From Bacteroidia bacterium (GTDB lineage: Bacteria; Bacteroidota; Bacteroidia; Chitinophagales; Chitinophagaceae), in NCBI GenBank assembly GCA_030427635.1, contig JAUIBA010000004.1, forward strand, positions 186,001-250,000: a DNA stretch of 64,000 bases. Direction: 5' to 3'. Shown here piece by piece: positions 1 to 64,000 of the stretch (the stretch's first letter is position 1; each line of letters opens with the position of its first letter). The notes under the pieces were generated by a model. The model was not told where the DNA came from. It did not search any database and saw nothing but the letters and a program-made list of their open reading frames with translations. The position numbers and the translations under genes are program-made.

Positions 1-301
1 TATCGCCATCCTTGTACTCACGCATATGTAGCTGGCAGGTAGTAGTTTCATGCCATGGACCATGAGCACGACCATTGATGTACATGCTGCACATACCACA
101 TATACCTTCACGGCAATCATGGTCAAATGCTATAGGCTCTTTACCCTCTGCCACAAGCTGCTCGTTAAGCACATCGAACATCTCCAGAAACGACATTTCA
201 GACGATACGTCTTTCACCTGAAACGTTTCGAAATGCCCTTTCACCTTGTTATTCTTCTGACGCCACACTTTAAGCGTGAGGTTCATGTTATAATGCTGCA
301 T
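1..301 (-). CDS. sdhB: Succinate dehydrogenase iron-sulfur subunit, N-terminal part
   Basis: This is the 5' end of the iron-sulfur subunit of succinate dehydrogenase, which passes electrons from the flavoprotein to the membrane cytochrome. About 100 residues are visible before the gene leaves the window at base 1. The ferredoxin-type [2Fe-2S] ligands are visible as CREGICGMC plus a later Cys in TTTCQL. The [4Fe-4S]/[3Fe-4S] half is outside the window. Two in-frame ATGs are possible: 301 ([11 protein letters not shown]) and 286 ([11 protein letters not shown]). The second resembles the usual start in this phylum, and no strong ribosome binding site separates them. It is the last gene of sdhC-sdhA-sdhB, 102 bases after sdhA. 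Confidence 0.93.
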
Positions 302-403
302 AGCTTATTATGTTTGACATTTCCGCAACCGGCAGTTCGTTCCTCCTGTGTCAGCTGCTTCTGTTTTACTGTTATTTTTTCTTATAATCTGTTTCTCCGG
401 CTA

Positions 404-2380
404 TTACTTATAACTACGCTGACTTGGGTGTACCACATCATACTTCAGATCTTCCTTATGCAGTTCAAACTGGCCTTCGCTTTTACACTCCCACGCAGCT
501 ACATACATAAAGTTCTCATCGTCGCGTCTTGCTTCACCATCCTCAGTCTGTGACTCCTCACGGAAGTGACCACCACAGCTTTCCGTACGGTTCAGTGCGT
601 CTATACACATCAGTTCGCCCAGCTCCAGAAAATCTGCCACGCGGCCTGCCTTATCCAGCTCAGGGTTGTACTCTCCTACCTCACCCGGTATGCGTACATT
701 CTCCCAGAACTCTTTGCGCAGAGCGCGTATTTCCTGAATGGCCTGTGTAAGTCCTTCAGCATTACGGCCCATACCGCATTTATCCCACATAATCTTTCCA
801 AGACGCTTGTGGAAGCTTTCTACACTCTCCTTACCCTTGATGCCCATGAGGCGATTAATGCGGTCGCTCACTTCCTTCTCAGCTGCTACGAATGCAGGAT
901 GGTCTGTTGGTATTGCTTTGGTACGGATATCATCGGCCAGATTATTACCGATAGTATATGGTATTACAAAGTAACCGTCGGCCAGTCCCTGCATGAGCGC
1001 AGATGCACCCAGACGGTTGGCACCGTGGTCGCTAAAGTTTGCCTCACCCAATGCATACAGATTAGGCACTGTAGTCATGAGCTCATAATCTACCCACAGG
1101 CCACCCATTGTATAGTGTACCGCAGGATATATACGCATAGGCACCTCGTAAGGATTCTCACCGGTAATCTTCGCATACATGTCAAAGAGGTTACCATATT
1201 TCTCTTTCACCACATCTTTACCCAATGCTATAATTGTAGCTTTATTGGCATCATGCTTACCCTGCTTGTTAGCCTCGGTTTTACCATAACGCTCTATTGC
1301 CGAAGCAAAATCCAGATACACGGCCATTTTTGACGAACCCACACCATAACCTGCATCACAACGCTCTTTCGCAGCACGGCTGGCTACGTCGCGCGGCACA
1401 AGGTTACCGAATGCCGGATAACGGCGCTCCAGATAATAATCTCTTTCTTCTTCAGGAATATCTGTTGGCTTGCGGCTGTCACCCTGCTTTTTAGGCACCC
1501 ATATACGACCATCATTTCGCAGCGACTCTGACATCAGTGTCAGTTTCGACTGATGGTCACCACTTACAGGAATACAGGTAGGGTGTATCTGGGTAAAACA
1601 TGGATTACCAAAAAATGCGCCCTTACGATGTGCCTTCCATGCTGCAGTTACGTTACTGCCCATCGCATTGGTTGACAGATAGAAAACGTTACCATAACCG
1701 CCGGTACACAGCAGCACCGCATGACCGAAATGACGCTCCAGCTCTCCGGTTACCAGGTTACGGGCGATTATGCCACGTGCCTTACCGTCAATGATTACCA
1801 GATCCAGCATTTCATGGCGGGAATACTGGGTTACAGTACCCAGCGCTACCTGACGCTCCAATGCCTGATATGCACCTATGAGCAGCTGCTGGCCTGTCTG
1901 GCCGGCAGCATAGAACGTACGCTGTACCTGAGTACCACCGAAGGAACGGTTGCTAAGCAGACCACCATACTCACGGGCAAATGGTACACCCTGTGCCACA
2001 CACTGGTCTATAATATTTGCGCTCACTTCTGCCAGACGGTGTACATTGGCTTCACGTGCGCGGTAGTCGCCACCTTTAATGGTGTCGTAGAAAAGACGAT
2101 AAGTGCTGTCACCATCGTTCTGATAGTTTTTGGCAGCGTTGATACCTCCCTGTGCAGCAATAGAGTGCGCACGGCGGGGGCTATCCTGAAAACAGAATGT
2201 TTTCACTTTATAGCCCAGCTCTCCGAGAGATGCAGCAGCAGAAGCACCGGCAAGACCCGTACCTACTACAATGATTTCTATCTGCCTCTTGTTGGCAGGG
2301 TTTACCAGCTTACAGGTCGACTTATATTTTTCCCACTTGGAAGCCAGCTCTCCCGCCGGTATTTTAGCATTAAGTGCCAT
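404..2380 (-). CDS. sdhA: Succinate dehydrogenase flavoprotein subunit
   Basis: This is the catalytic subunit of succinate:quinone oxidoreductase (TCA cycle and respiratory chain), facing the cytoplasm on the inner membrane. The 658-residue protein has an N-terminal FAD Rossmann motif, VGTGLAG (residues 39-45). The likely covalent flavin His is His72 in [11 protein letters not shown]. The fumarate/succinate site region is seen in [11 protein letters not shown] and the C-terminal flavin contact in [18 protein letters not shown]. Length and the extended N-terminus match the SdhA that pairs with a single-subunit (type B) cytochrome in Bacteroidota. It lies 56 bases after sdhC and is surely cotranscribed. 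The long reading frames antisense to it are shadows. Confidence 0.97.
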
Positions 2381-2436
2381 ATTATTTAGTCTATTCTAAA
2401 AGTCAAAATTCAGAAATCAGTTTCTCATACCGCACA

Positions 2437-3120
2437 TTAGTGTGCATTGCAGGTACCTACACAGTGCATATATATAGGCATGCTGGCAAATATCAGCGGT
2501 ATGATGATAGCAAATGCTATACCTACAGACCGTATCAGCCCTTTATACTTATGCGTACCCAGACCAAATGTCTGGAAGCCGCTGAAAAAGCCATGCATCA
2601 GGTGCCATGCCAATGATATACAACCCAGTATATACACAATCACTACCCACATTTCGCTGAATACAACAGCCATTTTCTCATACAGGTCTTCCTCTCTCCA
2701 TGCCGCATCAAACGCCTGGCCATAACGGTTGGGCGCCCAGAAATGATACAGGTGCAGTATGAGGAACAGAAGAATAAGTGTACCCAGAAGCCCCATAGAG
2801 CGGCTGTACCAGCGGCTGGTTTTGTTACCGGCACTTACTTCATACCTTACAGGACGGCGTTTTGAATTCTGGCTCCACAGCATAAGCCCCTGTGCGATGT
2901 GTGCTATGAGGCCGGCAAACAGACCTATTTCCAGTATTCTGACGGCGACATTGCCCCCCATAAAAGCCGCAGCCTCTGTGAAATGCTTACCACCGTCATT
3001 CCAGAACACCATTGCATTCACATAGCAGTGCACTACCAGAAAAGAAATAAGAAACAAACCTGTAGCGCCAACAATAAGCTTTCTACCAATAGATGTGCTG
3101 AAATAATTTTTCCAGTTCAT
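2437..3120 (-). CDS. sdhC: Succinate dehydrogenase cytochrome b subunit, type B
   Basis: This is the membrane anchor of succinate dehydrogenase, a diheme b558-type subunit that passes electrons to menaquinone. The 227 residues form five predicted membrane helices. Candidate haem-ligand His residues lie in the helices: LVVHCYVNA, LIAHIAQGL, LILHLYHFW and AWHLMHGFFSGFQT. A single five-helix cytochrome, rather than separate SdhC and SdhD proteins, is the type B arrangement typical of Bacteroidota. The start ATG at 3120 gives MNWKNYFSTSIGRKL, the common N-terminus of the family. It is the first gene of the operon, with a good promoter 40 bases upstream. Confidence 0.95.
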   Translation of the reverse strand: MNWKNYFSTSIGRKLIVGATGLFLISFLVVHCYVNAMVFWNDGGKHFTEAAAFMGGNVAVRILEIGLFAGLIAHIAQGLMLWSQNSKRRPVRYEVSAGNKTSRWYSRSMGLLGTLILLFLILHLYHFWAPNRYGQAFDAAWREEDLYEKMAVVFSEMWVVIVYILGCISLAWHLMHGFFSGFQTFGLGTHKYKGLIRSVGIAFAIIIPLIFASMPIYMHCVGTCNAH

Positions 3121-3159
3121 TTGTGTCCGGATGTATTTAGAATTGAAAATTGCAGGTCA

Positions 3160-3190
3160 CAAAGATAATGCCTTGATATTTAAAAGCAAA
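3160..3190 (-). promoter_or_regulatory. Promoter of sdhCAB
   Basis: Read on the minus strand this is TTTG (3190-3187), 19 bases, then TATCTTTG (3167-3160). It matches the Bacteroidota housekeeping consensus TTTG-N19-TAnnTTTG exactly. Transcription would start near 3153, giving a leader of about 30 bases before the sdhC ATG at 3120. Confidence 0.8.
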
Positions 3191-3240
3191 GCTGTGCGTA
3201 TGATATGTTATTTCCACTATACCTGTTTATATAATCCGGA

Positions 3241-3276
3241 AAAAACATATGCCCGGTCGTAATGACCGGGCATATC
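3241..3276 (-). terminator. Intrinsic terminator of the sigma/anti-sigma/OMP operon
   Basis: A perfect 12-bp inverted repeat (3248-3259 with 3265-3276, loop of 5) is followed on the minus strand by G and then a run of T (3246-3240). It lies 25 bases past the stop codon of the outer-membrane protein gene at 3301. Confidence 0.88.
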
Positions 3277-3300
3277 AATATTTTAGTGTCAGACCTGATA

Positions 3301-4152
3301 TCAGATGCCGGCAATTCTGACACCTATGCATATTGGGCGCTGATTGATACCATTATCATACATCTGTGTAAGCTGATAGCTGCCATAAAAGCGCAGGATA
3401 CCATCAAAACCAAACTCACCGGTAAGACACACATTATAGTCTGACAGATCAAAGTTGCCATGTACCTTGGTTTTACCTCTTTCGTCAGATACCTGCTTGT
3501 TCCATGAAGACAGGCGATAACCTGCGGTGATACCAGCGCCATAAGTAAGCCAGGTTTTCTTGTGCAGCCTTGTCTTACCAGTAAGCATCAGTGGTACATT
3601 CAGGTAATTGACAGCCAGTTTGTTCTTTTTAAACTCTATAGAGTCCGGTACGATACCGTTAGGGTGTTTGGTGTAGGTGATATCCTGTTCATAACGGAAA
3701 TTATAAACCTGAAATCCAAGACCCGTAGAAAGGTATATCCGCTGATTATGTGTCTTTACTGCCAGAAACTTAACCATCAGTGGGTATATATTCACATTGA
3801 TAGATTTAGATGGTTTCAGGTCAAAGATGTTTTCATTACGCATACTGCCCGGCACATTCAGATAGTTGACTACCGTAGGGTCGCTATAAATAGTCTGGTC
3901 ATTAAGCATATTCACACCCAGGTCCAGCATAGCAAAGCGTGTACGGAATTTGCCTGGCTTGTCTTCCTTGTCTTCCAGTTTACCAGCTTTTGCTTTTGCA
4001 GTGCTGTCGCTGGCATCTATCTCTATGCCTCTGTTAGATATGGTCAGCGTCCTTTTCTTTTTTGCAGGAGCATCCTCTTCCTGTGCTTTTGCTCCGTTTC
4101 CCAGCAGTAATACAGCTGCCAGCATTGTTATTGTTCCTATTGTGCGTTTCAT
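3301..4152 (-). CDS. Outer-membrane beta-barrel protein of the ECF sigma operon
   Basis: A 283-residue exported protein of unknown function. It has a clear signal peptide (MKRTIGTITMLAAVLLLG, cut near AKAQ at about residue 24) and a short charged stretch rich in Lys and Asp. The rest alternates hydrophobic and polar residues, as in a porin-like barrel (for example RIYLSTGLGFQVYNFRY and LTYGAGITAGYRLSSW), and ends in an aromatic-poor GVRIAGI. It is the third gene after the sigma factor and the anti-sigma-like protein (29 bases after the latter), with a terminator behind it. An envelope sensor or a target of the sigma factor are both possible. No enzymatic motif is visible. Confidence 0.75.
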   Translation of the reverse strand: MKRTIGTITMLAAVLLLGNGAKAQEEDAPAKKKRTLTISNRGIEIDASDSTAKAKAGKLEDKEDKPGKFRTRFAMLDLGVNMLNDQTIYSDPTVVNYLNVPGSMRNENIFDLKPSKSINVNIYPLMVKFLAVKTHNQRIYLSTGLGFQVYNFRYEQDITYTKHPNGIVPDSIEFKKNKLAVNYLNVPLMLTGKTRLHKKTWLTYGAGITAGYRLSSWNKQVSDERGKTKVHGNFDLSDYNVCLTGEFGFDGILRFYGSYQLTQMYDNGINQRPICIGVRIAGI

Positions 4153-4181
4153 AACCTAAGTTTTAAGTTGTGTAGTTTTTT

Positions 4182-5042
4182 TTAAAATGATAATACCAGT
4201 TTCTTCCGCGAGATTTTTACTGATACATTTGAATGGGCAATTTCCTGAGTAAAGCTGCTGACTCTGCCATATCCTGTGGCCACCTCACCGGCCAGAGTCT
4301 TCATCCCTTGTTTTTTCGTTTCCGCAAGGGGCAGCTTATCTACAAAGCTCTTTGCTTCATCAGCTGTCTCATCCTCTCTATACTGTATCGCCAATGCAGG
4401 GACATTTGTTACAGCCACTGCAATATTTTTTTGCTCAGTAGTTATAGGCATTGGCGCTGCTACAGGTAACGTCTCTACCGTAGCGAGGGCTTCCTGTGCT
4501 ATTGCAGGTGTATTAGGTTTAGCTGTTTTTACTTTTACTGGTCTTGTCTTTACACCTTTGCGGTTATCTGCCTGCACCGGAGGCACTGTAGGAATCACCT
4601 CATTTTTTGCTACCGGGATATTTGCCGCAAGATTGTTTTTGTCCGGCACAGTTGTTTCCGCTACAGGATCAGTAACATTACTTCCCGAAGTATTACTCAC
4701 CAGTGAATGTTCACTGTTCATAACATCATTTCCGGTAAACAATAGTCTGGCACCACCTGCCATGAGCAGCAGGGCTACTCCGGCGGCAATGGCATAACGA
4801 CGCCATACCGGCAGTGCTATTACCTTTTTTTCCTGTACTGGCTGCAGTAATGACTCTTTCCTGTCATAGGTCTCTGCTGCATCCGGTATCATCTTCGTCA
4901 TGGTAAATGCCGTGAGCTCACTCTGCAATTCAGGATGCTCATACAGAAACGCCATGAGCGCCTGCTCTTCAGCAGCGCTCAGTTCGCCATCGGCATACAT
5001 TACCATATACTCCTCATAATTTTCCCACGTTACCATAATCAT
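4182..5042 (-). CDS. Anti-sigma-like single-pass membrane protein
   Basis: The 286-residue protein starts with an acidic cytoplasmic segment like the N-terminus of anti-sigma factors (ENYEEYMVMYADGELSAAEEQ, then YEHPELQSEL). One membrane helix follows at about residues 80-105 (YAIAAGVALLLMAGGARLLF). The outer part is long, low in complexity and rich in Thr, Val, Pro and Ala. No HxxxCxxC zinc motif is seen, so it is not a classical ZAS anti-sigma factor. Its start codon overlaps the sigma stop (ATGA at 5042-5039), which implies translational coupling; a second ATG two codons later is also possible. The anti-sigma role is inferred from gene order and topology. Confidence 0.72.
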   Translation of the reverse strand: MIMVTWENYEEYMVMYADGELSAAEEQALMAFLYEHPELQSELTAFTMTKMIPDAAETYDRKESLLQPVQEKKVIALPVWRRYAIAAGVALLLMAGGARLLFTGNDVMNSEHSLVSNTSGSNVTDPVAETTVPDKNNLAANIPVAKNEVIPTVPPVQADNRKGVKTRPVKVKTAKPNTPAIAQEALATVETLPVAAPMPITTEQKNIAVAVTNVPALAIQYREDETADEAKSFVDKLPLAETKKQGMKTLAGEVATGYGRVSSFTQEIAHSNVSVKISRKKLVLSF

Positions 5043-5515
5043 AATATATTTTCCACACTTACGAGATATTCTTTTAATATTTTTCGGGCTCTGAACAGAT
5101 ATACCTTTACCTGCGACTCATTGAGACCGGTTATCTGTCCAATTTCATCATAGCTGTAACCCTCATAATCTTTCAGTAAAACCAGTGCACGCGAGCGCTC
5201 ATCGAGCTGAGCCAGTGCACTGTCCAGCACTTTTTTAAGGTCAGGATTTACGGGAGAATAACTCTCCTCAGGCGCATCAGTGTACATGAAGCGCGACCTC
5301 TTTCTGTAATTGTCTATTGACTGGCGATAAGCCACCTGGAAAAGAAATGCTTTAGCTTTAGCAGTAGACACTTCCTCTTTTTTCTGCCATAGCACCTCAA
5401 AACTGCCCTGTACTACATCATGTGCATCACTCTGCTGACCGGTACATTTCCATGCAAACCGGAACAAAGCATCTGATAGCTGATGTACACACGTATTATA
5501 TTCTCTGGCGTCCAT
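5039..5515 (-). CDS. ECF-type RNA polymerase sigma factor
   Basis: A 158-residue sigma-70 family factor with only regions 2 and 4. Region 2 is about residues 10-80 (ALFRFAWKCTGQQSDAHDVV, then FEVLWQKK). Region 4 is about residues 100-152, with the helix-turn-helix YSYDEIGQITGLNESQVKVY followed by LFRARKILKEYL. The size and two-domain layout are those of SigW/RpoE-like ECF factors. It is first in a three-gene operon with a membrane anti-sigma-like protein and an outer-membrane protein, so it probably reports on envelope state. GTAAC boxes just upstream (5546-5588) suggest self-activation. It lies 69 bases behind bshC on the same strand. Confidence 0.93.
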   Translation of the reverse strand: MDAREYNTCVHQLSDALFRFAWKCTGQQSDAHDVVQGSFEVLWQKKEEVSTAKAKAFLFQVAYRQSIDNYRKRSRFMYTDAPEESYSPVNPDLKKVLDSALAQLDERSRALVLLKDYEGYSYDEIGQITGLNESQVKVYLFRARKILKEYLVSVENIL

Positions 5516-5524
5516 TCAATACTA

Positions 5525-5550
5525 TATCGCAACTCCCGGAAAAAAGTTAC
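5525..5550 (-). promoter_or_regulatory. Candidate self-regulated ECF promoter
   Basis: On the minus strand GTAAC (5550-5546) is followed by exactly 16 bases and then CGATA (5529-5525), ending 10 bases before the sigma ATG. GTAAC with about 16 bases to CGT-like sequence is the usual form of ECF promoters. Further GTTAC/GTAAC copies lie at 5576-5580 and 5584-5588, forming inverted repeats that include the bshC stop codon. Functional assignment is inference. Confidence 0.45.
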
Positions 5551-5584
5551 AGAAAACACAAAAAAATATTTTCCTGTAACCCGG

Positions 5585-7189
5585 TTACTTTTCTATTATC
5601 AGGAATGGCCCTCCCAATGGCTGTATGCCATTCTTTATTATATCGAAAAAAGCGGGCCCGTTCTCAAGGTAATATTCTGCAAAATTCTCTATGCGCTCCT
5701 GTAAACTATCATTTGGAAACAGTTTTTCCCGCAATCTGTATATGCGGGCCAGAGCCACATCATGCTTTTTCTTTTCTGCGCGTAGCATTTTCTTATCCAG
5801 ATTGGCCAGTTGCCGCTCCATTCTGGCTATAACCGCATCTGTAGCCGCAGCAAGTGTTTTGTCTACAGCTATAGCACGGGTACGCAACTGTTGCATTATC
5901 GCTTCTATTGCAGTTTTCTCTGCACTTGTATCAATAGTAGCTCCGGCGGCTCCGGTCACTAGTCTTTTTTCCAATGCTGCGGTTTCTGTAAATATCTCCT
6001 GCACTGACAAGGCACACTGCTCCCTGAGCCGATGTTCGCGCTCCCTAATCCATAATACTGACTGCCGCTGTAATATTACCGGATATGGCACATGATAATA
6101 TTCAAAAAGGGTTTTCAACTGAAACCAGTATGCCACTTCTGCCCCTCCGCCAATAAATGCCACATCTGGTAAAATAGTGCTCTGATACAGCCCCCTCAAT
6201 ACTACATTAGGGCTAAATCGCTCAGGAAACTGATACAATTCCTTTATCAACTCATCCTGCGAAAAAGAAATATCTGTATTTATTACTATCCAATGCTCAC
6301 CCTGCTTTTCTATTCGCTCCCGTAACTGGTCGTGCAGATAAAAAAGGTTTATAGGCCGTGGATATGCCTGTGCATTGTAGCGCTCAGTCAGTTTCACGGT
6401 TTGTTCTGATACAATAGGTGCTGCACTACCCTTCATCAGATCGTCCTCCATCACCGGAATAAATGTTCTCTTCAGCTCTCTGTCGTCCGGATCTATCACT
6501 ACGAGACCATACCTGCCGAACAATTCATTAACCAGATAACGGGTAGCCTCACCTATGGTTCGTTTCTTACCATATGCTTCTTTTATTACATCAGTAAGAT
6601 TATCGCAATCTATACCCGGAGGACCGAAGTCATGCAGTAACCTTGCGAGTAGCGGTTGCAAACCAGTGGTACTCATCCGCCCTACTGCCCCCTGCTGTCC
6701 TGCCCCATCCCACACATATTTTTCTCCTCTAAAGCGAAATGTCCCCAACTCGGCAAGATCATTGTCCTCACTACCCATGTAATAAACAGGGACAAACTTT
6801 CGGTCAATGTATTTGTCGTTTAACTGCTCTGCCAGCTTTATAGCATGAATAATTTTATATACAAAATATAAATAACCCGTCAATAGATTAGGTTGATGTG
6901 CAGTAGTCACCGTAAATGTGTGCTCATCGGCAAGTGAAGCAATGTTTGCTTTTACCAGCTCATCTGTTTCCAATCCTTCGTACTGGCGTAAAAGTGTTTC
7001 CACCAGCAATTTCCGGTTTATATGATAGTGGCTGCGCTTTGTCACTGCATCGGCAATACCTTTATCGTCAGGCGTGTACACATAAAAGTCACGTAAATGC
7101 TCACTACCAGACTCATAATCAGCTATTAGCTGTGAAAAATAGCCGGTTTCGGCATATGACATATAATGATAACTACACTGAGGTTCCAT
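5585..7189 (-). CDS. bshC: Bacillithiol biosynthesis cysteine-adding enzyme BshC
   Basis: BshC is the last enzyme of bacillithiol synthesis, adding cysteine to glucosaminyl-malate. The 534-residue protein shows the family signatures TTAHQPNLLTGYLYFVYK (residues 95-112) and VPVYYMGSEDNDLAELG (133-149). It also has LFYLHDQLRERIE and a C-terminal coiled-coil region (LEKRLVTG to KKMLRAEKKKHDVAL). The reading frame extends 21 codons further upstream, but ATG 7189 gives MEPQCSYHYMSYAETGYFS, the normal BshC N-terminus, so that start was chosen. The other bacillithiol genes (bshA, bshB) are not in the window. A sigma-factor operon follows on the same strand after 69 bases. Confidence 0.9.
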   Translation of the reverse strand: MEPQCSYHYMSYAETGYFSQLIADYESGSEHLRDFYVYTPDDKGIADAVTKRSHYHINRKLLVETLLRQYEGLETDELVKANIASLADEHTFTVTTAHQPNLLTGYLYFVYKIIHAIKLAEQLNDKYIDRKFVPVYYMGSEDNDLAELGTFRFRGEKYVWDGAGQQGAVGRMSTTGLQPLLARLLHDFGPPGIDCDNLTDVIKEAYGKKRTIGEATRYLVNELFGRYGLVVIDPDDRELKRTFIPVMEDDLMKGSAAPIVSEQTVKLTERYNAQAYPRPINLFYLHDQLRERIEKQGEHWIVINTDISFSQDELIKELYQFPERFSPNVVLRGLYQSTILPDVAFIGGGAEVAYWFQLKTLFEYYHVPYPVILQRQSVLWIREREHRLREQCALSVQEIFTETAALEKRLVTGAAGATIDTSAEKTAIEAIMQQLRTRAIAVDKTLAAATDAVIARMERQLANLDKKMLRAEKKKHDVALARIYRLREKLFPNDSLQERIENFAEYYLENGPAFFDIIKNGIQPLGGPFLIIEK

Positions 7190-7579
7190 ATCTGTATTTG
7201 CATACCAAAAGTACACACACCTATCATTAATCGGTAAAAACGTGTCAATCACCCCATTCTTTTTAACTTATAACCATATAAAAGTACCTCTCACGTAAAA
7301 ACATGAAATTATTACTAACGTTTCTGCAATTATCGCCGCCTATATATGTTATAACTGTTCATTTTGAACAAAAACAAATTAATATTTAAAATAACATGAT
7401 TTTTATTGATTTGCATAGCCATAAATAGCAATATTAAAAAAATCAAATACAACATTCCGGTAAATCCATTTTTGTTTGTCATTGCGTTGTATAAGCTAAA
7501 AAAAATGTTATTTTTGAGACTACTCTTTAATATATACTAACCGATAAGAACATAATTCGAATAATTATACTAGCTAACT
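7190..7579. other. AT-rich divergent spacer between bshC and the large adhesin
   Basis: No gene is visible in these 390 bases. The right half carries the promoter proposed for the downstream adhesin. The left half should hold the bshC promoter, but no clean TAnnTTTG box was seen there. Confidence 0.6.
7486..7516 (+). promoter_or_regulatory. Promoter of the 1532-residue adhesin
   Basis: GTTG (7486-7489), 19 bases, then TATTTTTG (7509-7516). The -7 box fits TAnnTTTG fully and the -33 box matches three of four bases at the correct spacing. The leader would be about 55-60 bases, to the ATG at 7580. Confidence 0.6.
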
Positions 7580-10500
7580 ATGGGAAGAAATTTAATCAGC
7601 TCCGTTGGTAAATCCATAAAGGCACTTGTCATGGGTGCTATCCTATCATCTGCGTTGCAATCGCACGCGCAGGTTACTGTTACGGCAACGGCTGGTGTTA
7701 CCGGACCTACAGTATACACCCAATTGAGGCTCGCATTCAATGCCATCAATGCCGGCACACACCAGGGTGCTGTTACCGTATCTATTACCGCCAATACAAC
7801 AGAAACAGCGGCAGCACAGCTTAATGCCCCACCTGTACCCGGTTATACATCAGTATTGGTAAAACCAGCCATAGGCGCATCCCCGGTAATTTCAGGGAAT
7901 TTTAATAACAACGGCATTGTATACCTGCGAGGTGCTACAAACGTTACCATCGATGGTTCCAACACTGTAGGTGGCACAACCCGCGACCTCACAATACGTA
8001 ATACGCTGGCAGGAGGTGCGGTAGCAGCTATACGGTTCGGTAGTCCATCGGCCGTTCTCGGCACTTCAAACAATACAGTAAAGAACTGTATTCTATCCTG
8101 TGCCAATAATGTTAGCGGTATGGCTATCACATCAGGCAGTGGTACTACCATTTTCGCAATTGGAGAGGCACCCAACTCTAACAATACCATTGAGAATAAC
8201 CAGATGACCAATGCCCAGCTTGGTTTTTATGCATATGGGCCAGCCGGACAGGATGCTAACTGGACAATCCGGGGCAACGATATTTCCGGTACCGGATTTG
8301 CAGGTATTCATGTAAATAATGGCAATGGTACTGTTATTACAAAGAATAATATTAACAACGTTTCTATCAATGGTGGCTCTCCAGTATCTGGTATTGTCCT
8401 TTCTTTTGAAGCAGACAATACCACTATAACGGATAATAAAATCAGCAACATCAATAATACCGTTGCCAATGGCACATACGGCATGTACTTTGATGTAAAT
8501 ACCACATCATCAAACATTAATGTTTATAACAACTTTGTTCTTAACTGTTTTGGAGCAGCTGCCGGTACAGCATGGCAGAATGCACATGGAATGTACCTGG
8601 ATTTAGGTAATGGTTTCAATATCTATCACAATACAGTTCAGATCACTACCAACTCACCTGCAGGTGCTGTAAACAGTGCCATCTGTTTTGATCCATTTCT
8701 TGGGTTAGGTGGTATTACAAACGCTGGCGTTAACCTGAGAAACAATATTTTTGGTAATAACCAAACGATAAATACCCGCTATGGAATTCTGAGTACCGGT
8801 ACTGCAGCAATGTTCTCAGCTATTGACTACAATGACTATGTTGCTACTTCAGGAAATCTGGGCTTTATTGGTGGTGCAGCGCGTACAACCTTAGCTCAGA
8901 TTCAGGCAGGCTTCGGTGGTAACGTTAACTCTATTAATGCAGCGCCCACATATGTATCACCAACAGATTTACATCTCCAGGTTGCACCTGCAAATGAGGC
9001 ATTAAACATAGGTATTCCTATCGCTAGCCCATCTATTACTACAGATATAGATAATAACAACCGTGTAACAACAACGCCTACAGTAGGCGCGCATGAAATG
9101 TATAACAAGATTACTTATACAGCTCTTGCCAATACCTGTAGTGATGGTGTCATTACACTCAATCCGGTAACGATTGAATCTTCTCTGGGTATTAATACAA
9201 CCGGGCCAAACATGCCACGCATTTATTTCCGTAAGGGAGCCGGTGCATGGTTCAGTGCTCCGGGTACGTTTGTAAGCGGTACAGCCAATAACAGTATCTG
9301 GACATTTACTATCAATCCTGCTACAATGGGTGGTGTAACTGGTGGAGATGTTATTTCCTACTATGTAATTGCCCAAACAAGTACAGCTCCTATAGGTGCT
9401 TTCAGCAACCCTTTTCCCGGTCTTGTTGCTACAGGTGTAAATACGGTTACTACACCACCTACAACGCCTAATACATATACCGTAAATACAGTTTTTATAA
9501 ACGGTCTTACTACATCCCAGTTTGCATGCTCATCTACTTCAGGCATCAATGTACCGTATGCATATACAGGCACAACCGGTGCACCTAATGAGTATACATT
9601 AACATGGTCTCCTACAGGAGGTCCGTCTGATGTTCCGGTATTTGCATCATTCCCGGCATCTCCACTTAACGTATTTGTACCAGCAGGAGCTACACCGGGT
9701 CCGTACGCAGGAACGCTGACCGTACGTAATAACAGTACTACCTGTTCCCGTACATATAATATCACACTTACGATAAATCCAACACCTGCCATTACAGGTC
9801 CTACTACTGTATGTATTGGTTCCAGCAATCCTTATGGTACATCTATTGCAGGTGGTACATGGACCAGCAGCAACCCGGCTGTAGGAACAATATCTACCAG
9901 TGGTATTCTGAGTGCCCTTACATCCGGCACCACTACTATTGGTTATACAACTGCAGCAGGCTGTACTGCCAATACCGTAGTCACAGTATCTACACCTCCA
10001 GCCCCCATCACAGGTGCGGCGGCTGTGTGCTCGGGTGATAACATTACCCTTTCCACAACGTCAACCGGAGGAGTCTGGACAAGTGGCTCTACAGCAATAG
10101 CAGTTGTAGACCCAGGCACCGGAGTTGTATCTACGGGCATAGCCGGTACTGCTGTTATATCATATACTATAGCAGGCTGTACACCTTCTACAACTATTGT
10201 TACAGTGTACCCCGCACCTGCTCCTATTACAGGTAATGCATACGTATGCGAAGGAGATACTACTACCCTCACTACTCCATCAGTAGGAGGCACATGGGTA
10301 AGTGGTAGTGCTACAATTGCTACAGTCGGTTCCTCTACCGGCCTTGTAACAGGTGTCAATCCCGGCACAGCAGTAATCAGCTATGTTTTCGCCTCTACGG
10401 GTTGCGCACGTACATATACCATTAACATATCAGCACTGCCAGACACCATTACAGGCCCTATCCCGGCACTTATATGTCAGGGACAGACAGTTACACTTTC

Positions 10501-12178
10501 CAATGGCACTACAGGTGGTACATGGGGAAGTTCTACACCGGGCGTCATTTCGGTTAACCCGACTACAGGTAATGCCACAGCAAATGGTGCATCAGGAACA
10601 GCCACTATAACATACACTACCGGCTTTAGCTGTTATGTAACAAAAGTATACACCGTAAGTACAGCGCCTACTGCTATTAGTGGTCCGACTACGGTAATGT
10701 GTACCGGGAATTCCCTTGCTTTAGGAAATGGTACTCCCGGTGGTACCTGGACAAGCAGTAATCCTGCTGTTGGTTCCGTATCATCCACAGGAGTTGTATA
10801 TGGGGTAAACAGTGGTACGGTTACTATTGGGTACTTTACGGCAAGTTGTCCTGCAGTTACATACAATGTTACTGTGAACCAGACACCGAAACCCATAACA
10901 GGCGGTATCACTATTTGTGACGGCTCATCTATGACCACAATCACAGATAGCAGTGCCGGTGGTATTTTCACACTTAGCGGTCCGGGTGCAAGCATATCCC
11001 CTACTACTGTTTCAGGAGGTATAGCTCAGAGCACTATTACCGGTCTTACTGTGGGTGGCACGTATGTGGCTACATACACAATGCCCAATGCATGCTTTGT
11101 AAATGCCCCAATCATTGTAGATACACTGCCTGCACCAATTACCGGTGTTGACAGTATCTGTATGGGTATTACCACTATGATGTCAACTCCTTCTACCGGC
11201 GGTATATGGAGCAGCAGCAATAGTGCCATAGCTTCAGTAGTAGCATCTACAGGTGAGGTAACAGGTGTGAGCTACGGTATAGCAACAATTACATATGCTG
11301 CTGTATCTGGCTGTGCACGCACCAGGCCAATTCTTATCAGAACACCGCTTCCGGCATCTGTATCTATTACCCGCACACCAAACATTGATACTTTGTGTGC
11401 AGGTACACCGGTTACCTTCACAGCTCACACTATTAACGGTGGTATTACACCTGCATTTGAATGGCAGCGCTTTGGTGTTACTGTGTTCTCAGGAGACAGC
11501 GTATTCACCTACACCCCCATACATGGCGATGTGATCAGTGTTTATATGATGTACAGCCCTGATGTATGCTCATGGCCGGCACCTGCATATGCCAACATAC
11601 CTATCAATGTATATCCGAATGTAGCTCCGGTAGTTACTATATCAACTACATCAGCTACAACTATTACATTCCTCGGTCAGGTAGTTACTTTCTTTGCAGA
11701 GGTAAGTACTTCAGGTGGCTCGCACACTTACCAGTGGTATGTGGATGGTGATGCTATACCAGGTGCTACAAGCGCTACATATGCACGTGCCATTTATGAC
11801 AATGACTCCGTATTCTGTATGGTAAATGGTACACCTCCATGCGAAACCGGCTCTATAGGTACAAGTAACAGTATCGTCATCTATGGCGACTACCTGAATG
11901 TGACTCAGGTAGACCAGAACAATAATATGTCTCTGTTCCCTAACCCTAACAATGGTACCTTCTCACTCACCGGTACTGTGGGTATAGAAAACAAATCAGT
12001 AAAAGTTGAAGTAATCAATGTTCTGGGACAGACAGTGCACACACAGAATGTAGCAGTAATAAACGGTGCAGTAAATGCACATATAGTACCGGCATCTACT
12101 TTCGCTCCGGGTACATATATACTGCGTGTCAATGCTGCCAGCGAAAGCAATATCTTCCATTTTGTAGTAAGCCAGTAA
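7580..12178 (+). CDS. Giant secreted protein: beta-helix, Ig-like (BIG2-type) repeats and T9SS sorting domain
   Basis: A 1532-residue surface or secreted protein. Residues 1-31 are a signal peptide ending SHAQ. Residues about 60-480 are Asn-rich with many NNT, NNI and NNFV turns (such as NTIENNQMTNAQLG), typical of a right-handed parallel beta-helix. About 480-700 is a linker with Ig-like character. From about 720 to 1270 there are seven Ig-like units of roughly 70-80 residues, each starting ITGxxxxCxG, with GGTWTSS in the middle, TGxVTGVxxGTAxISY later, and a GC pair near the end. An Ig-like domain (YQWYVDGDAIPGATSATYA) follows. The last 80 residues are a type A T9SS sorting domain (SLFPNPNNGTFSL, then GTYILRVN). 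Likely an adhesin or matrix protein; no catalytic domain was found. Confidence 0.88.
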   Translation: MGRNLISSVGKSIKALVMGAILSSALQSHAQVTVTATAGVTGPTVYTQLRLAFNAINAGTHQGAVTVSITANTTETAAAQLNAPPVPGYTSVLVKPAIGASPVISGNFNNNGIVYLRGATNVTIDGSNTVGGTTRDLTIRNTLAGGAVAAIRFGSPSAVLGTSNNTVKNCILSCANNVSGMAITSGSGTTIFAIGEAPNSNNTIENNQMTNAQLGFYAYGPAGQDANWTIRGNDISGTGFAGIHVNNGNGTVITKNNINNVSINGGSPVSGIVLSFEADNTTITDNKISNINNTVANGTYGMYFDVNTTSSNINVYNNFVLNCFGAAAGTAWQNAHGMYLDLGNGFNIYHNTVQITTNSPAGAVNSAICFDPFLGLGGITNAGVNLRNNIFGNNQTINTRYGILSTGTAAMFSAIDYNDYVATSGNLGFIGGAARTTLAQIQAGFGGNVNSINAAPTYVSPTDLHLQVAPANEALNIGIPIASPSITTDIDNNNRVTTTPTVGAHEMYNKITYTALANTCSDGVITLNPVTIESSLGINTTGPNMPRIYFRKGAGAWFSAPGTFVSGTANNSIWTFTINPATMGGVTGGDVISYYVIAQTSTAPIGAFSNPFPGLVATGVNTVTTPPTTPNTYTVNTVFINGLTTSQFACSSTSGINVPYAYTGTTGAPNEYTLTWSPTGGPSDVPVFASFPASPLNVFVPAGATPGPYAGTLTVRNNSTTCSRTYNITLTINPTPAITGPTTVCIGSSNPYGTSIAGGTWTSSNPAVGTISTSGILSALTSGTTTIGYTTAAGCTANTVVTVSTPPAPITGAAAVCSGDNITLSTTSTGGVWTSGSTAIAVVDPGTGVVSTGIAGTAVISYTIAGCTPSTTIVTVYPAPAPITGNAYVCEGDTTTLTTPSVGGTWVSGSATIATVGSSTGLVTGVNPGTAVISYVFASTGCARTYTINISALPDTITGPIPALICQGQTVTLSNGTTGGTWGSSTPGVISVNPTTGNATANGASGTATITYTTGFSCYVTKVYTVSTAPTAISGPTTVMCTGNSLALGNGTPGGTWTSSNPAVGSVSSTGVVYGVNSGTVTIGYFTASCPAVTYNVTVNQTPKPITGGITICDGSSMTTITDSSAGGIFTLSGPGASISPTTVSGGIAQSTITGLTVGGTYVATYTMPNACFVNAPIIVDTLPAPITGVDSICMGITTMMSTPSTGGIWSSSNSAIASVVASTGEVTGVSYGIATITYAAVSGCARTRPILIRTPLPASVSITRTPNIDTLCAGTPVTFTAHTINGGITPAFEWQRFGVTVFSGDSVFTYTPIHGDVISVYMMYSPDVCSWPAPAYANIPINVYPNVAPVVTISTTSATTITFLGQVVTFFAEVSTSGGSHTYQWYVDGDAIPGATSATYARAIYDNDSVFCMVNGTPPCETGSIGTSNSIVIYGDYLNVTQVDQNNNMSLFPNPNNGTFSLTGTVGIENKSVKVEVINVLGQTVHTQNVAVINGAVNAHIVPASTFAPGTYILRVNAASESNIFHFVVSQ

Positions 12179-12191
12179 CATAACAACCACT

Positions 12192-12243
12192 CAATAAAAC
12201 TGAGAGAGCCTGACCATATGGTTAGGCTCTCTCAGTTTTATTG
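12192..12243. terminator. Bidirectional terminator with a 20-bp perfect stem
   Basis: Two 20-base arms (12192-12211 and 12224-12243) are perfect reverse complements. The 12 bases between them contain a further self-complementary ACCATATGGT. A run of A begins one arm and a run of T ends the other, so the hairpin can stop transcription from both the adhesin gene (stop 12178) and rlmI (stop 12262). Confidence 0.9.
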
Positions 12244-12261
12244 CTCATCAGAACTATCTCC

Positions 12262-13431
12262 TTACAACACCTGCACTATCAGAAATTTCAGATATTGGGT
12301 AGAAGGGATGTTCCACATTATCGGGTGGTCTGACGATTGTGTCTGCCAGGTCACCTGACGCAGCTCTCTCCGTGCATCCTTTGCCGCCATGCCTATTATC
12401 TGCAGAAACATTTCCGGTGGTACAAGGTTAGTACAGGATGCAGTTACCAGAAAGCCACCCGGCTTCACCAGCTTCATACCTCTGAGGTTTATCTCCTTAT
12501 ATCCTGTTATTGCCTTCTGTATATTTTCCCTGCTCTTGGTAAATGCAGGAGGGTCCAGCATCACCACATCATATCTGCGGCCATCCTTTACCCACTGTTT
12601 CAGCACATCAAATGCATTTACTGCTTCAAATTTGCATTTGTCGGTAAATCCATTGAGCTCGGCATTCCTCCTGGCTGTACTGACTGCCGTTTCAGAGATA
12701 TCCAGCCCCAGCACACTCTTTGCACCATAGTGCGCAGCATGCATGGAGAAGGTGCCTGTATAACAGAATGCTTCCAGCACATCGGCATCTTTTACTATAT
12801 GCTTCACTGCACGGCGATTATCCTGCTGGTCCAGAAAGTAGCCTGTTTTCTGTCCGTTTTCTATATCTACATGAAACTTAAGGCCATTTTCATTCAGAAT
12901 GATGTTTGTATCAAAAGGCTCTGAAAGAAAGCCTTGTTGCTGGGGCAACCCCTCCAGCGAGCGCACAGGCACATCATTACGTTCGTAAATACCCTTAGGA
13001 TTAAATATTTTCTTCAGTGCATCTACTATAGCACTCTTCCACCTGTCTATACCTAATGCCAGTGTCTGTATTACAAAGTAATCGTTGAACTTGTCAATGA
13101 TAAGGGCAGGCAAATGGTCTGCTTCACCAAATATCAGACGACAGTTTTCAACATACCCTATCTGCCTGCGGTATTCCCATGCAGCTTTTATACGGTCATA
13201 AAAAAACTGTTCGTTTATTTCTTCACTCTTGTTTCTGGTAAGCAGCCTTATGCGTATCTGCGATGCAGGATTATAATACCCCTTCCCTACAAATGAACCA
13301 TTATAGGTATACACCTCTACTATATCTCCCGGTTCAGCAGTACCATCTGAATCGCCCAGTTCATTCGCAAATATCCATGGATGTCCCAGCGCTATGCGTT
13401 CACCTATCTTTTTTCTTAAGTAACACTTCAT
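12262..13431 (-). CDS. rlmI: 23S rRNA (cytosine-C5) methyltransferase, RlmI family
   Basis: A SAM-dependent methyltransferase predicted to form m5C in 23S rRNA. The N-terminal PUA-type RNA-binding domain starts at KCYLRKKIGERIALGHPWIF. The Rossmann methyltransferase domain shows VLEAFCYTGTFSMHAAHYGA (SAM-binding loop), VMLDPPAFTKS (motif IV) and ASCTNLVPPEMF (motif VI Cys region). ATG 13431 gives a 389-residue protein of normal family length; the seven upstream in-frame codons are not family-like. A TACTTTTG box lies five bases before this ATG. It is divergent from recN and convergent with the adhesin gene. Confidence 0.88.
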   Translation of the reverse strand: MKCYLRKKIGERIALGHPWIFANELGDSDGTAEPGDIVEVYTYNGSFVGKGYYNPASQIRIRLLTRNKSEEINEQFFYDRIKAAWEYRRQIGYVENCRLIFGEADHLPALIIDKFNDYFVIQTLALGIDRWKSAIVDALKKIFNPKGIYERNDVPVRSLEGLPQQQGFLSEPFDTNIILNENGLKFHVDIENGQKTGYFLDQQDNRRAVKHIVKDADVLEAFCYTGTFSMHAAHYGAKSVLGLDISETAVSTARRNAELNGFTDKCKFEAVNAFDVLKQWVKDGRRYDVVMLDPPAFTKSRENIQKAITGYKEINLRGMKLVKPGGFLVTASCTNLVPPEMFLQIIGMAAKDARRELRQVTWQTQSSDHPIMWNIPSTQYLKFLIVQVL

Positions 13432-13435
13432 GCTG

Positions 13436-13443
13436 CAAAAGTA
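13436..13443 (-). promoter_or_regulatory. -7 box of rlmI
   Basis: Minus-strand TACTTTTG fits TAnnTTTG and lies 4 bases from the ATG at 13431, so the transcript is probably leaderless. No good -33 box is present. Confidence 0.5.
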
Positions 13444-13501
13444 GTATTCCATATTCAGTAATAGTTTACCAGAAGTAACAGAACTGTTTTGTCTTTGTTC
13501 C

Positions 13502-13509
13502 TAATTTTG
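13502..13509 (+). promoter_or_regulatory. -7 box of recN
   Basis: TAATTTTG ends five bases before the recN ATG (13515). With a start point about 6-7 bases downstream of the box the message would begin at or near the start codon. Confidence 0.5.
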
Positions 13510-13514
13510 GGGCT

Positions 13515-15176
13515 ATGTTGCAGAAGCTGGTTATCAGGAACTTTGCTATTATTGACAATCTTGTACTCAACCCATGTGATGAACTCACTACTGTAACCGG
13601 TGAAACCGGTGCCGGAAAGAGTATTATACTTGGTGCGTTATCACTTATTCTTGGCGACCGTGCCGATACTTCTGCCATAATTAACAAAGACGAAAAGACA
13701 GTTATTGAAGGGTACTTTGATGTATCAGGCAATGCTGCTTTTCGTAGTGCTGTTGTTACGGAAGGACTGGACGATGAGCCTCAGTGTATTGTAAGAAGAG
13801 AGATTGCCGTAAGTGGCAAATCGCGGGCTTTTATTAATGATACCCCGGTAACACTGCAAACGCTGAACAAACTTACCTCTATGCTGGTAGACCTTCAGCA
13901 ACAGTTTGGTCATCTGGCACTGGAAGAAGACGCTTTTCAGATAAATACGATAGATGCAATAGCAGATACTACAACAGATGCGGCCGGTTACAAAACGCTA
14001 TACAATAAATGGAGAGATACAGAGCGGTTACTACTCACAAAAAAAGAAGAATATGCCCGGCAGCAGCAGGCCGCAGACTACAGGCAGTACCTGCTTGATG
14101 AGCTCACACAAGCCGCGTTCAGCCACAATGAAATAGAGCAGGCAGAGCAACAGCTTAAAGAAATGGCCCATGCAGAAAAAATACGTGCTACACTGCAGGC
14201 ACTTAGTATTGGACTATCTGAAGGCGAGCAACCTATGGTGAATGAGCTACGCAGACTCATTCAGCAGTTACAGCATATCTCTGATGTATTTCCTTCTTCG
14301 GCGGAAGTACTGGAACGGTTGCAATCAGCATGGGCAGAGCTGAAAGATATAGCCGGTGAAGTAGAAGTGCTACAGGACAAAGTAACCATTGACGATGAAT
14401 TGATGGCGCAGTTACAGCAGCGGGCTGACCTTGGCAATAAACTGCTGAAAAAACATGCCGTTACAGATACTGCCGGGCTACTGCAGCTACAGGAAGATCT
14501 GGAACAGTCCATGAACAGCAGTAAAGATCTTGAAGCAGAAATTGCATCTCTTGAACAAAGACTGGATAAACTATATAATGATGTTACAAAAGCTGCCAGC
14601 CGCCTCTCATCTGCCCGACATAAAGTTATTCCTGGTTTTGAGCAGGAAGCAACCCGCTTGCTGGGATTGGTAGGTATGCCCAATGCAAGACTCTCTGTTG
14701 CTATAACAAATACTCACCCCGGCCCTTATGGCACCGACAATATTGCGTTTCTTATAGATGCTAATAAGAGCGGCTCTGCGCAGCCATTGCATAAAGCAGC
14801 ATCGGGAGGGGAAATGAGCCGCATACTACTTTGTATAAAATCACTGGTCGCAAAGGCACTGCATATACCAACACTGGTATTTGATGAAGTGGATACAGGC
14901 ATATCAGGTGAAGCTGCCCGTCAGGTAGGATTCCTGCTTCGTTCACTTTCGGGTCACCATCAGGTTATATGCATTACGCATCAGCCACAGGTAGCGGCCC
15001 GTGGCAAAAGCCACTTTTATGTATATAAAGATGCCGGCAAGGGAGATGGCAGGATATCTACAAAAGTGAAGCTCCTGCTGCCAGATGAGCGCATACATGC
15101 CATAGCCAGAATGATAGGAGGCGAACAACCATCAGAGCTGGCTATAGCTAATGCAAAAGAACTGATGAACGATTAA
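13515..15176 (+). CDS. recN: DNA repair protein RecN
   Basis: An SMC-like ATPase that acts at DNA double-strand breaks with the RecA pathway. The 553-residue protein has a Walker A motif, GETGAGKS (residues 29-36), in the classic start LVIRNFAIIDNL. A long coiled-coil middle is visible (about 165-380, for example EQAEQQLKEMAHAEKIR). The ABC signature ASGGEMSRILLCI and Walker B LVFDEVDTGISG follow, then an H-loop CITHQPQVAARG. Length is normal. The stop lies three bases from the stop of the convergent downstream gene. Regulation by LexA cannot be seen; a TAATTTTG promoter box abuts the start. Confidence 0.97.
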   Translation: MLQKLVIRNFAIIDNLVLNPCDELTTVTGETGAGKSIILGALSLILGDRADTSAIINKDEKTVIEGYFDVSGNAAFRSAVVTEGLDDEPQCIVRREIAVSGKSRAFINDTPVTLQTLNKLTSMLVDLQQQFGHLALEEDAFQINTIDAIADTTTDAAGYKTLYNKWRDTERLLLTKKEEYARQQQAADYRQYLLDELTQAAFSHNEIEQAEQQLKEMAHAEKIRATLQALSIGLSEGEQPMVNELRRLIQQLQHISDVFPSSAEVLERLQSAWAELKDIAGEVEVLQDKVTIDDELMAQLQQRADLGNKLLKKHAVTDTAGLLQLQEDLEQSMNSSKDLEAEIASLEQRLDKLYNDVTKAASRLSSARHKVIPGFEQEATRLLGLVGMPNARLSVAITNTHPGPYGTDNIAFLIDANKSGSAQPLHKAASGGEMSRILLCIKSLVAKALHIPTLVFDEVDTGISGEAARQVGFLLRSLSGHHQVICITHQPQVAARGKSHFYVYKDAGKGDGRISTKVKLLLPDERIHAIARMIGGEQPSELAIANAKELMND

Positions 15177-15179
15177 GTA

Positions 15180-15650
15180 CTACTTAACTTCAATCTTATT
15201 TACCGGCATTGACAACCACATAGGGTTACCACTCACCTTATAAAAAACGGTATTTTTTGCACTTTCCGGTATCTCGGCAGGAATGGGGAAACGACCGCCT
15301 ACCAATGGTATTAATCTTAGCGTATCGCCCGGATGTATCTGATCAGGTATTATTGACACAGACGAATAGCCTCCGGTAACACCTGCTGCCTTATGCGCTT
15401 TCTCAATGTTGCAGGTAAACCATCCTCCATCACCTCGCCAGAAAACAGTTTCAGGATAAGTAGTTGCATTCCATCGTGCCACAACAAATGTACCCTGCAT
15501 CCTGGGATTACTCTGCTCAGATTCCGGTATATTCCGTGAGTAAGCAGTAATCAGTTCAAGTGTCATTTTCTTTTTCTTTCTCATAGCAAATGACGGTTGT
15601 ACTAATCCAGGACACAACACGAGTGCTAAGCAGAGACCTTTCAGATTCAT
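15180..15650 (-). CDS. Small exported protein of unknown function
   Basis: A 156-residue protein not recognised. It begins with a signal peptide (MNLKGLCLALVLCPGLVQPSFA, about residues 1-22) followed by basic RKKKK. The rest looks like one compact beta-rich domain (GTFVVARWNATTYPETVF, then GGRFPIPAEIPE). Only one Cys remains after cleavage. It is transcribed towards recN, three bases away, without an obvious terminator. A TAATTTTA-like box lies just upstream of the ATG. Confidence 0.6.
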   Translation of the reverse strand: MNLKGLCLALVLCPGLVQPSFAMRKKKKMTLELITAYSRNIPESEQSNPRMQGTFVVARWNATTYPETVFWRGDGGWFTCNIEKAHKAAGVTGGYSSVSIIPDQIHPGDTLRLIPLVGGRFPIPAEIPESAKNTVFYKVSGNPMWLSMPVNKIEVK

Positions 15651-15828
15651 GGGTATAAAATTAGCGAAATGAACGGATATTAACAGCTATCAGGAATATG
15701 TCTGCTGTATGCTTTTACATGTTCTGTCCGGGGAGTCATACTACTGTCATTACATTATCTGCTCACATCACACATAACTATAACTTAACATTTCAAGGGG
15801 AGAATTTCGTAAATTGCATGTTCCTTTT

Positions 15829-16572
15829 ATGAATACAGTGCTATTTGAAGATTTGGGTATTATTGGTTACGAAGCAGCCTGGAAATATCAGGAAACATTG
15901 CTTAAAGCCAACCTTGACATAAAGGCTGCATGGTATAATGCATCTGGCATTGAGCGAGGTGAACATGCTGATACCCGCCACCATCTGCTGTTCTGCGCGC
16001 ACCCTCATGTATATACATTGGGTAAAAGCGGGCATATGGAAAATCTACTGGTAAATGACTCCCGGCTAAAAGAGCTGAACGTAGCATTTTACAAAACAAA
16101 CCGCGGTGGTGATATCACCTATCATGGTCCTGGACAAATAGTAGGCTACCCCATTCTGGACCTTGAGCATTTTGAAACAGACCTGGGTAAGTATATGCGC
16201 AATCTGGAAGAGGTAATGATACGCATGCTGGCTCAGTACGGTATAGAGGCAGGAAGATTACCCGGCTCTACCGGTGTATGGCTGGATGCTGATGTCCCGG
16301 GTCGTGCACGCAAGATATGTGCTATGGGTGTTCGCTGCAGCCGCTGGGTTACCATGCATGGCTTCGCACTTAATGTAAATACAGACCTTAAATACTTTGA
16401 TTATATAGTACCCTGTGGTATCACTGACAAAAGTGTCACCTCTATGCAGAAAGAGCTGGGCCGTGAAGTAGATGAAGCAGAGGTAAAAGAAGCGCTCATA
16501 GAGCAGTTTGAAAACGTCTTTGGGGCAGAGGTAATTATGGAAGCTCCGGCAGAAATACCCGGCAATCAGTGA
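15829..16572 (+). CDS. lipB: Lipoyl(octanoyl) transferase
   Basis: LipB moves octanoate from acyl carrier protein to lipoyl domains of the 2-oxoacid dehydrogenases and the glycine cleavage H protein. The 247 residues contain RGGDITYHGPGQIVGYPI, and the catalytic region KICAMGVRCSRWVTMHGFAL with its conserved Lys. VPCGI carries the conserved Cys. ATG 15829 gives MNTVLFEDLG. An in-frame TTG at 15814 lies about 11 bases after a purine-rich AAGGGGAG (15795-15802), so a start five codons earlier cannot be excluded. The stop overlaps the GTG start of the next gene. Confidence 0.94.
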   Translation: MNTVLFEDLGIIGYEAAWKYQETLLKANLDIKAAWYNASGIERGEHADTRHHLLFCAHPHVYTLGKSGHMENLLVNDSRLKELNVAFYKTNRGGDITYHGPGQIVGYPILDLEHFETDLGKYMRNLEEVMIRMLAQYGIEAGRLPGSTGVWLDADVPGRARKICAMGVRCSRWVTMHGFALNVNTDLKYFDYIVPCGITDKSVTSMQKELGREVDEAEVKEALIEQFENVFGAEVIMEAPAEIPGNQ

Positions 16573-17210
16573 AAAAACGCAACATTACATATCACTGGGG
16601 CGATAGAACATTGCTGATAACACTGGGAAACAAAGTGAGTAACCGCATACGCGCCCTGTATATTGCCGAGCTGATACTGACACTCAGTATGGCTACCATT
16701 TTCCTTATTCAGTCTGTACCTTTTGCACACCATTTCATTAACTGGATTGCAGCAGTTGGTGCTGCCATATTGTATATAATAGCAGCTTACCGTTTTCTGG
16801 CGCGCATCTTCTTTAAAGAACAATTGCTACTGGATGCCGCTCAGATTACCATTATCCGAAATACACTGCTGTCCCGCCATGCCAGCCGGTTCGATTGGAA
16901 ACAACTGGGTCCGCTGCATTATCAGGGCAAAGGCCGTAAAACAGACCACCCGCTCAAAGGTAACAGCTTTGATTACTTTGGCTTTGATACACAGGAGCAC
17001 CTTATACAAAGCCTGCACCATGAAGGGAATCTGTATTTTGACACACCTTTAGGTCCTGTTTATTTTGCCCCGGGTGTATATTCCTGGGATGCGGAAAAAC
17101 TGGTTCAGATGATGAAGCTATACTGTGGCAATTCGCTGAAACTAGGTCCCGAATGGGACAATATGCTCCAGGAAGAGCAGGAGTTTGATGATGCAGCATC
17201 CGGCAACTAA
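16569..17210 (+). CDS. Membrane protein of unknown function coupled to lipB
   Basis: A 213-residue protein not recognised. It starts with GTG at 16569, which overlaps the lipB stop (GTGA), so translation is probably coupled. After a short basic N-terminus (KKRNITYHWGDRTLLITLG) there are two membrane helices at about residues 30-52 and 58-80. The soluble remainder (about 130 residues, FKEQLLLDAAQITIIRNTLL onward) has a PH-like or GRAM-like feel, but no family could be named. The stop directly abuts that of the convergent downstream gene. Confidence 0.68.
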   Translation: MKKRNITYHWGDRTLLITLGNKVSNRIRALYIAELILTLSMATIFLIQSVPFAHHFINWIAAVGAAILYIIAAYRFLARIFFKEQLLLDAAQITIIRNTLLSRHASRFDWKQLGPLHYQGKGRKTDHPLKGNSFDYFGFDTQEHLIQSLHHEGNLYFDTPLGPVYFAPGVYSWDAEKLVQMMKLYCGNSLKLGPEWDNMLQEEQEFDDAASGN

Positions 17211-17816
17211 CTACCTGTTTACCCTTACATTCCCCGCTTCATAAACCTCACCATCCCGATACAACTGAAAGCGGAAAACGCCTTTGTGAGGAAAGTTTCT
17301 TCTGTCTATAATTGTTGTACTGACTCTTAATACCGGCACCTCCAGTACAAGCTGACCTTCCGCATCAAAAAAATGCAATGAATACAGATGCTTTCCATCA
17401 TCAGGGGGCATCAGTACATCCACATGTCCTGTAAACGCATTGGTATGTACATAACGCGATATTCGCGCAGCAGCATCCGTAGTATCACCAGTGCTGCAAT
17501 GATTACTTGTCCAGCGCAGTCCTGATGCAAACACAACAGTCACCTTATAGAAACACCTGCCTTCGGGAGGTATGATATCTGTATATTGTTGTGCGCCTCG
17601 TCGCACATCGGCCACAGTTCCAATGCTATCATAATGATGCATACTATCAGCACTACGACGCACCACTACTGACGACACCCCATCATACTGACATTTCCAC
17701 GACAAGACCACACCTGAGTCTGTTCGTACACAGGCAATATTCGGAAGATCAGGCTGCGCATATGCATTGACCGCAGCCATAATACCCACTGTTATGAAAC
17801 ACAGGTAACGGAACAT
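17211..17816 (-). CDS. Exported protein with one fibronectin type III-like domain
   Basis: A 201-residue protein starting at ATG 17816 with the signal peptide MFRYLCFITVGIMAAVNAYAQ. The frame runs 15 codons further up, but those spoil the signal peptide. Residues about 22-110 resemble a fibronectin III fold: GVVLSWKCQYDGVSSVVVRR, later GRCFYKVTVVFASGLRW. The C-terminal 80 residues (LYSLHFFDAEGQLVLEVPVL, then GVFRFQLYRDGEVYEAGNV) look like another beta-sandwich, resembling a T9SS-type tail without its canonical PNP motif. Function unknown. Confidence 0.62.
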   Translation of the reverse strand: MFRYLCFITVGIMAAVNAYAQPDLPNIACVRTDSGVVLSWKCQYDGVSSVVVRRSADSMHHYDSIGTVADVRRGAQQYTDIIPPEGRCFYKVTVVFASGLRWTSNHCSTGDTTDAAARISRYVHTNAFTGHVDVLMPPDDGKHLYSLHFFDAEGQLVLEVPVLRVSTTIIDRRNFPHKGVFRFQLYRDGEVYEAGNVRVNR

Positions 17817-17945
17817 GATGGCAATATCATGCAATATAGGCACCACAGCCGCATGGCGCAAGATAAATAGTTAAATATGCAGGAATACAATGTATTTAGG
17901 CGCGCTGTTGTTAATTTTGCGGGCCGTTAATCATATTTTTCATTT

Positions 17946-20033
17946 TTGAAGAACCTTCCGCTATTTCTGTTGCGAAATGTACTGCTGGCATTTATGCTCT
18001 TGTGCGCTATGCAGCTGGCTGCGCAGCCAGCTACCCTACCCATGACGCCACAAAGGGATACGAGCAATGATAAAACCAACGACGGCAAATGGAGGAACCA
18101 AGAAGCCAACGTTACCTATGAGCGGCTCAACAGTACACAACGGCATGGAATGGACACCGCTATTCATGCATTTCACAGACGTTTGTTTGTACAACCATGG
18201 TACAGAGACCAGGGAAATCCCGGAAGCCCTGCACTGAATCTGCTATTCACGCCCGAAAACCGGGTTGGCCCTACGCTTGGCTACCATATATTTGACGTGT
18301 ACCGGCACAATGCCGATAGTGTAAAGTATTACAACACTACCCGCCCCTACTCTGTTTTCAGCTATCAGGCAGCAGGAAGGCAGGAAAATATTGCATCTAT
18401 ATTCCATACCCAGAACATAAAACCCAACTGGAATATAGCTGCCGACTACCGTAAGATATCCTCCCCGGGATATTACCAGATTCAGCGCAATAATCATGAC
18501 AACTTTGCACTTACCAGTAACTACAGAAGCCTGAATAAGCATTATACTGTTTACGGTGCCCTGGTGTATAATAAAGAGCAGCATGATGAAAACGGAGGAG
18601 TCCTGGACCGTTCATTGCTGGACTCTCCTGGCTATAACAACCGTCGTATACTTGGTACAGCTTATCAGAATACTGCATACAGCAGTACCCGATCCACGGT
18701 CTCTAATACGCTAAGAGATGTAGCAGTAAGGCTACAGCACAGCTATACCTGGGGCCGTACAGATACTATTTATGACGAGAACGATACTGCGGCATATACT
18801 TACACACTCACACCACGTTTCAGCATTACCCATGTAGCCACTCTGGGCTCTGAAAAGCATAGCTATAAAGACCTTGCGCCCGACTCTATGCGCTATATCA
18901 CATTATTTCAGCGTACCTTCCCCAATAAGGGCACAGGATATTATTCGGCTGGTGCCGACTCGGTTTATACCATGCAGAACTGGGTCTATGCCGACAATAA
19001 AGTTATTTTCAATGGCTTTGCCGGGAAAGTTGGTAATCAGCTCGCATTCAGTGCAGGTGCCGGTATCAGGTATGACCAGTTCATTTCAGACCCTGTAGCA
19101 AAACTTATCGTAGATAGTCCATACTATCGCATAGGATACGACAGGCGTAGCAATGCCAGCACGTATATAGAAGGGCAGATACGTAAAGAAGCTGCAACTA
19201 AAGGAGCATGGGAATACGGGGCTTCAGGCAAGTTGTTTGCTACAGGACCCTATGCCGGCAATTTTGCATTGAACGCTATTATAGGTAAAAAGCTGGGCAC
19301 CGATGCCGGTAGTTTTGTAGCAGGTGCCGGACAACAACTGGGTAGTGGCCCTTATAGCTATACCGACTATCAGAATGTATACGCATACAGGCAATTTCAG
19401 TTCTCCCCCGAAAGTATTACATCTGCCTATGCCTCTGTAGACCTCCGTAAGCTGCGTATGGCGGGGGGTATTAAAGCATACATTATCAGCAACTTCATCT
19501 ATATGGCTGAGACTGAGTTACCCGCTCAGTATAGTGCTGCTTTTACGCTGCCGCAGGCATGGATACGTAAAGTATTCAGAGTAGGAAGTTTCTTTCTTGA
19601 TAATGAACTGGTATTTCAGACAAAAGACGATAATACGCCTGTCAATGTACCTGGCTTTATGGGACGCCATCAGCTCAGCTTTGAAAAAAGTCTTTTCAGG
19701 AATGCTATAAAAATTGCTACAGGTGTCCAGGTAAGGTATAATAATGCCTACATGCCTGCGGGCTACAATGCTCAGTTCAATCGCTTCTTCTATCAGAACT
19801 ACGACACGGTTTCCAACATGCCTGAGCTGGCAGTATTCTTTAATTTCCGCATTAAGCGATTCCGTGCATTTATTATGGGAGACAACCTGCAACAGCTGTT
19901 TGCTACCAATGCTATCATATATACAGGCACTCCGGTACTCAACCGTACCAATGGCGACATCACATCTATCCCTGTATATGCAATGCCCAATACCATGATG
20001 CGTTTCGGGTTTAGCTGGGCTATGGTCAATTAG
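17946..20033 (+). CDS. Putative porin of the Bacteroidota Porin_10 type
   Basis: A 695-residue outer-membrane protein. The only fitting start is TTG at 17946, because a TAA lies in frame six codons upstream and the signal peptide (KNLPLFLLRNVLLAFMLLCAMQLAAQ) begins here. The mature part has the marks of the family: a short N-terminal region (TYERLNSTQR), then long alternating strands such as YSVFSYQAAGRQENIASIFH, and a terminal strand PNTMMRFGFSWAMVN close to the C-terminus. Probably a general solute channel. The stop overlaps the ribF stop by three bases, end to end. A TAATTTTG box lies at 17912-17919. Confidence 0.82.
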   Translation: MKNLPLFLLRNVLLAFMLLCAMQLAAQPATLPMTPQRDTSNDKTNDGKWRNQEANVTYERLNSTQRHGMDTAIHAFHRRLFVQPWYRDQGNPGSPALNLLFTPENRVGPTLGYHIFDVYRHNADSVKYYNTTRPYSVFSYQAAGRQENIASIFHTQNIKPNWNIAADYRKISSPGYYQIQRNNHDNFALTSNYRSLNKHYTVYGALVYNKEQHDENGGVLDRSLLDSPGYNNRRILGTAYQNTAYSSTRSTVSNTLRDVAVRLQHSYTWGRTDTIYDENDTAAYTYTLTPRFSITHVATLGSEKHSYKDLAPDSMRYITLFQRTFPNKGTGYYSAGADSVYTMQNWVYADNKVIFNGFAGKVGNQLAFSAGAGIRYDQFISDPVAKLIVDSPYYRIGYDRRSNASTYIEGQIRKEAATKGAWEYGASGKLFATGPYAGNFALNAIIGKKLGTDAGSFVAGAGQQLGSGPYSYTDYQNVYAYRQFQFSPESITSAYASVDLRKLRMAGGIKAYIISNFIYMAETELPAQYSAAFTLPQAWIRKVFRVGSFFLDNELVFQTKDDNTPVNVPGFMGRHQLSFEKSLFRNAIKIATGVQVRYNNAYMPAGYNAQFNRFFYQNYDTVSNMPELAVFFNFRIKRFRAFIMGDNLQQLFATNAIIYTGTPVLNRTNGDITSIPVYAMPNTMMRFGFSWAMVN

Positions 20034-20959
20034 TATTTCAGTACCTGTAGTGCGGCTACTTTATCGGCATGTAGCTGTTCGGTGAGTTGCTCCAGTGAGG
20101 AGAACTTTTGCTCATCTCTAAGGCGTGCTATGAAGCCTATCTCCAGTTCATCCCCATATATCTCTGCATCAAAGTCAAAGATGTGTACCTCTGCTTTTAT
20201 ATCCCGGCTGTCTGTTACGGTGGGGTTATAACCTATACTCATCATTCCCTCATATGAGACGCCGCTGTGCAGCACCTGTACCGCATATATGCCTACACCT
20301 GGCATTATCTGGTCGGTTTCATCTATTGCCATGTTGGCCGTAGGATAACCTATAGTACGCCCCAAACGATTACCGTGTACCACTTTCCCACTCACGGTAT
20401 ATATTCTCCCCAGCATGGCCATAGCCTCTGTTACATTACCTGCATTAATCGCTTTGCGTATACGGGTAGAGCTCACGGCAGCGTCAGCTATCAGCTGAGC
20501 AGGTATCTCCAGCACTTCATACCCATACTCCGGGGCCAGCCTGCGCAGCAGGTCAATATTTCCGGTACGGTCATGACCGAAATGATGGTCATACCCTATT
20601 ACTATACTATGTGGATGAAATGTATCTACCAGAAACTTCCTAACATATTCGTCGGCAGACAGGTTGGCAAAATCCGGGGTGAATGGCACTACAACTACGT
20701 GATTAATGCCTGTATCTGCCACAAGGCTCAGCTTCTTATTCAGCGGGGTAAGAATACCCAGTGGCTGCTCAGGAAACAATACCTTTCGTGGATGGGGCTC
20801 AAAGGTCAGCAGCACGCTCTCCCCTTCTACACGTCCTGCATGTTGCACTACTTCATTCAGTATTGCACGGTGTCCGGTATGTACCCCATCAAAGGTGCCG
20901 ATAGTGAGTACGGCATTCCGGAACTGCCTCAGATGATTTATATCTGTGAAAACAGCCAT
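20030..20959 (-). CDS. ribF: Bifunctional riboflavin kinase / FAD synthetase
   Basis: RibF makes FMN and then FAD from riboflavin. The 309-residue protein has the nucleotidyltransferase half first (TIGTFDGVHTGHRAIL with the HxGH-type motif, then VIGYDHHFGHDRTGN and SSTRIRKAI). The kinase half follows (GNRLGRTIGYPTANM, then PGVGIYAVQV and EVHIFDFDAEIYG). Length is standard. A TACCTTTG promoter box is at 20977-20970 on the minus strand. Supply of FAD links it loosely to sdhA, but there is no operon link. Confidence 0.96.
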   Translation of the reverse strand: MAVFTDINHLRQFRNAVLTIGTFDGVHTGHRAILNEVVQHAGRVEGESVLLTFEPHPRKVLFPEQPLGILTPLNKKLSLVADTGINHVVVVPFTPDFANLSADEYVRKFLVDTFHPHSIVIGYDHHFGHDRTGNIDLLRRLAPEYGYEVLEIPAQLIADAAVSSTRIRKAINAGNVTEAMAMLGRIYTVSGKVVHGNRLGRTIGYPTANMAIDETDQIMPGVGIYAVQVLHSGVSYEGMMSIGYNPTVTDSRDIKAEVHIFDFDAEIYGDELEIGFIARLRDEQKFSSLEQLTEQLHADKVAALQVLKY

Positions 20960-20969
20960 AAAAAGTATG

Positions 20970-20977
20970 CAAAGGTA
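20970..20977 (-). promoter_or_regulatory. -7 box of ribF
   Basis: Minus-strand TACCTTTG fits TAnnTTTG, 10 bases before the ATG at 20959. The -33 region is weak. Confidence 0.45.
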
Positions 20978-21040
20978 GTGTTTCCATGTTGAAGCACACG
21001 GATATTAAGCATACAACCTTATATCTGAACTATTATCGTA

Positions 21041-24022
21041 TCACATGCGGGAAACAAAAAGTCTGAGACTGACAGTTGTTTCAACACCACGTACCGCTAC
21101 CAGATACATACCCGGCATGAAAGCAGATACATCTACTGGTAGTACCGCATTGGCTGCGGCGGCTACAGTACCGGAATATAATACACGTCCTGCTACATCT
21201 GTAATAGTAACACCTGCATCTGCCTGCATATTGCCGCAGCTTATGGTCACTATATCATTTGCGGGGTTAGGATACAACCTTATATTACTTCCTGCCGTTT
21301 CAGTTCCCGCTATCTCTGTTACAGTATACGGGTATATAGTATGCATTCCTGTATGCTTTTTAAAGCTTACAGATGTGGCAGACATTGTAGCTGCCGTAAG
21401 TGATATCACATCCGATGGCGTAGTATAGTAATGCATTTCCTCGGGATATATAATGTAGTTGCCCGTAGCAATGCCATTAAACATGTAGTGTCCTGCCGCA
21501 TCGGTATAGGTATAGGTGAGTACAGTACCAGTAGCTGCGTCCTTCAGATAAACCAGCATTCCAGCCTCTGGTATCTCACCGGATGTACCTTTACCCGCAC
21601 CGGAATATACATAACCGCCTATAAATCCGGAACCTGCCGGTACGGTACCATATCTCAGATACACATCCCGCATATCAGACGCACCGCTATGAGCCAGAGC
21701 TACGGCATCATACCAGTAAAGTGCAGAGTCGCCATAAGTAGGCATATAGTCTGTAGTACCAGCTACACTGCTTATGAGCCTTGCCTTAACCAGATAGCTG
21801 CCAGAAGGCTTGCTGCTGAATTCATAATATGGCATAGCACCGTCCATGCAGGTAACAGTTGAGTCTGTGGCCACTATAGAGCTATCCGTAGGATTGAACT
21901 GTACCAGCCATACCTTCACATCGGGCGCAGCAGGTATGCCATAGTCAAAGTGGATATGACCATATATTCTGTCACCATTAACGGTCACTGTTGATGAGCT
22001 GTTACAGCCTGCAGTATTAGTGCCGGTCACTGTATAGGTCACTGTAGCGGTAGGTGTCAGCGTAGCCGATGAGCAACCTATACAGGACAATCCCGCTCCA
22101 GGTGCCCATGAATAGGTATCTGCACCGGTAGCTATCAGGGTATATCCACCACCACAGGCATCCGGTATAGCCGTAGCTGCCAGTCCAGGCACAGCATTTA
22201 CAGTAATAAATTTCATGGTAGCACAGCTACCCAGTGTATATGATATTATGGATGTTCCGGCACTAAGTCCGCTTACCACACCGGTAGTAATACCCATTAC
22301 TCCTATTGTAGCTACAGCAGGCGCACTGCTACTCCACACACCACCACTAGCCGTATCTGTCATAGTTATCACAGAACCTACGCATACATTATCTGCTCCC
22401 GATATAGGTGACGGAGCAGGACTGACAGTAACCACAGTTGTAGCCTCGCAGGCAGGTGCCAGAGAGTAGGTAACAGTTGCAGTACCGCCGGATATACCTG
22501 TCATCAGACCAGAACCTATAACTATCGTTGCCACCGATGGCGCAGATGTGCTCCATACCCCACCCGGCACAGCATTGACAAGTGTTGCTGTGGTTCCTGC
22601 ACACAGACTGGCCGGCCCGGTTATAGCAGCAGGCGGTACACTGGTATTTACCGTATGTATAGCTGCTGCCGCACCACACATATTAGCAACAACATAAGAT
22701 ATAACAGAAGTCCCTACAGAGCCACCGGTTACAACTCCTGTAGCAGATACGCTCGCATTGGCAGGCACCGAGGATGACCATGTACCACCGCTGCCGGTTG
22801 TTGTAAGAGTTATAGATGAGGAAGGGCATACCGTAACCGGACCCGATATTACTCCCGGCGCCGGCATTGAGTTCACAGTAGCTATAGTTGTTACATAACA
22901 GTCGGCACCGGTCATATAAGTAATAATAGCAGTTCCTGCGGCTACCCCATGTACAGTTGTAGATGTGCCTGGAGTAGCGCTTACTGTAGCTATAGTTGTT
23001 GCCGAGCTTATCCATACCCCACCGGCCACACTATTGGTCAGTGTTGCCATAGTGCCGGGACATACCGATACACTGCCTGAAATAGCAGCAGGAACGGGTG
23101 TTACCGTTTGCGTACGCACTCTCCGGCAGCCTGTGCCTGAAGCTGTATAAGTAATATTGGCAGTACCCGCTGCAAGTCCCGTAGCTACACCTGTTACAGA
23201 ATGTACCTGCACTACAGCTGGCATTGACGATGTCCATGCCCCCCCTGCCGGTGCCGATGAAAGCGACACAAACGAGCCGCTGCATATGGATGCAGCGCCG
23301 GAAAACGATGTAGGTATACCATTTACAGAAAAGTTCACCGTACGCATACATCCGGTTGATGCCAGCTGATAGCTTATGACAGCTGTACCAGCAGCAATGC
23401 CACTTATTGCACCTGTAGTAGCGCTCGCCGCTGCTACAGCCGGATTGCTACTGCTCCATGTACCCGGACCGCTGGTATTTGTGAGTGTTACCACCGTACC
23501 CTCGCAGGTTGATAGTGGTCCGGCAATAGTCTCCGGTAACGGATTTACAGATATGGTAACACCTGCTGTACAACCGGTGGGCAGTGTATAAACAACATCT
23601 GTGGCTCCGGTGCCGGCACCTGTCACGATTCCGGTAGAAATATCAACTGTAGCTACTGCAGCCTCACCACTGGCCCAGATACCTCCCAAAGGAATAGCCG
23701 TAGCAGTTACCTGACTGGCAATACATACCGATGATGATGATACTGATACTGCAGGGACAGGATTGACTGTAACTACCCTTGTATAAGTTGTGGGTAAAAG
23801 CTGATAAGTAATGATAGCTGTGCCGACTGTATGACCGGACACTACCCCTCCGGCATCTATAATGGCTATTGCTGTATCACTACTGCTCCAGGTACCTCCG
23901 GCAGGAGATGCACATGCCAGTGTTGTAGTACTCCCCATACATACCATTGCAGTGCCTGTAATCTGGCAGCTTGCCTCATAGCCTGTCAACAAGGAGAGTA
24001 AAAAAATGAAAAAATATCTCAT
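21041..24022 (-). CDS. Secreted protein with eight Ig-like repeats and T9SS sorting domain
   Basis: A 993-residue relative of the protein at 7580-12178. ATG 24022 gives the signal peptide MRYFFIFLLSLLTGYEASCQ; a GTG three codons up is less likely. Eight Ig-like BIG2-type units run from about residue 20 to 640, each with ITGxxxxCxG at the start (ISGPVTVCPSSSITL, ITGPASLCAGTTATL), GGxWSSS in the middle and a late Cys. A PKD-like or Ig segment (YSWAPGAGLSCIGC) comes next. Then two carboxypeptidase-regulatory or SdrD-B-like modules appear (GHIHFDYGIPAAPDVKVWLV; GGYVYSGAGKGTSGEIPEAG). The last 80 residues are a T9SS type A sorting domain (IRLYPNPANDIVTI). Likely adhesin. Confidence 0.87.
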   Translation of the reverse strand: MRYFFIFLLSLLTGYEASCQITGTAMVCMGSTTTLACASPAGGTWSSSDTAIAIIDAGGVVSGHTVGTAIITYQLLPTTYTRVVTVNPVPAVSVSSSSVCIASQVTATAIPLGGIWASGEAAVATVDISTGIVTGAGTGATDVVYTLPTGCTAGVTISVNPLPETIAGPLSTCEGTVVTLTNTSGPGTWSSSNPAVAAASATTGAISGIAAGTAVISYQLASTGCMRTVNFSVNGIPTSFSGAASICSGSFVSLSSAPAGGAWTSSMPAVVQVHSVTGVATGLAAGTANITYTASGTGCRRVRTQTVTPVPAAISGSVSVCPGTMATLTNSVAGGVWISSATTIATVSATPGTSTTVHGVAAGTAIITYMTGADCYVTTIATVNSMPAPGVISGPVTVCPSSSITLTTTGSGGTWSSSVPANASVSATGVVTGGSVGTSVISYVVANMCGAAAAIHTVNTSVPPAAITGPASLCAGTTATLVNAVPGGVWSTSAPSVATIVIGSGLMTGISGGTATVTYSLAPACEATTVVTVSPAPSPISGADNVCVGSVITMTDTASGGVWSSSAPAVATIGVMGITTGVVSGLSAGTSIISYTLGSCATMKFITVNAVPGLAATAIPDACGGGYTLIATGADTYSWAPGAGLSCIGCSSATLTPTATVTYTVTGTNTAGCNSSSTVTVNGDRIYGHIHFDYGIPAAPDVKVWLVQFNPTDSSIVATDSTVTCMDGAMPYYEFSSKPSGSYLVKARLISSVAGTTDYMPTYGDSALYWYDAVALAHSGASDMRDVYLRYGTVPAGSGFIGGYVYSGAGKGTSGEIPEAGMLVYLKDAATGTVLTYTYTDAAGHYMFNGIATGNYIIYPEEMHYYTTPSDVISLTAATMSATSVSFKKHTGMHTIYPYTVTEIAGTETAGSNIRLYPNPANDIVTISCGNMQADAGVTITDVAGRVLYSGTVAAAANAVLPVDVSAFMPGMYLVAVRGVETTVSLRLFVSRM

Positions 24023-24198
24023 CAAAATCACTGATTTCCAACCACTATACCCTAAAAATACAATTTTATGGTGTTGGTTACGTATATAAGGCGCACACTA
24101 TTGTCTGTCTGTTAGTACGTATGAGCATAAATATTTTATTAATTCAAACAAAAACAGCCTTAAATACAATTTACGATACAAAATCCACCCACTCTGGT

Positions 24199-24206
24199 TA
24201 ATTTTG
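24199..24206 (+). promoter_or_regulatory. -7 box of engB
   Basis: TAATTTTG ends three bases before the ATG at 24210, so transcription would begin at or inside the first codons (leaderless message). No -33 box is obvious. Confidence 0.45.
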
Positions 24207-24209
24207 GGC

Positions 24210-24815
24210 ATGGAAATCCGGTCTGCAAAGTACCTCATCAGTAGTCCCAAAGTTGAGAATTGTCCTGAACCCACTATTCCGGAGTATGCCTTTATTGGCC
24301 GCTCTAATGTGGGTAAATCCTCTCTTATAAATATGCTTACCGGTCAGAAGTCACTGGCAAAGACCTCCAACACACCGGGCAAGACACAGCTCATTAACCA
24401 CTTTCTCATTAACAATGAATTCTACATTGTCGATTTGCCCGGCTACGGTTTTGCTAAAGTATCACAAAGTACAAGGGCGGTATGGGAGAAAATGATAGCA
24501 GATTATCTGCAGCAGCGCCCCAATCTGGTCACTGTATTTGTACTTATTGACAGCCGACACGCCCCCCAGCCCATAGATCTTGAATTTCTGCGCAAGCTGG
24601 GCGAATGGCAGGTGCCTTTTAATGTTGTATTCACCAAAGCCGATAAAAGTACGCAGCGTGATGCCGCCCGCAATGCCCGTCTGTTTATAGATACAATGAA
24701 AAAAGAATGGGAGTTTATTCCTCAGTCTTTTATGACCAGTTCTGTAAAAACACTGGGACGTAAAGCTATTCTTTCATTCATAGAAGAAATGAATAAAGGA
24801 GAAGAAAACTCATAA
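24210..24815 (+). CDS. engB: Ribosome biogenesis GTP-binding protein YihA/YsxC (EngB)
   Basis: A small essential GTPase that helps late assembly of the 50S subunit. The 201-residue protein shows G1 GRSNVGKSSLIN, G2 region KTSNTPGKTQLINHF, G3 DLPGYGFAKV and G4 FTKADK. ATG 24210 was chosen over the in-frame TTG two codons upstream, since MEIRSAKYLIS is the normal start. The gene is divergent from the Ig-repeat protein and stands alone, except for a possible 40-residue frame just behind it. Confidence 0.96.
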   Translation: MEIRSAKYLISSPKVENCPEPTIPEYAFIGRSNVGKSSLINMLTGQKSLAKTSNTPGKTQLINHFLINNEFYIVDLPGYGFAKVSQSTRAVWEKMIADYLQQRPNLVTVFVLIDSRHAPQPIDLEFLRKLGEWQVPFNVVFTKADKSTQRDAARNARLFIDTMKKEWEFIPQSFMTSSVKTLGRKAILSFIEEMNKGEENS

Positions 24816-24821
24816 CCAACT

Positions 24822-24944
24822 ATGAAGAGGGAGTTTTGGTGTTTCCTGTTGGAATATTATAAAGATAGCAATACCGGCGCTTTCTACAATTACAATGCGT
24901 GTGGTATTCACTGTGACGAGGCGCTGAATAAAGCAATGGCGTAA
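24822..24944 (+). CDS. Possible 40-residue protein behind engB
   Basis: A 41-codon frame starting six bases after the engB stop. The product, MKREFWCFLLEYYKD followed by an Asn/Tyr/Cys-rich middle and ending DEALNKAMA, is hydrophilic and has no known motif. An AAGGAGAAG lies about 20 bases before the ATG, inside engB. It may equally be a chance frame in the 200-base gap. Confidence 0.22.
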   Translation: MKREFWCFLLEYYKDSNTGAFYNYNACGIHCDEALNKAMA

Positions 24945-25012
24945 ACAGAGCTGGGATAAAGAAAAAACTGAAACTATACGGCTTCGTACAGGAAAAGCCA
25001 TAATTCTGCCGC

Positions 25013-25651
25013 TTATTCAAGAAAGGCAAAATGCGCATTACGGTATTCCGGCTTCTTTACCATCTCCTTCAGATTACTGAATGTGGACAGCGGTCCGGTA
25101 GTTACAAATATGTTGGTAAGCCATGGTGGCACTTCGCCCCCGGGGTCAAAACGGAGCACATAAGTGATTTCTACCTCATCATCTGATATATCCCGTATCT
25201 CCCAATGTGCGTGCGACTTTTCCACTCTTATTACACCCGGCACATGTGGCAGTGTTTCCGGCACCACATGTGAGTCCAGAATAGTTATATCATTCTTCCT
25301 TGTGATGGTAAAATGGCTTACATAGTCACGGCTGGCCACTGGCCAGGGAAGGGAAACCAGCGAATAAAATATTATTTCGTTCGCTGCTATCTGCTCTACT
25401 ATACGGGCCTGTTTTGTATTATATATCCAGTCTGGCTGCCGTGGTATATCCAGCAGCAGAGCCACTATCTGGTGCCGGTTACAATGCACCCTTGCCACTG
25501 CTTTTACTGATCTTACCGCTGAGCTGTCCTGAAGTGCAGTATAAACCCTGATGCCATTTTTCTCTTTCCTGAATTTCCACTGCTGTGCAGTCCCATACTG
25601 AAAAGAGAGTACGATTAAGACAAATAGTATTTTATATAGTTTTCCGGGCAC
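25013..25651 (-). CDS. Exported START-domain (StAR-related lipid transfer) protein
   Basis: A 212-residue protein with signal peptide (PGKLYKILFVLIVLSFQYGTAQ) and one START-like domain: WKFRKEKNGIRVYTAL at the start, then VALLLDIPRQPDWIYNTKQ, SLPWPVASRDYVSHF and ITYVLRFDPGGEVPPWLTN. START domains bind lipids or sterols in a deep pocket; the ligand here is unknown. The start is GTG at 25651, as a TAA precedes it directly. The gene reads in the same direction as rpoC but begins about 160 bases after the rpoC stop, on the far side of the rpoBC terminator, so it is a separate unit. Confidence 0.82.
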   Translation of the reverse strand: MPGKLYKILFVLIVLSFQYGTAQQWKFRKEKNGIRVYTALQDSSAVRSVKAVARVHCNRHQIVALLLDIPRQPDWIYNTKQARIVEQIAANEIIFYSLVSLPWPVASRDYVSHFTITRKNDITILDSHVVPETLPHVPGVIRVEKSHAHWEIRDISDDEVEITYVLRFDPGGEVPPWLTNIFVTTGPLSTFSNLKEMVKKPEYRNAHFAFLE

Positions 25652-25727
25652 TTACCTGAAATGTATCACAAAATAAACAGGTTCAGCGAATTATCAATAT
25701 GACAGCAGTCATAATTACTACTGATAT

Positions 25728-25756
25728 AAAAAAGAGGCGGTCATAAAGACCGCCTC
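25728..25756 (-). terminator. Terminator of rpoB-S23-rpoC
   Basis: A 9-bp GC-rich stem (25734-25742 with 25748-25756, loop ATAAA) is followed on the minus strand by six T (25733-25728), 35 bases past the rpoC stop. Confidence 0.88.
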
Positions 25757-25790
25757 CTGACAAAACTGATTTGCTTTGCAGCAAAATATA

Positions 25791-28700
25791 TTATTCGTCT
25801 TCGTCGAACTGAAGCACATCACGGTTGGCAAGCAACAGCTCAAACTCTTCTTTCGACCCTACAACCAGATCATCAAATTCACGCATACCAGTACCTGCAG
25901 GGATGAGGTTACCTGTAATAACGTTCTCTTTCAGACCTGCAAGACCATCCTGCTTACCATTGATAGCTGCCTGAGACAGAACCTTGGTAGTTTCCTGGAA
26001 CGATGCAGCTGATATCCAGCTCTGTGTACCCAGTGATGCTTTGGTGATACCAAGCAGCATAGGCGATGATGTAGCCGGATTTGCTTCGCGGTATTCCACA
26101 AGCTTCTTGTCGGCACGACGCAGAGCGCTGTTCTCTTCACGCAGCTCACGGATAGTTACTATCTGACCAGGATGCAGCAGTTCTGAATCGCCGGCATCGA
26201 TAACAACTTTCTTATCAAATATCCAGTCATTCTCATCCATGAAGTCAAACTTATCTACAGTATCTTCTTCAAGGAACTTGGTATCTCCCGGATCAACAAT
26301 GTTTACTTTACGCATCATCTGACGTACGATCACCTCTATGTGCTTATCATTAATCTTCACACCCTGGAGACGATATACTTCCTGAATTTCATTTACCAGA
26401 TACTCCTGTACAGCAAACGGTCCTTTGATAGACAGGATATCACTTGGAGTAATAGCACCATCAGAAAGTGCAGTTCCTGCTTTCACAAAGTCACCATCCT
26501 GAACCATGATATGACGTGTAAGAGGTACCAGATATTTTTTAACGAGACCTTCGCGGCTTTCCACGATTATCTCCCTGTTACCACGTTTCACATTACCAAA
26601 GGCTACCACACCATCTATCTCAGCTACTACAGCCGGATTGCTTGGGTTACGTGCTTCAAACAGCTCCGTTACACGTGGCAGACCACCGGTGATGTCCCGG
26701 CTACGACCCATCACACGTGGTATCTTCACCAGTACCTGACCATTATGTACTTCCTGGCCCGGCTCTACGATGATATGAGAACCTACCGGCAGGTTATAAG
26801 ACTTCTGCTCCTTACCTTCCACCACTATCGCTGGTATCTTGGTTTTATCCTTGGTCTCAATTACCACACGCTCGCGGTGACCTGTCTGCTCATCAGCTTC
26901 TTCGCGGTAAGTAACGCCTTCTATGATGTTGTCAAATGATATCTTACCGTGTATTTCAGAAATGATAACGGCGTTAAACGGATCCCATGTGCATATCACA
27001 TCGCCCTTAGCCACCTTTTTACCATTGGAAACTTTAAGTATAGAACCATAAGGTATATTGTTGGTAATCATCAGGCGGTCGTTTGCTACGTCCACTATAC
27101 GCACCTCACCGGTACGGCCTATTACCACAACCTGCTCTTCACCTTCAACATCTTTATACTTGGTAGTACGCAGACCGTCAAACTGTATAGTTCCGTCAAA
27201 GCGTGCAGCCAGCTGAGATTCAATAGCAGAAGAACCAGCCACACCACCCACGTGGAAGGTACGCAGTGTAAGCTGTGTACCAGGCTCACCTATCGACTGG
27301 GCAGCGATGATACCTACTGCATCACCTTTCTGCGTCATGTAACCGGTAGCAAGGTTCTTACCATAACATTTTGCACATACACCTTTGCGGCTTTCGCAGG
27401 TAAGTACAGAACGTATTTCTACAGCATCTATCGGACTTTCGTCTATTGCCTTCGCAATATCTTCTGTGATTTCCTCACCTGCCGATACGAGTTGCTTGTC
27501 AGTAAGCGGGTCATATACATCATGAAGTGATGTACGGCCCAGTATACGATCATACAGTGGCTCTACGATTTCCTCATTATCTTTCAATGCAGATGTTGCA
27601 ATACCACGCAGGGTACCACAGTCTTCATTGGTAATAACCACATCCTGTGCTACGTCCACCAGACGACGGGTCAGATAACCCGCATCCGCTGTTTTAAGGG
27701 CGGTATCCGCCAGACCCTTACGGGCACCGTGCGTAGAGATGAAGTACTCAAGTACGTTCAGACCCACCTTGAAGTTTGAAAGGATTGGATTCTCAATGAT
27801 TTCTGAACCAGTAGAACCACTACGACGAGGTTTCGCCATCAGTCCCCTCAAACCAGCCAGCTGTTTAACCTGCTGTTTAGAACCACGCGCACCGGAATCA
27901 AGCATCATGTACACAGAGTTGAAGCCCTGCTTATCAGCTGCCATCTCGCGGATAAGTGTTTCTGTTACACGGGTATCCACACGCGACCAGATATCGATAA
28001 TCTGGTTATAACGTTCGTTATTGGTGATAAGCCCCATGTTATAGTTGTCCCATACTTCATCTACCTCACCCTGCGCTGCAGATATCAGCTGCTCTTTCAC
28101 ATCAGGAACAGTAAGGTCCTTAATGTTGAACGACAGACCACCACGGAAGGCCGTACGGAAACCGAGTGTTTTGATATCATCAAGGAACTGTACCGTCTTA
28201 GGTATGTTAGTATTTTTCAGTATCTGCCCAATGATTTCACGCAGCGACTTTTTAGTAAGTAGTGCGTTTACGAAACCATTTTCTTTTGGTACAAACTGGT
28301 TGAATATTACACGGCCTACAGTAGTTTCTATAAGCTTAGTTGTAGTTACGCCTTCCGACTCACGTACACTGGCACGTACTTTTATGTGAGCGTGCAGGTC
28401 GGCACGGCCTTCATTATAAGCTATCAGCACTTCTTCAGTACTGTAGAATGCCATGTTTTCACCTTTTACTTTTTCAGTATCAGTTGATTTCTTACCCTTG
28501 GATATATAATACAGACCCAATACCATGTCCTGAGAAGGCAGGGTGATAGGAGTACCATTCTGCGGGTTAAGAATGTTATGTGATGCCAGCATCAGCAGCT
28601 GTGCTTCCAGTATGGCAGCATTGCTTAGTGGTACGTGTACCGCCATCTGGTCACCATCAAAGTCGGCGTTGAACGCCGAACACACCAGCGGGTGCAGCTG

Positions 28701-30113
28701 TATGGCCTTACCTTCTATGAGGCGTGGCTGGAATGCCTGAATAGACAAACGGTGCAGCGTTGGAGCTCGGTTTAGCAGTATCGGGTGACCCTTCAGTACA
28801 TTTTCCAGGATATCCCATACTACTGCTTCTTTGCGTTCTACCAGCTTTTTAGCGCTCTTTACTGTTTTTACAATACCCCTCTCTATCAGCTTACGGATAA
28901 TGAACGGTTTGAACAGCTCCGCAGCCATGTCCTTTGGAAGACCGCACTCATGCAGTTTCATTTCAGGACCTACCACGATTACCGAACGACCAGAGTAGTC
29001 AACACGTTTACCGAGGAGGTTCTGACGGAAACGGCCCTGCTTACCTTTCAGTACATCAGAGAGCGATTTCAGTGCGCGGCCACCTTCAGCTTTCACAGCA
29101 TTCGATTTACGGCTGTTATCAAACAGTGAATCGACAGCTTCCTGAAGCATACGTTTTTCATTACGCAGGATCACTTCAGGTGCCTTGATTTCTATAAGGC
29201 GTTTCAGACGATTGTTACGGATAATTACACGACGGTAAAGGTCGTTAAGGTCTGACGACGCAAAACGGCCACCATCCAGTGGTACAAGAGGACGCAGTTC
29301 CGGTGGAATAACCGGAATATACTGCATTACCATCCACTCCAGACGGTTTTCCACACGTGTATTGGCATCACGGAAAGCCTCTACTACGCTCAGGCGCTTA
29401 AGGGCTTCCTGCTTACGCTGCTGAGAAGTTTCATTAGCGGCAGCATTACGCAGGTCGTATGATAGCCTGTCAAGATCTATACGCCCCAGCAGCATATGTA
29501 CTGCTTCAGCACCCATTTTAGCTATAAACTTGTTAGGATCTTCATCTGGCAGATACTGATTTTCCTTCGGCAATGCATCCAGCAACTCCAGATACTCGTC
29601 TTCTGTCAGCAACTGCTGGTCAGTCTTTTCTGAGTCTTTCAGGTTCAGCTTCTGGCGAATCATTTCTTCCGCTTCACCTGCCTGTACCACTACATAACGC
29701 TCATAGTACACGATGCTCTCCATCTTCTTGGAGCTTACACCCAGCAGATAACCAATCTTATTAGGCAGACTCTTAAAGTACCAGATGTGTACTATAGGTA
29801 CTACCAGTTTTATGTGACCAAGGCGCTCACGACGAACCTTCTTTTCTGTAACTTCCACACCGCAGCGGTCACACACAATACCCTTATAACGGATACGCTT
29901 GTACTTACCACAGTAGCATTCATAGTCTTTTACAGGGCCGAAGATCTTTTCGCAAAACAGGCCGTCGCGCTCAGGCTTGTAGGTACGATAGTTGATAGTT
30001 TCCGGCTTCAGCACCTCACCATACGAGCGGTCAAGGATAGCATCTGGTGATGCAAGGCTGATTGTGATTCTTCCAAATCCTGCCTTTGGGCGGTTATCTT
30101 TCTTTATAGCCAT
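25791..30113 (-). CDS. rpoC: RNA polymerase beta' subunit
   Basis: The 1440-residue clamp and catalytic subunit. Visible are the N-terminal zinc ribbon ([20 protein letters not shown]), the lid and rudder region, and the catalytic Mg-binding motif [12 protein letters not shown]. The trigger loop region ([14 protein letters not shown]) and the second zinc site ([15 protein letters not shown]) follow, and the protein ends in an acidic LQFDEDE. The length fits Bacteroidota RpoC. It is preceded 47 bases upstream by a gene for a 23S-IVS-type four-helix protein instead of directly by rpoB, and followed by a clear terminator. Confidence 0.98.
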
Positions 30114-30120
30114 TTCTTTC

Positions 30121-30150
30121 AGTAATTAGTAGTTAGTCATTGGTAGATAG
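30121..30150. repeat. Degenerate heptamer array between S23 gene and rpoC
   Basis: Plus-strand heptads GTAGTTA, GTCATTG and GTAGATA are in phase at 30129-30149. They are decayed copies of the GTAGATA heptamer seen at 53794. Relative to the array on the other side of the S23 gene they are inverted. Confidence 0.55.
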
Positions 30151-30160
30151 TTGCAGAATA

Positions 30161-30508
30161 TTATATGGAGTTGTGCAATGCGTACAACATTTTCTGAATG
30201 CTATTCAATTCCAGTATTATATCTCTGCTCGTATCTTCATTTATGTAACCTAATTGTTTACTAATAATAATTTGTGTTTCAAGTTCGTGTGCCGATCCGA
30301 TGGATATCGTCAGAAACTGTTTGAATGAATTGTTTGAATTTCTACCTGCACCTTCTGCAATATTGCTGGGAATTGATGTCGCAGCTCTTTGCATCTGGCT
30401 AACTAAGTTGAATCTTTCATCTTCCGGGAATTTTCTGGTCACTTCATATACCCTGACAACAAGATTTATTGCTTTTTGCCAAACTTTTAATTCCCTGAAG
30501 TTGTTCAT
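30161..30508 (-). CDS. Four-helix-bundle protein, 23S rRNA intervening-sequence (S23/IVP) family
   Basis: A 115-residue all-helical protein. The family pattern is plain: FRELKVWQKAINLVVRVYEV, then FPEDERFNLVSQMQRAATSI, SNIAEGAGRNSNNSFKQFL and IGSAHELETQI. Members are known from ORFs inside 23S rRNA intervening sequences of spirochaetes and other bacteria, and as scattered chromosomal genes in Bacteroidota; they form pentamers and their job is unknown. Here it sits between rpoB and rpoC with exactly 47 bases on each side, in the same direction, so it must be transcribed with RNA polymerase genes. Both gaps contain heptamer arrays in inverted orientation, which suggests insertion as a cassette. 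Confidence 0.9.
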   Translation of the reverse strand: MNNFRELKVWQKAINLVVRVYEVTRKFPEDERFNLVSQMQRAATSIPSNIAEGAGRNSNNSFKQFLTISIGSAHELETQIIISKQLGYINEDTSRDIILELNSIQKMLYALHNSI

Positions 30509-30522
30509 ACAACCTGACTATT

Positions 30523-30550
30523 TACCATCTACTACCTACCATCTACTGTT
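30523..30550. repeat. Heptamer array between rpoB and S23 gene
   Basis: Four plus-strand heptads: TACCATC TACTACC TACCATC, then TACTGTT. The first 25 bases are the same as those at 37223 except for one base. The array sits directly behind the rpoB stop. Confidence 0.8.
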
Positions 30551-30555
30551 GCACT

Positions 30556-33500
30556 CTACTCAAATTTCAGTTCCAGACCCAGACCACGCAGTTCGTTCAC
30601 AAGTACATTGAACGATTCCGGTATGCCCGCGCGTGGAATGTTGTCACCTTTCACGATAGCTTCATACGTCTTCGCACGACCCATGATATCATCCGACTTC
30701 AGCGTAAGCAGCTCCTGAAGGATATTGGCAGCACCATATGCTTCCAGTGCCCACACCTCCATTTCACCAAAACGCTGACCACCGAACTGTGCTTTACCAC
30801 CCAGCGGCTGCTGTGTAATAAGACTGTATGGACCTATAGAACGGGCGTGCATCTTATCGTCAACCATGTGATGCAGTTTGATCATATAGATGATACCCAC
30901 TGTTGCTTTCTGGTGGAAACGCTCTCCTGTTTCACCATCATACAGATATGTATGGCCAAACTCCGGCAGGCCAGCCTTGTCTATAAGACCACCAATTTCA
31001 TCTACAGTAGCACCGTCAAAGATTGGTGTGGCAAACTTAACGCCCAGCTTCTCACCAGCCCATCCCAGTACAGTTTCATATATCTGCCCCAGGTTCATAC
31101 GGGAAGGTACACCCAGCGGGTTCAGTACCACATCCACCGGAGTTCCATCCTCAAGGAATGGCATATCCTCCTGACGTACTATCCTGGCTACGATACCCTT
31201 GTTACCGTGACGGCCCGCCATCTTATCACCAACTTTCAGCTTACGCTTGCTTGCCAGATATACTTTTGCTAGTTTCAGAACACCGGCAGGCAGCTCATCA
31301 CCTATGCTCAGGTTAAACTTCTCACGCTTGTAACGACCCAGCTCTTCATTGAACCTGATGTTGTAGTTATGCAGGAGCTGGTTTATCAGCTCATCTGTTT
31401 CTTCTTCACCAGTCCAGCCCAGTGGGTTTACATTCTGGTAATCTATAGAACCCAGAGTCTTGGAGTTGAACTTACCACCCTTGCTCAGTACAGTCTCACC
31501 ATAAGTGTTGGTAACACCTGCAGAGTTCTTGTCTTTCAGGAGTATCTGCAGTTTATCAAACAGCAGCGACCTCAGATCTTCCAGATTCTGCTCATGTACT
31601 TTTTCTATCTTTTCCAGCTGCGCTTTTTCACGCACCTTAGAGTTCTTGTCCTTTTTAGCACGCTGGAACAGCTGCTTGGATACTACGATACCTTCAGTAC
31701 CGCTCGGCGCCTTCAGGGAAGCATCTTTTGCATCACCAGCCTTGTCACCAAAGATGGCACGCAGCAGCTTTTCTTCCGGTGTCGGGTCAGTTTCACCCTT
31801 AGGAGTTATCTTACCTATAAGTATGTCGCCCTCACCTACGTGAGCACCTATACGGATGATACCATTTTCGTCAAGATCTTTGGTAGCCTCTTCCGATACG
31901 TTAGGAATGTCTGGTGTCAGCTCTTCCTCACCCAGCTTGGTGTCACGTACTTCCAGTTCATACTCATCAATGTGTACCGATGTGAACCAGTCTTCACGTA
32001 CCACCTTCTCGTTTATCACGATGGCATCCTCAAAGTTGTACCCTTTCCATGGCATGAACGCCACTTTCAGGTTACGGCCCAGTGCCAGCTCACCATCCTG
32101 AGTAGCATAGCCCTCAGTCAGGAAGTCGCCCGGCTGTACTTTCTGCCCCTTACGCACACATGGGCGCAGTGTCATACTGGTACTCTGGTTGGTCTTCTTA
32201 TACTTAGTCAGTGAATATACTTTCAGATCGTCGTCAAACGATACCAAACGCTCTTTATCACCGCGATCATAACGTACATGGATGTGATTTGCATCTACAT
32301 ATTCTATTATACCATGCCCTTCAGCGTGTATCTGAATACGTGCATCACGGGCTGCACGGGCTTCCAGACCAGTTCCCACTATCGGCACCTGTGGTACGAT
32401 AAGTGGCACCGCCTGGCGCTGCATGTTTGATCCCATCAGTGCACGGTTGGCGTCATCATGCTCCAGGAACGGGATGAGTGATGCACTCAATCCCACAATC
32501 TGGTTAGGCGCCACGTCCATGTACTCCACTTCTACAGGGTCCAGAATCGGGAAGTCACCCGTCTGACGCGATTTAATCTTGTCTTCAAGGAAGTTTCCGC
32601 TATCGTCCATTGGCACGTTTGCCTGGGCAATCTTAGCCAGATCTTCCTCTTCTGCACTCAGGAATCTGAAGTTGTTCAGGTCCACCTTACCCTCTTTTAC
32701 CTTGCGGTATGGAGTTTCGATGAAGCCCATATCATTAATCTGAGCATGTACACACAGTGTAGATATCAGACCAATGTTTGGTCCTTCCGGTGTTTCAATA
32801 GTACAAAGACGGCCATAGTGGCTATAGTGTACGTCACGTACCTCAAAGCCTGCACGCTCACGGCTCAGACCACCAGGGCCGAGGGCCGAGATACGACGCT
32901 TGTGCGTAATCTCAGACAGCGGGTTGGTCTGATCCAGGAACTGAGACAGCTGCGATGTACCAAAGAATGAGTTAATTACTGAAGACAGTGTACGTGCATT
33001 GATAAGGTCTATCGGAGTAAACACCTCATTGTCACGTACGTTCATACGCTCACGTATAGTACGGGCCATACGGGCCAGACCTACACCAAACTGGGCAAAC
33101 AGCTGCTCACCTACAGTACGTACACGACGATTGCTCAGGTGGTCAATGTCATCTATCTCAGCCTTACCATTGGTGAGGCGTACCAGATACTTAATGATGG
33201 ATATGATATCTTCCTTGCTCAGTACCTTGGTATTGAGGTTGATATCCAGACCCAGTTTACGGTTTATCTTATAACGGCCTACTTCACCCAGGTCATAACG
33301 CTTATCACTGAAGAACAGTTTCTCAATGATGCCACGTGCGGTTTCATCATCGGGAGCGTCTGAACCACGGAGCTGACGGTAGATATGCTGTACCGCTTCC
33401 AGCTCTGAGTTTGAAGTATCCTTATTAAGTGTATTATATATTATAGAGAAGTCGCCGCTTACCTCTTCACGCTGCAGGAATACGGTAGCTATACCCATGT

Positions 33501-34386
33501 CCTGAATCAGCTCTGCATTCGACTCGTCAAGAACGCTGTCGCGGTCAAGTACCACTTCATTACGCTCAATGGTTACCACCTCGCCGGTGTCCTCATCTAC
33601 GAAGTCTTCTGTCCAGCTACGCAGTACACGTGCAGCCAGTCTGCGACCTATGTGACCTTCCAGAGATTTTCTGTCTACGGTCACTTCCTCAGCCATGCCA
33701 AACAAATCAAGGATATCCTTATCTGTTTCATAACCTATGGCACGCAGCAGCGTAGTCACCGGGAATTTCTTCTTACGGTCTATATACGCATACATTACGT
33801 TATTGATGTCCGTAGCAAACTCCATCCAGGCTCCTTTGAACGGAATCACACGGGCACTGTATATCTTGGTACCGTTCGGGTGAACGCTCTGACCAAAGAA
33901 TACACCTGGTGAACGATGCAGCTGTGATACCACCACACGCTCAGCACCATTGATAACGAATGTACCACGAGGCGTCATGTACGGGATATTGCCCAGAAAC
34001 ACATCCTGAACAATAGTCTCGAAATCTACGTGCTCTTCGTCATTACAGCTCAGCTTCAGCTTTGCCTTCAGAGGAACAGAATACGTAAGACCACGCTCCA
34101 TACACTCGTCTATAGTGTAGCGGGGCGGGTCAATGAAGTAGTCGAGGAACTCAAGTACAAAGATGTTACGCGTGTCGGTGATCGGAAAATTCTCCTTGAA
34201 CACCCGGAACAGACCTTCATTGTTGCGCTTGTCAGGTGTAGTCTCCAGCTGAAAAAAGTCCTGGAACGACTGCAACTGAATGGCAAGCAGGTCTGGCGTC
34301 GCCGCCGAGTCATGTAATTTACCGAAGTTTATCCTACCGGATGCGGTCTTTTTTTGAGGTATAGCCATAGTAATCTGTTGCTCCAT
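30556..34386 (-). CDS. rpoB: RNA polymerase beta subunit
   Basis: The 1276-residue beta subunit. The rifampicin pocket is readable: [20 protein letters not shown] followed by [20 protein letters not shown]. The residues matching E. coli D516, H526 and S531 are Asp, His and Ser, so the enzyme looks drug-sensitive. [12 protein letters not shown] and the C-terminal AHFGGQ-like [19 protein letters not shown] are also present. Start 34386 (MEQQIT) or 34368 ([15 protein letters not shown]) are both possible. An exact Bacteroides-type promoter lies at 34506-34536. The usual rplKAJL cluster is not upstream; anmK is. Confidence 0.98.
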
Positions 34387-34505
34387 TTTTACAAATAAAA
34401 ATTTCCCGCAGGACAGGCATACCCCACCCTACAGGCTATCTGCATTAACAAAAAAGAATAATAAAAGTTGTTTCGCGCACGTACTGGTTCCTTACGAAAG
34501 GGATG

Positions 34506-34536
34506 CAAAGATAGGAAAGGCTATTAATAAAGCAAA
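34506..34536 (-). promoter_or_regulatory. Promoter of rpoB
   Basis: Minus strand: TTTG (34536-34533), 19 bases, TATCTTTG (34513-34506). It is an exact fit to TTTG-N19-TAnnTTTG with the same boxes as the sdh promoter. The leader to ATG 34386 is about 115 bases, long for this window, and contains a TTTCG...CGAAA inverted repeat (about 34474-34498). Confidence 0.78.
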
Positions 34537-34675
34537 AAATATTCCAAAATAGTACTCAACCGCAAAAAAGTGACTGAAAACGCAGTAAAATCAGCAAAAA
34601 TTAATTTTACAATAATGCGTTTTTAGAAAATTTAACATTTCATTCACGTAAAACACATAGGAAATATACAAATTC

Positions 34676-35755
34676 TTATGGTAGCCAGATCGCCCCTCCG
34701 CTGCTGTCTCTTTCAGCCCCGGTTACACCACTTAGCACGTTTACCTCTTCCCGCCACCTCAGGGCGCCTATAAGCGCCATTACAAGCGCTTCTTTATACA
34801 TAACTACCTCATCGTCAGGCACTATTACACTCACCGCACCCGAAAGTTGCTTTTTTATTTCTTCAGTCAGGAAGGTATTGAATGCTCCCCCACCCGTTAT
34901 CAGCATTTGCGGTGCAGGATTAGTTACAGGAGTCTGATGTATTGCTGCGGCTATCCGTCCGGCTATATGCACCGTCATTGTATGTAGCAGGTCCTTCACA
35001 TCGTGCTGCTGGTCTTCTATGGCACGTATAGCTATTGCCACAGCCTCCTGGTTACTAAGCGACTTGGGTGGCGTACGCTGATAATACTCTGCGCCTCTCA
35101 GTGCAGCGTCCACATCGGGCAGGTAATTCCCTGCAGCCGCCATTTCACCACCTTCATCCATCGTTTTGCCCAGGCGGTGCGCCAGTGCATTCAATGCCTG
35201 GTTGGCAGGACAAATATCGTAAGCATAGGAGCCATTCGGTCCTTGCACCGTTACATTAGCAATACCCCCTATATTTAATAAATAATCATATCCACTAAAC
35301 AGCATTCTGTCACCAATAGGCACAATAGGTGCCCCCTGCCCTCCCAGGGCCACATCCATAGCTCTCAGGTCGCAAATCACCGGCAGCCCGGTCACAGATG
35401 CTATAGTAGCACCGTCGCCAAGCTGAAAGGTAGTACGGCTACCCGGCTCATGAAACACCGTATGCCCGTGCGATGCTATAAAATGTACCTTATGCTCCAG
35501 GTCATGGTCATCCATGAAGGTTTTTACAGTCTCCCCGGTATAACGGCCATATGCCGTGTGCAGTTTCAGAAAGTCCCCCACCGGCAACCGTGCCGCCTGG
35601 CGCAGATGCGTTACCCACTCCGTCGGATATGGCACGCACCGCGTCTGCTCTATTGCATACTCCCATTTTCCCCGCACCTCTTCCAGCCGCACATAAGCTA
35701 TATCCAGCCCGTCCAGCGAACTGCCGGACATAAGACCTATCACATTATATATCAT
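34676..35755 (-). CDS. anmK: Anhydro-N-acetylmuramic acid kinase
   Basis: AnmK phosphorylates and opens 1,6-anhydro-MurNAc, a step in cell-wall recycling. The 359-residue protein has the hallmark start VIGLMSGSSLDGLDIAYV (ATP-binding, acetate and sugar kinase superfamily). It also shows ASHGHTVFHEP, LNIGGIANVTV, DICPANQALNALA (catalytic Asp region) and LITGGGAFNTFL. Length is normal. It is upstream of rpoB on the same strand with a 289-base gap containing the rpoB promoter, so it is probably a separate unit. Confidence 0.95.
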   Translation of the reverse strand: MIYNVIGLMSGSSLDGLDIAYVRLEEVRGKWEYAIEQTRCVPYPTEWVTHLRQAARLPVGDFLKLHTAYGRYTGETVKTFMDDHDLEHKVHFIASHGHTVFHEPGSRTTFQLGDGATIASVTGLPVICDLRAMDVALGGQGAPIVPIGDRMLFSGYDYLLNIGGIANVTVQGPNGSYAYDICPANQALNALAHRLGKTMDEGGEMAAAGNYLPDVDAALRGAEYYQRTPPKSLSNQEAVAIAIRAIEDQQHDVKDLLHTMTVHIAGRIAAAIHQTPVTNPAPQMLITGGGAFNTFLTEEIKKQLSGAVSVIVPDDEVVMYKEALVMALIGALRWREEVNVLSGVTGAERDSSGGAIWLP

Positions 35756-35891
35756 CCTACCTTATTACATCCATAGTCACCCTGTGCAGCACTACGGTTA
35801 CAATTAAAAATTATATTAAATGTTTCACCTAAGAAACCAAGCCAGTGTCATTCACACTCCAACACATGCCACACATACCACATAAAATACA

Positions 35892-35927
35892 TCATAAAAG
35901 AGCCGGTTACAACCGGCTCTTTTATGA
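35892..35927. terminator. Terminator hairpin behind pgk
   Basis: A 17-base perfect inverted repeat (35892-35908 with 35911-35927) has AAAAG on one side and CTTTT on the other, so it works on either strand. It lies between pgk (stop 35970) and the anmK start. Confidence 0.8.
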
Positions 35928-35929
35928 GA

Positions 35930-35969
35930 CCCCGGCCCTCTCTCCCAGGGAGAGGAGGTATGAGGCTCC
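35930..35969. repeat. REP-like palindromic intergenic element
   Basis: A GC-rich block with the palindrome CTCTCCC-A-GGGAGAG (35940-35954), bordered by CCCCGGCC and GAGGTATGAGGCTCC. It has the look of the dispersed CCTCTCCC/GGGAGAGG palindromes often seen between Bacteroidota genes. It directly follows the pgk stop and precedes the terminator. Confidence 0.5.
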
Positions 35970-37175
35970 TTATTTCTTTATTGCAGCTATACCCGGCAGT
36001 TCTTTTCCTTCAAAGAACTCCAGCATAGCGCCACCACCGGTAGATACATAACTTACCTTATCAGCAAGTTTAAACTTATTCACCGCAGCTACACTATCGC
36101 CGCCACCTACCAGTGTGAAAGCACCATTGGCAGTAGCAGCAGCCACAGCCTCAGCTACCGCCTTTGTACCGTGCTGAAACTTATCCATTTCAAACACCCC
36201 CATAGGTCCGTTCCATAGTATAGTACGCGACTGAGATAATACATTGGCAAACTGATCTATGGCCATGCTGCCTATATCCAGTCCCATCCAGCCGTCTGGT
36301 ATTTCCATACTTACTGCCGATGAAGTAGCCGCATCTGCAGCAAATTTATCGGCCAGTATGCTGTCAGATGGCAGATGTATGCATACGCCTTTCTCCTTAG
36401 CCTTAGCCAGGAGGTCCAGCGCCATATCCAGACGGTCCTCCTCACACAGGGAGTTTCCTATCTGGCCACCCTGTGCCTTAAAGAAGGTATAAGCCATACC
36501 GCCACCTATTATTATGTCGGTAGCCTTATCCAGCAGGTTTTCTATTATCAGTATCTTGTCCGACACTTTTGCACCGCCTATAATGGCAGTAAAAGGCTTC
36601 TGACTATTATTCAGCACCTGCTCAGCAGCTTTCACCTCGCCTTCCATCAGCAGACCGAACATTTTTTTACCGGCAGCAAAGTAGTCAGCTATTACAGCGG
36701 TAGATGCATGCGCCCTGTGTGCCGTACCAAATGCGTCATTTACATACACATCACCCAGTTTCGACAGCTTTTCTGCAAACTCTTTATCACCCTTTTCTTC
36801 CTGCTTGTAATAGCGCAGGTTTTCCAGCAGCAACACCTGACCGGGCTGCAGTGCAGCAGCCTTTGCAGCCGCATCCTCACTGATACAGTCGTCAGAGAAC
36901 TGCACTTCTACCCCCAGCAGTGACGACAGATGCGCTACCACAGGACGCAGAGAAAAATCTGCCAGTGTCAGGTGTGGTTTCTTCTCTATATCCTTCAGCG
37001 GACGGCCCCAGTGACTCATCAGCACTACGCTGCCACCATCGGCCAGCACCTTGCGTATAGTGGGTAATGCCGCTCTGATGCGGGTATCGTCTGTAATAGT
37101 GCCATTCTTTACCGGCACATTGAAGTCAACGCGTATCAAAGCCCGCTGACCATTGAAGTTATGGTTACTGAACAT
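35970..37175 (-). CDS. pgk: Phosphoglycerate kinase
   Basis: The glycolytic enzyme that makes ATP from 1,3-bisphosphoglycerate. The 401-residue protein has [19 protein letters not shown] (substrate site), [41 protein letters not shown] and the nucleotide-site ends [11 protein letters not shown] and [12 protein letters not shown]. It is complete and of normal length. It ends in a REP-like palindrome and terminator. No other glycolysis gene is adjacent. Confidence 0.97.
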
Positions 37176-37222
37176 TATTATGAAATAAATAAATACGAAT
37201 AAAATACAACTGAAAACTGTTT

Positions 37223-37261
37223 TACCATCTACTATCTACCATCTACTAAAGACTATCTACC
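37223..37261. repeat. Heptamer array between hmgA and pgk
   Basis: In-phase heptads TACCATC TACTATC, TACCATC TACTAAA, GACTATC and TACC run on the plus strand up to the hmgA stop (37265). This array is nearly identical to the one at 30523, but no S23 gene is present here. Confidence 0.8.
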
Positions 37262-37264
37262 TGC

Positions 37265-38422
37265 CTATATCCAGCTGGTAATATAGCTATCATCCTCTAT
37301 ACCCAGCGCATCGGTAGTAAGCATCAGCGGGTGGAAGGTATCCACCATCACTGCCAGCTCTTTTGTTTCGGCTGCGCCTATACTCTTCTCCACAGTACCG
37401 GGGTGTGGCCCGTGCGGTATACCGGCAGGATGCAGCGTTATCATACCGCGCTCCACATGCTTGCGACTCATAAAGTCTCCATCCACATAATACAGCACCT
37501 CATCGCTATCTATATTACTATGGTTATAAGGAGCAGGTATAGCCAGCGGATGATAATCGAACAGGCGCGGTACAAACGAGCAAATCACAAAGTTGTGCGC
37601 GTCAAATGTCTGGTGTACCGGCGGTGGCTGATGTACACGTCCCGTAATAGGCTCAAAGTCATGTATGCTCAGTATATATGGATACTCACAGCCATCCCAC
37701 CCTATCACATCAAACGGATGATGACCATACCATATAGGGTACAGATTACCCTTCTTCTTTACCTGTATCAGAAACTCGCCCTGTACATCATATGTCTTCA
37801 GGTCCTGAGGTTTCCGTAAATCGCGCTCGCAGAAAGGTGCATGTTCCAGCAGCTGACCATATTTGCTCAGGTAGCGCCTGGGGAAAGTAATAGGACTGAA
37901 TGACTCTACAATAAAAAGACGGTTATCAGGCCCCTCAAACGATATCTGATAAATAGTACCCCGGGGTATTACCACATAATCGCCATAGCCAAATGGGAGC
38001 TGACCATACTGTGTATGCAGCACACCCTTGCCCTCATGTATAAACAGGACTTCATCCGTATCGGCATTCTTATAAAACACATTATCTGTAAGCCCCTTAG
38101 TAGGCGCTGCCAGCGTCAGCATCACATCATTATTAAACAGCACCGTTTTACGGCTTTTCAGATAGTCTGCATCGGGCTTTACATTAAAACCCTTGAAGCT
38201 TCTGTGCTTCAGTATGTTCGACGATGCCGCCACTGGAGCCACATTTACAGGCTCCTCTGCCTTTAATATTTTGGTAGGTGCATGCAGGTGATACAGCAGT
38301 GAAGAGTTGGAAGAAAAACCCTCTGTACTGAACAATTGCTCTGAATAAAGTCCGCCATCCGGCTTTCTGAACTGTGTATGACGTTTATGGGGTATCTCCC
38401 CCAGCGAATAATAATGAGGCAT
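37265..38422 (-). CDS. hmgA: Homogentisate 1,2-dioxygenase
   Basis: A cupin-fold iron dioxygenase that opens the ring of homogentisate in tyrosine and phenylalanine breakdown. The 385-residue protein shows the typical beginning YYSLGEIPHKRHTQFRKPDG. The second cupin carries the iron ligands around HQPPPVHQTFDAHNFVICSF (His residues) and SNIDSDEVLYYVDG (Glu). HPAGIPHGPHPGTVE lies near the active site. It is somewhat shorter than the 430-450 residues of proteobacterial and animal enzymes. Other tyrosine-catabolism genes (hppD, fahA) are not nearby. Confidence 0.9.
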   Translation of the reverse strand: MPHYYSLGEIPHKRHTQFRKPDGGLYSEQLFSTEGFSSNSSLLYHLHAPTKILKAEEPVNVAPVAASSNILKHRSFKGFNVKPDADYLKSRKTVLFNNDVMLTLAAPTKGLTDNVFYKNADTDEVLFIHEGKGVLHTQYGQLPFGYGDYVVIPRGTIYQISFEGPDNRLFIVESFSPITFPRRYLSKYGQLLEHAPFCERDLRKPQDLKTYDVQGEFLIQVKKKGNLYPIWYGHHPFDVIGWDGCEYPYILSIHDFEPITGRVHQPPPVHQTFDAHNFVICSFVPRLFDYHPLAIPAPYNHSNIDSDEVLYYVDGDFMSRKHVERGMITLHPAGIPHGPHPGTVEKSIGAAETKELAVMVDTFHPLMLTTDALGIEDDSYITSWI

Positions 38423-38520
38423 CTGCAGATATTTCGGGTAAAATTAATCATTTTCCGCCACCCCCTATGCCCTTAGTACCGTATCGTAATATTCTCTAAC
38501 TTCATTTATAAACACACGTT

Positions 38521-39066
38521 ATGAAACCACTTGCTTTATGCATTGCCATACTTACTACATTCATCAGTGCAACCACCTGCGCACAGGCACAATATAACGG
38601 CACCTACGAGGCAGGTGCCAACGAACGTATAGGCATCATGAGTACGCTCACCATAAGCAATGACTCTTTCGAGCTGGTATATACCTGGGCACCGGACAGA
38701 TTTGTACACAATGTTTCTGCTCCACCCCACCCCGTAGCACTACATGGCATTGCCAATATCAACCCAGATGCAGGAAAGCACATCAAAGGCGCCACTACTA
38801 AAGTATATAAAGGACGATGGCAGGTAGCAAATACCACACAATACAGAGAGCAGGGCTACGACTTCATACATGTGCATGATGTGAGCCGGGACTCTATGGC
38901 TACAACTACACAACACATCAATGTTGATGATGGAGACAGGCTTGTATTTACCTGCACCGATGGCACTATCTTTCACTGTATAATCACTCCCGGCTACTAC
39001 TCAGTCCCAGCCATATTTGTAGATAATATGCTGGGCGATATTTATCTGAAACAACAGAACAAATGA
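38521..39066 (+). CDS. Exported protein of unknown function
   Basis: A 181-residue protein with the signal peptide MKPLALCIAILTTFISATTCAQAQ. The mature part is beta-rich, with segments like NERIGIMSTLTISNDSFELV and GDRLVFTCTDGTIFHCIITP. It was not recognised as any family. Two Cys remain in the last third (TCTDGTIFHC) and could pair. It is convergent with the next gene, and a small hairpin (39073-39087) lies between the two stops. Confidence 0.62.
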   Translation: MKPLALCIAILTTFISATTCAQAQYNGTYEAGANERIGIMSTLTISNDSFELVYTWAPDRFVHNVSAPPHPVALHGIANINPDAGKHIKGATTKVYKGRWQVANTTQYREQGYDFIHVHDVSRDSMATTTQHINVDDGDRLVFTCTDGTIFHCIITPGYYSVPAIFVDNMLGDIYLKQQNK

Positions 39067-39072
39067 TAATCG

Positions 39073-39087
39073 CGGGCTGTTAGCCCG
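39073..39087. terminator. Small GC hairpin between convergent genes
   Basis: CGGGCT-GTT-AGCCCG forms a 6-bp stem. There is no T-run on either strand, so it may be a weak terminator or one of the dispersed GGGCTNTTAGCCC palindromes. Confidence 0.35.
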
Positions 39088-39091
39088 GACA

Positions 39092-39607
39092 TCATATTTT
39101 AAACCCTACCGATAAGCCTAAAAACCATGAACCAATCAAATAAAAATTCTCACGTTTAGAAGAAATAGGATCAAGAGTATGAGCTCTACGATAAAACCCG
39201 TTTATTGCTACAGACGCATATGGTCCATTACCTCGTTTATTGACCTTATATTGATACCCCAACCCACAAGAATGAAACAAACCCATGAGTGATAATTTTG
39301 TGTCATCCCATCGTGTCACAGGGTAAATCGCGGGACCTAAATCAAAAAACAGAAATGTTGCACTCTTTTTTCTTTCCCAGTTTCTGCGAACATCTACATT
39401 ACATGCAGAATATACTTCAGGATATGCCAAACTGAAATAAGCACGCACACCGCCACCTATATCCCAGTGTTTTTTCCACTTTACATCATATGTTGCTGAA
39501 AATCCGGGAACATTTACTGTGGCGTCTAAATAAATAGCATGCTTTTTCTGAGCATAAGTAGCAAAGCATCCCCCAAACAAAAAAAGAAATACAAGTATAT
39601 TTTTCAT
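39092..39607 (-). CDS. Small outer-membrane-like protein of unknown function
   Basis: A 171-residue protein. ATG 39607 gives a clean signal peptide, MKNILVFLFLFGGCFATYAQ; the frame extends 26 codons further but loses that feature. The mature part alternates in the manner of an 8-strand barrel (KHAIYLDATVNVPGFSATYD, WDIGGGVRAYFSLAYPE, GPYASVAINGFYRRA) and ends in FLGLSVGFKI, a hydrophobic last strand. Function not recognised; no partner gene is apparent. Confidence 0.62.
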   Translation of the reverse strand: MKNILVFLFLFGGCFATYAQKKHAIYLDATVNVPGFSATYDVKWKKHWDIGGGVRAYFSLAYPEVYSACNVDVRRNWERKKSATFLFFDLGPAIYPVTRWDDTKLSLMGLFHSCGLGYQYKVNKRGNGPYASVAINGFYRRAHTLDPISSKRENFYLIGSWFLGLSVGFKI

Positions 39608-39752
39608 GGCACACAAGATAGAAACAACACGCCATGATATAATCTCCTGTACCTCAGTATTTTTTACGATTTTAGTTAGAAGCAAATACAGACAAACCTT
39701 ACGTCCGGCCTTTTCTTTAAAAGCTACTGGTAATGGAAGTGATATTGAATAA

Positions 39753-41258
39753 TCAGTACGATAGTGAATTGTCAGAAATATCCCTGATTACATTATCCAG
39801 TTCATGCGATGCACTTACTATACCGTTTAGCAGTTCCTGATGCTCCTTTGACAGCTCCTTTTCCTCCTGCAGCAGATACACCAGCCCCAGTAGTCTTGCC
39901 AAAGGAGCCCTGATGACGTGGGACTGCATCCAGGCTATTTTCTCCATTTTTTCCTGAGTAGTTTTCGCCTTTGTAATATCCAGGCAGGCACCTATCATTT
40001 TTACAGGCCTATCATTTTCACCTGTTATCAGTTGTGTCCATGTTTTCATGTACCGTATCTCACCATCGGGGCATATAATCCTGTCTTCTGAAATCATACT
40101 CTGCCCAGACTCCAATACACGCTGAATATTCTGACGCACTTTCTCTACATCTTCAGGGTGAATAAGCCCTATAAGACTTTCCAGTGTAGGTACAAACTCT
40201 CCTTTACGCACACCATATATATGATACAGCACATCAGACCATACTATCTTATTCATGTCTATATCCCACTGCCATGTCCCAAGATTGGCAAGCGACTCTC
40301 CCTGCGCTATTAGAGCATTTGCCTCCTGTACCATCTGCGCATAATGCCGGTTCTCCAGTATTATTTTCAGGATGGCCGCAGCTCTGGTAATCAGTGATAT
40401 CTCGCTTATGTCGGGTGACATTACTGTAGTGTAGTAAATACCAAACGTGGCTATTACATTGTCCTGACTATCTATTATAGGATACGACCAGCAGGCCCTG
40501 AGCCCGTGTGACAGCGCAAAATCCTTATAGTCTTTCCATATCTCATCATGCTCTATATCATTCACAATGACCATGCTTTTGGTATAAACCGCTGCCCCGC
40601 AGGAGCCCGCATATGGTCCTGCCGGCTGGTCATTTATAGCTGTAGTATATGCTTCCGGCAGCGACGGTGACACCCAGCTATACCCCCTGCCGTCACTAAT
40701 ACGCATCACAGAGCATTTCATGTGCGGAAACAGCTTTTCCATTCCCTGTACATAGAAAGTCAGTACAGTCTCTGTATCGCTATCTTTTTGTGCATTTAGC
40801 TCCAGCACTTCCTTTTCCAGACGGTCCAGTTCAGTATGCAGCCGCGTTTCTGTAACATCTACCATTATACCCCGTAGCCAGCGCGGGCTACCCTCCTCTA
40901 TTACTACAGATACAACGTCTTTAATCCATACCAGGCTACCATCTGCCTTTATCATCCGGTAATCGAACGTATGGTTACGGGCAAGTTGTGTTTCATAATG
41001 GCAATACCTGACTGCATATTCCCTGTCATCGGGATGTATATGCTCCGTCCAGAAATGAGGGGAACCAAGCCACTCTTCAGGCGTATAACCCAGAATACGC
41101 GCTACACTGTCACTAACAAAAGTAAATTCAAAAGTTGCTGCATCAGCCTCCCACACTATACCATCCACAGCATCAAGCATGGCCTTATACTTATCAGCCG
41201 ATAAAGTCGGGGATATTTCCTTACTACCTTCTATAGTATTTCCTGCACGCTCCTCCAT
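39753..41258 (-). CDS. PAS-GAF-PAS signalling protein with kinase dimerisation segment but no ATPase domain
   Basis: A 501-residue cytoplasmic protein. A PAS_3-type domain (about 25-140: YKAMLDAVDGIVWEAD, then HPDDREYAVRYC) is followed by a GAF domain (about 145-305: SCGAAVYTKSMVIVNDIEHD, LRACWSYPIID). A second PAS_3 domain (about 320-430: LGTWQWDIDMNKIVWSD, LIGLIHPEDVEK) comes next. The last 60 residues are HisKA-like, with an H-box in WMQSHVIRAPLARLLGL. The protein then stops; neither the N, G1 nor G2 boxes occur in it or in the 140 bases that follow in any frame. It may act as a sensor for a kinase in trans or as a decoy, and no response regulator is nearby. Confidence 0.82.
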   Translation of the reverse strand: MEERAGNTIEGSKEISPTLSADKYKAMLDAVDGIVWEADAATFEFTFVSDSVARILGYTPEEWLGSPHFWTEHIHPDDREYAVRYCHYETQLARNHTFDYRMIKADGSLVWIKDVVSVVIEEGSPRWLRGIMVDVTETRLHTELDRLEKEVLELNAQKDSDTETVLTFYVQGMEKLFPHMKCSVMRISDGRGYSWVSPSLPEAYTTAINDQPAGPYAGSCGAAVYTKSMVIVNDIEHDEIWKDYKDFALSHGLRACWSYPIIDSQDNVIATFGIYYTTVMSPDISEISLITRAAAILKIILENRHYAQMVQEANALIAQGESLANLGTWQWDIDMNKIVWSDVLYHIYGVRKGEFVPTLESLIGLIHPEDVEKVRQNIQRVLESGQSMISEDRIICPDGEIRYMKTWTQLITGENDRPVKMIGACLDITKAKTTQEKMEKIAWMQSHVIRAPLARLLGLVYLLQEEKELSKEHQELLNGIVSASHELDNVIRDISDNSLSY

Positions 41259-41395
41259 TTTACAATTATCAATGCTAAGTTAAACAACTTTTAATGGCTA
41301 TGACGCACAGATGAATCAAACATGCAAAAATTGTGCAGATAATATATTAAAATATACAGGAAGGAGCTAATCAAAAACATAGCCGCAGTTATTTA

Positions 41396-41839
41396 CTAAT
41401 CCTCTATGGCCTCTATCCCCTGCTCTTTCAGGCGGGCCAGTGCTTCTTTCATCGCTACCACCTTATCTGCCGGGTGCCCATGCCATATGGTTACCTCCCC
41501 CACTACCCTGAATGGCTCTTTTGATCGGTATGACTTTGTCGGGTTTCCGGGAAACTTTTTATCTGTTACATTAGGATCATCCTCCAGCTCACCGGTGGGC
41601 TCTACAAGATATATTCTCTCCTTCCCATCGCCCTGAGCCAGCTCTGCCCCCCAGATAGCAGCATCAATAGTAGCGGTGAGATATACATACTTTGCATTAT
41701 TCCTTTGCCCATAATTAGAGTTGGTACCGGGTACTATAAGGCTACCTATTTTCAGCGTTGCTTTTGTACCGTGAAAGTAAGTCTGTGCAAAAGGACTATG
41801 AGCTACAGGTACTACATCATTATCTTGTTCCATTTTCAT
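41396..41839 (-). CDS. arr: NAD+-rifampin ADP-ribosyltransferase (Arr)
   Basis: Arr inactivates rifamycins by ADP-ribosylating the C23 hydroxyl. The 147-residue protein has the family pattern throughout: FAQTYFHGTKATLKIGSLI (His-Gly-Thr at the NAD site), YVYLTATIDAAIWGAELA (Tyr), and RIYLVEPTGELEDDPNVTDK (catalytic Asp region). SYRSKEPFRVVGEV follows. ATG 41839 (MKMEQDND) was taken; 41833 is equally possible, and the 10 codons above are not family-like. It stands alone on the minus strand. The rpoB gene in this window has wild-type rifampicin-site residues, so arr would matter. No integron or transposon flank is seen. Confidence 0.9.
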   Translation of the reverse strand: MKMEQDNDVVPVAHSPFAQTYFHGTKATLKIGSLIVPGTNSNYGQRNNAKYVYLTATIDAAIWGAELAQGDGKERIYLVEPTGELEDDPNVTDKKFPGNPTKSYRSKEPFRVVGEVTIWHGHPADKVVAMKEALARLKEQGIEAIED

Positions 41840-41948
41840 ATACAGTTTACAGGAATCAACTTTACGCACCTAACAGATAACACGACACAACAAATGTACC
41901 ATGTTACCAGCCTGATGCATTAAAATAAAATCAGAAAAAAAATTTTCA

Positions 41949-44219
41949 CTAACGCACAATGGCCTGTATTGCGGCCTCACCATTGCCGGTGCGCAATTTC
42001 ACAATATACATTCCCGGCACCGCATTACCCAAAGGAATACGGAAACGGTTTGTGCCCTGTACTGCCTGCTGGTAATGATGATATATCATACGGCCCGCAA
42101 GGTCATATACAGCTATACTAACCTGCTCTGATGCAGGTGCGGAATAATCGAGCAGGAAATTGCCATTGCCCGGATTGGGATAAAGAACACAATCGGGCCG
42201 GGTACCGGTATAAGTATATGTTCCCAGATCGGTAAGTATCTTTTTCAGCGCACCATAGGCATTTATCTTACCATGTCCCCAGTTGTTATTTCCTGCAGCA
42301 GGTATAGCACCGGTGTAAGAATCTTTAATAGCAGTCTCAAACAGTGCATCCTTCAGGCTGGCAGGTGTAAGCGCAGGATTGGCCTGTAGCAGCAGTGCTA
42401 CTATACCCGATGCCGCAGGCGCCGATGCAGAAGTTCCGATAAACTCACAGTAATAATAATCCTTGCCAGAACCAGGATCTGTATACTTTGCAATAACGCT
42501 GCTGCTGTTAGTTCCCGTAGGAGTGCGGCTGGTATCGTATGAGCTCATAGAAGTAGCTATAGTAAGACCAGGTGCAGCGATATCTGGCTTTATACGACCG
42601 TCTATCATAGGTCCGCGGCTGGAGAATGGCACCAGCCTGTTGGCAAGTACATAACCGGAGTAATTCCAGTTATTACCATTAATGTCCGTAAAGCCAACCT
42701 TGGATGCATATGCCCCCACCAGTAGTGTAGACATACTGCTGCCCATATCACTTACCGTACTGGTTACATTTCCCTGACTGGCCCACATAGTGCCATAATT
42801 GGCAAAAGCACTCTGAAACTTATAGGGGAAGCCATAATAGTAGTACTCATCCCACATATCTATTTTACCATCGGTACCCTTTACGGCTACCAGCACTGTA
42901 TCTGTGGTCTTATTAAAAATATTTACGGTAATGCGGGGTTTGCCATTATCTTCAGCAGCCGAGGTGATGAACTGCACAAAGCAGGTATCTATACCGTTTG
43001 AGCCTATAAGGAACATATCCGTTACAGCATCATCTATACAATGAAAGCCGGTTGTAGGCCCTTCCGTAAGTCCGGCAGTGTAAAGTGTAGCCTTAGCGCA
43101 GAAGGTTTTTCCGGGCTCACCCCATACATCTACCCATGTGCGTTTATATACCGATGGGTTGAACGTAAGGAAGGATTGTATTACAGTATCAGTAGTGGTA
43201 AACGTTTTGGAAAGGTGTATCTTCTCCTCGCCCTCATTGCCTGCACTCATTACCACAATCTTGCCTGGCCCCATAAGTGCATCTACACCCTCATTAAAAA
43301 GTGAAGTGCCATCATGCGAGCCCGATTGTGAACCCCAGCTGATATTTACCACACAGGGCTTACTCACCGAGGTGGCATAGTCAAATATATAATTAACGCC
43401 ATCCAGAAAATCAGAGAAGCCACCCTGCATCCATTGCCCACCTATAGAATCTCGGCGCACGCATACCATCACCATATCAGACTCATACGCCATACCCCTG
43501 AACCGTAAACTACTGGTAGCCGTACTGCCATACCCTGACCCGGCAGCCATTCCGGCTACAGAAGTACCGTGATTCTGCTTCGGGTCATCTGTGCCTTCTG
43601 CTTTTATAGCGGCATCACCTACTATCTCTTTACCATAGGTATAGCCCGAAGGTGGCGCGGCGCTACCATTCATCTGCCATACCTTCTTTATGCGGTAATT
43701 AGTATATGTAGTATCGTAAAATGTAGGATGATTATAGTCAAAACCAAAATCAATGACACCTACCACCACATCTTTGCCACTGTATGGCATGGGCAGGTCG
43801 TAACCACCGTGTACAGAGTCTACACGGGTTGTTTTCCGGGCTACATCCAATTGGGGGAATACCGGCTCATCCAGTTGTATATATTTAATGCCGGGCAATG
43901 CCGTAAATGCACTTACCTGCTGCACCGGTAGCTTTACAGTCCACACTGCGCCTGCTTTAGTACCTACATGTGCACCTATTCCGTTAAGGCCAGACTGCGC
44001 CTGCGCAGCATCTGATACCTTTATTAAAGCACTGATGAATATATTCCCTGCATTGTCTTCATTATATACATAGCCGGGCTGTAACCTGCCGGCATATTGT
44101 TCTATCTCATGCAGATACTTTTTAGTAATCGGAGACAGCTTTGCTACCGACTGTGCATATGTACCATATGAGGCCGACAGAAGGGTACCTGCCAGCAATG
44201 CAGAGAAAAGTGATTTCAT
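41949..44219 (-). CDS. Secreted subtilisin-like (S8) peptidase with T9SS sorting domain
   Basis: A 756-residue exported serine protease. The signal peptide is MKSLFSALLAGTLLSASYGTYAQ. A propeptide-like segment (to about 130) precedes the catalytic domain. The triad is visible as Asp in VGVIDFGFDYNHPTF, His in QNHGTSVAGMAAGSG and Ser in GTSASAPAASGIVALLLQAN. An insert between His and Ser of about 300 residues (beta-rich, including the PA-like FLIGSNGIDTCFVQFI) is longer than in simple subtilases. The last 80 residues form a T9SS type A sorting domain (CVLYPNPGNGNFLLDY, then PGMYIVKLRTG). Likely cell-surface or secreted, for nutrition. Confidence 0.93.
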   Translation of the reverse strand: MKSLFSALLAGTLLSASYGTYAQSVAKLSPITKKYLHEIEQYAGRLQPGYVYNEDNAGNIFISALIKVSDAAQAQSGLNGIGAHVGTKAGAVWTVKLPVQQVSAFTALPGIKYIQLDEPVFPQLDVARKTTRVDSVHGGYDLPMPYSGKDVVVGVIDFGFDYNHPTFYDTTYTNYRIKKVWQMNGSAAPPSGYTYGKEIVGDAAIKAEGTDDPKQNHGTSVAGMAAGSGYGSTATSSLRFRGMAYESDMVMVCVRRDSIGGQWMQGGFSDFLDGVNYIFDYATSVSKPCVVNISWGSQSGSHDGTSLFNEGVDALMGPGKIVVMSAGNEGEEKIHLSKTFTTTDTVIQSFLTFNPSVYKRTWVDVWGEPGKTFCAKATLYTAGLTEGPTTGFHCIDDAVTDMFLIGSNGIDTCFVQFITSAAEDNGKPRITVNIFNKTTDTVLVAVKGTDGKIDMWDEYYYYGFPYKFQSAFANYGTMWASQGNVTSTVSDMGSSMSTLLVGAYASKVGFTDINGNNWNYSGYVLANRLVPFSSRGPMIDGRIKPDIAAPGLTIATSMSSYDTSRTPTGTNSSSVIAKYTDPGSGKDYYYCEFIGTSASAPAASGIVALLLQANPALTPASLKDALFETAIKDSYTGAIPAAGNNNWGHGKINAYGALKKILTDLGTYTYTGTRPDCVLYPNPGNGNFLLDYSAPASEQVSIAVYDLAGRMIYHHYQQAVQGTNRFRIPLGNAVPGMYIVKLRTGNGEAAIQAIVR

Positions 44220-44236
44220 ATCAAAAGTGTTTCATA

Positions 44237-44244
44237 CAAAGATA
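44237..44244 (-). promoter_or_regulatory. -7 box of the S8 peptidase gene
   Basis: Minus-strand TATCTTTG, identical to the boxes of sdhC and rpoB, 17 bases before the ATG. The -33 box is weak (ATTG at one base off the usual spacing). Confidence 0.5.
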
Positions 44245-44282
44245 GGCGGAAAAAAGTCCGCACCCAATGCATGAAATACCTT

Positions 44283-45284
44283 TTATGAACCAGCTTCAGA
44301 TGTTGTATAAAATGCCCTGAAATAGTCTACCGTAAGGCGCAACCCATCCAGAAACTGCTGTGTAGGCTCATAACCCAGTAACTTTGAGGCCTTTGATATA
44401 TCTGCGAGAGAGTCTCTGATATCTCCGGCTCTTGGCTCCCTGTAAGTAGGTGCATGCGCTATCTGCAACATGTCTTCTATAGCCTTGTAAAGGAAGTTAA
44501 CGGTGAAGTTATTACCTGTAGCTACATTATATGCCTGCCCGAATGCAGCCTCATCAGTAGCCAGCATAGCGCGTATATTGGCCTGTACGGCATTTTCTAC
44601 ATAAGTAAAGTCCCGGGTCTGCTCCCCGTCTCCGTTTATATATACAGGAGTACGGTTAAGAATACCGGTCACAAACAGTGGTATTACAGCAGCATAAGGT
44701 CCATCAGGATCCTGACGGGGACCAAATACGTTGAAATAACGTAATCCCGCCACCTTCATACCGTAAAGGTTTTTAAATACATTAGCATAGAGCTCATTGG
44801 TCATCTTGGTCACCGCATAGGGCGACAACAGATTGCCTGTGCGCTGTTCTACCTTCGGCAGATTGGGCTCATCTCCATATACTGATGAGGAAGATGCATA
44901 AACAAATGTCTGCACCCCACTGTTTTTTGCAGCCGTAATCATATTCACAAAGCCACTCACATTCACATCATTACTGGTAACGGGGTCTTTTACAGAGCGT
45001 GGTACAGAACCCAGTGCCGCCTGATGCGAAACAAAATCTATATCGGCACATGCCCGCTCACAAGCTGTCACATCCCTTATATCACCCTCCATAAACTCAT
45101 AAGCCGCATTTCCCGAGAATAAGTCTACATTGGTACGGTTGCCGGTGAGGAAATTATCCAGTACCCGCACCTTAGCCGCTCCATGCAGCAGCAGATACTC
45201 CACAATGTGAGAACCTATAAAGCCGGCACCACCAGTAATAAGAAAACGCTTACCGGAAATATCGGTATTGTGAAAAACAGCCAT
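44283..45284 (-). CDS. Nucleotide-sugar 4-epimerase (WbpP/GalE-like SDR)
   Basis: A 333-residue extended SDR enzyme. NAD binding is by RFLITGGAGFIGSHIVEYLL; the Ser is in YASSSSVYGDEP and the active-site Tyr-Lys in SPYAVTKMTNELYA. Sugar-site motifs RYFNVFGPRQDPDGPYAAVI and GDGEQTRDFTYVENAVQANI are those of UDP-GlcNAc/GlcNAcA C4-epimerases (WbpP, TviC). The exact substrate cannot be told from sequence alone. It would feed capsule, LPS or O-glycan synthesis, but no glycan cluster is here. It lies between the protease and the THX gene, all on the minus strand. Confidence 0.88.
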   Translation of the reverse strand: MAVFHNTDISGKRFLITGGAGFIGSHIVEYLLLHGAAKVRVLDNFLTGNRTNVDLFSGNAAYEFMEGDIRDVTACERACADIDFVSHQAALGSVPRSVKDPVTSNDVNVSGFVNMITAAKNSGVQTFVYASSSSVYGDEPNLPKVEQRTGNLLSPYAVTKMTNELYANVFKNLYGMKVAGLRYFNVFGPRQDPDGPYAAVIPLFVTGILNRTPVYINGDGEQTRDFTYVENAVQANIRAMLATDEAAFGQAYNVATGNNFTVNFLYKAIEDMLQIAHAPTYREPRAGDIRDSLADISKASKLLGYEPTQQFLDGLRLTVDYFRAFYTTSEAGS

Positions 45285-45315
45285 AATGTAGAAGAGTTGA
45301 GCAGTAAGACTATAG

Positions 45316-45346
45316 AAAAAGACCGTACGCTTATGCAGGTACGGCC
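45316..45346 (-). terminator. Terminator of the THX gene
   Basis: An 8-bp stem (45339-45346 with 45321-45328, one G-U pair) is followed on the minus strand by five T (45320-45316). It lies 28 bases past the THX stop and ahead of the epimerase gene. Confidence 0.75.
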
Positions 45347-45373
45347 CTTATATCTTCAGATGTACAGAAGCAA

Positions 45374-45490
45374 TTAAGCTTTTTTTGCAGCCTTTGCAGC
45401 AGCTCTTTTACCTGTACGTGCAGTGCGTGATTTGCCGAAGCTACCAATCGCGATTTTTCCTTTTTTTGTGCGTCTATCGCCCCTTCCCAT
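45374..45490 (-). CDS. 30S ribosomal protein THX
   Basis: A 38-residue, very basic protein too short for most gene finders. It starts MGRGDRRTKKGKI, the THX signature, then IGSFGKSRTAR, and ends in a run of Ala and Lys (AAAKAAKKA). Thermus Thx sits at the top of the 30S head and stabilises RNA helices. Bacteroidota carry such short homologues. It is a single gene with its own terminator, divergent from tmk. Confidence 0.88.
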   Translation of the reverse strand: MGRGDRRTKKGKIAIGSFGKSRTARTGKRAAAKAAKKA

Positions 45491-45611
45491 AATAATATTA
45501 ATTTAATAAATTGGTTGAATAACCTTACAAAAGTAACACAAAAAAGGAAATTTCATCCTGTATGCCTATAGTCATTTAAAGGTTTTATTACTTTGCTGCC
45601 ATACTCCACTC

Positions 45612-46241
45612 ATGAGCAGTAACTTATTTATAGCAATAGAAGGCACTGACGGTAGCGGCAAGAGTACCCAGGCCCGCTTACTGGCCGAGCGACTCACCAA
45701 TGCCGGCCACAGTGTACATACAACATTTGAACCTACCAGTGGGCACATAGGCAGGCTGCTGCGCAGCATACTGAAAGGTGAAATAAAAGCTGACCAGAAA
45801 GCTATTGCAGCACTGTTTCTGGCCGACAGGCTGGACCACCTGCTTCGGGAGGAAGATGGTATGGTAAAGAAAATGCAGGAAGGCTATTCTGTAATCTGCG
45901 ACAGGTATTACTTCTCCTCATATGCCTATCATAGTGTATATACTGATATGGACTGGGTAATAGACTGTAACCGTATGTGTGCAGCTACCCTTCGCCCCCA
46001 CCTCACTATATTTATAGATGTGCCTACAGATGAGTGCATGACGCGCATTGCTGCCGGCCGGGAGTCGGCAGAGCTGTATGAAACCACCGAAATACTGCAA
46101 AAGGTACGTAGCAACTACCTGACAGCTATCGAAAAGCTGAAGGATACGGAGAAGGTAGTAACAGTTAACGGCTCCGGTACAATAGAGGAAGTAGCGGAAC
46201 GCGTATGGCAGGCATATATCGCAATTTCGGATAACAGATGA
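45612..46241 (+). CDS. tmk: Thymidylate kinase
   Basis: Phosphorylates dTMP to dTDP. The 209-residue protein has the P-loop EGTDGSGKSTQA (residues 10-21), the DRY-type motif CDRYYFSSYAYHS, and a LID region with RIAAGRESAELYE. Length is normal. A near-consensus TTACTTTG box is found 16 bases before the ATG at 45612. Confidence 0.96.
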   Translation: MSSNLFIAIEGTDGSGKSTQARLLAERLTNAGHSVHTTFEPTSGHIGRLLRSILKGEIKADQKAIAALFLADRLDHLLREEDGMVKKMQEGYSVICDRYYFSSYAYHSVYTDMDWVIDCNRMCAATLRPHLTIFIDVPTDECMTRIAAGRESAELYETTEILQKVRSNYLTAIEKLKDTEKVVTVNGSGTIEEVAERVWQAYIAISDNR

Positions 46242-46456
46242 TATTTATACTGCATGCTTTTCATATTGTTATATGATTACCCCTGCATTATGGCAACACT
46301 ATGCCAGCGTACTGCCCATATAAATTGATGGTTCTATTTCCTTAATATAATCCCTTCTCGTTGCCCTCAATTACTACTTGTATATATATTGTTAAAGGGC
46401 AATAGGATATCTGTATGAGGCGTTAAATTACCTTAGGAAAATAAGGTACTAGTCTA

Positions 46457-46464
46457 TACTTTTG
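46457..46464 (+). promoter_or_regulatory. -7 box of the YfhO-like gene
   Basis: TACTTTTG fits TAnnTTTG and ends 16 bases before the ATG at 46481. In the 239-base gap behind tmk there is also a TTGCCCT...AGGGCAA inverted repeat (about 46361-46411); nothing else is seen. Confidence 0.45.
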
Positions 46465-46480
46465 AGTTTTCACCTTGATT

Positions 46481-48904
46481 ATGGCATTCGATTTCAATAA
46501 ATACAAACAGGACATCATTATTATAGCTGGCTTTGCCCTGCTTGCATTGCTATACTGCTATCCTCAGCTACAGGGTATGAAACTGAGCCAGCATGATAAC
46601 ATATCATGGCAGGCTATGTCGCACGAGGCTATGGAGTACCATAAGACAACCGGCAAGGATGCATTATGGTCTAATAGTATGTTTGGCGGTATGCCTACCT
46701 ATACTACTTATGTAGGCGCTACCAATACCAACTATCCCGGCTACCTGCAGGCATTGCTGCAGGCCGTGGGCAAACCTGCATATTTCTTCTTCATACCCAT
46801 GCTGTGCTTTTTCCTGCTCATGCGGGTACTGAAGATAAATAAGTGGATAGGTGCTATAGGTGCCATTGCGTATGCGTTCTCTACCTATAATGGCATTATC
46901 ATAAGTGTAGGACATGAAACCAAAATGCTCACTATGGGCTATTTACCCGCCGCAATGGCCGGGCTACTACTGGTGTATCGTGAAAAATGGCTTACCGGAG
47001 CAGCCTTGCTCAGTGCCACTTTCACCCTTATTTTCTCTAATAATCACTTCCAGGCTATATATTACTCACTCATTATGTTTGGCTTCTTTGGCATTGTAAT
47101 GCTGGTAAAGGCAGCAAAAGAAGGCAACATAAAAAACTTCCTCATATCATCGGGCATAGCAATAGCTGCGGTAGCTGTGGGTGTAGGGCCTACCACCCCA
47201 TCCCTGCTTACAACACAGGAATATGCCAAAGAAACCATGCGTGGCGGAGGTAGTGAGCTATCGGGACACGATCAGAAGACAAATGGCGGTCTGGATAAGG
47301 AATATGCATTCCGCTGGAGCAATGGCATAGGTGAAACCTTCTGCCTCATGATACCCTACCTATATGGCGGGGCCAGTGGGGAAAGCGCCGATAAAGCGCC
47401 TAAAACATCCGAGGCCATAGGTGGCGCTGCCGATAAACTGCCTTTGTACTGGGGTCCACAACCATTCCTGAGCGGGCCTGTTTACTTTGGTGCTATTGTG
47501 TGTTTCCTGTTTGTACTGGGTACAATTGTTGTACGTTCTCCGCACAAATGGTGGATTATTGCCGCATCCGCTTTCTTTATTATGCTGTCGTGGGGTAAGA
47601 ACTTTGAAGGGATAAACTATTTCCTGTTCGACCATCTGCCCTACCTCAATAAGTTCCGTACACCATCTATGGCGCTTATCATACCTCAGTTCCTGTTCCC
47701 GCTACTGGGCGCATGGGGTCTCCATGAGATAACTGAGCGTCGCAATGACCCCAAACTATGGAAACAGGTACAAATGGCGGCAGGCATTACAGGCGGCCTG
47801 TGTCTGCTGCTGGGCCTGGGTGGCAGTATGTTCTTTGACTTCACTGGTGGTAGTGACGACCGCCTGCAGCCGGAAATGCTGAAACTGCTGAAAGATGACC
47901 GCGCAGCTCTTGCTATGAAAAGCGGCCTTACCAGTGCTGTATATATAGCTATGGCAGCCGGCCTGCTTTGGGCATGGCTCAAAGACCGTATTTCTGCCAC
48001 TATGACCATAGGCGGTATATGCCTACTCGTAGTTATAGACCTTATACCCACCTCGCTCAACTATCTGAATAAAGACAATTATGTAGATGCTGCCGAGTAT
48101 GAAACCATATTTGAGCCTACCGATGCAGACAAAGCCATAATGCAGGACCCAGACCCATACTACCGTGTACTGGACCTGACCCGTGACACCTATAATGATG
48201 CAGTACAGGCTTATTTCCACAAATGTGTAGGAGGCTATCACCCTGCCAAAATGGAGATATACCAGGACCTGATAGACCGCCACATGAGCCGTGGATTCAA
48301 TGGCGAGGTGCTGAACATGCTCAATACCAAGTATATCATCATAGGCCGTAAAGGCTCGGCACCACAACCCATCCCCAATCCTACAGCCTGCGGTAATGCA
48401 TGGTTTGTAGATGAGATAAAGTGGGCCAATACTGCCGACGAGGAAATGAACAGCCTCACTGCCCCACAGATAGGCGATACTACTGAAATACCCGGTGCAT
48501 TCAAAGCCGCAAAGACGGCTGTGGTACGTACTACATTTAAGAATGAACTGGGCAGCTATACCTTTGGCAAAGACAGTGCGGCGAATGTAAAGCTTACCCA
48601 ATATGGTCTTGATGAGCTTTCTTTTGCCAGCGCTAATAGCCAGAACGGCTTTGCAGTATTCTCTGACATTTATTACACCAAAGGGTGGAAAGCATTTGTA
48701 GATGGTAAAGAAACACCCATAGTGCGTGTAAACTATGTACTACGTGGCATAAAGGTACCTGCCGGTGAGCATAAGATAGCGTTCCGTTTCCATCCGGAAA
48801 GCTTCTATATGGGCCAGAAAGTAGCCATGGCAAGCAGTATCATTATCATAGGTCTCATTATTGCGGCACTGATGAAGGCTTTCAAAAAGCCCGCTGCCGA
48901 ATAG
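46481..48904 (+). CDS. YfhO-family polytopic membrane protein
   Basis: An 807-residue inner-membrane protein. ATG 46481 (MAFDFNKYKQDIIIIAGFAL) is preferred to the in-frame TTG two codons earlier. About 11-12 membrane helices fill residues 10-520, with an outside loop typical of GT-C-like YfhO proteins (NISWQAMSHEAMEYHKTTG, then SMFGGMPTYTTYVG). The last 300 residues are soluble and beta-rich (YYRVLDLTRDTYNDAVQAY; VFSDIYYTKGWKAFVDGKE), ending in one more helix (ASSIIIIGLIIAALMKAF). In Bacillus YfhO acts in lipoteichoic acid glycosylation; the role in Bacteroidota is not known. A hairpin terminator follows. Confidence 0.86.
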   Translation: MAFDFNKYKQDIIIIAGFALLALLYCYPQLQGMKLSQHDNISWQAMSHEAMEYHKTTGKDALWSNSMFGGMPTYTTYVGATNTNYPGYLQALLQAVGKPAYFFFIPMLCFFLLMRVLKINKWIGAIGAIAYAFSTYNGIIISVGHETKMLTMGYLPAAMAGLLLVYREKWLTGAALLSATFTLIFSNNHFQAIYYSLIMFGFFGIVMLVKAAKEGNIKNFLISSGIAIAAVAVGVGPTTPSLLTTQEYAKETMRGGGSELSGHDQKTNGGLDKEYAFRWSNGIGETFCLMIPYLYGGASGESADKAPKTSEAIGGAADKLPLYWGPQPFLSGPVYFGAIVCFLFVLGTIVVRSPHKWWIIAASAFFIMLSWGKNFEGINYFLFDHLPYLNKFRTPSMALIIPQFLFPLLGAWGLHEITERRNDPKLWKQVQMAAGITGGLCLLLGLGGSMFFDFTGGSDDRLQPEMLKLLKDDRAALAMKSGLTSAVYIAMAAGLLWAWLKDRISATMTIGGICLLVVIDLIPTSLNYLNKDNYVDAAEYETIFEPTDADKAIMQDPDPYYRVLDLTRDTYNDAVQAYFHKCVGGYHPAKMEIYQDLIDRHMSRGFNGEVLNMLNTKYIIIGRKGSAPQPIPNPTACGNAWFVDEIKWANTADEEMNSLTAPQIGDTTEIPGAFKAAKTAVVRTTFKNELGSYTFGKDSAANVKLTQYGLDELSFASANSQNGFAVFSDIYYTKGWKAFVDGKETPIVRVNYVLRGIKVPAGEHKIAFRFHPESFYMGQKVAMASSIIIIGLIIAALMKAFKKPAAE

Positions 48905-48927
48905 TACTATACCAGATATAACTTCCG

Positions 48928-48968
48928 AAACCCAGCGATGTGCCTACTGCTATTCGCTGGGTTTTGTC
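48928..48968 (+). terminator. Terminator of the YfhO-like gene
   Basis: An 11-bp perfect stem (48928-48938 with 48954-48964) is followed by TTGTCTT. The T-run is moderate. Confidence 0.7.
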
Positions 48969-49077
48969 TTATACTTCTGCTTTCTGCAACTGATACTTAT
49001 CATATCGGGAAATACTGTTTTGACAATCTGCTGACAAAAAGGCGAGGTCTATCAGTGCCGTATGTCGGTGGCTTGTA

Positions 49078-49085
49078 TAGATTTG
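49078..49085 (+). promoter_or_regulatory. -7 box of the PD40 gene
   Basis: TAGATTTG fits TAnnTTTG and ends 17 bases before ATG 49103. No -33 TTTG at 19 bases. Confidence 0.4.
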
Positions 49086-49102
49086 CGCCACAATTGTAAA
49101 AT

Positions 49103-50179
49103 ATGACATTTAATAATACAACTTACTTTCTCCTTGCGGCATCATTGCTGGCAGCTACGGCTGGCAAGGCGCAGGAGAAGCCACTCATAAACCCGGGCGA
49201 AAAGCACTTTCGCAATATGCAGCAGCTCACCTTTGGCGGTGATAATGCCGAAGCCTACTTTGGTTATGATAATGAGCATGTTACCTTTCAGCGTACAGCA
49301 CCTGCCGATGGCGTACCATGCGACCAGATATACTACGGTACCCTACCCTCCAAAAAGAATAAGAAGTTTAACTATAAGCTGGTAAGCACCGGCAAAGGAC
49401 GCACCACCTGTGCCTTTCTGATGCCAGATAAAAAGCACTTACTGTATGCATCTACTCACAAGGCGGCAGACACCTGCCCTCCTGTACCGGACCGCAGCAA
49501 GATAAAGAAGTATGTATGGCCCATATACGACAGCTATGATATTTATGTAGCTGACTTTGATGGAAACATAACCGGACAATTAACAAACAGTCCCGGCTAT
49601 GATGCTGAAGCTACCATATCGCCTGATGGTAAGAAAATTGTGTTTACCAGTATGCGCAATGGCGACATAGACCTCTATACTATGAACATAGATGGCACCA
49701 ATGTGCGCCAGATAACCACTACCCTGGGCTATGATGGCGGTGCGTGCTTCTCGCCCGACAGCAAGATGATAACATGGCGTGCATCGCGCCCCCAGACAGA
49801 TGAGCAGATAAAAGAATACAAGGACCTACTGGCTCAGGGCCTGGTAATGCCTACCAATATGGAGGTATTTGTAGCTAATGCAGATGGCAGCAATGCCCGT
49901 CAGGTAACCAAACTGGGCAGAGCCAACTGGGCCCCCGCATTTGCCCCTGATGGCAAACGCCTCATTTTTGCCTCCAACCATGAGCATGAGCGTGGCTTCC
50001 CCTTCAACCTGTATCTGATAAACATAGATGGCTCCGGACTGGAGCGCATCTCTGACGATGGCGGATTTGATGCCTTCCCTATGTTCTCGCCCGATGGTAA
50101 AAAGCTCATCTTCAGCTCTAACCGTAACAATGGTGGCACACGTGACACCAATGTTTTTATATGTGACTGGGTTGAGTAG
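49103..50179 (+). CDS. Exported PD40 (TolB-like) beta-propeller protein
   Basis: A 358-residue periplasmic or surface protein with signal peptide (TTYFLLAASLLAATAGKAQ). Several WD40-like PD40 blades follow, with the signature SPDGKKIVFTS repeated as ATISPDGKKIVFTSMRNGD, CFSPDSKMITWRASR, AFAPDGKRLIFASN and MFSPDGKKLIFSSNRN. Between blades is DLYTMNIDGTNVRQIT. The propeller resembles TolB, but no TolB N-terminal domain and no Pal or TolQR neighbours are present, so the partner is unknown. The gene has its own strong terminator. Confidence 0.85.
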   Translation: MTFNNTTYFLLAASLLAATAGKAQEKPLINPGEKHFRNMQQLTFGGDNAEAYFGYDNEHVTFQRTAPADGVPCDQIYYGTLPSKKNKKFNYKLVSTGKGRTTCAFLMPDKKHLLYASTHKAADTCPPVPDRSKIKKYVWPIYDSYDIYVADFDGNITGQLTNSPGYDAEATISPDGKKIVFTSMRNGDIDLYTMNIDGTNVRQITTTLGYDGGACFSPDSKMITWRASRPQTDEQIKEYKDLLAQGLVMPTNMEVFVANADGSNARQVTKLGRANWAPAFAPDGKRLIFASNHEHERGFPFNLYLINIDGSGLERISDDGGFDAFPMFSPDGKKLIFSSNRNNGGTRDTNVFICDWVE

Positions 50180-50207
50180 TCAAGATTGATATTATTCTAT
50201 ATATTAT

Positions 50208-50241
50208 GCGTCCCGACCTATGAATCGGGACGCTTCTTTTT
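50208..50241 (+). terminator. Terminator of the PD40 gene
   Basis: A 9-bp GC-rich stem (50208-50216 with 50225-50233, loop of 8) is followed by TTCTTTTTT. Confidence 0.88.
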
Positions 50242-50285
50242 TACGACAATTACTTGTTCAGGAATTACATTTAGAGTCCGGCATA

Positions 50286-51272
50286 TCAACTAAGCCATTC
50301 TAAAGCATTTTCATACAACAACTTATCTTTCAATTCTGAAGAATAATGCATGGACTCAATGAGCTTGCCGGGATGATGCTCACCAAGGGGGAAAGGATAG
50401 TCGCTACCCATACATATCTGATCGGGGCCCATGACATCAATAATGAAATCGAGCGCTTTTGCGTCATGTACCAGGGCATCTATCCAAAAGCGGCCTATGT
50501 AGTCGCGGGGATTAACCGGGTTGTCTATAGCACAGAGGTCGGGGCGTACATTATAGCCATGCTCTATACGACCAATGGTGAGCGGGAAGCTACCGCCGCC
50601 ATGTGCAAAGGCAACCTTAAGCTTAGGGAACTTCTCAAACACCCCTCCGAATATCATGGAGCAGATAGCTCTACTGGTCTCTGCCGGCATACCTACCAAC
50701 CAGGGCAGCCAGTAACGGGTCATATCTTTCTCTCCCATCATCTCCCACGGGTGTACAAATATGCTGCAGCCCAGCTCCTCTGCCGCCTCCCAGAATGGAA
50801 AGAATGAAGGATCGCTAAGGTTGAGGCCATTGATGTTAGAACCTATTTCCAGCCCCGGCATCTTCAATTCCTTCATACAGCGCTCCATCTCTGTAATAGC
50901 AGTATCCACATCCTGCATGGGTACGGTACCTATACCAATGAAACGGTCAGGATGATTGTCGCAGCACTGTGCAATGTGGTCATTGAAAAACCGGGATGTT
51001 TCCAGTGCATGCTCCGGTTTGGCAAAGTAGTTGAATAAAACAGGAATGGTAGATAATACCTGCTTATCTACCTTAGTCATATCCATCTCTTTGGTGCGCA
51101 CATGCGGGTCCCAGCAGTTATGCTCTATCTCACGAAATACTTTATCACCTTTTATCATGCGTGCGCAGCATGGCTTGTGATGCTCTAACCTTATGAACTC
51201 CCCATAGCCGTATTTCTGAAACCAGTTGGGGATGTTCTCCGGCATTATGTGCGTATGTATATCTATTTTCAA
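50286..51272 (-). CDS. ACMSD-like amidohydrolase
   Basis: A 328-residue TIM-barrel metalloenzyme closest to 2-amino-3-carboxymuconate-6-semialdehyde decarboxylase. ACMSD diverts the kynurenine pathway away from NAD synthesis. The N-terminal metal site is MKIDIHTHIMP, the middle His is in IFVHPWEMMG, the catalytic His in VAFAHGGGSFPLTIGR, and the last metal Asp in CMGSDYPFPLGE. ARMIKGDKVFREI is also a family segment. Kynurenine-pathway genes are not adjacent, so an ortholog role is likely but unproved. It is followed on the same strand by nothing closer than the terminator of the convergent PD40 gene. Confidence 0.85.
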   Translation of the reverse strand: MKIDIHTHIMPENIPNWFQKYGYGEFIRLEHHKPCCARMIKGDKVFREIEHNCWDPHVRTKEMDMTKVDKQVLSTIPVLFNYFAKPEHALETSRFFNDHIAQCCDNHPDRFIGIGTVPMQDVDTAITEMERCMKELKMPGLEIGSNINGLNLSDPSFFPFWEAAEELGCSIFVHPWEMMGEKDMTRYWLPWLVGMPAETSRAICSMIFGGVFEKFPKLKVAFAHGGGSFPLTIGRIEHGYNVRPDLCAIDNPVNPRDYIGRFWIDALVHDAKALDFIIDVMGPDQICMGSDYPFPLGEHHPGKLIESMHYSSELKDKLLYENALEWLS

Positions 51273-51351
51273 AATGGAAAATTTAATAATAAAATAAATA
51301 AATCAAATAATTGAATTTCAATTACTTATGAAATCTATAGAAACCAAAACA

Positions 51352-52572
51352 TTACTTCAATGCCTGATTCAAATCTCCGATAATGTCCTCAACATTCTCC
51401 ATACCTACACTCATCCTTATGAGACCATCTGTAATACCAAACATGAGCCGCTGCTGCCGGTCTACCCCCATGTGGGTGGAAGATGGAGCATGAGAAACAA
51501 GCGTATCACATGTACCTAATGATACCGCATTGGTACACATATTGAGCTTATTGATAAACTTTACGCCGGCATCAAAACCCTCCTTTAGCTCAAAGCTCAT
51601 CATGGCCCCTCCGTTCTTCATCTGCCGCATAGCAGTTTTATGGTCGGGGTGGCTGGGAAGCCCCAGATAATTGACCGTAGCAACTGCCGGGTGCTGACTG
51701 AGGAACTCTGCCACCTGTGCTGCATTACTGCAATGACGGTCCATACGTACACCCAGTGTACGTAATCCATTAGTAAGAAGGAATGCATCAAAAGGGTTAC
51801 TATTACCACCTAACAGCCTGTGTGTCTTGGTAATAGGTCCACTCATCTTATCTATATCTTTACCTATAAGCACCCCACCAATGGCAGTTCCATGCCCATT
51901 CAGAAACTTGGTAGTAGAGTGCATCACAAAATCCACATCATAACGGAATGGCTGCTGCAGATAAGGAGTAGCAAAGGTGTTATCTACACATACTGTGAGG
52001 CCATAACTCTTACCCAGGGAAGATAATGCCTCCAGGTCTATACACTGCAGTGTAGGATTGGCTGGAGTCTCGATGTACATAAGTCCGATATTATTATCGG
52101 CCCGGAGTACATCCTCTACTTTCTCCAGATTATGAAAATCTACTATTACGGACTGGATACCTAAACCTGGTAAAATCTTCTCTATCAGCTCATGTGTGCC
52201 ACCGTATAGCGACTGATGAGTTATAAGCTTTTGTCCATACTTAATATTGCCCAGCAGCATAGTAGTAATAGCAGACATGCCAGAACTATGCAGTATTGCT
52301 TTCAATTTCAATGGGTTACCATTGCTATTTGTAATGCGGTATGCTTCCAGAAGGGCTATTTTCTCCTCGGCCTCATTAATGGTGGGGTTGCCCCAACGAC
52401 CATATATATAACCTTTTTCATCTCCCTTAAATACAGAAATAGACTGCTCTGCAGTATCAAACACATAAGTACTGGAGGCATATATAGGGGTGAGATGGGC
52501 TCTGTTGCTCTCATTCTCATGCCCTCCCCTGATGCAGACGGTGTCAAAACCGGCAGAATTTTCCACTTTCAT
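51352..52572 (-). CDS. Trans-sulfuration type PLP enzyme (cystathionine gamma-synthase / methionine gamma-lyase family)
   Basis: A 406-residue Cys/Met-metabolism PLP enzyme. It has the family start RGGHENESNRAHLTPIYASS and the Tyr-Arg pair in GYIYGRWGNPT. SGMSAITTML, YIETPANPTLQCID and the PLP Lys in HSTTKFLNGHGTAIGGVLIG are also present. The sequence cannot decide between gamma-synthase, gamma-lyase and methionine gamma-lyase activity. It is transcribed with the ACMSD-like gene 80 bases downstream and may share its mRNA. A TACCTTTA box lies about 25 bases upstream. No SAM riboswitch is seen in the short leader. Confidence 0.85.
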   Translation of the reverse strand: MKVENSAGFDTVCIRGGHENESNRAHLTPIYASSTYVFDTAEQSISVFKGDEKGYIYGRWGNPTINEAEEKIALLEAYRITNSNGNPLKLKAILHSSGMSAITTMLLGNIKYGQKLITHQSLYGGTHELIEKILPGLGIQSVIVDFHNLEKVEDVLRADNNIGLMYIETPANPTLQCIDLEALSSLGKSYGLTVCVDNTFATPYLQQPFRYDVDFVMHSTTKFLNGHGTAIGGVLIGKDIDKMSGPITKTHRLLGGNSNPFDAFLLTNGLRTLGVRMDRHCSNAAQVAEFLSQHPAVATVNYLGLPSHPDHKTAMRQMKNGGAMMSFELKEGFDAGVKFINKLNMCTNAVSLGTCDTLVSHAPSSTHMGVDRQQRLMFGITDGLIRMSVGMENVEDIIGDLNQALK

Positions 52573-52666
52573 TACAGTAGTTATTTACAAGCTATAAAGG
52601 TAATATTTTACAGGGAATGCCCTGTCTTCTTACGTGCCATTTACATCCTCACATCTCATCATATAA

Positions 52667-53749
52667 TCAATATTTATCGAGCATTGCTTCAGGAAAGAAC
52701 ATAAAATATGATAATGCATGCCTGTAATAATCCTCTGGAAAACCTGTAAGGTCTGATACGGGCGTAAGCTTTATACTGGCAGAAGTACTCATACAACTGT
52801 CCAAAATATAGCGCTTATTGCGCTCATTCTTCATTGCCGATGCCAATGTGTGATTAAATAACAGCTTTTTAGAATCAGCACATACCATGTTTATGACTAC
52901 TACGGGCGTGTTATGGCTGCTCAGATACTGATTGACTAATGAATTTTTATTCGCATGGGAGATATGAAAGCCCCCAGCAAAACAGGCAAACTTATCATGA
53001 CATTGTATGAGTGAGGTATACAAATCATTATCCCTGTTTTTATTTGCGCGGTTCTTTTTGGGTGTTATACCGGCTACATTATTCAATATCTCTTTTACCG
53101 CCATATAATCGTATTCCGATATTTCCTGCCTCAACAAAGACGAATCGAGAACAAAGAACTGTTTTGCAGTGCCGTGAATCTCACTGATAGCCTCCCGGTA
53201 TTTCCTGCTGTAAACCGGATAACCTCTTATAGCTGCTATCCTTTCAGCAGATATAGTATTAAGATATTTTGAAATGTTTGTGCTGCTAACTGACTGCTTA
53301 TTATACTTATCCAGTATGTATGCTATGGTATTGACAAATGATATTCTTTCAAAATCCATACAGTGAATTGTGATAGCTGTATGATTACCATTACTTTCAA
53401 TCAGTCTCTTTATTGGCTTAACAAACGAATTGAAGTAATCTACTCCATACAATTGATTTACAGATAATAATGAAGAATCGCCTGTTGTCAGATAAATATT
53501 TGAAGCATACTCCACCGACTTACTATACTCTATTACTATATCGTGAATATCATGGTGGAGATAGAGATGCCGGACAATGCTGTACTTAACTGCCCATAAG
53601 TTATGAAGAGCATGATTTTCGCCAATGAAAAATGATGTGTTTGCGGGAAGCGTATCTGACAGCCCTGAAATATCAATTTTTTGTGCCGGTAAAAAGGTGG
53701 GTGAACACAACAACAAAAACAATGCTATAACAGGTATTTTCATAGACAT
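52667..53749 (-). CDS. Exported erythromycin-esterase/ChaN-like protein of unknown substrate
   Basis: A 360-residue protein with signal peptide (MKIPVIALFLLLCSPTFLPAQ). The next section, TSFFIGENHALHNLWAVKYS and then VRHLYLHHDIHDIVIEYSKS, follows the EreA-type pattern GExxHGTxE...hhhxLhxxxGFxxhxhE with the key Glu and His in GENHALHN. Late in the protein, CFAGGFHISHANKNS matches the position of the third His. The middle (about 130-220) is divergent. Base composition is lower in GC than the metabolic genes around it. A secreted hydrolase is plausible; the substrate is unknown, and a macrolide role should not be assumed. Confidence 0.6.
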   Translation of the reverse strand: MSMKIPVIALFLLLCSPTFLPAQKIDISGLSDTLPANTSFFIGENHALHNLWAVKYSIVRHLYLHHDIHDIVIEYSKSVEYASNIYLTTGDSSLLSVNQLYGVDYFNSFVKPIKRLIESNGNHTAITIHCMDFERISFVNTIAYILDKYNKQSVSSTNISKYLNTISAERIAAIRGYPVYSRKYREAISEIHGTAKQFFVLDSSLLRQEISEYDYMAVKEILNNVAGITPKKNRANKNRDNDLYTSLIQCHDKFACFAGGFHISHANKNSLVNQYLSSHNTPVVVINMVCADSKKLLFNHTLASAMKNERNKRYILDSCMSTSASIKLTPVSDLTGFPEDYYRHALSYFMFFPEAMLDKY

Positions 53750-53793
53750 TAAAAGTAATGAAAATATTTTTTATGCTTCATACCAGGCTCAAT

Positions 53794-54708
<915 letters not shown>

Positions 54709-55401
54709 ATGAAAATTGTATCATGGAATTGCAATGGAGCTTTCAGACGGAAGATATCTGCAATAGAAACACTAATGGCTGACATACTTGTTATTCAGGA
54801 ATGTGAAAATCCAGCAACGTCAAAAGACAATGACTATAAGCAATGGGCCCGGAATTACATCTGGACAGGTGAAAATAAACATAAAGGATTAGGAATATTT
54901 GCATCATCTGAACACACAATCACAGATAACGGCTGGGAAAATGATGGTACTAAATATTTCATATCTGCCAGAATAAATAACCAATTTGATCTGATAGCTG
55001 TTTGGAGCCATCACGCAAAGTCACCTACGTTTCAGTACATTGGCCAATTCTGGAAATATTTGCAAATAAACAAATATAAACTAAGCGAGGCTATCATTGC
55101 AGGAGACTTTAATAGTAACAAAAAATGGGATAAAAGTGATAGATGGTGGAACCATAGCGACGTTGTCAGAGAATTGGAAGAAATAAATATCCGAAGCCTT
55201 TACCATGAATTTTATCGGTATCAACAAGGAGAAGAGCAGCATCCTACATTTTTTTTACATAAATCTGAAATGAAGCCGTACCATATTGACTACATTTTTG
55301 CTCATAGTGTACGTTTTCCTCACATAACAAACTTTGAGATAGGAGATGCTACAAAATGGTTGTCTATAAGCGACCATTTACCAATTATTGCAGTTGTATA
55401 A
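54709..55401 (+). CDS. Endonuclease/exonuclease/phosphatase (EEP) family protein
   Basis: A 230-residue protein with the DNase I/exonuclease III fold. Motifs in order: VSWNCNGAFRRK (Asn), ILVIQECENP (catalytic Glu, about 30), AVWSHHAKSP, IIAGDFNSNKKW (Asp/Asn), HIDYIFAHS and ISDHLPIIAV (final Asp-His). It carries no signal peptide, so it acts in the cytoplasm. Length is near that of stand-alone EEP nucleases. Hand counts give about 35-40% GC, clearly below the housekeeping genes nearby, which suggests acquisition. It is convergent with the SRAP gene, 63 bases away. Confidence 0.85.
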   Translation: MKIVSWNCNGAFRRKISAIETLMADILVIQECENPATSKDNDYKQWARNYIWTGENKHKGLGIFASSEHTITDNGWENDGTKYFISARINNQFDLIAVWSHHAKSPTFQYIGQFWKYLQINKYKLSEAIIAGDFNSNKKWDKSDRWWNHSDVVRELEEINIRSLYHEFYRYQQGEEQHPTFFLHKSEMKPYHIDYIFAHSVRFPHITNFEIGDATKWLSISDHLPIIAVV

Positions 55402-55464
55402 TGAATGATATATAATAGTATCCATACATATTGCAACAGGATACATTAAATAAACATTCAAAAC

Positions 55465-56208
55465 TCACGAAAACAGATCTTTCTGCATCTGCACTTCTTT
55501 CTGCGCCTGAGGCTGGTTATTGTTTATCCCCTTGCGGCGGTCATAGACCAGCCCGGAAACAGGGTGTGCTTTCAGGAAACCATCGGGCAGGGGCTGCATA
55601 AGGCCGGAAATCTGCTGGTCGGTAAGTGGCTGAAGCCAGTCTCTGCGCTGTAGTGGTGGTATAATGAGCGGCATACGCTGCCCTTCATTATGAATTTCGG
55701 CAAGTAACTTGTTGGGGGGCGTGGTAATGATGGTAAATGTACGGGAGGTAATGCCAGTGTCCTTATCAGTCCAGTTGTTGTAAATACATCCCAGCGTAAA
55801 TGGCTCACCACTTATGGCCTGTATAAAATGTGGCACCACTGTGCGGACACCTGTACGCTGCGGCTCATAAAATCCCTTTACCCACAGGAGCCCCCGATAC
55901 TGACGCACATAGGGCCGGTAGCTGGCACGCACAAAAACATCTTCGGCTCGGGCATTAAGTGTATTGGCATATGCATCGGCTGCAGCCTCATTTTGTACCA
56001 TGTCCGGGATGAGTTTCCAGCGGGCAGACGAAACTGTTGAAGGTGTTTCGCTGGCAGTAAATGGCAACCATGGTCGGGTATATCCATCGGCATGCCAGTA
56101 ATGAAAGTATGGTTCCACATCGTCAAACACCTGTTTCTGCCCCTCTCCTTCGGTATCGAAGGAGTACATTAGCTGGTCGTATCCGGGTGTGGCTACTTTA
56201 GTACACAT
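55465..56208 (-). CDS. SRAP protein (YedK/HMCES family), abasic-site DNA crosslinker
   Basis: SRAP proteins crosslink through Cys2 to abasic sites in single-stranded DNA and so protect it. The start must be ATG 56208, since the next codon is Cys (MCTKVATPGYDQ); 14 codons of open frame above it are ignored. The 247 residues keep the key sites: LNARAEDVFVRASYR (Asn/Arg), LLWVKGFYEPQRT (catalytic Glu) and AEIHNEGQRMPLII (His, Arg-Met-Pro). It lies in the AT-rich island next to an EEP nuclease, but itself has a normal GC content. It is convergent with the nuclease. Confidence 0.9.
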   Translation of the reverse strand: MCTKVATPGYDQLMYSFDTEGEGQKQVFDDVEPYFHYWHADGYTRPWLPFTASETPSTVSSARWKLIPDMVQNEAAADAYANTLNARAEDVFVRASYRPYVRQYRGLLWVKGFYEPQRTGVRTVVPHFIQAISGEPFTLGCIYNNWTDKDTGITSRTFTIITTPPNKLLAEIHNEGQRMPLIIPPLQRRDWLQPLTDQQISGLMQPLPDGFLKAHPVSGLVYDRRKGINNNQPQAQKEVQMQKDLFS

Positions 56209-56843
56209 AATAGAATATTGTTTATCAATAGAAGATACAAATGTAATCAATGTATTATCTCATATGCTGAATACACATTACAAATACTCCTTACTTAAAA
56301 TAGACATATGACGCTTTGTAGACAAATAAATATGTATAAATATTATGCTGTAAATGCCTGAACATACAGGTTATAAAATCAAAAAAATAATCAATAGAAA
56401 CTACAAATAATAATCATAATTAAATCTAAATCAATAATTTAAACTAAAAACAATAAAACAAACATACAAACTAAGTATAAAAAATATAATTGTGCAGGAA
56501 AGCCCATGAAAAGTAACATAAAATCAGTCGTATTACCACCAAATACTGCTACATAATATTAAACTCCTAATAAGTATTAAAAAATGAAGACTCATATAAG
56601 CTTAAATGCACACAAACAACTAAAAACAATTACATTAAACAACAACATTAAAATATTGATAACCAACTAAATAAACACTAACTAATAAAAACAAACAAAA
56701 TACAATATTTAGCATCATTGAATAATGGTAAAAATACAAAAGATGCTTTTTCTGGCTTATTCGGCCGCTGGTACCCGGGTACCAATAGTTATGCAACTAA
56801 CTGCTTCTTATAGTCCTTACACTTAATTAACTTGCACCCTGAT
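56209..56843. other. Gene-free spacer with a G-depleted stretch
   Basis: About 630 bases without a gene between SRAP and metG. From 56381 to 56720 the plus strand is made almost wholly of A, T and C; line 56401-56460 has no G at all and 8 C. The end near metG contains a 16-base palindrome (56769-56784). Confidence 0.75.
56769..56784. promoter_or_regulatory. 16-bp perfect palindrome upstream of metG
   Basis: TGGTACCCGGGTACCA is fully self-complementary and GC-rich inside AT-rich DNA. It ends 59 bases before the metG ATG. It is a candidate operator for a dimeric regulator; a hairpin is less likely, since there would be no loop. Confidence 0.45.
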
Positions 56844-58961
56844 ATGGAATTCAAAAGACATCTGGTTACCGCAGCACTCCCTTATGCCAATGGCCCCGTA
56901 CACATAGGACACCTGGCAGGCTGCTATCTTCCAGCCGATATATATGTACGATACCTGCGTGCACAGAAGCGCGATGTGAAGTTTGTATGTGGCAGTGATG
57001 AGCATGGAGTACCCATCACCATCCGTGCCATGAAAGAAGGTATCACCCCTCAGGATGTGGTAGATAAATATAATGCTATCATCAGGGACAGCTTTGCCGA
57101 TATGGGTATTTCTTTTGATATCTATTCCCGCACATCCAATAAAACACATCATGAAACAGCCCAGGCGTTCTTCCGTAAGCTGTATGATAATGGGGTATTT
57201 GAGGAGCGCGAAAGTGAGCAGTACTATGATGCCGAAAAGAACACTTTTCTGGCCGACAGATATATAATAGGTACCTGCCCGGTGTGCAGCAATGAAAATG
57301 CCTATGGCGACCAGTGCGAAAAATGTGGCTCTACCCTATCGCCAGAGCAGCTTATCAATCCGCGCAGTGCGCTGAGCAGTGCACCGCTGGTGAAGAAAAA
57401 AACAAAACACTGGTATTTCCCCCTGGATAAATATGAACCATGGCTGAAGGAATGGATAAGTGAGGGTAAGAAAGACCAGTGGAAACCTAATGTGTACGGA
57501 CAGTGTAAGAGCTGGCTGGACAGTGGGCTGCAGCCACGCGCCATGACCCGCGACAGCAACTGGGGAGTACCGGTACCTATAGAAGGTGCTGATGGTAAGG
57601 TACTCTATGTATGGTTTGACGCGCCGATAGGCTATATAAGCGCTACCAAAGAGCTTACCACACAATGGGCCGACTACTGGTGCCAGGAAGATACCAAACT
57701 GGTACACTTTATAGGAAAAGACAATATTGTATTCCATTGCATTATTTTCCCATCTATGCTCAAAGCACATGGTGGCTTTGTGCTGCCAGACAATGTGCCG
57801 GCAAATGAGTTTCTGAACATAGAGGGGCAGAAAGTATCCACATCGCGCAACTGGGCTGTGTGGGTAGATGAATATCTGAAAGACTTCCCGGGCCAGCAGG
57901 ATGTACTGCGCTATGTACTGTGTGCCAATGCACCGGAAAGTAAAGACAATGACTTTACATGGAAAGATTTTCAGGACAGGACCAATAATGAGCTGGTATC
58001 GGTTTTTGGCAATTTCGTAAACCGTGCCTTTGTACTCATGCATAAACTGTGTGGCGGCAGAGTACCGGCACTGCATACCGATGTAATGGATGATGCTGAC
58101 CGTGCACTGATAGCAGAAATAAGCAATACAAAGAACAGCATAGAGCAATGTCTGGAAAACTACCGTTTCAGAGATGGCCTGTTTGAAGTAATAGACCTGG
58201 CCCGCAAAGCCAATAAATACATGCAGGACAAAGAGCCATGGATAGTAGCAAAAGCTGTGGCCGCCGAACCGGAAAAGCAGAAACTGATAGACAACTGCCT
58301 GCACCTGTGCCTGCAACTGACGGCCAACCTGGCAATACTGGCTAACCCATTCCTGCCCCATACTGCACAGAAAATGTGCTATATGATGAAGGTAGTGGAC
58401 AGGATGCTGGAATGGGAAAATGCCGGCCGCACAGACCTCCTGAAAGTGAGCTACCCGCTACGTGCACCTGAACTCCTGTTTCGCAAGGTAGAAGATGCCG
58501 AAGTGGCCGCACAGGTAGAAAAACTGCACAACAATCTGAAAAAAGCAACAACACCCGTAATGGATAATAATACAACACCACAGCAGGAAGCACCGGCTAC
58601 AGAAGCAGAAAATCCACAATATCAGCCACAGAAGCCGGAAATTACCATAGACGACTTTATGAAGATAGACCTGCGTGTGGCTACCATAGTAAAAGCACAG
58701 AAGGTAGAGAAGGCTGATAAGCTGCTGCAACTGGAGCTGGACCTTGGTTATGAAACCCGTACCGTACTATCTGGCATAGCTATGCATTTTAAACCAGAGG
58801 ACATAGTAGGCAAGCAGGTAACCGTAGTGGCTAACCTTGCGCCCCGCAAAATGAGAGGCATTGAGAGCAAGGGCATGATACTAATGGCGCAGAATGCTGA
58901 CGGCGGCCTGGTATTTGCTGCACCGGTAGTACCGGCAGATAATGGCGGCGAAGTACGCTGA
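56844..58961 (+). CDS. metG: Methionyl-tRNA synthetase with C-terminal tRNA-binding domain
   Basis: Class I synthetase charging tRNA-Met. The 705-residue protein (ATG 56844; the TTG four codons up is not needed) has [18 protein letters not shown] with HIGH at 20-23. The zinc knuckle is [20 protein letters not shown], and the KMSKS loop is [11 protein letters not shown]. The anticodon domain and then an EMAP/Trbp111-type tRNA-binding domain follow, the latter in the last 110 residues ([20 protein letters not shown], then [16 protein letters not shown] and [17 protein letters not shown]). It is a typical dimeric long form. Confidence 0.96.
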
Positions 58962-59059
58962 TAAAGGCTATGCAGGCATTACCCATGCCACAGATTGTGG
59001 AAAACTAGTGCTATCTGCAAGGCTTCAATTCTGTAATTTAGTGACAGAAACATGTGCGT

Positions 59060-59953
59060 ATGACAGAGCAGGACAAGGAAATAAAAGCATTGCTGCAACT
59101 GGTAGATGACCCTGACGGGGAAGTATATGACACTATTGCGGCCAGACTACTGCACTATGGCAGGCAGATAATACCCCGGCTGGAGCAGGTATGGGAAACA
59201 ACCCTGGACGAAACCGTGCAGGAGCGTGTGGAACAACTTATACACCGGGTACATTTCAATGACCTGCAGCGGGAAGTTCTGGACTGGAATAAGACAGCAG
59301 ATCCTGACCTGTTCTTTGGGGCCATACTGATAGCGAAATACCGGTTTCCTGACCTGAATGTACAGTCGCTGTATACCCAGTTTGAGCAGATACGCAGAAA
59401 TGTGTGGCTGGAGCTGAATAATTACATGACCCCTCTGGAGCAGGTAAATGTAATAAACAGCATTATATACAACTATTATAAGCTTAGTGGTCATGAACTT
59501 ACCGAGCGCAATGCTGCACACTTTTTCATCAATCAGACGCTGGAAAGCAAGCAGGGCAATGCCTATGCAATAGGCATCATTTATCTGGCAATATGTGATG
59601 TGCTGGATATTCCCATTTTTGCAGTGGGGGTGCCCCGCCAGTTCATATTCGCCTACATTGATACTGTTCATAGCTTTATGGGCGAGGACTCCGGTATAAG
59701 CGAACTGCAGTTTTACATAGACCCGATGAATGGTATGATGTACACGCAGAAAGACGTAAGCCTGTATCTGAAGAAGATAAATGCTACGGACTATGATAAG
59801 TACATGCTGCCGCTTACCACCAGAAGCATCATATATAAAATGCTGGAAGAACTGAGCCTCTGCTACAGCTACAAAAACGAGGACCAGAATGCTGCAGAAA
59901 TAAAGCAGCTGATGATGCTGATAAGACCTCCTGAAAAAGAAGAGGAAGACTGA
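59060..59953 (+). CDS. SirB1/transglutaminase-like family protein
   Basis: A 297-residue cytoplasmic protein. ATG 59060 is preferred over the GTG two codons earlier. An N-terminal helical repeat-like part (LLQLVDDPDGEVYDTIAARL, RIIPRLEQVWE-like IIPRLEQVWETTL) is followed by the SirB1 core. The core shows NVINSIIYNYYKLSG, NQTLESKQGNAYAIGIIYL (in place of the transglutaminase Cys motif) and GVPRQFIFAYID. In this family the usual Cys is replaced, and here the position reads GNAYAIG, so no peptidase activity is expected. It lies between metG and the MBL-rhodanese gene; function unknown. Confidence 0.8.
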   Translation: MTEQDKEIKALLQLVDDPDGEVYDTIAARLLHYGRQIIPRLEQVWETTLDETVQERVEQLIHRVHFNDLQREVLDWNKTADPDLFFGAILIAKYRFPDLNVQSLYTQFEQIRRNVWLELNNYMTPLEQVNVINSIIYNYYKLSGHELTERNAAHFFINQTLESKQGNAYAIGIIYLAICDVLDIPIFAVGVPRQFIFAYIDTVHSFMGEDSGISELQFYIDPMNGMMYTQKDVSLYLKKINATDYDKYMLPLTTRSIIYKMLEELSLCYSYKNEDQNAAEIKQLMMLIRPPEKEEED

Positions 59954-60053
59954 CGAAAATCATACCGGTAAATGATGCCCGTCCGTGAGCAAAACTGAGA
60001 AATAAACGCTATTTGCATAAGGTGGAATGGTAAAAGTTCTGCTATCAATGCAA

Positions 60054-61442
60054 ATGTTCGTACAACTCATGTATACAAACTGTCTGGCTCAGGCAGCATA
60101 TTATATAGAATCGGATGGTGAAGCGGCAATCATAGACCCACTGCGGGACCCAAAGCCGTACATGGAACTGGCTAAAGACCGGAACGCCACTATAAAATAT
60201 GTGCTGGAAACGCATTTTCATGCCGATTTTGTATCAGGACATCTGGACCTGGCTAAAGAAACGGGAGCAACAATAGTTTTCGGACCGGACGCACAACCCG
60301 GATATACTGCACACATTGCTACTGATGGCGAACAGCTGAAACTGGGTAAGATGACACTGGAAGTGCTGCACACGCCCGGTCACACCATAGAGTCGGCCTG
60401 CTATCTGCTGCGTAACGAGCAGGGTGCGCCAGAGGCGGTATTTACCGGTGACACCCTGTTTGTAGGGGAAGTAGGCCGTCCCGATCTTATGAGCGGCAAC
60501 CTGGATAAAGAGACGCTGGCAGGTATGCTGTATGACTCTCTGCAACGCAGCATACTTACGCTACCCGACGACGTTATTGTGTATCCGGGTCATGGGGCGG
60601 GATCGGCCTGCGGAAAGAATATAGGCAAGGAATCACAAAGTACTATAGGCATACAGAAGCTGACGAATATGCCTCTGCGCATACAGGACCGGCAGCAGTT
60701 CATAGAAACTGTGACCACCGGGCTCCCCGCAGCACCACAATATTTCTTTACAGATGCCGGCATCAACAGGAAAGGATATGACTCCTACCAGGAGCAGATG
60801 GAACAATGCATGCGCCCCATAAGTGCTGAAGACTGCCTGAACTATATAGAGCATGGAGCTGTAGTACTTGACAGCCGTCCGGCTGCTACATTTAGCAAAG
60901 GACATATAGCCGGGGCACTGAATATTGGTCTGAGCGGTGATTATGCCGTATGGGCAGGTACCCTGCTGGGGCCTGATGAGGAGCTGATAATAGTAGCAGA
61001 AGCCGGCAAGGAGCAGGAGGCAATAGAAAGACTGGCACGTATTGGCTATACCAATGTAAAAGGTTATCTACCCGACAATGCAGCAGCCTGGACGGCTGCA
61101 AACCTGCCAACTGATACAATACCGGTACTGGACATAGCAACAATAGCAGAACCACTAATGGCAGGCACTTACAACCTGCTGGATGTGCGCACCCGTAATG
61201 AGGTGGCCCGATGTGAACTACAGGGTGCTATGCACATACCCCTTAATGAACTGATGAAACAAATGGATACTATGCTGAAAAACGGGCTATGGGTAGTGTG
61301 CTGCGCTGCAGGATACCGCTCTATGATAGCAGCATCACTCATGAAGAGGCACGGGTTCCATCACGTAAGCTCTGTAAACGGCGGTGTGAATGAAATAAAG
61401 GCCACCATGCCTGAACTGATATATGAACCAACAACGGTATAA
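60054..61442 (+). CDS. MBL-fold hydrolase fused to two rhodanese domains
   Basis: A 462-residue protein of the persulfide dioxygenase/sulfurtransferase type. The MBL part (1-240) has THFHADFVSGH (metal ligands), HTPGHTIESACYLL, FTGDTLFVGEVGRPDL and VYPGHGAGSACG. Rhodanese 1 (about 265-355: VVLDSRPAATFSKGHIAGAL) lacks the catalytic Cys: its loop reads IVAEAGKEQEA. Rhodanese 2 (about 370-460) keeps it in WVVCCAAGYRSMIAASL. ATG 60054 (MFVQLMYTNCLAQAAYYI) fits the family; ATGs at 60048 and 60027 are alternatives. It precedes the Cys-motif protein and copper ATPase and may handle persulfides. Confidence 0.88.
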   Translation: MFVQLMYTNCLAQAAYYIESDGEAAIIDPLRDPKPYMELAKDRNATIKYVLETHFHADFVSGHLDLAKETGATIVFGPDAQPGYTAHIATDGEQLKLGKMTLEVLHTPGHTIESACYLLRNEQGAPEAVFTGDTLFVGEVGRPDLMSGNLDKETLAGMLYDSLQRSILTLPDDVIVYPGHGAGSACGKNIGKESQSTIGIQKLTNMPLRIQDRQQFIETVTTGLPAAPQYFFTDAGINRKGYDSYQEQMEQCMRPISAEDCLNYIEHGAVVLDSRPAATFSKGHIAGALNIGLSGDYAVWAGTLLGPDEELIIVAEAGKEQEAIERLARIGYTNVKGYLPDNAAAWTAANLPTDTIPVLDIATIAEPLMAGTYNLLDVRTRNEVARCELQGAMHIPLNELMKQMDTMLKNGLWVVCCAAGYRSMIAASLMKRHGFHHVSSVNGGVNEIKATMPELIYEPTTV

Positions 61443-61482
61443 CCTGATAAACTCAATAATCCTACCCCAAAAAAGCTACATA

Positions 61483-62043
61483 ATGATAAGGTCACGATAC
61501 GAGCAGTATGCTAATAAAAATGTAGGCTACCTGACAGAGGAGCTTCTGGCAGGCTATTACGAATCTCTGATATCCCTGTGCCAGGATGCCAGAAAGCAGG
61601 CTGAAAAAATAAAACGGGTAGAAACTCATGACTCTGCATTGCAGTATGCACTGACCTGTGAGGAAATACTCACTGAAACAGAAAGGCATGTATCGCACAG
61701 GCTTAATGAGTATGTACCCTACCTGAAAGACCTGTCTGTAAAAGTAGATACAGGCCATGACTGTGCCGGATGCAAAGGGGGATGCCAGCTGAATCATGAA
61801 GTAAGGGTGCTGGAACTGAATGCAACGAACGACATGATGAAAAAACTGCTTTCCAAGCTACAGTTCTCTACCCTGCCCCTGTATTCAGAAACCATATTTC
61901 CTGAAGACTACAGGCTGCTGCGAAGCAATATGGCACTACTGGAAACAAACCTGACAGAACTATTTTTTCTGGAAAATAACTTCCTGATACCGGGCATAGC
62001 CGATGCACAAAAACAGATAAATGCTGGAAACCACGCAAAATAA
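61483..62043 (+). CDS. Helical protein with a CxxCxxxC motif and a hemerythrin-like tail
   Basis: A 186-residue, helix-rich soluble protein not firmly recognised. ATG 61483 gives MIRSRYEQYANKNVGYL; 20 codons above it are not convincing. Around residue 102 is DCAGCKGGCQLNHEV, with three Cys that could bind metal. The C-terminal FFLENNFLIPGIADAQ resembles the LENNxLFP segment of hemerythrin-type di-iron proteins such as RIC/YtfE. It overlaps the start of the copper ATPase by 23 bases, so the two are probably translated together. Confidence 0.6.
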   Translation: MIRSRYEQYANKNVGYLTEELLAGYYESLISLCQDARKQAEKIKRVETHDSALQYALTCEEILTETERHVSHRLNEYVPYLKDLSVKVDTGHDCAGCKGGCQLNHEVRVLELNATNDMMKKLLSKLQFSTLPLYSETIFPEDYRLLRSNMALLETNLTELFFLENNFLIPGIADAQKQINAGNHAK

Positions 62044-64000
62044 AACCATAGCTGACCCCAAAACCGGAAAAACAGAAACTCTATGCTACCACTGCGGTGC
62101 CGCATGTGGTACCGACAAAATAACAATAGAGGACAAAGCTTTCTGCTGTGACGGATGCCGGCTGGTATATGAGATAATCAATGAAAATGGCCTGTGCGAC
62201 TACTACAACCTTCAGTCGCACCCGGGGCTGGCTCAGATAAAAGCGGTAAGGAATGATAAATATGCATTTCTGGACAATACCGAAATAGCACGGAAGCTAT
62301 ACCAGTTCAGCAATGATGAGCTGACGATAGTAACATTATATATACCATCTATACACTGTGCATCGTGCATGTGGCTGCTGGAACACCTGAACCGGGTAGA
62401 TGCCGGAATCAAAGAAAGCAGGATAAATTTCTCGGCCAAGGAAGTAACCATACACTTCCACCCGAAGAAAACGACCTTCAGAAAAGTAGTAGAGCTACTT
62501 ACTACTGTGGGATATGAGCCATATATAAGTCTGGATGACAGTGAAGGAAAAAAAGCAAGTAACTATAATAAACAGCGTATTGTAAAACTGGGCGTGGCAG
62601 GCTTCTGCTTTGGCAATATCATGATGCTCAGTTTTCCCGAGTACCTGTCGGGGCATACAGGTATTGAGGAACAATACACCAGATTGTTCCGCTACCTGAA
62701 TCTGGCATTGTCATTACCTGTATTCTTCTATGCTGCATCAGAATTCTACGCTACGGCATGGGCCGGGCTGAAACAAAAGATACTGAATATAGATGCGCCT
62801 ATAGTACTGGCACTGATTATCACATTCTCGCGCAGCATATACGAAATAGTTACCGGCACAGGAGCCGGCTATCTGGACAGTATGAGCGGTATCGTATTCT
62901 TCATGCTGGCAGGCCGCCTGCTGCAGGAGCGTACTTACAAATCACTTTCCTTTACCCGGGATTATAAATCTTACTTCCCAATAGCGGTAAATGTGCGTAC
63001 TAAGGACGGCATGGTTACCAAACAGCTACAGGACCTGAAAGAAAAGGATATAGTAGTACTGCACAATGACGAAATAGTACCTGCCGACTCCATATCCCTT
63101 ACTGCCGATGCTGCTATCGACTACAGCTTTGTAACCGGCGAGTCGGCACCGGTAAGAGTAAAAGAAAGAGACCTTGTATATGCAGGCGGACGGCTGAAAG
63201 GTACCGAAATGGTGCTGCAGATAGTAAAACCTATAGCTGGCAGCTACCTTACATCTCTGTGGAATCATTATGCATTCAGAAGGAATAAGACAGAAAAGAA
63301 TGATAAGGAAAGCACCATACACCTGCTGAGTAAATACTTCACTATTATCCTTTTTGTACTCACCGCCGCTACTACACTGTACTGGTATCTGAATGACCCG
63401 TCCAAAATAATAACCAGTGTATCGGCCATGCTCATAGTAGCCTGCCCCTGTGCTTTACTGCTGGCAGCTACCTTCACCAATGGCAACATATTGAGAATAT
63501 TAAGCCTGAATGGCTTGTACCTGCGTGATGCTACTGTGATAGAGCAAATGGCAGGAGCCGATCAGATAGTCTTTGACAAGACAGGTACCATCACCAAAAA
63601 TGATAGTACGGGTATACTGTACTCCGGCACGGTACTTACCGATGCGGATAAAGACCTGCTGTATGCAGTAGTGAGCCAGAGCAACCACCCTAACAGTAAG
63701 GCACTGGCCAAATGGCTGGGGAACCGTAACAAAGTAACCCTGAATTCATGGAAAGAGTATCCCGGAATGGGCATTGAAGCACGCAATGGCGATACTGTAA
63801 TAAAAGTAGGCTCAAAGGCTTTTGCGGGTGAGGGATGGAGTGAATACCCCACAGAAGCCAGTCTGTATGTAAATATTAATGACAAAGTAACCAGCTTTCA
63901 CCTGCAGGCGGCCTACCGAAAAGATATGCCTGAGGTGCTGAGTAGCCTGCAAAAAAACTATAAATTAAGTCTGCTGTCTGGCGACAATGAGCGCCAGAGT
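62021..64000 (+). CDS. ccoI: Copper-type P1B ATPase of the CcoI/FixI group, 3' end beyond window
   Basis: A heavy-metal-translocating ATPase, open from ATG 62021 to the end of the window (660 codons without a stop). An N-terminal zinc-finger-like region (LCYHCGAACGTDK, then FCCDGCRLVYEI) is followed by an HMA domain with CxxC in SIHCASCMWLLEHLN. Then come membrane helices, TGES in FVTGESAPVRV, the CPC motif in IVACPCALLLAAT, and the phosphorylation site FDKTGTITKN. The HP motif occurs in SQSNHPNSKALA. This layout (extra Cys domain in front) is that of the ATPase that supplies copper to cbb3 oxidase, usually next to ccoNOP. The nucleotide-binding domain is cut at the right edge. Confidence 0.92.
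   Translation, partial: MLETTQNKTIADPKTGKTETLCYHCGAACGTDKITIEDKAFCCDGCRLVYEIINENGLCDYYNLQSHPGLAQIKAVRNDKYAFLDNTEIARKLYQFSNDELTIVTLYIPSIHCASCMWLLEHLNRVDAGIKESRINFSAKEVTIHFHPKKTTFRKVVELLTTVGYEPYISLDDSEGKKASNYNKQRIVKLGVAGFCFGNIMMLSFPEYLSGHTGIEEQYTRLFRYLNLALSLPVFFYAASEFYATAWAGLKQKILNIDAPIVLALIITFSRSIYEIVTGTGAGYLDSMSGIVFFMLAGRLLQERTYKSLSFTRDYKSYFPIAVNVRTKDGMVTKQLQDLKEKDIVVLHNDEIVPADSISLTADAAIDYSFVTGESAPVRVKERDLVYAGGRLKGTEMVLQIVKPIAGSYLTSLWNHYAFRRNKTEKNDKESTIHLLSKYFTIILFVLTAATTLYWYLNDPSKIITSVSAMLIVACPCALLLAATFTNGNILRILSLNGLYLRDATVIEQMAGADQIVFDKTGTITKNDSTGILYSGTVLTDADKDLLYAVVSQSNHPNSKALAKWLGNRNKVTLNSWKEYPGMGIEARNGDTVIKVGSKAFAGEGWSEYPTEASLYVNINDKVTSFHLQAAYRKDMPEVLSSLQKNYKLSLLSGDNERQS

Follow-up and report, generated by a model that had tools for sequence, protein, structure and literature searches.

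An S23 gene and its flanks between rpoB and rpoC

On the minus strand of the window (the whole 64,000-nt stretch of DNA that was analysed, from a host genus close to Flavipsychrobacter), a gene for a 115-amino-acid protein (30161..30508) lies between rpoB (30556..34386) and rpoC (25791..30113), the two host genes identified by their open reading frames and by protein identity to relatives. The order of transcription would be rpoB, S23, rpoC, with a 47-nt gap on either side of the S23 gene. Matches along the full length of the protein, above the curated cut-offs of PF05635 (23S_rRNA_IVP; 142 bits, cut-off 33.8) and TIGR02436 (131 bits, cut-off 24), place it in the S23 (23S_rRNA_IVP) family of four-helix-bundle proteins, in which 2GSC and 2RLD are sequence relatives with solved structures. 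To our knowledge, no enzymatic activity is known for the S23 protein. A preliminary description of this DNA had reported a 115-residue S23-family gene with 47 nt on each side; the coordinates and the scores of 142 and 131 bits agree with its assignment. An assembly error at the gap is ruled out, as S23 genes of different sequence occupy the same place in 12 other genomes. The equal length of the two gaps had seemed a possible signal, but it was rejected: in relatives the gaps measure 34–91 and 39–60 nt, so the equality is chance.

The cassette between rpoB and rpoC holds this one gene only. No Rfam match was found in window positions 25000–36000, sigma-70-type promoters did not exceed those in shuffled sequences, and no terminator-like site was seen on the minus strand. 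S23 is likely to be co-transcribed with rpoB and rpoC. No transposase, target duplication or excision product was seen for the cassette, and the ends of the insertion are not readable because the flanks of sites with and without it have diverged too far.

Both 47-nt gaps, overlooked in the preliminary description, are inverted heptamer arrays and part of the insertion. In the 5'-to-3' direction of the coding strand, the gap upstream of S23 carries CAGTAGATGGTAGGTAGTAGATGGTAAATAGT and the one downstream CTATCTACCAATGACTAACTACTAATTACT, each with a period of 7 and each complementary to the other. The GT-rich 5' arm (30509..30555, minus strand) begins directly 3' of the rpoB stop codon and forms the first half of the inverted repeat; the AC-rich 3' arm (30114..30160, minus strand) ends just 5' of the rpoC start codon and forms the second half, with the S23 gene in the loop. 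The 5' arm scores 19/28 for tandem 7-base units, as in arrays of the STRR type, the heptanucleotide repeats of cyanobacteria.

The calculated duplex of the two arms in the window has an energy of −31.0 kcal/mol, versus −14.3 ± 3.3 for shuffled arms. Pairing was strong in all 12 rpoB–rpoC cassettes tested, and arms of the same type paired better than arms of different types at this site. Duplex energies computed with 120-nt flanks included coding sequence, which diluted the signal (half of the loci had z < −3), and the exact gaps were used for the arm tests after that result. The fold of the whole cassette as RNA is moderately better than that of shuffles (z −2.4), and its minimum-energy form does not contain a simple arm–arm pairing. 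The arms can pair, so a transcript would hold the S23 gene in the loop of a hairpin.

Heptamer arms at other S23 loci

We compared 80 S23 loci from named genomes, nearly all of them Bacteroidota, which were picked as the nearest kin of the window protein; the names of the genes at these sites were read from the sequences. Both neighbours are co-directional with S23 in 71 of the 80 loci. The gene lies between fadJ and fadA (20 loci), fadA and an acyl-CoA dehydrogenase gene (11) and odhB and lpdA (8), and further sites are rpoB|rpoC, prfA|pyrF, sdhA|sdhB, metH|metF, atpD|atpC, rnfG|rnfE, trpG|trpD and hisH|hisA. Across the 80 loci, the lag-7 match in the two arms is 0.44 and 0.48, versus about 0.28 at lags that are not multiples of 7, and 7 is the sole period that stands out in both arms. 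Inverted complementarity is 17.3 for arms of the same locus and 9.3 for permuted arms, with a maximum of 11.05 in 10000 permutations, although the loci are related to one another and the permutation values overstate their independence. At fadJ|fadA the arms vary between species and still match within the locus (15.4 versus 9.6; 0/20000 permutations). No own-arm signal was detected at odhB|lpdA (p 0.83), where the arms are alike throughout.

Such arms bracket 86% of S23 genes, versus 19% (11/57) of control genes in the same stretches. Nine of these 11 bracketed controls are further S23-like genes, three confirmed with Pfam and the rest read from the sequences, and the other two come from one spot in L091 that has a PD-(D/E)XK_3 gene. 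Genes of the GxxExxY/PD-(D/E)XK_3 kind (PF13366) in relatives of the window genome have inverted-repeat brackets of their own, significant at 16 of 29 loci; PF13366 loci include L217, L218, L225, L228, L232, L233, L234, L237 and L242. Their brackets are of other kinds (AACCACAAAGGACACAAAG...; GTCTGAACCTAGATTTG...GGATT...), and these genes are a parallel family in intergenic hairpins.

Outside Bacteroidota the arm plan occurs as well. In Nostoc, Geminocystis, Calothrix and others, S23 genes on plasmids have arms made of arrays such as GGGAGTA / TACTCCC, which are heptamers of the STRR kind. Significant inverted repeats bracket 6 of 12 cyanobacterial S23 genes, versus none of 77 control genes taken from two of the same plasmids. 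An Azospirillum S23 gene follows the same plan with heptamer arms. In Leptolyngbya and Gemmatirosa the units are 8 bases long, and the inverted repeat of Gemmatirosa is not significant. On two cyanobacterial plasmids, S23 is flanked by cas6 and cas4 within a CRISPR locus (L201, 1501–1860; L206, 1483–1851); the locus in L206 has a type I-D cas1d.

Heptamer arrays also occur without S23, in 28% of nearby co-directional gaps, and the idea that they are strictly specific to S23 was rejected, as many gaps with arrays lack the gene. The window holds two such orphan arrays of the S23-arm type. One (TAGTAGA/GGTAGATAG; 37219..37261, minus strand) lies between a homogentisate-dioxygenase-like gene and pgk, and is possibly a remnant or a non-autonomous copy; the other, (GTAGATA)n, lies at 53782..53833 on the plus strand. 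A second, distant S23 gene of the window genome (L002, 1200–2200) has no clear heptamer arms and has a GGTCAGAGTGAG...CTCACTCTGACC hairpin upstream. At L190 (14017–14613), a gene for a small cysteine-rich protein, YkgJ-like by eye, has an AC-rich array 5' of its start and a GT-rich array 3' of its stop, the reverse of the order in the S23 cassette, as would result if each of two cassettes had left a single arm behind.

Presence, exchange and copying of the cassette

In a protein search, 13 genomes of the genus, the window genome included, had S23 between rpoB and rpoC. A survey of 27 genomes based on RpoC found the same 13 with S23, two in which the arms remain but the gene is decayed or missing (G011, arms with a decayed S23 gene; G022, arms only), two with what appears by eye to be a remnant arm (G016 and G029) and ten with a short rpoB–rpoC gap and no arrays. 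Among the 13, the S23 frame of G018 is broken near its end. These many relatives without the gene uphold one reading in the preliminary description, that of a tolerated insertion in the operon. The 13 proteins form one clade, and the pairwise dN/dS of S23 is 0.04–0.16 among pairs with a computable dS. Such low values, which the preliminary description had taken as the mark of a working member, indicate that S23 is a working protein under purifying selection.

A different hairpin, GTAGAGACGCAATGCATTGCGTCTCTAC or a variant, is frequent in gaps between rpoB and rpoC that lack S23 (L040, L043, L047 and L054). By the coordinates listed, many genomes of the family and order have a broken operon, with rpoB and rpoC apart (for example, G143, G178, G195, G152 and G237); in several, the two genes lie 31 kb to more than 1 Mb apart on one contig.

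The S23 proteins at the rpoB–rpoC site fall into clade A, which has TAGTAGA-type arms and includes the window genome, and clade B, whose arms are of the AGTCTAA/AAGTCGA type. In the tree built from the flanking parts of rpoB and rpoC, G028 (A) groups with G026 and G019 (B), as does G027 (B) with G010 (A), and both groupings are rejected by the S23 data (AU p 0.002 and 4e-5). Of two sister genomes, G024 has a complete type-A cassette and G022 has bare type-B arms. Cassette type is reflected in both arms (p 0.001 and 0.0004), whereas the last 150 bases of rpoB and the first 150 of rpoC have no A/B structure (p 0.34 and 0.44). Because the arms and S23 sort by type and the adjoining rpoB and rpoC sequences do not, the gene and its arms have been exchanged together, as a single unit with narrow limits. 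A tract of homologous recombination in rpoB or rpoC was sought and not found, save for a weak association of the last 60 bases of rpoB with cassette type (p 0.07), and homologous recombination over a very short tract could account for the exchange of A and B.

In the S23 tree, near kin are placed at different sites. S23 proteins that are at least 70% identical and occupy different sites have an arm similarity of 0.41, versus 0.05–0.09 in distant pairs, and the type of arm tracks the S23 protein even across sites (Mantel p 0.0005). Two genomes of the genus of G530, which is Pedobacter judging by its sequences, have two cassettes each (G673 and G633), in the neighbouring gaps fadJ|fadA and fadA|acd. 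Within either genome the two copies share 87.6% identity, versus 79–80% for the same site between the genomes, which suggests that the cassette was copied on separate occasions or that the copies converted one another. The second cassette copy of G746 is decaying. The same unit is thus found at different sites, and at sites that are empty in relatives, as is characteristic of a mobile element.

Interpretation and comparison with known systems

We consider it probable that the insert between rpoB and rpoC is one copy of a widespread, selfish mobile cassette that is built like a 23S rRNA intervening sequence (IVS), resides harmlessly in operon mRNA and does not serve RNA polymerase. Its three parts, a 5' heptamer array, the S23 gene and a 3' heptamer array inverted relative to the first and able to pair with it, travel together, by the comparisons above, and settle between co-directional genes, where they are exchanged, copied, decayed and lost. 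Such a cassette would need no promoter of its own and would be expressed with the host operon. Pairing of the arms in the RNA would give a stem that, by analogy with Coxiella, may be a natural substrate of RNase III. The hairpin may let the host tolerate the cassette, either through cutting by RNase III or by insulating rpoB from rpoC, as with the IVSs of 23S rRNA. A cut in the operon mRNA would part two cistrons whose translation is separate in any case, and this would explain why the cassette is tolerated between genes and not within them. Selection maintains S23 although the host can do without it; most likely the protein works for the cassette, recognising the arms that flank its own gene, and may in this way help the cassette to spread.

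Alternatively, the hairpin and S23 could be an mRNA element useful to the host that tunes the ratio or the stability of the flanking cistrons, with S23 as an autoregulatory RNA-binding protein. The low dN/dS of S23, the compensating arms, the uniform polarity and the position directly after a stop codon and directly before a start codon would all fit such a regulator, as would the frequent placement between genes that share a complex or pathway (rpoB|rpoC, sdhA|sdhB, atpD|atpC, odhB|lpdA and fadJ|fadA). However, conserved operons are where insertions between co-directional genes get noticed anyway, and we regard this role as unlikely given that the cassette is patchy, decays and is lost at a single site within a genus, that its types swap against the host tree and that kin of S23 occupy unrelated operons. 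The cassette could also have no mobility of its own, S23 and its arms having been moved only by homologous recombination or gene conversion between heptamer arrays born by slippage. Arrays without S23 do exist, and the exchange at rpoB–rpoC could be allelic replacement, but second sites within one genome need copying beyond allelic exchange, arm type tracks the S23 protein and no tract was seen in the flanking genes; we therefore find purely passive movement quite improbable.

The preliminary description had also offered that the protein might have acquired a link to polymerase. Its location in the rpoBC operon and the purifying selection on it would be expected of an S23 protein that had gained a function in RNA polymerase, but the gene is confined to part of one genus and absent from many close relatives, and no gap of 350–600 nt was seen among about 85 adjacent rpoB–rpoC pairs listed by coordinates elsewhere in the order. 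Kin of S23 are found in unrelated operons, with similar bracketed genes between those of fatty-acid metabolism, the TCA cycle, ATP synthase, tryptophan and histidine, and the rpoB–rpoC cassette itself is swapped, decays and is lost. We judge a polymerase function to be very improbable, and the suggested link does not survive these observations.

Returning to the selfish cassette, we tentatively raise a broader proposal, to which we give somewhat less than an even chance: that S23 is the active part of unrecognised mobile elements that cross phyla and recognises its cognate heptamer hairpins as RNA or single-stranded DNA, that the STRRs of cyanobacteria and the arrays of Bacteroidetes are largely arms or footprints of these elements, and that 23S IVSs are the special case in rRNA. 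S23 proteins and heptamer repeats have each so far been without an explanation. Should they be parts of a single mobile cassette, the two could be put to the test together, with the arms as the binding substrate of S23; the 23S IVS would be a worked example of the processing, and the operon sites would reveal where such an element can be tolerated. A cassette of this kind would also account for much of the small-scale variation in gaps between essential genes.

Genes for S23 in 23S IVSs and heptamer arrays were both already known; we found no description of a link between them in the open-licence literature, to which the search was confined. The Avd/bAvd proteins of diversity-generating retroelements are a distant sequence match (bAvd, 25.7 bits, cut-off 40; NF033474, 24.9 bits, cut-off 80), but neither a reverse transcriptase nor a variable-repeat structure adjoins the S23 gene. 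REPIN–RAYT systems combine a small protein, the TnpA_REP tyrosine transposase RAYT, with cognate hairpin-forming repeats and with repeat copies that have no gene. The S23 cassette resembles them in these respects and differs in that S23 has no TnpA_REP domain and that orphan arrays are few in the window genome.

Closer to the arms are the STRRs and the TAACTGA heptamer arrays reported from Beggiatoaceae, Cyanobacteria and Bacteroidetes (MacGregor 2015, PMC4679880), in a paper whose main text does not mention S23 or intervening sequences. Like the arms, these are intergenic tandem 7-base units of many sequence types, often just 5' of start codons; unlike them, they have been described as direct repeats of unknown origin, whereas here cyanobacterial S23 genes bear such arrays as arms.

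The closest system is the 23S rRNA IVS with an S23 open reading frame, as in Leptospira and Coxiella (PMC4990558), which shares the protein family, a similar size (about 430–480 nt), terminal inverted repeats that form a stem with the reading frame in the loop, and a patchy distribution with horizontal exchange and decay of the reading frame in some hosts. The Coxiella IVS is 428 nt long and has a 28-bp terminal stem, cut by RNase III in mid-stem, with the S23 reading frame in the loop (PMC4990558); that frame is decaying, whereas the S23 gene of the window is under purifying selection. The cassette differs further in that its arms are arrays of 7-base units and in that it lies in operon mRNA between genes rather than in an rRNA helix. 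Being between rpoB and rpoC and not inside a 16S or 23S rRNA gene, the insert is not an IVS by definition, but its reading frame is enclosed by a stem of terminal inverted repeats, as seen in the arm duplex and the family-wide permutations, and it has the anatomy and the evolutionary behaviour of an IVS.
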